From a virus: 21,754 bases of DNA. This document shows, one piece after another, positions 1 to 21,754 of this stretch; within the stretch, counting starts at the first letter, position 1, and every line of letters begins with the position of its first letter. A program made the translations under genes and the position numbers. The notes beneath the pieces were generated by a model, which was not told where the DNA came from, ran no database searches, and saw nothing but the letters and a program-made list of their open reading frames with translations. Location: IMG/VR virus record IMGVR_UViG_3300025426_000132, positions 1 to 21,754 of that record, one strand, 5' to 3'.

Positions 1-89
1 GGATCACTCGCTAATGCTGCATGGTGATCGTCATCAGTAGCTATTGGATTTTCTCCGTCTGCTTTTTTTGCTAATAATGTTGTTGCCAT
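1..89 (-). CDS. Hypothetical protein, N-terminal fragment cut by window edge
   Basis: An open frame begins with ATG at position 89 and runs 29 codons to the left edge without a stop. The peptide begins MATTLLAKKADGENP and continues with an Asp/His-rich stretch (DDDHH). The start lies 2 bases after the TAA of the upstream gene, with a weak AGG about 9 bases ahead, so it fits the close spacing of this gene run. Too little is visible to assign a family. It is probably a late virion gene from its position, but that is inference. Confidence 0.55.
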   Translation of the reverse strand, partial: MATTLLAKKADGENPIATDDDHHAALASD

Positions 90-91
90 TC

Positions 92-628
92 TTACAAACC
101 TGCCTTTGATATAAAATCTTTTAGTAACGAATCTTTTTTGCCATATATTTTTGTTGGAGTTACACCGGATAACTCACGCATTTCATTTAAATCTGTTTCT
201 TTTTCTATGCGATATTCATGTGGACTTAGTATGATTACTTGCTTCAACTGCTCTGCATCACAATCATAGTCTTGTTCATTAACTGTTACTGTCCAATCTT
301 TAACATTTAAATCGGTCAATGTTTCTAAATCTTCTACAATCTCTACGATGTTTTCAGGTACTGATGTTCTTCTTTTCATTTCTACAAATACAACATATTT
401 TCCAGGCTTTATTTCACCATCACTCACATCAGCATCAATAATAAAATTATAACCTCTTTCAAACCAACTGACTAAATCATTGCTTGCTTGTTTTCCCTTG
501 ATAATAAAAGCAAGTGTTACGATATCTGCATCACTGCCTACTTTTGCACTGTATTCGTCTACAGATATTTTTGGTTCTACTTGACCTTCAAGATCATGGT
601 AATCTAAACTTTCTTTAAGATGTCTCAT
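92..628 (-). CDS. Conserved hypothetical protein of T4-like phages (178 aa)
   Basis: The protein is acidic and soluble-looking, with no signal peptide or membrane segment. It begins MRHLKESLDYHDLEGQ. It resembles, from memory only, a conserved unknown protein of T4-like cyanophages with a WFERGY core and a KPGKYVVFVEMKRR strand near the middle. Its ATG overlaps the TAA of the preceding gene by one base (TAATG), so translation is probably coupled. The first residues contain Leu-Lys-Glu-Ser, which fits the T4 prohead protease consensus (L/I-x-E before a small residue). A role inside the head is possible but not shown. No enzymatic motif is visible. Confidence 0.75.
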   Translation of the reverse strand: MRHLKESLDYHDLEGQVEPKISVDEYSAKVGSDADIVTLAFIIKGKQASNDLVSWFERGYNFIIDADVSDGEIKPGKYVVFVEMKRRTSVPENIVEIVEDLETLTDLNVKDWTVTVNEQDYDCDAEQLKQVIILSPHEYRIEKETDLNEMRELSGVTPTKIYGKKDSLLKDFISKAGL

Positions 629-1227
629 TACATTGGGCCTCCGGGTGGCATACTACCCATTCCTGGTTGAGCCATATTAACATTATTATCATCATCCTGA
701 TCTTTAACGCTTTCTTGGTCCAAATTATCATCGTACGCATCATCTAATTCGTCAAAATCAATTGTTTGTCCTGCTAAGTCAATTGATCCTTCACGTATAT
801 CATTCATCAATTCTTTTGGCATTTCAATACGCACTAACCAAATCTCACGTTCTTCCATTTTAGGATAGTGTGTACCGGGTTTAAAGTCACCTTCATTTTT
901 GATTGCCATTGGTACTTCAATTATAGTTTTTTTGAACTTGATATTACAACCAACTGATAATAATCTTTTTGCTCCCCTTGGATCAGGCATTAATCGTCTA
1001 GGATACATAAACATGCAAGCAACTGTATATTTGTTGATTTCTGGGCCGCTGACTAACTCACCCAATTCCCAGTATTTGTAAGCATATAAATCTGCTTCAT
1101 CAAGCACACGCTCAAAGTCAAGCAAGGTACTCATTGAGCCATCGCTGGTGTATATTCCCTTAATATTGTCAATAATACTAGGGTAATCAATGTTGTCAAA
1201 GAATTTGTCGGCTGGATTATTACTCAT
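628..1227 (-). CDS. Conserved hypothetical protein of T4-like phages (199 aa)
   Basis: The protein starts MSNNPADKFFDNIDYPSI and carries a folded region to about residue 150, with a notable MYPRRLMPDPRG segment. It ends in an acidic stretch followed by a Met/Pro/Gly-rich tail (GMGSMPPGGPM). I recall similar proteins in aquatic T4-like phages but no function. It is the first gene of a minus-strand group that diverges from phoH. No Shine-Dalgarno sequence precedes the ATG: the bases just upstream are a GATAAATA late-promoter core only 6 bases from the start codon, within an inverted repeat. Expression may therefore depend on which promoter made the transcript. Confidence 0.75.
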   Translation of the reverse strand: MSNNPADKFFDNIDYPSIIDNIKGIYTSDGSMSTLLDFERVLDEADLYAYKYWELGELVSGPEINKYTVACMFMYPRRLMPDPRGAKRLLSVGCNIKFKKTIIEVPMAIKNEGDFKPGTHYPKMEEREIWLVRIEMPKELMNDIREGSIDLAGQTIDFDELDDAYDDNLDQESVKDQDDDNNVNMAQPGMGSMPPGGPM

Positions 1228-1262
1228 AATTAGTATTTATCAATATTGAAATGATTATGAGT
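1222..1262 (-). promoter_or_regulatory. Inverted repeat enclosing a late promoter; one arm holds a start codon
   Basis: ACTCATAAT at 1222-1230 is perfectly repeated in inverse at 1254-1262, extended inward by a G-U and an A-U pair. The minus-strand start codon (1225-1227) lies inside the downstream arm, and GATAAATA (1234-1241) lies in the loop. A transcript begun upstream could fold a 9-bp stem over the AUG. A transcript begun at the proximal promoter would lack the other arm. T4 uses comparable stems to keep early transcripts of some late genes silent; here that role is inferred. Confidence 0.5.
1234..1241 (-). promoter_or_regulatory. T4-type late promoter core GATAAATA
   Basis: Read on the minus strand the sequence is GATAAATACTAATTATG, with the core 6 bases before the start codon of the 199-residue protein. 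It matches the T4 late core TATAAATA at 7 of 8 positions. T4 late transcripts start a few bases after the core, so this promoter would give an almost leaderless message. Confidence 0.5.
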
Positions 1263-1288
1263 TTAAGATTTTTCTGGGGTCAGCCTAA

Positions 1289-1296
1289 TATTTATC
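1289..1296 (-). promoter_or_regulatory. T4-type late promoter core GATAAATA (distal)
   Basis: A second GATAAATA on the minus strand lies about 60 bases upstream of the same gene. It would yield a longer leader that contains both arms of the inverted repeat at 1222-1262. Confidence 0.45.
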
Positions 1297-1326
1297 ATTT
1301 TTTCGTACACAATAAGCATCACATTA

Positions 1327-1355
1327 TTGATTATCTGAATGCCTTTAAATATACT
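1327..1355 (+). promoter_or_regulatory. Sigma70-type promoter of phoH
   Basis: TTGATT (1327-1332) and TATACT (1350-1355) are separated by exactly 17 bases, the best spacing for a bacterial housekeeping promoter. Transcription would begin near 1362, about 33 bases before the phoH start. This points to early expression by unmodified host RNA polymerase, unlike the GATAAATA signals of the minus-strand genes. Confidence 0.65.
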
Positions 1356-1394
1356 TGAGTTTTATGAGAACTTAGCTCTTTTAAGGAGAAAACT

Positions 1395-2177
1395 TTGAGC
1401 AAAAGAAAAACTAGTGCTTTACGCAATCAGGAACAAGACACACGATACTCACACAATAAGAAATCAGATGCCCAAACATTTTACATGAATGAATCTAAAA
1501 CAATCAACTTCAATCAAAGTAAGCCAAAGTCGGTTAGTAAACCGGTTCAACTTATACCGAAGTCAGTCAACCAAGAAAAATACATGCTAGCATTATTAGA
1601 CGAAAGTACTGATATTGTTGTGGTTGGTGGACCTGCCGGTACAGGTAAAACTTACCTTGCTATGTTGGCTGCAATCAAGGCATTAAAAGATCGAAAAGTA
1701 GATCGCATTATATTATCAAGACCTGCAGTGGGAGTTGATGATGAGAAACACGGATTTCTACCTGGAGACATCAATCAAAAAATGGAACCCTGGACTAGAC
1801 CGTTATTAGATGTACTACGTGAGTATTACACAGTAAAAGAAATTGCCCACATGCTAGAAGAACAGATAGTGGAAATTGCACCCCTAGCATTCTGTCGAGG
1901 CAGAAACTTTAAACATAGTTATGTAATACTTGATGAAGCACAAAATTGCACACCTGGTCAACTCAAAATGATTATGACCCGCATCGGTATCGGCAGTAAG
2001 ATTGTAATTACTGGCGACGTTGAACAAGCCGATCGTAAAACAGCCGACAATGGGCTAATGGATTTACAAAATCGATTGAGGAAGGGGGTGATTCCAGGGT
2101 TGCAATTATGTAACTTTGAACTGAAAGATGTTCAGAGACATAAAATCATTGAACATGTACTAAAATTGTACAAATAA
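1395..2177 (+). CDS. phoH: PhoH-family P-loop ATPase
   Basis: This is a PhoH-like ATPase of 260 residues. Walker A is GPAGTGKT (residues 79-86), Walker B is VILDEAQN (177-184) and the sensor-like ITGDVEQ lies near 205-211. A basic, probably disordered tail of about 50 residues precedes the ATPase domain. PhoH is common in marine phages. Its cellular role, perhaps RNA metabolism or response to phosphate stress, is not settled. The start is TTG at 1395, chosen because AAGGAG (1383-1388) sits 6 bases ahead and no ATG is suitably placed. It is the only plus-strand gene here, with its own sigma70-type promoter and a downstream bidirectional terminator, so it forms a one-gene early unit. Confidence 0.93.
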   Translation: MSKRKTSALRNQEQDTRYSHNKKSDAQTFYMNESKTINFNQSKPKSVSKPVQLIPKSVNQEKYMLALLDESTDIVVVGGPAGTGKTYLAMLAAIKALKDRKVDRIILSRPAVGVDDEKHGFLPGDINQKMEPWTRPLLDVLREYYTVKEIAHMLEEQIVEIAPLAFCRGRNFKHSYVILDEAQNCTPGQLKMIMTRIGIGSKIVITGDVEQADRKTADNGLMDLQNRLRKGVIPGLQLCNFELKDVQRHKIIEHVLKLYK

Positions 2178-2183
2178 GGGAAC

Positions 2184-2213
2184 AAAAAGAGGGGCTCATA
2201 AACCCTCTTTTTT
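2184..2213. terminator. Bidirectional intrinsic terminator between phoH and the gp44 group
   Basis: AAAAAGAGGG (2184-2193) pairs with CCCTCTTTTT (2203-2212) around a 9-base loop. The hairpin has a T-run after it on both strands, so it can end phoH transcripts and also the oncoming minus-strand transcripts. It overlaps the TAA of the 97-residue gene. Confidence 0.8.
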
Positions 2214-2505
2214 ATTGTAGGGGAGGTTCTGTGATTTCTACTGGTTCAAGTGAAGGTAACCCGTTATCCCTACGCAAATCATCAATCAATGCAGGATATA
2301 CTTGACTATAATAATCTTGTATCATATCCCAAGTTGTATCAACCTGTTTACCATCAATCAATGCTTTTTCAATTTTTTGAGTTTTAAAGTCTAAAATAAT
2401 ATTGCAAGTTGTCAAGTCACGTGGTTTCAAATTGCGTGAGACACCAACTTGTTCATCAATTTGACCTGTTGCTTTTTTAACATATGTAATAAGTAAGTAT
2501 CTCAT
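2212..2505 (-). CDS. Hypothetical protein downstream of clamp loader gp44 (97 aa)
   Basis: The protein begins MRYLLITYVKKATGQIDEQ and ends in a proline-rich tail. It has a predicted mixed alpha/beta core and no recognised motif. Its ATG overlaps the gp44 stop as ATGA, so it is translationally coupled to gp44. In T4 this slot is taken by gp62, the small clamp-loader subunit of 187 residues. This product is about half that length and I see no gp62 signature. It could be a reduced or replaced partner of gp44, or an unrelated conserved protein of aquatic T4-like phages. Confidence 0.75.
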   Translation of the reverse strand: MRYLLITYVKKATGQIDEQVGVSRNLKPRDLTTCNIILDFKTQKIEKALIDGKQVDTTWDMIQDYYSQVYPALIDDLRRDNGLPSLEPVEITEPPLQ

Positions 2506-3425
2506 GTTGTAAGTTCCACTATAGTTGCTGCTAGACAGATTTCTGGGATACCAACTAAGCTTAGATTTGCTAACCCGTTGCGAATGATAATGATACTAGC
2601 ATCACGTTTTTCATTTGTATTGCCCCACAAATCTAAATTATTGTACATCCAGCGATAGAGGTCTTCGATTCTACCAGGATACAAACTAAGATATTGTAAT
2701 AGTTGTTGTCTACCTTCAATGATCTTACCTTGTTTGAATAATGTAGTTGTCGCCAATAGTAACTCATCTTCACTATTGCCCACTGCTTGTGGGGCAATCA
2801 ATTTCCCAGTGCTACTATTAACCTGTAATTGATTCAAACATTTTCTCAAATCTGGATACGTTGCACTTACATAACTATCCAAAACATCTAAATCAAAGTC
2901 AATGTTCTCACTAACCAATACAGTTGCCGCTCTTGCAGTAAACTCATCTTTATCTGTTTTACTGATGTGAACCTCGTGACATCTGCTCTTAAGTGCTGGG
3001 ATAATTCTATGTTGATAATTACATGTTAAAATAAACCTTGCAGTCATATGATATGCTTCCATATCATTACGTAACGCTGCCTGACCAGCTGGTGTTAGAT
3101 AATCAGCCTCATCTAATAATACAACTTTAAACTTACCAAATGGCATTGTTTGTACAAAGCCAACAATTTTATCACGTACTATATCAACACTATTTTCACG
3201 ACTTGCATTGATTTCCAATACATCATATTCTTCTACATCAAGTTCATTGATTAGTACTTTTGCTAATGTAGTCTTACCTGTACCTGGATCACCACTTAAT
3301 AACAAATGCGGAATAGAACCATCACTAATCCAACCATGTACCTGTTGCCTTTGTCTATCATCTACAAACACATAGTCTTCTACTGCTTGAGGTCTATATT
3401 TTTCTACCCAAAGTGAGTTTTTCAT
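2502..3425 (-). CDS. 44: Sliding-clamp loader large subunit (T4 gp44-like AAA+ ATPase)
   Basis: This is the ATPase subunit that loads the phage sliding clamp (gp45) onto primer-template DNA. The order matches the RFC/gp44 family: N-terminal LWVEKYRPQ box, Walker A GDPGTGKT (residues 45-52), Walker B VVLLDEAD (101-108), sensor 1 ILTCN (132-136) and the SRC arginine-finger motif (147-149). The 307 residues compare well with T4 gp44 (319). The ATG overlaps the stop of the preceding 90-residue gene as ATGA, and the stop overlaps the next start the same way. In this window it is the only replication protein with clear motifs. It lies in a group of small conserved genes downstream of the structural genes, not beside gp45 or gp43. 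Confidence 0.95.
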   Translation of the reverse strand: MKNSLWVEKYRPQAVEDYVFVDDRQRQQVHGWISDGSIPHLLLSGDPGTGKTTLAKVLINELDVEEYDVLEINASRENSVDIVRDKIVGFVQTMPFGKFKVVLLDEADYLTPAGQAALRNDMEAYHMTARFILTCNYQHRIIPALKSRCHEVHISKTDKDEFTARAATVLVSENIDFDLDVLDSYVSATYPDLRKCLNQLQVNSSTGKLIAPQAVGNSEDELLLATTTLFKQGKIIEGRQQLLQYLSLYPGRIEDLYRWMYNNLDLWGNTNEKRDASIIIIRNGLANLSLVGIPEICLAATIVELTT

Positions 3426-3694
3426 CGTCTTAACATTTCAAAAGTTACAATATGTGCAATACCTTGACCCAAGTCTTGTTCATTGGTAATAATGTGTAGG
3501 CTACGGTCATTTCTATCATTCTTATGATCATACTGATTAATCTCAACAATTGTACCACCATTTGCTTGATAAATTGTAAAGTTCATGCCCGTAGATTGTA
3601 TACTGTCTCTACTTCTACTAGCTTTAACTGCTGATAATTCAATCAACTCATCACTATTTAACCAATTTCTTAATTTATTTTTTAACCAATTCAT
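3422..3694 (-). CDS. Conserved hypothetical protein (90 aa)
   Basis: The small protein begins with a basic amphipathic helix (MNWLKNKLRNWLNSDEL). A beta-rich part follows with an Asn-Gly-Gly turn and a DHKNDRNDR segment, then a C-terminal helix ending in MLRR. Good Shine-Dalgarno AAGGAA lies 6 bases before the ATG. It follows the GroES-like gene by 9 bases and overlaps gp44 by four. The N-terminal helix could bind membrane or DNA, but no function can be assigned. Confidence 0.75.
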   Translation of the reverse strand: MNWLKNKLRNWLNSDELIELSAVKASRSRDSIQSTGMNFTIYQANGGTIVEINQYDHKNDRNDRSLHIITNEQDLGQGIAHIVTFEMLRR

Positions 3695-3703
3695 TAAATT
3701 TCC

Positions 3704-4075
3704 TTATGCGTCAGTTTTTTCACCGATGGTTGTATCTTCAACATACTCATCACTAACTAAGAGTATATCATTTGCATCGACTCTACGCAACGTTTTCTTA
3801 CCCGTTTCATCTTCTACATCAATTCCGCGAGTCCAACGCCCATGTGATACCAGAATCCACTGTCCTACTTCTAAATCATCATTGTAGTCAGGGCCTAGTG
3901 CATAAACCCTTCCCCATCTAGGACGAATACCAGAATTCTTTCTATTATCATTTAATAGAATAATACCACCACTACTTATCCTATCATTGAATTCCATATC
4001 ACTAACAATGATGTGCTTACCGATAGGATAAAACTTATCTCTTTCAATTTTATGAGGTTCAAATGCTAAAGTCAC
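3704..4075 (-). CDS. GroES-like co-chaperonin (functional analogue of T4 gp31)
   Basis: The 123-residue protein fits the GroES fold. A mobile loop at about residues 27-41 contains SSGGIILL, matching the SAGGIVLT segment by which GroES docks onto GroEL. A GRVYALGP strand, a VGQWILV strand and a closing ANDILLVSDE strand follow, as in GroES. T4 gp31 (111 residues) replaces host GroES so that GroEL can fold the major capsid protein. The same role is inferred here. The start is GTG at 4075, overlapping the preceding stop as GTGA with AAGGAAGG upstream. The C-terminal tail (about 13 residues) is acidic and extra to the fold. Confidence 0.82.
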   Translation of the reverse strand: MTLAFEPHKIERDKFYPIGKHIIVSDMEFNDRISSGGIILLNDNRKNSGIRPRWGRVYALGPDYNDDLEVGQWILVSHGRWTRGIDVEDETGKKTLRRVDANDILLVSDEYVEDTTIGEKTDA

Positions 4076-4425
4076 TTTTTGCCTTCCTTAGTAGATTTCA
4101 CCGGTTCTTTTGGAACATCATGTTCTTCAATATCTAATTCAAATTCTTTTTCTTCTGGTGTCAATTCTTCTAAAATTTCATCTGGTACAAGATTTGATTT
4201 TGGTGCTGGTTCAGAACTTATTGTAAAAGCTGATCCTGTTTGATTAACAATTTTACTGTATTGTGCTTTTACACGTTGTGTTGTGTCATTAATAATTTCA
4301 TTATTGTTGTTAATAACATCACCTCTAGCATTTACATTCATGTTGCCAACCGCACGAACTTTTTCATTTTTGGTTACTACACTAGACATGTCTATTGTTT
4401 TTCCTAATGCTGATCTATATACCAT
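4072..4425 (-). CDS. Conserved hypothetical protein (117 aa)
   Basis: The N-terminal half carries the stretches SALGKTIDMSSV and EKVRAVGNMNVNARGD, which I recall as conserved in T4-like cyanophages without a known role. The C-terminal third is acidic and Pro/Glu/Lys-rich, probably disordered. A strong AAGGAG Shine-Dalgarno lies 6 bases before the ATG. The stop overlaps the GTG of the GroES-like gene, so the two are coupled. A virion or head-assembly role is possible because of that link with the chaperonin gene, but this is speculation. Confidence 0.78.
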   Translation of the reverse strand: MVYRSALGKTIDMSSVVTKNEKVRAVGNMNVNARGDVINNNNEIINDTTQRVKAQYSKIVNQTGSAFTISSEPAPKSNLVPDEILEELTPEEKEFELDIEEHDVPKEPVKSTKEGKK

Positions 4426-4434
4426 ATTATCTCC

Positions 4435-4941
4435 TTATTTTATAAACTCATTTATATCTAGGTCGTAGTATAGACTATTGATTTTATGAATACCTAGTAG
4501 GTATAACACATAGCTACTCACACTACTTCCTCTTCCCACACCCCACACAATATTGTTTTTACGCATTGTGTCTACTAAGTATTTACAATATCTTAATAGT
4601 GGAAACATATCACGTTCTTGGAACAAGAGAAGTTCTTGCCCAACTCGTTGCAATTCTTCATCTGTTTTGCAACAATCTAATACCCATTTTGCAATGTCTA
4701 AATCATTGTATTCTTTTGGCATATACCAATTGCTTTGTAACTGAGTATCAAATTCTTCTACTGATATATCAAGCGGATCATACTTGACTATTTCAGGTAA
4801 ATTTTCAATCTCAAGTATGTCACTAAACAATATTGGTTTATCTACAAATACTGCATCTATTACCTTACGAGGATCCCGTAAATAAGCATTGCAAATATCA
4901 GTTTCGGTTAAAATTTGTCTACCATAGTTATCGTTATGCAT
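4435..4941 (-). CDS. DNA polymerase III alpha (DnaE)-like fragment, catalytic part missing
   Basis: The C-terminal part reads VWGVGRGSSVSSYVLYLLGI, then a YYDLDINEFI segment. This matches the start of the palm of bacterial DnaE, where a GPGRGS..GSLVAY.LGI motif is followed by DPL.Y.L.FERFLN. The preceding helices (RYCKYLVDTMRKNN) also fit DnaE. In DnaE the catalytic PDIDxDF aspartates come next, but this protein ends before them, with its stop abutting the next gene's AAGGAG. There is no PHP domain. It is therefore unlikely to be a polymerase and may bind DNA or another replication protein. I chose ATG 4941, 38 bases after the preceding stop. GTG 5022 would add 27 residues and overlap the upstream gene by 44 bases. 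No start has a clear Shine-Dalgarno. Confidence 0.65.
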   Translation of the reverse strand: MHNDNYGRQILTETDICNAYLRDPRKVIDAVFVDKPILFSDILEIENLPEIVKYDPLDISVEEFDTQLQSNWYMPKEYNDLDIAKWVLDCCKTDEELQRVGQELLLFQERDMFPLLRYCKYLVDTMRKNNIVWGVGRGSSVSSYVLYLLGIHKINSLYYDLDINEFIK

Positions 4942-4978
4942 ACAATATAATAACACATTCTTTGACAGAGTGCAAGAA

Positions 4979-5602
4979 TTATTTGTCCGTTTTATTATCA
5001 AACTGCGCAAATACAATTTCACTGGTGCTTACACTTAATTCTTTGACGATGAGTGGCTTTTCTTGCCAACTTAAGTATACTTCATCCCAGTCTGTAGTTG
5101 GTTTACCTAATCTAACCACTTTTCTTCCTTTGTTCTTTGGAACATAAGAATTGATTCTAGTAGAACTATCACTCCACCAACCTTTGTCAAAGAAAGGTCC
5201 CATATTGTCATCTAAACTTTGACAACAACTAACTCCGTCACTCATTCGTGAACATATTGATATATCACTAACAACCAATCTGCCTTCAGCTATTGAATTT
5301 AATTTTGTCATTAGCATGATGCCCATTATTTGATCATATGGTTCTTCTGGAAGTGTGCATACTTTCATATTAGCATTTAAATAATTTTCAATGGCATTGG
5401 TCTCAGTTTCACTACATGCTATAGAATTTTCCAAACACTCAGTTATAAAATATTTGATTCTTTCTAATGCAATGTTTTGCTCTTTGATTGATTCGGTTTC
5501 TACATTAAAATAAATATCTATTTCATAGACATTCATATAGAACTCACCCGTAAAGTGAGTACCCATAACTAAGTCAAAACTGCGTTGTATTCTTGCTGTC
5601 AT
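4979..5602 (-). CDS. Conserved hypothetical protein (207 aa)
   Basis: The protein contains MNVYEIDIYFNVETESIKEQ, an RIKYFI helix and a LPEEPYDQIMGIMLMTKLN segment, a pattern I recall from unknown proteins of T4-like cyanophages. Several cysteines cluster in the middle (SICSRMSDGVSCCQ). No catalytic motif, signal peptide or membrane segment is visible. Its ATG overlaps the previous stop as ATGA. It lies between fibre genes and the DnaE-like fragment and may be co-transcribed with both. Confidence 0.78.
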   Translation of the reverse strand: MTARIQRSFDLVMGTHFTGEFYMNVYEIDIYFNVETESIKEQNIALERIKYFITECLENSIACSETETNAIENYLNANMKVCTLPEEPYDQIMGIMLMTKLNSIAEGRLVVSDISICSRMSDGVSCCQSLDDNMGPFFDKGWWSDSSTRINSYVPKNKGRKVVRLGKPTTDWDEVYLSWQEKPLIVKELSVSTSEIVFAQFDNKTDK

Positions 5603-5835
5603 TCGTTCTCTTTTGATATTCGTATGTTATTCTGGATGTTTTGTTTCTTATACATCTCTTCCATCCTTTTATTATACTCATTCTGATAACTTTCCAACAC
5701 CATCAGTAATTGATGACTCATCGTATGATGATTCATTCTACTAGAAAAGGTTAGTTTACTAGTTAGACTTGATATTTTTTCTTGCAAATCATCAATTGAT
5801 AGTTTATCTAGATCGGTTATAAAAGGATGTTCCAT
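5599..5835 (-). CDS. Small hypothetical protein (78 aa)
   Basis: This is a short, helical and highly charged protein with a probable coiled coil over most of its length (DDLQEKISSLTSKL, then the SYQNEYNKRMEEMYKK region). No Shine-Dalgarno precedes the ATG, which follows an AT-rich hairpin at 5838-5871. The stop overlaps the next ATG as ATGA. Similar small coiled-coil proteins occur next to fibre genes in aquatic T4-like phages, but I cannot name this one. Confidence 0.7.
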   Translation of the reverse strand: MEHPFITDLDKLSIDDLQEKISSLTSKLTFSSRMNHHTMSHQLLMVLESYQNEYNKRMEEMYKKQNIQNNIRISKENE

Positions 5836-5837
5836 AC

Positions 5838-5871
5838 AAATATTTAATAGAACTATTAGTGACCAATATTT
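5838..5871 (-). repeat. AT-rich inverted repeat between two minus-strand genes
   Basis: AAATATT (5838-5844) and AATATTT (5865-5871) form an outer stem, and TAATAG (5845-5850) and CTATTA (5853-5858) an inner one, with a 6-base bulge. It fills the whole gap between the 288- and 78-residue genes. It could be a weak terminator or an RNA-processing site. In such AT-rich DNA chance is not excluded. Confidence 0.35.
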
Positions 5872-6738
5872 TTATGTGACGTTTGTAAACGTAGTCTGTT
5901 GCCAAATTGTATTTGCACCATCGTAATCGGCTTTGCACATATACAAAACTACATTACCTGCAACCACATTAGTACAAATTGTACCCATTTTGTCACCTGG
6001 TTGTCCAATTGCAGACGGTGACCTCATATTAATAGCAGTAGCTTTTTGTGGTCTATTGATTGGCTCAATATCTATTGTTGTTCCACAATCTAAACTGCTA
6101 ACTCTATACTGTAACTCTTTTACACCGGCAGGAACGCTAACTTGATTAGTATGAGTTACACTGGTTAAAACTGTGTCCAAAGTGATAGTAAGAGGGGCGC
6201 TATTAGATGCATATGTGCTAAAATAATTTTCTAACATGTACACACTCTTTTTCATGCCACTAGTGATACTACTGCTAGTATCATATGCAGTTGTCGGAAA
6301 GCCAATATTCGAACCTTCTGCACCAGTTGCAATAAACAAATGTAATTCTATACTACTTTGTGTTCCTGTAGGACTCCATCCTGCAAATTGAAAGATAGTA
6401 TCACCCACAACAATACCATAATGTACATCAGCTCTGCTTACATCTGCTACAACAACTGAGGGGCTTGTTGGTATACTACTACCCAAATAGTAACTTGTAC
6501 TGCGAAATGCTTGTGTAGCCATATTGCTTACAAGTGTATTTGCCATATCATTGTTGATAACTTGCCCATTAAGTGCAGATTTTAGTAATGATTTATTTTG
6601 CAAATCAGATAGTTCAGTTGCTGCCGTGTCTAAATTATTTTTAATACTCGCAAAGTTATCTCTAAATCCCTGTGAGGTGTTGTTTACACCCGGTACAGGG
6701 AAAGTTGGGTCTATAGCGTTTGTGTTAATGTTACTCAT
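5872..6738 (-). CDS. Fibre-like virion structural protein (288 aa)
   Basis: The N-terminal module (INTNAIDPTFPVPGVNN, then SQGFRDNFASIKNNLDTAATEL) is one I recall from T4-like cyanophage virion proteins, where it probably attaches a short fibre. The middle is beta-rich, Ser/Thr-rich and low in charge, as in fibre shafts. The C-terminus has conserved Cys and Trp near the end (MCKADYDGANTIWQQ). The same AFR.NF..I type of helix is present at the start of the 1660-residue fibre, suggesting that both use a similar attachment. An AATAAATA late-promoter core overlaps the preceding stop codon. The role is host recognition or tail decoration by inference. Confidence 0.75.
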   Translation of the reverse strand: MSNINTNAIDPTFPVPGVNNTSQGFRDNFASIKNNLDTAATELSDLQNKSLLKSALNGQVINNDMANTLVSNMATQAFRSTSYYLGSSIPTSPSVVVADVSRADVHYGIVVGDTIFQFAGWSPTGTQSSIELHLFIATGAEGSNIGFPTTAYDTSSSITSGMKKSVYMLENYFSTYASNSAPLTITLDTVLTSVTHTNQVSVPAGVKELQYRVSSLDCGTTIDIEPINRPQKATAINMRSPSAIGQPGDKMGTICTNVVAGNVVLYMCKADYDGANTIWQQTTFTNVT

Positions 6739-6753
6739 ATATTTGTGTTCCGT

Positions 6754-6761
6754 TATTTATT
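6754..6761 (-). promoter_or_regulatory. Late promoter-like core AATAAATA
   Basis: On the minus strand CTAAATAAATAAC spans the stop of the 722-residue gene and lies about 15 bases before the ATG of the 288-residue gene. It matches the window's NATAAATA pattern. The DNA is AT-rich here, so the call is moderate. Confidence 0.4.
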
Positions 6762-8929
6762 TAGTTCTCTACATTGATTGGTAAAATTGTTTTTCTAGGG
6801 AACAAAATTGTTAGATCATATTTGTCTAGTGAATCCGGTACTGGTGTTGCACTAGGTAGAGTAGACCAGAATGGGTTAATGAAATTAGCATTCCAATTGT
6901 AACTCATGCTTTTGTCTACTACATAACGATTAACAGTAAAATCAATTTCATTCAATTTATGTGACCATTTATTGTTGATAGAATCAACGATATTTTGCCC
7001 TTGTCCCGGGAGTGCATAACATATCACCCAAACAGGTATGTAACCTAATGTGTCTCCGTTACTTTGTTGACTAGTCATCCATTTAGGTAATAAACTAATA
7101 TCATTGTTCTGTCCGATAATAGTTGTAACACGGTTTCGCATATTAATTAGACTACTAGGATATAGTTCTCTTGCGTAACCAGGTGTAAAACTTGTATATG
7201 CAGTACCTGAGGTAGTATATAGATTAGTATTATTAATTGAATAACCACCTTGCCTTAAGTTAATATTTTTGGGCCAAAGTAATTGATCCGGTAATCCACC
7301 GTTGGTACTCAACTCATCAACTATTTCACTATATACTACTTCGTATAGTATATTAAAACTATCATCACGAGCAATAGCGTAATTTATATTACCTAATGTT
7401 AGTTTACGTTCATAATGATTTTCGCTTACTGCATCAGTATACTTTGCTAAATCACCTGACTGCATTCCATAAGCATGTATATATTTTACTTCGTTACTTT
7501 TCCCAAAATAAGGATCTTTGGGTCTGTATATCATATTGTCTGGTATGATAGTACTATCATTCAATAAAGAATACAGTATCTTTCTACCAATGGCATTTGG
7601 TAAAGCTTTAATGTATATATTATCTAATGGTTGATCAAATTTCTGAAATACAGTTAATGTAAATGTTTGTGTACTTGTTAACAAATAGTACTGTGGACTA
7701 TAAGCCATAATAGTAAATGTATACGTTGTTGTAGCACCTACTGGTAATAATTCAGTTAAAGGTTGAAATGCAACTCTGCCTACTAACTCACCAGTATCCA
7801 ACAAAGATAAATTAGGCGGGAGAGTACCATCGATGAATCTATAACTCAATGATTGTAAAGATGATGCTTCGAAATTGATGGTACTTATACTGCCATTATC
7901 AATCATGCCTAAATCAGTTGGTGTTATCCAAACAATATCTTTCTTGATACTATTGATAAGAGTAATAGTAAATTTTTTCTGTCCACTATTGAATACAGTA
8001 TTACCAACTTTCTCTACTGTAACAAAGAAGTCAAATGTGATAATACCTTTATTAGGTAGTACTGGATTACCAGTGATCCAACCTGTGTTGCTATCACCTG
8101 TCAGACCTAAAGGCAAATTACTAAAATTATATCTAATTGGACTATTGTCAAAATCATAACCAATTATTTTAAATGAGAAAAAATCACCTGTATAAAAATC
8201 AGGTAGCACTGCATCTTCACCTAAATAGTAATCATATAAACTGTCAGATGCCGGTACAGGATATATTAAAGGTTCTGTATTCAGTATGACAGGTCTGCGT
8301 GTATTAGGTGGGTTATTTAATCGTTGATTACTAACTTGAATGCTATAGGTCTGTGTGTCATTACCCAATGGACTTGCTATTTGAACAACAAATGTATAGG
8401 TCTCTGTTATGAATGCATTTATTGAACTAATCGGAGGTAACGGATATCCTAATATCTTACCAGTAGTTGTAAGTTGTAAGCCCGGTGGCAAATTTCCTGA
8501 GGTTTGTGAAATAATGACAGGATTAGCAGTATTGTTATTTTGATATTGTAAGTCATAGTTTACATATATACTATCTACTACATGTAGTATAACACCGGGT
8601 GGTGTAATAAATTTTGGCTGATTATCACTTATCATCGTCATTGAGAACGTGCGATCAGCTATATTATTGTACTCATCAGTAGCACGTATAGTAAAACTAT
8701 AAATTGTTTCGTTGAGTACGTTATGCGGAGTTCCTCTGATTACCCCTGTGTTTGTGTCTAAACCAACTGGATTGGTACTTGTGCCAGGTGGAAAATCACC
8801 ACTAATAATACTGTAAGTGATTTGTGTTGAGGGATATACAGGTGTTGTAAGTAAGTTAACAATTAAGTCTGTATCAGTAAAAAACTTACCTAAACTGCCC
8901 TCTGGGGTTAACCAAATTGGACTAGCCAT
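6761..8929 (-). CDS. Ig-repeat (He_PIG-like) fibre or baseplate protein
   Basis: The protein starts with IWLTPEGSLGKFF, an opening I recall from large aquatic T4-like virion proteins. At least four beta-sandwich units follow, at roughly residues 5-100, 105-210, 230-330 and 335-430. Each has the putative Ig (He_PIG) signature of a SG.LPPG turn followed by TG.I.G.P, for example GDFPPGTS with GVIRGTP and GNLPPGLQ with GKILGYP. The C-terminal 290 residues form a different domain without recognised motifs, probably the assembly or attachment part. It starts 2 bases after the endolysin stop and takes its AAGGA ribosome site from that gene's end. The likely location is the baseplate or a tail fibre, with a role in carbohydrate binding or as a spacer. 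Confidence 0.78.
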   Translation of the reverse strand: MASPIWLTPEGSLGKFFTDTDLIVNLLTTPVYPSTQITYSIISGDFPPGTSTNPVGLDTNTGVIRGTPHNVLNETIYSFTIRATDEYNNIADRTFSMTMISDNQPKFITPPGVILHVVDSIYVNYDLQYQNNNTANPVIISQTSGNLPPGLQLTTTGKILGYPLPPISSINAFITETYTFVVQIASPLGNDTQTYSIQVSNQRLNNPPNTRRPVILNTEPLIYPVPASDSLYDYYLGEDAVLPDFYTGDFFSFKIIGYDFDNSPIRYNFSNLPLGLTGDSNTGWITGNPVLPNKGIITFDFFVTVEKVGNTVFNSGQKKFTITLINSIKKDIVWITPTDLGMIDNGSISTINFEASSLQSLSYRFIDGTLPPNLSLLDTGELVGRVAFQPLTELLPVGATTTYTFTIMAYSPQYYLLTSTQTFTLTVFQKFDQPLDNIYIKALPNAIGRKILYSLLNDSTIIPDNMIYRPKDPYFGKSNEVKYIHAYGMQSGDLAKYTDAVSENHYERKLTLGNINYAIARDDSFNILYEVVYSEIVDELSTNGGLPDQLLWPKNINLRQGGYSINNTNLYTTSGTAYTSFTPGYARELYPSSLINMRNRVTTIIGQNNDISLLPKWMTSQQSNGDTLGYIPVWVICYALPGQGQNIVDSINNKWSHKLNEIDFTVNRYVVDKSMSYNWNANFINPFWSTLPSATPVPDSLDKYDLTILFPRKTILPINVEN

Positions 8930-8931
8930 AT

Positions 8932-9555
8932 TTATCCTTGTAACAATTGCAATGCAAGCTTATATTTTTCTTGTCTATCTTCTATACCAATTGTTCCGCC
9001 ATTGATACGCTTTGTTAACATAACAAAATCACCACTATCACAATATTGATTTAAGTTGTTTTGATCCCAGAACCAACCTGCACTACTAACTGCTCCAGCC
9101 GGTGTCTCTAGATATGCAACTGTATCTTCTACACTAATGCCCAAATCACTAGCAAATTTTGTGTAGTTGCTGCACCCAGTCAATTGAATTAGTCCACGAC
9201 CACAGAAACGATATCCATCTCCGCTATCTTCATCTCCGTTGCCCATACGATTTGCATAAACACGATTAGCAATCTTTTCAGGTTGTCTTTGGTATTGATT
9301 TGCAATTTCTTGATTTGGAAAATACTTTTTAAATGTGTTCATCAATCCAGCTGCACCGTAGTTCAAGTTTTCTTTTACAAAATTAAATCCACCTGACTCG
9401 TGTGCAATTTGTGCAACAAATCCAGCCGCTCTATTCATGTTTGCATACATGTCATAATAGTCTGCCACCTCATGCACGGGTGTTGCATATAACTCTAAAA
9501 CAGATTTTTTTGTTTTAGGGCACAACTGTTGTAATATATCTAATGTAATCATCAT
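8932..9555 (-). CDS. Endolysin, GH19 chitinase-like lysozyme
   Basis: This 207-residue enzyme has the GH19 chitinase-like fold used by many phage endolysins to cut the peptidoglycan sugar backbone. The probable catalytic glutamate is E53 in AHESGGF. A second acidic cluster is GDED (107-110), and FCGRGLIQLTG (117-127) is the family hallmark, normally FRGRGLIQLTG. No signal peptide is present, so release would need a holin, which is not recognised here apart from the candidate membrane protein at 16918. It could instead be a virion-carried lysin, since it is sandwiched between fibre genes. ATG 9555 overlaps the fibre stop as ATGA; a second ATG follows directly. Confidence 0.9.
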   Translation of the reverse strand: MMITLDILQQLCPKTKKSVLELYATPVHEVADYYDMYANMNRAAGFVAQIAHESGGFNFVKENLNYGAAGLMNTFKKYFPNQEIANQYQRQPEKIANRVYANRMGNGDEDSGDGYRFCGRGLIQLTGCSNYTKFASDLGISVEDTVAYLETPAGAVSSAGWFWDQNNLNQYCDSGDFVMLTKRINGGTIGIEDRQEKYKLALQLLQG

Positions 9556-12500
9556 TCACCTTTTAATTGTTGTTTAACTTCATTCAAGTCTTCTCTTAAT
9601 GACTTGATTTCTTTTCTTAATGCTTTGATACCTTCAATGAGTAAAGGTGCAAACTTGTCATATTTAACAGTCAGGTATTGATTGTCAACTGGAGCGGGTG
9701 CAACAATTTCTGGTAGCACACCTTGTGTTTTTTGAGCTGACACACCAACTTGACGTTTCTTTTCAAATCCAAGTGCTTCTGCTACTTCGTTTTCTTCATA
9801 GTAGAAACCTTCTAATTCATCAATTTTGTCTAGTGCGTCTTCAATGGCACCTAATTTAGTTTTTAATCTATCATCAGAATAGAACGCAGTAATGTCACCG
9901 TATGAATAAATTGCACTAGTCGCAGTCAATGTGCTAGTAGTTGTACTAGTAAAACTCGGACTTGAACCAGAAGTATAATAACCATAACTTGTCCAAGGTG
10001 TACCAGTTATATAACCATAACTTGTCCAAGGTGTACCAGTTATATAACCATAACTTGTCCAAGGTGTACCAGTCACGTAACCGCTTAAATTAGGAGGAGT
10101 AAATGATATTACACCTGTACTACTGTTATATGATATAGAACCACTTCCACTAGCACCAGTTGTTGTTGCGCTAATACTACCTAATGTTATAAAACCAGAC
10201 CCGTTAGTTAATTGATTTGTATTAGTCGGTACTGTTGGTATTGACGCAGGATTAAATGTAAATACACCGCTACTGCTATTGTATGATAAAGAACCACCTC
10301 CGCTAGCACCACCTGTAGTTACACTAAGACCACCCAATGAAATAAATCCTGAACCATTTGTTAATTGGTTTGTGTTAGTGGGTATTGCAGCAGGCGTAAA
10401 TGTAAATGTTCCATTAGTACTGTTATAAGATAATGAACCACCACCGCTAGTAGAACCTGCTACAGTTGCACTAACATTACCCCTAATGATTGAAGATAAT
10501 CCACTAGTTGTAGTATAATTTGTTAAGCTAGAAGTAGATAATAATGCATAACTACTTAATGTACTAGATAACTGACTATTATTTTGATAATTTCCATTTA
10601 GATATGTTAAGTTAGCAGCATCAGTAATACCGTAACCAGCTAGCGTAGTTGGTTTGTTTACTGTCTTATTAAAGTCAATACTTGTTAAATAATAACCATT
10701 TGCATTAATATATCCACCAGTACTTATATTAATATTACCACTAACACCCAACTGAGATAATGTTCCTACACTTGTTAGGCTACTAGTTGTTATTGATGAA
10801 TTTAATGTAGTTCCAGTGAGTGTAGTAGCATTTGCCGTAACTGTTATACTACCGCTACCATCAAAACTTACACCATTGATGTTAATTGCTGTTGCAAGTT
10901 TACCTGCAGTACCTGCGCTTAGTGCAGTTAATGTACTACTTGCCCATGATAGATTCACAGTTTGAGCTAATAATGCATTAGAAACAATACCTTGAACATT
11001 AGCACCTTGAATATTTCCAACATTACCACCATCACCAACGAATGCTGTTGCAGTAAATGTTTTACCTGTAAAGTTTCCACTAGCATCTATAGTGCCATTA
11101 CCACCACCGTAATTACCAGTTAACGCAATTAATGCACCACCAATGTTAGCATAACTTCCGATGTTAGCACCATTGGTGATAGAGGCAGCAGCTGCAATCA
11201 TTGTACCATTTATTTGATGATTACCTAATATACTAATGCTACCTTGTACATTTGCAATGTATCCACCGGCTCTTACAAATGCATTAGTTCCAACAGTAAT
11301 TGCAGGTGGATTTGTTACACTAATAGTAACAGATATATTATTGCAACTTACAACTGTAAATTGATTGTTGTAAGAACCTGTTGTAAAACCAGACAATACA
11401 ATTGTTTGATTTGTATAGAACGGTGCATATAACTGTGAAGTACTAAATGTTAATGTTACAGTATTTGTTCCGCTAGATGTAGATGCACTTGCTATATGTA
11501 GATATACACCGATTGTTGTAGGTTGATTTAATTGAGTATTACCAGCTACAGTATGATTTCCACCAATAATTGCTGCACCAGAAGCTACAATTGCATTACC
11601 TGATGAATCACCTGCTAGTGTAACTACGTTACCTGTTACCTGATTCACAGCAGTAATGTTACCAACCGTTGCATTACCATTCATACTTACAACACCGTTG
11701 ACTGTTAAAGCAGAACCGGGGACTGATGATCCACTTATACCAATCAATGCACTTAGCGCAGTATGTTTTCCACCAGTATATGAGTTACCATTAACTGTTA
11801 GTTGAGTCCCTGATTGTAATGAACCACCACCAATTAAATGTGTACCTGTTACTGAACTATTTCCAGTTACTGAACTATTCCCACCCACTGTTGCGTCATT
11901 TGTAACATTAATATAACCAGCTGCGTGTGTTCCCAAAGTATATGAGTTACCGCTTATATATCCGTTACCTGTTACAGATAATGCGTTACCGGATTGACCA
12001 GAACTACTACCTATGATATGAGTTCCGGTAGTTATACCGTTACCCATTGTATGCAATCCGTTTGTTACACTATTACCAACTGTTGAGTTACCAGTTATTG
12101 TTGCGTTTGAGTTAACTTGTAAATTACCCGTTGTATGTAATCCTGTAGTTACACTATTGCCTGCAGTATGTGTTCCTACTGTTGTAGAATTACCAGATGT
12201 GTACCCATTACCATTAACTGTTAGTGAGTTAGTACCATATTGTATACCGCCACCAACTACACCATTGGCAAATGAACCTGTACCCATATAATGTGTACCA
12301 GACGTATAACTATTACCGTTAACAGTTAAACCAAATCCTGGCTGTGGGCTACCACCACCAACCACATGATTTCCTAACGTATTCATATTACCAGCAGTAT
12401 GTGTACCAGTTGTAGTAGAATTTAAGTTAATAAGTAATGTATTTGACGTTGTTGTACCTAACGTAATACTATTACCGGTTGTATGGTTACCAGTAACTGT

Positions 12501-14534
12501 TGAATTTAAATTAATAAGTAATGTATTTGCAGTATGTGTACCAAGTGTATTACTATTACCAGCAGTATGTGTACCGGTAGTAGTTGAATTTAAATTAACT
12601 AATAAAGTATTTGCAGTATGTGTACCGAGTGTTGTAATATTACCTGATGTTGTATTACCAGTCACTGTTGCATTAGCGCCAACTTGAAGTGTGTTAGTAG
12701 AATGTGTGCCTAATGTTACTGTGTTACCAGTAGTACTATTACCAGTTATATTAGCATTAGAGTTAACTAATAAAGTATTTGTTGTATGCAATCCAACAGT
12801 TATACTATTACCCGCAGTATGTGTACCGGTAGTAGTTGAATTTAAATTAACTAATAAAGTATTTGCAGTATGTGTTTGTTCAGTAACACTTGTGACTGAA
12901 GTATGTGTTCCACGAATATTTGCATTTGATTGTGTATATAAGTTGCCGTTGATAGTTAGTGCAGTGGATGCAACTGGACTACCTCCTCCTACTAAACCTG
13001 AATTGAAACTGGCAGTACCCATTGTATGAGTACCGGATGTATAACTATTACCATTTACAGTTAATGCGTTACCCAAAGCAGGTGTTGAGTTACCAATAAC
13101 TTGAGTTTGTTCTGCTACACCATATATAGAAGTATGCGTACCTCTTACATTAGAACTTAGTGTAACAAACAATGTATTTGCAGTATGCAATCCACTAGTA
13201 GTTAATGTAGCTGATGTAATATTATTAGAGGCAGTAACATTGTTTGCTCCAACACCACCTGCTACAGTTACACTTCCTGCACTAGTAAGGGATCCACCTG
13301 AATCTACCTGTAGTGCACCGCTATTAATGTTTAGTGCATTGGCATTAAATAAATTTGCTGCAACTAAGTTTGCAGATAATTTACCACCAATACTTGCATT
13401 ACTCGCAATTGAAAGTCCACCAGTTGATACTAAATTACTTCCATTGATATTACCTGCAACACTTAGTAAACTGGTGGTTGGATCAAAAGTAAATGAACTA
13501 GTAGCAGTAGCAACACCGTTAACATTATAAACAATTTGTGTATTCCCACCCGGTGCTTGTAATGTAGCATTTCCTGTTACCGTAACTCCATTAGCAGTAA
13601 TAATTGTTTGACTGCTACCAGTACCAATAACAATACTATTACTAGTCACGGAATTTGAAGAAAGACTATTTGCAGTTACCGCACCATTGCTAGCAATAGT
13701 TGCATTTCCCACTGTTAACCCAGTTAAATTACCTAAGGTAGTAATATTAGGTTGAGCAGAACTTGTTATAGTACCTGCCACATAAGCAGCACTAATATTA
13801 CCTGCATCAATATTACTTGTTACAATTAAATTATTACCTAAAATATTTCCAGCCGCTGCAACATTTGATACAACAACACTGGTACCGTCAGTTGATAATG
13901 TAACACCATTACCTAAACCCAATGTAGTTGTATTTACAACATTACTACTAACTGTGTTACTTACGATACTGGCAGTATTGATATTACCCATTGATACTGA
14001 TCCACCGGAGCTAGTACTAATTGGTACTCCGCCCAAGTCAATTGTATTTCCACTCAAATATAAGTCTTTCCAACGCATTGTTGGACTACCTAAATTGTAT
14101 GTTTTGTTAGCATTAGGAACCAAACTAGTCGTTACATTACCTGTTACTGCTAGATTTGTAACAGTAACATTACCTATATTTGCGTTGCCAGTTGTAATCG
14201 TATTTGCTAAATTAAGTGTGAAGGGAGTAGCATATGAAGAAATAGTAGCACGTTGTGATCCTGCAGGAATATTATTTGCATTGCCACCAACTGAAACTAA
14301 TAAATTATTTGAAGTTTGAACTGTTATTGTTGGTATATTAGCAGTAATAACAACATTACCGGTTGTTCTATCGTGTGTTAATCCTGCGCCAGTTGTTATA
14401 CTATATACGCCAGTGGCACTTACGTATTGATATAATTCAGCTATATCACTTTCAATTTTTTGAAACGCTGTTCGTATTGCGTCCGCAGATGGGTCGTTTG
14501 GGAAAGACCCATAATCAATATTTTGTTGAGCCAT
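9552..14534 (-). CDS. Giant repetitive tail fibre with C-terminal S74 chaperone
   Basis: The fibre has 1660 residues. The N-terminus (MAQQNIDYGSFPNDP, then an AIRTAFQKIESDIAEL helix) probably docks to the tail. The shaft is very rich in Thr, Asn, Gly, Ser and Val with few charges, as in beta-helical or triple-stranded fibres. It includes 28-residue repeats of the form NTLL(V/I)NLNST.TG.HT.GN..TLGTHTA, and further on TNTNQLTNGSGFI repeats and three TGTPWTSYGYI units. The last ~115 residues are an intramolecular chaperone of the endosialidase type (Peptidase S74), with SDDRLKTKLG, then ALDKIDELEGFYY and a terminal coiled coil. In this family the chaperone trimerises and usually cleaves itself off at that Ser. 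It is preceded by a terminator and a late promoter, so it heads its own unit. Confidence 0.93.
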   Translation of the reverse strand: MAQQNIDYGSFPNDPSADAIRTAFQKIESDIAELYQYVSATGVYSITTGAGLTHDRTTGNVVITANIPTITVQTSNNLLVSVGGNANNIPAGSQRATISSYATPFTLNLANTITTGNANIGNVTVTNLAVTGNVTTSLVPNANKTYNLGSPTMRWKDLYLSGNTIDLGGVPISTSSGGSVSMGNINTASIVSNTVSSNVVNTTTLGLGNGVTLSTDGTSVVVSNVAAAGNILGNNLIVTSNIDAGNISAAYVAGTITSSAQPNITTLGNLTGLTVGNATIASNGAVTANSLSSNSVTSNSIVIGTGSSQTIITANGVTVTGNATLQAPGGNTQIVYNVNGVATATSSFTFDPTTSLLSVAGNINGSNLVSTGGLSIASNASIGGKLSANLVAANLFNANALNINSGALQVDSGGSLTSAGSVTVAGGVGANNVTASNNITSATLTTSGLHTANTLFVTLSSNVRGTHTSIYGVAEQTQVIGNSTPALGNALTVNGNSYTSGTHTMGTASFNSGLVGGGSPVASTALTINGNLYTQSNANIRGTHTSVTSVTEQTHTANTLLVNLNSTTTGTHTAGNSITVGLHTTNTLLVNSNANITGNSTTGNTVTLGTHSTNTLQVGANATVTGNTTSGNITTLGTHTANTLLVNLNSTTTGTHTAGNSNTLGTHTANTLLINLNSTVTGNHTTGNSITLGTTTSNTLLINLNSTTTGTHTAGNMNTLGNHVVGGGSPQPGFGLTVNGNSYTSGTHYMGTGSFANGVVGGGIQYGTNSLTVNGNGYTSGNSTTVGTHTAGNSVTTGLHTTGNLQVNSNATITGNSTVGNSVTNGLHTMGNGITTGTHIIGSSSGQSGNALSVTGNGYISGNSYTLGTHAAGYINVTNDATVGGNSSVTGNSSVTGTHLIGGGSLQSGTQLTVNGNSYTGGKHTALSALIGISGSSVPGSALTVNGVVSMNGNATVGNITAVNQVTGNVVTLAGDSSGNAIVASGAAIIGGNHTVAGNTQLNQPTTIGVYLHIASASTSSGTNTVTLTFSTSQLYAPFYTNQTIVLSGFTTGSYNNQFTVVSCNNISVTISVTNPPAITVGTNAFVRAGGYIANVQGSISILGNHQINGTMIAAAASITNGANIGSYANIGGALIALTGNYGGGNGTIDASGNFTGKTFTATAFVGDGGNVGNIQGANVQGIVSNALLAQTVNLSWASSTLTALSAGTAGKLATAININGVSFDGSGSITVTANATTLTGTTLNSSITTSSLTSVGTLSQLGVSGNINISTGGYINANGYYLTSIDFNKTVNKPTTLAGYGITDAANLTYLNGNYQNNSQLSSTLSSYALLSTSSLTNYTTTSGLSSIIRGNVSATVAGSTSGGGSLSYNSTNGTFTFTPAAIPTNTNQLTNGSGFISLGGLSVTTGGASGGGSLSYNSSSGVFTFNPASIPTVPTNTNQLTNGSGFITLGSISATTTGASGSGSISYNSSTGVISFTPPNLSGYVTGTPWTSYGYITGTPWTSYGYITGTPWTSYGYYTSGSSPSFTSTTTSTLTATSAIYSYGDITAFYSDDRLKTKLGAIEDALDKIDELEGFYYEENEVAEALGFEKKRQVGVSAQKTQGVLPEIVAPAPVDNQYLTVKYDKFAPLLIEGIKALRKEIKSLREDLNEVKQQLKGE
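9978..10076 (-). repeat. Three tandem 33-bp repeats in the fibre gene
   Basis: Copies at 9978-10010, 10011-10043 and 10044-10076 encode TGTPWTSYGYI in frame. The first two are identical and the third differs only in its last few bases. The lack of synonymous changes suggests a recent duplication or ongoing slippage and recombination. Confidence 0.9.
12562..12875 (-). repeat. Exact 62-bp direct repeat in the fibre gene
   Basis: A 62-base stretch at 12562-12623 recurs identically at 12814-12875, 252 bases apart (84 codons, three 28-residue units). Partial copies flank it, for example around 12499-12545. A crossover between copies would delete or add whole structural units in frame. Confidence 0.85.
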
Positions 14535-14555
14535 AAATATGTTACCTTGTTTATG

Positions 14556-14563
14556 TATTTATC
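14556..14563 (-). promoter_or_regulatory. T4-type late promoter core GATAAATA of the fibre gene
   Basis: GATAAATA on the minus strand lies 21 bases before the fibre ATG, with an AAGGT ribosome site between. It comes right after the terminator at 14590-14613, which supports a new transcription unit starting here. Confidence 0.65.
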
Positions 14564-14589
14564 AGTTTTATATATACATATACCCAAAA

Positions 14590-14613
14590 AATAACCCGGA
14601 GAACCGGGTTATT
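14590..14613 (-). terminator. Strong intrinsic terminator
   Basis: On the minus strand AATAACCCGG pairs perfectly over 10 bp with CCGGGTTATT around a TTCT loop, followed by TTTT. It ends the transcript of the 755-residue gene. The gap 14535-14638 holds only this and the fibre promoter. Confidence 0.88.
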
Positions 14614-14638
14614 AAAGTTTAGATTAACGTACGGTTTA

Positions 14639-16906
14639 TTATTTTATACCGCTTAGTTTTTGCCAATCTGTCAATAAATTAGCTGAATCTTTTAAAATTG
14701 TATCTTCCATTGTGACCTTTTGAATGTTACCTGTAGCTTGTGTACGTTTTGGTCCATTCAATCCACCTGCTAATGTTTGTAACATATACTGTAAGTCTTG
14801 GAATGCTTTATCATCATCACTATTTGCATAGGATTCTTCTACCTGCTCTCCAGAATCACATTCGCATTCATACATACCGCATTCATTGCAAGTTTCACCA
14901 TCTTCGTGGTCATGTTCCTCTTTAACTGGATATTCTTTTCCACCAACTTTAATTTTCTCTCCAGGTTGAATTCCATCTTTTTTAGCTTTAGCAAGTGCGC
15001 CAGTAAATGCATTACCTTCATCAACTTCGTCATCGGCATTAACTGGACCTAATTCTTGTGGTAATTCACAACCAAGAATCTTGCAAACTTCTTCATAATT
15101 AATTTGATTTTCATCGCCAATATATTGAATAGCTTCTGCATCTAAATCATGTACGTTGCGTATTCCAGTACTTTGCATATATTCTATAGCAGATTTTTTT
15201 ACTTCTTTTACTGGATCAAAACCTTCAGAAACTTCTTCATCACCTTGATAGTCTCTTTCACCTGGTTCGTCTAAATCACCGTCATGATCTAAGTCTTCTC
15301 CATCTTCTTCAGGTTCGTAATCAATTGATGCCGTACCTTCTGGTCCTTGCTTTGGTGAACCACCTTGAATACCTGTCATTTTCTTAATCAATGCAAGCAT
15401 GTCATCACCATCACCGACTACTTCAGGGCTAGCCGGAATCTCTGTTCCATGACCCGGCTCTTCTTCGTGCTGAGGTGCACCATAAGCACTTGGGCTTCCT
15501 GGTTGTTCTTCGCCGCCAAAGACACCTATACCAGCTTGTCTTAGTGCAGATAATAACTTCTGTGCATCTTCATCATTAGCAGTTACACTAACTGAATCAG
15601 GTTGACCTTGTTGACCAGTACTTGAAGATACTGTTAGTCCTTCAGTTAATAAGGTGTTGAGTTGATTTTCCCAACTTTCGAATTGTTTATCTTTCATATC
15701 TTTGCTTTCAAATGGATTCTTCTTAGGTGCCATCAAACCTTTAATGAAACTTCCTGCTTTTTCAGCACCACCAATAACTCTATCAGTTGCAGCGTTAATT
15801 GGATCTACATGCCACGGTGTATGTTGTGGCTGTTGTTGAACATGTTTTGCACTATCTTGTGCAAAACGAGATGCTACCCATTCATGTGGATCTCCTTCAC
15901 GTGCCTTAGCTACACCATATGGCATTTCACCTGAATGTACATAGTAGTCATACAATGCGTCATACAAGTTATTATCCATTTCAGCACCTTTAAGGAAATT
16001 TTTAACTTCGTACTTAAATCTATTAATGATGTGCTCCAATGAATCTTTATTTTCTTCTAAAGATACACTTTCTTTAACACTCTTTTTGTTTTTGTTGTCT
16101 AACATGCCACGCTTGTTAGCAGTTGCCCATGCAATATTTTCTGCTTCTTTGTCACTGTGTCCAGCTTTCTTTTCACTGGCTTTAACATGTGCGACCATAC
16201 GATCAACTTTAGCACCTTCCTCAACACTTTCGTGATGCATCTTGCTTAATGTTTGTGCTAAACGTGCTTGTTTACCTAATGTACCTGAATCGTGTGCATG
16301 TTTCTTTGCAAATGCTTGTGTGCCCATATGAGCCGCTTTAGCTTTCTTAGTGAATGCACCAGGATGTTTAATTGCTTTTTGAATCCATTTTTCGCCACCA
16401 TCTTCGGTCATATCTTCATCCGGATTCAATGTCATTTGACCTTGGCCAATAGCTTGTTTAATTGTACCGGCTAATTGTGGATTGTTAACTGTACCTAATG
16501 TCTTGTCACCTTGCTTGATAACTTGTGTGCTAGCACTTGCAGGAGCAATTGTAACTTGGTCACCTTCGTTCAATTGATTAGCTTCTACTGCCTCAATCCA
16601 ATCTTTTAATTTGTGCTTTGCTGAAACTTTACCAACTTTACCACTTGGCTTAGAACCTAACATTGATTGAATTCCTGATGTATCATGCTTGATATCATTA
16701 CCATGTTCATCTTTTGCAGCTTTAGTTGGACGACCGCGAGTTCTTTTTGGTTCGTCTTTTTTAGTTTCGGCATCTTTGTTTACTTTACCAATTTTGTGTC
16801 CATACTGATCACGTACATCTTCTTTACCATGACTTGTACCATAGGTACCTTTATGTACTGTTTCGCTGATAGCGTCCATTGACTGTAGTAATGATTTAAA
16901 ATCCAT
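14639..16906 (-). CDS. Large acidic internal virion protein (755 aa)
   Basis: This hydrophilic, low-complexity protein has conserved islands seen in internal head proteins of T4-like phages. They include GAFTKKAKAAHMGTQAFAKK near residues 185-205, AGHSDKEAENIAWATANKRG near 255-275, SVSVTANDEDAQKLLSALRQ near 450, and a cysteine knuckle CNECGMYECEC near 690 that could bind zinc. A basic stretch KRTRGRPTK near residue 55 resembles an AT-hook. The N-terminus MDFKSLLQSMDAISE, and LLTEG near residue 430, fit the (L/I)-x-E prohead-protease pattern, so it may be packaged and processed in the head. It could condense or be ejected with DNA; this is inference. The start has AAGGAT 6 bases ahead. Confidence 0.75.
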   Translation of the reverse strand: MDFKSLLQSMDAISETVHKGTYGTSHGKEDVRDQYGHKIGKVNKDAETKKDEPKRTRGRPTKAAKDEHGNDIKHDTSGIQSMLGSKPSGKVGKVSAKHKLKDWIEAVEANQLNEGDQVTIAPASASTQVIKQGDKTLGTVNNPQLAGTIKQAIGQGQMTLNPDEDMTEDGGEKWIQKAIKHPGAFTKKAKAAHMGTQAFAKKHAHDSGTLGKQARLAQTLSKMHHESVEEGAKVDRMVAHVKASEKKAGHSDKEAENIAWATANKRGMLDNKNKKSVKESVSLEENKDSLEHIINRFKYEVKNFLKGAEMDNNLYDALYDYYVHSGEMPYGVAKAREGDPHEWVASRFAQDSAKHVQQQPQHTPWHVDPINAATDRVIGGAEKAGSFIKGLMAPKKNPFESKDMKDKQFESWENQLNTLLTEGLTVSSSTGQQGQPDSVSVTANDEDAQKLLSALRQAGIGVFGGEEQPGSPSAYGAPQHEEEPGHGTEIPASPEVVGDGDDMLALIKKMTGIQGGSPKQGPEGTASIDYEPEEDGEDLDHDGDLDEPGERDYQGDEEVSEGFDPVKEVKKSAIEYMQSTGIRNVHDLDAEAIQYIGDENQINYEEVCKILGCELPQELGPVNADDEVDEGNAFTGALAKAKKDGIQPGEKIKVGGKEYPVKEEHDHEDGETCNECGMYECECDSGEQVEESYANSDDDKAFQDLQYMLQTLAGGLNGPKRTQATGNIQKVTMEDTILKDSANLLTDWQKLSGIK

Positions 16907-16917
16907 TATCTTTATCC

Positions 16918-17127
16918 TTATTTCTTATCTAATTTATCTTCGATACGTGTTAGTTGGGCTTTTAACTCAGCTACTCTATCAGACATCTCAACTACTTTTA
17001 CATTTGTAACTTCTACTTTAGTAGTCAAATCTTGCATTTTTGTATCAATTGTTAGATACCCAGTGCCACCTAAACTACAAGCACCAATAACTATCCAAGT
17101 AAGTTGGGCAGGGCTAAAATCAATCAT
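16918..17127 (-). CDS. Small membrane-anchored coiled-coil protein (69 aa)
   Basis: One hydrophobic segment at about residues 9-27 (LTWIVIGACSLGGTGYLTI) is followed by a charged coiled coil to the end, rich in Val/Leu heptads and finishing LDKK. The ATG overlaps the previous stop as ATGA. Single-span proteins with a coiled coil can be holin-like, spanin-like or virion components. Nothing in the sequence decides among them. It is the only obvious membrane protein in the window and therefore the best local partner for the endolysin, though it is far from it. Confidence 0.72.
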   Translation of the reverse strand: MIDFSPAQLTWIVIGACSLGGTGYLTIDTKMQDLTTKVEVTNVKVVEMSDRVAELKAQLTRIEDKLDKK

Positions 17128-17729
17128 TTTGAACGTCCTGTTGGTGGCATTAATGGTCTAGTCATTTTGCTCATTGGACTTTGTGTATTAATACCTTCTT
17201 TGCTTTTGTTTACAGATTTAGTAGTTGGTTTAGCATCAAATTGATAATCAATGCTAGGTTTCTTTGGAACAACACGATCTAGGTATTGATTAGCATATTC
17301 TTTGCTAGCTTCTTTGCCATTATCTTCTAATTCAGGGGTATCTAATAATGCTTTCTTTTCTTCAGCATCCATTTCATTTGCATACTTATCATTTTCTGCA
17401 TTGATGCTATCATTGTAATCTGTTGTAATTACACGAACTTGATTAACATTTTTACCTAGTAGTTGAGCCATTTGTTGAATCATTGGTTCAGTAGCCGGGT
17501 ATTTGAATTCTGCTTTGATGATTGTAACTGATTCATTTTCTAATTCAGGAAAACCATATGGATCTTTTTGTACTGGTGTAGTTTTTGGATCTTCGATTTT
17601 CACCGGATCAAATTTGTTTAAGTTATATTTGAACATGTCGAGAAAGCTCTTATCAAGATCGCCGGCGATCTTAATCGTATAACGATATGTTCTAACTGAT
17701 TCTGTTAAGTAATGACGAAGGCTTTTCAT
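17124..17729 (-). CDS. Putative internal head protein with capsid-targeting N-terminus
   Basis: The first eleven residues are MKSLRHYLTES. T4 internal proteins and Alt enter the prohead through an N-terminal signal of the form MKTYQEFI.EA, cleaved by prohead protease gp21 after (L/I)-x-E. Here L8-T9-E10 followed by S11 matches both the layout and the cleavage rule. The rest has an alpha/beta region (residues 15-110) and a polar, Pro/Lys/Ser-rich tail. A GATAAATA late promoter and AGGAA ribosome site precede it. It lies next to the 755-residue protein, which may have the same fate. The exact function is unknown. Confidence 0.7.
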   Translation of the reverse strand: MKSLRHYLTESVRTYRYTIKIAGDLDKSFLDMFKYNLNKFDPVKIEDPKTTPVQKDPYGFPELENESVTIIKAEFKYPATEPMIQQMAQLLGKNVNQVRVITTDYNDSINAENDKYANEMDAEEKKALLDTPELEDNGKEASKEYANQYLDRVVPKKPSIDYQFDAKPTTKSVNKSKEGINTQSPMSKMTRPLMPPTGRSK

Positions 17730-17747
17730 TATTTTATTCCTATATAA

Positions 17748-17755
17748 TATTTATC
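17748..17755 (-). promoter_or_regulatory. T4-type late promoter core GATAAATA
   Basis: GATAAATATTATA on the minus strand lies 18 bases before the ATG at 17729, with AGGAA between. It lies directly behind the stop of the gp16-like gene (17757). Confidence 0.6.
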
Positions 17756-17756
17756 T

Positions 17757-18239
17757 TTATTGCGTTTTTTTGCTTGCCAATATGGATTTGAGTATCTCAT
17801 TACGATCCAATAATGACCCTTCACCTACCGGGGTAGCTTCGATTTCTTTAGTTGAACTAGCTATTTTTTGATCCAATTGTGCTTTTTTCAACTGCAAATC
17901 AATCATTTTAAGCTTTTTGTTAAGCTTTGCAGTCTTAGCAGTAATAGCATGTCCTAACATACTACTTGCTGAATTGAATATCTCACTAGCAAATCTGCTA
18001 TCCACTTGCATGCCCAAGTCAAATAAATCCTTGTAACTACTTGTTGCTAAATTAGCCAATTCATCCATTTCAATATCACTTGCCTCTAATCCACGAACTT
18101 GGGGTAGAGCATTTTCTATTTTTTCTAGTGTATCTAGTGCATTCATAGTTACATCTTCAGCATATTCGGGGATAGGGATTTTAAGATCCCCGATTTCTTC
18201 TTCCGGTAGCTCAAATAATTCTGCGAGTTTTTTAGTAAT
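17757..18239 (-). CDS. 16: Small terminase subunit (T4 gp16-like), probable AUU start
   Basis: Small terminase recognises phage DNA and regulates the packaging motor gp17. The family pattern is a short N-terminal helix, a Pro/acidic linker, then a long helical hairpin. It is seen as KKLAELFELPEEE, the linker, and DLFDLGMQVDSRFASEIFNS with a following Lys/Leu coiled coil. The frame is open upstream to a TGA at 18255 but has no ATG, GTG or TTG before ATG 18146. That ATG would leave 129 residues, drop the conserved N-terminus and lacks a good ribosome site. AGGAG (18247-18251) lies 7 bases before ATT 18239, giving 160 residues against 164 in T4 gp16, so I chose ATT. ATT 18245 is possible but only 1 base from AGGAG. 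No gp17 is in the window. Confidence 0.6.
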   Translation of the reverse strand: MTKKLAELFELPEEEIGDLKIPIPEYAEDVTMNALDTLEKIENALPQVRGLEASDIEMDELANLATSSYKDLFDLGMQVDSRFASEIFNSASSMLGHAITAKTAKLNKKLKMIDLQLKKAQLDQKIASSTKEIEATPVGEGSLLDRNEILKSILASKKTQ

Positions 18240-18254
18240 TTTAATTCTCCTGTA

Positions 18255-19007
18255 TCATTTATTTAGTTTGCAATTAACACCGTGCCATCTAAAGTAATTA
18301 CCTATATTTGATGACTTGTTGCAAAACTCACATATTTTTATAGAATTTATTCTAGTAATCTGTTCGGCAACCACATGCGGATTATTTTCTAAAAATTTTT
18401 TACGTTTTACACTTTGTATATATCTAGCAGTATCCGATTTCCAAAATAGTGAACTAGATTTACTTAACAATTTTTTTGTAGATTCACTAACTGTCCTATC
18501 TCTGTCAGACCAGGCTGCAATCATTTTATTTTTTGTCAATTCAGATTTTGGTATATTTTTTGTCTTGTTGGATAATTTTTGTTTATGCTCATCAGATAAT
18601 GGTTTCTTTTGCTTTCCAGTGTTAGTTTCTGTAATATTTTTAACAAACTGTTGTCTGAATAATGCGTATTCCCTAGATGAAATATTATACCTATTTTGCT
18701 TAGAACCTGCACGACACATTGACCATAAGCCAAAAATCATTTTTTTCTTAGCTGGTCCGTCAGTCATTCTAACTAATAATTTATGACAAACAAAATGTTC
18801 TCTAGCAGTTAATTTTATCCTATTTACTTTATCATTGGGATTACCATCTAACCAACCAATTGGGCCTTCTCTAACTCTATTTTTATAAAAAGATTCGGGA
18901 ATGATATGGTGATTTTCATAATACTCATTCGGTATTATTTTTCGGATTTTTGCATGCTGTATTATTTTATAATACAAATCGGTATATTTGTTCTTGATAA
19001 ATATCAT
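18255..19007 (-). CDS. Free-standing HNH homing endonuclease
   Basis: The 250-residue protein has the phage HNH pattern: ENHHIIP (His33/34), a central Asn near 62 and LTAREHFVCH (His71, His75). A NUMOD3-like stretch GKQKKPLSDEHKQKLS lies at 131-146. The C-terminal zinc finger is CEFC..HGVNC (Cys226, Cys229, His242, Cys246). Such enzymes cut phage genomes lacking the gene, usually close by, and spread by repair. It sits between intact gp4 and gp16-like genes with no sign of an intron. I chose ATG 19007 because AAGGAG (19017-19022) lies 9 bases ahead; ATG 19025 is upstream of that site and would give 256 residues. Its last codons overlap a promoter-like AATAAATG, and its TGA is in frame with the gp16-like gene. 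Confidence 0.9.
   Translation of the reverse strand: MIFIKNKYTDLYYKIIQHAKIRKIIPNEYYENHHIIPESFYKNRVREGPIGWLDGNPNDKVNRIKLTAREHFVCHKLLVRMTDGPAKKKMIFGLWSMCRAGSKQNRYNISSREYALFRQQFVKNITETNTGKQKKPLSDEHKQKLSNKTKNIPKSELTKNKMIAAWSDRDRTVSESTKKLLSKSSSLFWKSDTARYIQSVKRKKFLENNPHVVAEQITRINSIKICEFCNKSSNIGNYFRWHGVNCKLNK
18256..18263 (-). promoter_or_regulatory. Possible late promoter core AATAAATG before gp16-like gene
   Basis: CTAAATAAATGATACAGGAG on the minus strand combines a NATAAAT core, inside the endonuclease stop region, with the AGGAG ribosome site of the gp16-like gene. It resembles CTAAATAAATAA at 6753-6764, which also overlaps a stop codon. Confidence 0.35.
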
Positions 19008-19034
19008 TGCTGATTGCTCCTTCATAGCGTTAGA

Positions 19035-19064
19035 GTAGTTGGGAACGCCAATTCCGCGAACTAC
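19035..19064 (-). repeat. Hairpin between gp4 and the homing endonuclease
   Basis: GTAGTT and AACTAC form a 6-bp outer stem and GGAA/TTCC a 4-bp inner stem around TTGGCG, with a small internal loop. It lies just after the GATAAATA core and before the AAGGAG of the endonuclease. It lacks a T-run, so it is not a standard terminator. It may stabilise the message or be a remnant of the insertion junction. Confidence 0.55.
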
Positions 19065-19069
19065 ACTAT

Positions 19070-19077
19070 TATTTATC
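19070..19077 (-). promoter_or_regulatory. T4-type late promoter core GATAAATA at the end of gp4
   Basis: The TAA stop of gp4 is part of GATAAATAATAG on the minus strand. It would transcribe the homing endonuclease and perhaps the gp16-like gene late in infection. Confidence 0.55.
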
Positions 19078-19504
19078 TTTTTCCATTACGAAAAATATCG
19101 GTTTCACTTATAACCCTAAATGTGAAGCCATTTTGCTTACAATATAGATTTGCCGCGGCAAATTTTGCCATATTAACAATAGCATGTGCTTTATCATGTT
19201 TACTTTTCGCTTCATTAAGTGAGGTTTGTGCTTTTGGTTTCACTTCAATAACTTCAGCTTTTTGATGTCCATATTTATTTGTGTAAACGACAAAAAAATC
19301 AGGAATATAATTTGCTCTTTTACCGGTCAATGGATTTGCATATGGAATTACAATAGCTTCACTAGCCCATTTAGAAATGCTTTTATTAGTATCTAAAAAA
19401 TGCATTACTTGCATTTCCCATCCACTACGATATCTAGGTAAGTGTTTACCTATATACTTTTCAGGTTGAGTAGGAGTGAATACACCTTGTGCAAAATTTG
19501 CCAT
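19073..19504 (-). CDS. 4: Head completion nuclease (T4 gp4-like)
   Basis: T4 gp4 acts on filled heads before tail joining and has a PD-(D/E)xK nuclease-like fold related to TnsA. This 143-residue protein matches its length (150) and motifs: RYRSGWEMQVMHFLD with Glu30, then Pro68-Asp69 in ANYIPDFFVVY, and the EVIEVKP strand with Glu87 and Lys89. The nuclease residues appear intact. Its ATG overlaps the preceding stop as TAATG. Downstream lies the homing endonuclease; in phages without that gene gp4 and the gp16-like gene would be neighbours, and gp4 may carry the cutting site. Confidence 0.88.
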   Translation of the reverse strand: MANFAQGVFTPTQPEKYIGKHLPRYRSGWEMQVMHFLDTNKSISKWASEAIVIPYANPLTGKRANYIPDFFVVYTNKYGHQKAEVIEVKPKAQTSLNEAKSKHDKAHAIVNMAKFAAANLYCKQNGFTFRVISETDIFRNGKR

Positions 19505-19863
19505 TATATAACAATATTGCGCTGAACAGGTTCATTGGGTATTGGAACTACGCCAAAACCATAAAGTGCAGTTTTACTTTTTAAACTGTTTAGATAGTAA
19601 ATCATAATTGCATTGGCTTCAAGTTTACTCTTACCCTTGACATAAGATAACAGTTCTAATGGATCTTGATTTGTGATCCCTGCAATTCTAAATATCATTG
19701 TTGTAAAGTTGTTAGCAACACTTATACTATTTGTGACACTATAAAAATATGATCTAACAATCTCATATCTATTTCCATCTACAACCATGCTATAGTTATA
19801 AAAACTATCAAATAATTTTACAGCATCATTAACTGTATTTGGTGTATCTATCGTATTAGCCAT
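19504..19863 (-). CDS. Conserved small virion protein (119 aa)
   Basis: The mostly helical protein has FDSFYNYSMVVDGNRYE, then SVANNFTTMIFRIAGIT and SLKSKTALYGFGVVPIPNEP. I recall this pattern from structural proteins of T4-like cyanophages encoded near gp4 and tail genes, but not its function. It starts 1 base after the preceding stop, with GGTAAATAAC ahead of the ATG, and overlaps gp4. A tail-completion or head-tail-joining part would fit its place, but this is inferred from neighbours only. Confidence 0.75.
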   Translation of the reverse strand: MANTIDTPNTVNDAVKLFDSFYNYSMVVDGNRYEIVRSYFYSVTNSISVANNFTTMIFRIAGITNQDPLELLSYVKGKSKLEANAIMIYYLNSLKSKTALYGFGVVPIPNEPVQRNIVI

Positions 19864-19864
19864 G

Positions 19865-21040
19865 TTATTTACCTATAGCTGTATTTACTGCTTTAGTAAT
19901 GGCTGTGTTAGTATTTGAGACAACTTGTTGTGCAGTTGGGAAATTAAATTGTGTATTTCTGTTTGGCGTACCTTGCAACCAATTTGTCGCAACACCTAGT
20001 GCATCACCCTTAGCAGCATTAACAATGGATGCAGGGTTTTTGAAGGTGTTCAATGTAGTACCGGCGATTTTAAGTGCACCTAAATAATTACCACTAGACA
20101 ATGCATCTTGGAATCCACCAGCTGCATCTAGTAAACCACCTTGACCTAAAATAGTACTATTGCTACCAGGTGTTGCAATAGGACTAGTAGTTGTATCATA
20201 ATGACTAGAATCACCAAATCCAGTGATGATTTCAGATGGTTTTTTGCCGTCAATTGCGCCGGCATAATATTTTACTGTTTCATACTGTAATGACATTTGA
20301 TGTTCCATTACGCCGTTACCTTGCGAGTAATCGTATGTATCATGCGAAAAACTTTCAATAACAGGATTAATTAATCTGTACAAAATAAAATTATGTTGAT
20401 TAAAACCATATATGTTGATTGACCTAAAAAACGGGGTTTTAACTACTCCGCCTAATTTAGAAGTTTGATACCCTGCACTGGTTAATGCTGGTTCACCTAC
20501 GTATCCCCAATCATCATTACCTGATATATCAGGTTCATATATATTTCTCTGATTAATATCTTGTGTATTGTAGTTATTGCTTAGTGATTTTAGTGCAGTA
20601 TTAGATTTGTTGATAGTAGCCATTGGATCTGGCTGCTCACCATCTTTATAATAATATGTATAGTAGTTATGCCATAATTTTGTAATTAAACTACTATTGT
20701 CATCGTGGAATACAATATTAACCGGATCATATTTAATTTTAGTTTGTACTACACGTTTACGATTATACTGATTCATTGTATGCAGGTCAAACGTATACTT
20801 TGGTAATTGAACTGTTTTTACTGCTAAACCATAGTTTCTGTCTGTGGGCATATCAGACAAAGATCCTATCAAACTCTCATTCAAATCAAAGTAAACATGA
20901 AATAAGAATTTGTATTTTGGTGCGTATCCGTATGCATTAGTAACAAAGGTTTTACTTGCGTGTTGATAGTCACGCAAGTAATCATTGCCAAAAAAGCCAG
21001 CAGATACGCTACTAGCGAATTCTTGAAAGAATCCCGCCAT
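19865..21040 (-). CDS. Tail-tube-related baseplate protein (gp48/gp54-like)
   Basis: The 391-residue protein contains FGNDYLRDYQHASKTFVTNA, YAPKYKFLFHVYFDLNE and, later, YDYSQGNGVMEHQMSLQYE. The last motif belongs to the tail-tube fold that gp19 shares with the baseplate-tube junction proteins gp54 and gp48. These start and cap tube polymerisation on the baseplate. The first motifs are ones I recall from aquatic T4-like homologues. The C-terminal ~100 residues are Gly/Ala/Asn-rich with a helical tail. It follows gp19 by 3 bases without a good ribosome site, so translation is probably coupled. I cannot tell gp48 from gp54. Confidence 0.72.
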   Translation of the reverse strand: MAGFFQEFASSVSAGFFGNDYLRDYQHASKTFVTNAYGYAPKYKFLFHVYFDLNESLIGSLSDMPTDRNYGLAVKTVQLPKYTFDLHTMNQYNRKRVVQTKIKYDPVNIVFHDDNSSLITKLWHNYYTYYYKDGEQPDPMATINKSNTALKSLSNNYNTQDINQRNIYEPDISGNDDWGYVGEPALTSAGYQTSKLGGVVKTPFFRSINIYGFNQHNFILYRLINPVIESFSHDTYDYSQGNGVMEHQMSLQYETVKYYAGAIDGKKPSEIITGFGDSSHYDTTTSPIATPGSNSTILGQGGLLDAAGGFQDALSSGNYLGALKIAGTTLNTFKNPASIVNAAKGDALGVATNWLQGTPNRNTQFNFPTAQQVVSNTNTAITKAVNTAIGK

Positions 21041-21043
21041 TTA

Positions 21044-21667
21044 TTAAATACCTGTTACTGATTGACCACCGAATGCACGACCAACAGTTGTACCAACACC
21101 TGAACCTAATGGTGATTGGATTGCGTTATCAAATCTAATTGATAATTGAATTGTAGCTGGGTCATTTGATTTGTAATCCATGTTATTATAGTTTGCTGAT
21201 TTAATAAAGCAACCATATAACTCCCATGCTTCCAATACGTTAGGAAGTAATGTACCATTTCCACCATCAAGAATTTCATAGTTGATTTGGAACTTATAGT
21301 CTTGACCAGTAGCTGCACTTGCTTGTTCAACAAAGTCAAATTGTTTCTGTAGTTGTTGACCAACTAGTTTAGAAACATTACCTGATGCATCATCACGTAA
21401 ATTGATTTGTGTCTCTTGCCATGAATGCTTACCGGCTAAAAATACTTTACTATTATAAATGTCTAATGTGATTTCTTCAAAAGATACATTAGGTCTTTGA
21501 ATGTCCATTACTTGTTTAGTTAGTTCTTGTGTAGAACCACCTGTTCCAAAGTTTAAGAATAATGCTCTAAAACGATACTGTAGTTTAGGCATCAACAAAC
21601 CCTGAGAACTAGGGGTGTTGTCTGAACCTACGGTCATATTGAACAGTGAATTTGAGGCTGTTGCCAT
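21044..21667 (-). CDS. 19: Tail tube protein gp19
   Basis: The tube subunit forms the channel for DNA in contractile-tail phages. The 207-residue sequence has KLQYRFRALFLNFG, a VMDIQRPNVSFEEITLDIYN strand pair and a KHSWQETQINLRDD segment typical of gp19. A YKFQINYEILDG strand and a C-terminal Gly-rich tail follow. It is somewhat longer than T4 gp19 (163). The ATG has AAGGAG 8 bases ahead and a GATAAATA late promoter 20 bases ahead, just after a terminator, so it starts a strong late unit. It lies directly after a probable gp18 gene, the T4 order. Confidence 0.9.
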   Translation of the reverse strand: MATASNSLFNMTVGSDNTPSSQGLLMPKLQYRFRALFLNFGTGGSTQELTKQVMDIQRPNVSFEEITLDIYNSKVFLAGKHSWQETQINLRDDASGNVSKLVGQQLQKQFDFVEQASAATGQDYKFQINYEILDGGNGTLLPNVLEAWELYGCFIKSANYNNMDYKSNDPATIQLSIRFDNAIQSPLGSGVGTTVGRAFGGQSVTGI

Positions 21668-21686
21668 TATATTGTCTCCTTAATAT

Positions 21687-21694
21687 TATTTATC
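21687..21694 (-). promoter_or_regulatory. T4-type late promoter core GATAAATA of gp19
   Basis: GATAAATAATATTAAGGAG on the minus strand combines the core with the gp19 ribosome site, and it follows the terminator at 21706-21721. This is the clearest late promoter in the window. Confidence 0.7.
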
Positions 21695-21705
21695 TTTAAA
21701 ATAAA

Positions 21706-21721
21706 GACCCCCTGAGGGGTC
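21706..21721 (-). terminator. Intrinsic terminator after the probable sheath gene
   Basis: On the minus strand GACCCC pairs with GGGGTC over 6 bp, then TTTATTTT. It lies 5 bases after the stop of the gene entering from the right edge and before the gp19 promoter. Confidence 0.82.
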
Positions 21722-21726
21722 ATTTA

Positions 21727-21754
21727 TTATTTTAATTTAGCGATTCCACCTGTA
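21727..21754 (-). CDS. C-terminal end of probable tail sheath gene gp18
   Basis: The open frame at the right edge reads TGGIAKLK then TAA at 21727. A short Gly-Ile-Ala-Lys-Leu tail before gp19, with a terminator between, fits the end of gp18 because T4 and relatives have 18 then 19. Eight residues cannot prove it; the call rests on gene order. Confidence 0.4.

Follow-up and report, generated by a model that had tools for sequence, protein, structure and literature searches.

Apparent AUU initiation of a gp16-like gene behind homing endonucleases in T4-like phages

The free-standing mob and seg endonuclease genes of phage T4 lie between conserved genes, are expressed from native promoters and in some cases have, embedded in the endonuclease ORF, the promoter that serves the next gene downstream (PMC2988022). 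The elements described here are similar, in that HNH or GIY-YIG genes have been inserted between conserved genes and use native promoters, but differ in that the start codon of the downstream gene itself appears to be displaced and replaced by a Shine-Dalgarno (SD) sequence plus AUU; we found no description of such a start-codon replacement behind an endonuclease in the open-access papers searched. Among host genes, infC (encoding IF3) of Escherichia coli has an AUU start codon, as cited in PMC5472188, and Streptomyces sigR has a GTC start, misread by gene callers, that sets the IF3-dependent output of a sigma factor (PMC5472188). As with infC, the phage gene is an intact gene of an essential type that seems to be initiated at AUU, and sensitivity to IF3 may be supposed by analogy; unlike infC, which is a conserved, autoregulated host gene, AUU in the phages is sporadic, recurrent and tied either to mobile-gene insertion or to a fixed SD cassette. 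The likeness to sigR lies in the non-canonical start, and gp55-like late sigma genes of phages are among those opened by the AUU cassette, but sigR is a host gene with one codon and vertical inheritance. Within T4-type phages, a product of T4 gene 26 has an internal AUU start, which differs from the present case in yielding a second product from within a gene, rather than being the main start behind an endonuclease.

Layout of the locus and identity of the gene

The stretch of DNA analysed, hereafter the window, is positions 1 to 21,754 (its full 21,754 nucleotides) of IMG/VR record IMGVR_UViG_3300025426_000132; locus numbers (L plus digits) denote related contigs with which it was compared. 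On its minus strand the window has a block of T4-like late genes in which a gp4-like gene is followed by an HNH endonuclease gene and then a gp16-like gene, with the following features:

17757-18239, minus strand: gp16-like gene, 160 codons from AUU; matches phrog_16202, function unproven; homologues have ATG at the same codon
18237-18239, minus strand: putative AUU start codon, at the codon position of the ATG in insert-free loci (178 of 178 listed)
18241-18258, minus strand: mini-ORF ATG ATA CAG GAG AAT TAA (MIQEN*), read from the sequence; comparable remnants in L093, L217 and L084
18247-18251, minus strand: Shine-Dalgarno AGGAG, 7 nt before AUU; spacer AATTAAA; duplex -7.4 kcal/mol
18255-19007, minus strand: HNH homing endonuclease, 250 aa from ATG 19007; phrog_655, E 9.7e-37; lacking in insert-free relatives
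18260-18265, minus strand: TAAATA late-promoter-like hexamer within the 3' end of the endonuclease gene, 20 nt upstream of AUU
19017-19068, minus strand: endonuclease leader with a predicted hairpin GUAGUU...AACUAC, then SD AAGGAG (19022-19017), from folding of 8 leaders
19070-19075, minus strand: TAAATA late-promoter-like hexamer before the endonuclease
19073-19504, minus strand: gp4-like head completion/closure protein; phrog_218, E 7.5e-41; the left neighbour that defines the insertion

The endonuclease and the gp16-like ORF of the window share one frame and are separated by a single TGA (18257-18255), up to which the gp16-like frame is open; the first in-frame ATG, GTG or TTG is the ATG at 18146. 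The earlier note, made from the sequence alone, had read the frame in this way, with no standard start between the TGA and 18146, an AGGAG 7 nt before ATT 18239 and a product of 160 residues, all of which are borne out. Absent from that note is an out-of-frame ATG (18258-18256) that overlaps the endonuclease stop and opens the five-codon MIQEN* mini-ORF, the end of which lies 1 nt before the AUU.

The same note had called the gene a gp16-like small terminase, an identity that was not established. The window protein matches phrog_16202, a family of unassigned function. The small-terminase family phrog_445, which T4 gp16 itself matches, is linked to 16 of 59 family members by weak matches (best 1.5e-5, the window protein not being among them) in which coiled-coil bias is possible. 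No T4 gp16 profile match was obtained: hhalign of the family against 8 T4-type gp16 proteins gave a probability of 0.1%, with no phrog_735 match, and a search with a structure model (mean pLDDT 72.6, pTM 0.39) gave no PDB match at E <= 0.001. The gene order is also unlike the 15-16-17 order of T4, the neighbours being the gp4-like gene and a 201-aa ORF without a PHROG match, with no adjoining large terminase. We regard the small terminase label as weakly supported and use gp16-like as a placeholder.

The HNH gene gives a family profile match and T4 MobE-family matches by tblastn, and relatives have an empty site between the flanking conserved genes; it is probably a mob-like free-standing homing endonuclease, with putative cleavage and preferential inheritance. 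A leader of the form GTGTAGTTCGCGG...CCAACTACTCTAAC..AAGGAG..CAGCAATG, with a predicted hairpin, is common to this endonuclease group (window 19068-19007, minus strand; L038, L041, L184, L241, L244 and L245; a further copy in L578 near 15327), and in L184 and L241 the stem still pairs despite a changed sequence (GAGG/CCUC). The predicted fold looks like a conserved RNA control element of these mobile genes. Elsewhere in the window (4435-5602, minus strand) are two overlapping ORFs, the downstream one with GVGRGSSVSSYVLYLLGI, which we take to resemble a bacterial DNA polymerase III alpha motif.

The ancestral start codon and the recurrence of AUU

A protein-based IMG/VR search listed 80 close loci, and three homology searches together with pattern scans gave a table of at least 227 distinct loci, the counts being of the matches listed. 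In the alignment of IMG/VR loci, the protein of insert-free relatives begins MTKKLxELFELP, its ATG lying exactly at ATT 18239 and 3-50 nt after the gp4-like stop. Among the loci listed, every one of the 178 distinct insert-free loci whose N terminus is recognisable starts with ATG; two more, initially flagged as ACC or ACG, had been aligned at an internal codon and have an ATG a few codons upstream. The gp4-like and displaced genes adjoin in 178 distinct loci, which represent the empty site for the endonuclease. The earlier note had proposed comparison with endonuclease-free relatives as a check, and the homologues start at the position of ATT 18239 and not at that of Met 18146, a column that is Met in 1 of 59 diverse homologues. 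Its proposal of an AUU start is thereby strongly supported, as is its suggestion that ATG was lost with the arrival of the endonuclease, since all 178 insert-free loci have ATG and ATH occurs only behind an endonuclease or remnant. The ATG to ATT change that it placed at 18245 was misplaced, the alignment putting the ancestral ATG at 18239.

As in an infC-type AUU gene, the ATT stands at the homologous codon, an SD is present and there is no alternative in-frame start; several AUU carriers have no ATG, GTG or TTG for 46-49 codons past the AUU. Codons 2-12 of ten AUU carriers, compared with their nearest insert-free relatives, show in sum 45 synonymous and 10 nonsynonymous differences, where 20% synonymous would be expected without constraint; part of this divergence is older than the insertion, and the AUU clade L090/L216/L383 is still mostly conserved. 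Assignment of AUU 18239 as the start of the gp16-like gene is, on these comparisons, well supported. Ribosomes would presumably initiate there with fMet, and a regulatory role in the style of host infC and IF3 is possible by analogy.

The AUU allele of the window is shared by contigs L001, L002 and L004, from three samples. IMG/VR was scanned with an ATH-at-start pattern and a looser version of it, and later searches added L383 and L515. ATT was found at the homologous codon in at least 10 lineages besides the window, each with an endonuclease or remnant; AUU or AUC is tabulated for 11 loci, plus the fragment L093 and L515, again all with an endonuclease or remnant. Not counting the window, AUU (AUC in one case) stands at this codon in a dozen or more divergent phages. 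The preceding element is of the HNH type in the window, L033, L090, L092, L216 and L087 (the last with ATC), of the GIY-YIG type in L088 and L218, and an internally deleted endonuclease remnant in L084, L093 and L217. Two lineages, L268 and L406, have a GTG start behind an endonuclease, and six clusters retain ATG; ATG is retained, at the same site, by relatives of the window endonuclease that are 50% identical to it.

Homology searches unconditioned on start codon gave a non-ATG start in 9 of 12 endonuclease clusters and in none of the 57 others (Fisher p = 4e-9); three of the nine are query lineages, which somewhat inflates the frequency and leaves the exclusivity unaffected. On a quick maximum-likelihood protein tree, AUU requires at least 8 separate changes, forced by well-supported branches. 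The same ATH pattern applied to 85,000 prokaryote genomes returned unrelated proteins only and no ATH-started homologue, and every AUU carrier is a metagenome-assembled contig. As judged from the contigs compared, the change from ATG to AUU at the gp16-like start is tied solely to endonucleases or their remnants at this gene.

The gp4-like/gp16-like intergenic site is, in addition, a hotspot for unrelated, non-endonuclease ORFs (L008, L045, L098, L102, L103, L143, L159 and L179), and behind such inserts the gp16-like gene has ATG in all cases. A small Cys-rich ORF (MKTCELCN.../MYKTCELCD...) before the gene persists with and without a longer insert, as in L142, L168 and L212 (141-144 nt) versus L179 (1032 nt) and in L119 (160 nt) versus L143 (873 nt).

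Promoter, Shine-Dalgarno sequence and codon at the insertion junctions

In 11 of 11 measured AUU/AUC carriers, GGAG (or GGGG) lies exactly 7 nt before the codon; GGAG at 4-10 nt upstream occurs in 0 of 262 insert-free ATG loci. Anti-SD duplex energies behind endonucleases are graded by codon, being -6.4 to -9.1 kcal/mol for AUU/AUC, -5.6 to -6.0 for GUG and -4.6 to +1.8 for AUG, and the median for insert-free AUG loci is -3.0. TAAATA lies 4-6 nt before the ATG in 150 of the 178 insert-free loci, and 3-7 nt upstream in 5 of the 6 endonuclease clusters with AUG and in none of the 14 with another start codon (p = 4e-4). In short, a TAAATA adjoining the gene goes with AUG and no SD, and a displaced TAAATA with a strong SD and AUU or GUG. 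RNA folding around the start did not consistently separate AUU from AUG loci.

The T4 late-promoter box is numbered from -13 (PMC2988020), and with this numbering applied to the TAAATA spacing, +1 would fall at or beside the A of the ATG; the criterion used for a T4 late promoter was a box of the TATAAATA type roughly a helical turn ahead of where the transcript begins. The spacing suggests that the insert-free AUG mRNAs may be leaderless in these T4-like phages. TAAATA-ATG arrangements without an SD are seen in, for example, L022, L361 and L373, and similar ones occur at window 1239-1227 and 5846-5835.

In L216 (set beside L361), L383 (set beside L373) and L088 the native promoter and ATG are found at the 5' junction, where they are now read by the endonuclease, and the gene stands at a 3' SD-AUU. 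Without an insert, L373 reads CTATACCGCAAAAGCGGTAAATATGGT-ATG-ACTAAA; with one, L383 reads CTATACCGCAAAAGCGGTAAATATGGT-ATG-AACTTATTT... and then AAGGAGAAACAAA-ATT-ACTAAA. L092 retains a stub of the old gene start. At the sequence level, these junctions show takeover of the native start by endonucleases in several lineages. The window HNH is unlike such start-capturing elements, having a leader and SD of its own. L184, L241 and L242, its nearest relatives at this site, end in CTAAATAACATATGAC with the gene using ATG, whereas the window reads CTAAATAAATGATACAGGAGAATTAAAATTAC at this position; the window TAAATA (18260-18265) is homologous to CTAAATAACATATGAC of L184, where it lies 4 nt before the ATG start. 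We interpret CTAAATAAATGATACAGGAGAATTAAAATTAC as probably the native ATG plus a footprint of 19 nt left by an earlier element of the AUU type, covering MIQEN*. Several unrelated endonucleases share C-terminal codons that encode the SD, ending in KEN* or (K/L)E(N/K/S)QNY*, and the cassette may therefore also move by recombination. The likeness of the 3' cassettes also means that some AUU gains may be one recombined cassette rather than independent inventions, which counts against the explanation preferred here.

That explanation, which we consider likely, is that the gene is translated from AUU 18239 after endonuclease insertion, via an SD-AUU cassette that replaces the AUG. The ancestral layout would have been a T4-late-type TAAATA 4-6 nt before AUG, without an SD. 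Homing endonuclease genes would have inserted repeatedly at the gp16-like start site and in several lineages seized the native promoter and AUG, leaving the displaced gene to start from a cassette that closes the element on its 3' side, AAGGAGAAnYAAA followed by AUU instead of AUG; in the window, the upstream HNH endonuclease would now precede the 19-nt footprint of such a cassette. Ribosomes would start at AUU through SD pairing, probably aided, through translational coupling, by ribosomes that finish the endonuclease or the mini-ORF immediately before it. A point against the preferred explanation is that AUU is a much poorer initiator than AUG and is disfavoured by IF3, so that, if nothing maintained the AUU, it should revert by a single base change. 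Our best guess is that AUU is retained because the weak codon offsets the strong SD, holding output near the ancestral level, which fits best because of the graded SD energies and the gp55 cases described below; it is possible that protection from re-cutting and coupling-based addiction act together. Also counted against the preferred explanation are L265, a remnant-bearing exception that has ATG without a proximal TAAATA, and the retention in the window of a TAAATA 20 nt upstream.

The cassette at other genes and alternative explanations

IMG/VR was scanned for AAGGAGAANYAAAATTA, with an ORF of at least 100 codons and no nearby standard start required; among the matches listed, up to 120 stretches, at least 17 distinct genes share the frame of the ATT, and neither of the two other frames gave any. 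The SD-AUU genes found include those for gp55-like late sigma factors, for the gp19-like tail tube, a MazG-like hydrolase and SSB, for a gp15-like sheath stabiliser that follows a GIY-YIG endonuclease, and for gp21-like proteases behind an endonuclease or remnant. The cultured homologues checked have ATG (gp55, gp21 and gp15) or GTG (pf16 gp19). Five gp55-like genes have AUU with an SD of -8.7 to -9.2, and one relative has AUG with an SD of -6.1. Apparent AUU starts of gp55-like late sigma genes, each following a strong SD and not preceded by an endonuclease, occur in L529, L499, L530, L463 and L489. Because of the gp55-like cases, the SD-AUU trade-off appears not to be confined to endonuclease insertions. 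In 375 kb (450 ORFs) from three AUU-carrier records no other clean AUU gene preceded by a GGAG SD was found, with a filter that also excludes genes that, like L092, have a TTG close by, so that SD-AUU use is apparently rare per genome. Tentatively, and with rather more doubt than confidence, AAGGAGAAnYAAA-AUU might be a recurrent cassette of T4-like core genes (late sigma factor, prohead protease, sheath terminator, tail tube, SSB and a packaging-type gene) that is exchanged or re-invented when endonucleases seize the AUG, and that sets a deliberately low, IF3-sensitive output.

AUU might instead serve mainly for immunity, if the endonuclease recognition site spans the conserved start (ATGACNAARAAR), such that ATT or GTG destroys it and the strong SD then compensates. 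Such a role is consistent with the non-ATG 3' copy (AUU or GUG) of most start-site-capturing endonucleases, with the ATG mostly left by upstream inserts, with the high conservation of the target codons, and with the replacement of sequence flanking the cut site known for T4 free-standing endonucleases (PMC2988022). However, two unrelated nuclease types (HNH and GIY-YIG) would need the same base, the insertion already alters the sequence 5' of the codon, and gp55-like genes without an endonuclease use the same AUU cassette; immunity as the main cause is thus unlikely. We give similarly limited credence to addiction, by which AUU together with the overlap or 1-nt spacing would tie an essential gene to endonuclease translation and make loss of the endonuclease costly. 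The SD does lie inside the endonuclease ORF, the stop commonly reads TAA-A-ATT or forms the overlap AATTACTAR, and embedded promoters that act in this way have been described in T4 (PMC2988022), but AUU survives large endonuclease deletions with differing stop positions (L084, L093 and L217).

A protein of 129 residues starting at Met 18146, the first standard in-frame start, is very improbable: this Met is not conserved, no GGAG precedes the codon, the conserved MTKKLxELFELP would be lost, and the 46-49 codons free of standard starts in other AUU carriers offer no equivalent; a start there was rejected. The earlier note had also considered stop readthrough, and in the window a single TGA separates two ORFs in one frame, yet a fusion of endonuclease and gene by UGA readthrough or frameshifting has a slim chance at best. 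Endonuclease-to-start distances are 15, 1, 1, 1, -8, -8, -8 and -16 nt, such that the frames differ among carriers and a shared readthrough or frameshift mechanism is unlikely; remnants have independent stops, and the SD spacing is fixed. An RF2-like frameshift, including one from the MIQEN mini-ORF, was rejected on the same differences in frame, several carriers also being without the UAA.

A sequencing or assembly error, which the earlier note had also raised, or a decayed gene is barely credible, for while ATT is one base from ATG, the ORF is intact, AUU occurs in many other lineages and samples, and the same allele in contigs from three samples (L001, L002 and L004) is not a read error. 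Homing endonucleases often reside in introns, but a self-splicing intron restoring the upstream ATG can be virtually dismissed, as no Rfam match to a group I or II intron RNA core was found at the gathering threshold and L033 leaves just 24 nt 5' and 1 nt 3' outside the endonuclease ORF.

The preferred explanation, translation from an SD-AUU cassette left at the insertion site, would have consequences for annotation and for the biology of these phages. Gene callers accept only ATG, GTG and TTG, and AUU-started essential phage genes would therefore be truncated or missed; at the window gene, a caller would lose 31 conserved residues. If real, these loci provide natural, replicated swaps of start codon versus Shine-Dalgarno strength at one gene, by which the purpose of a weak start codon would become directly testable, and they show a way in which the insertion of a mobile endonuclease exactly at the start of an essential gene may be tolerated.
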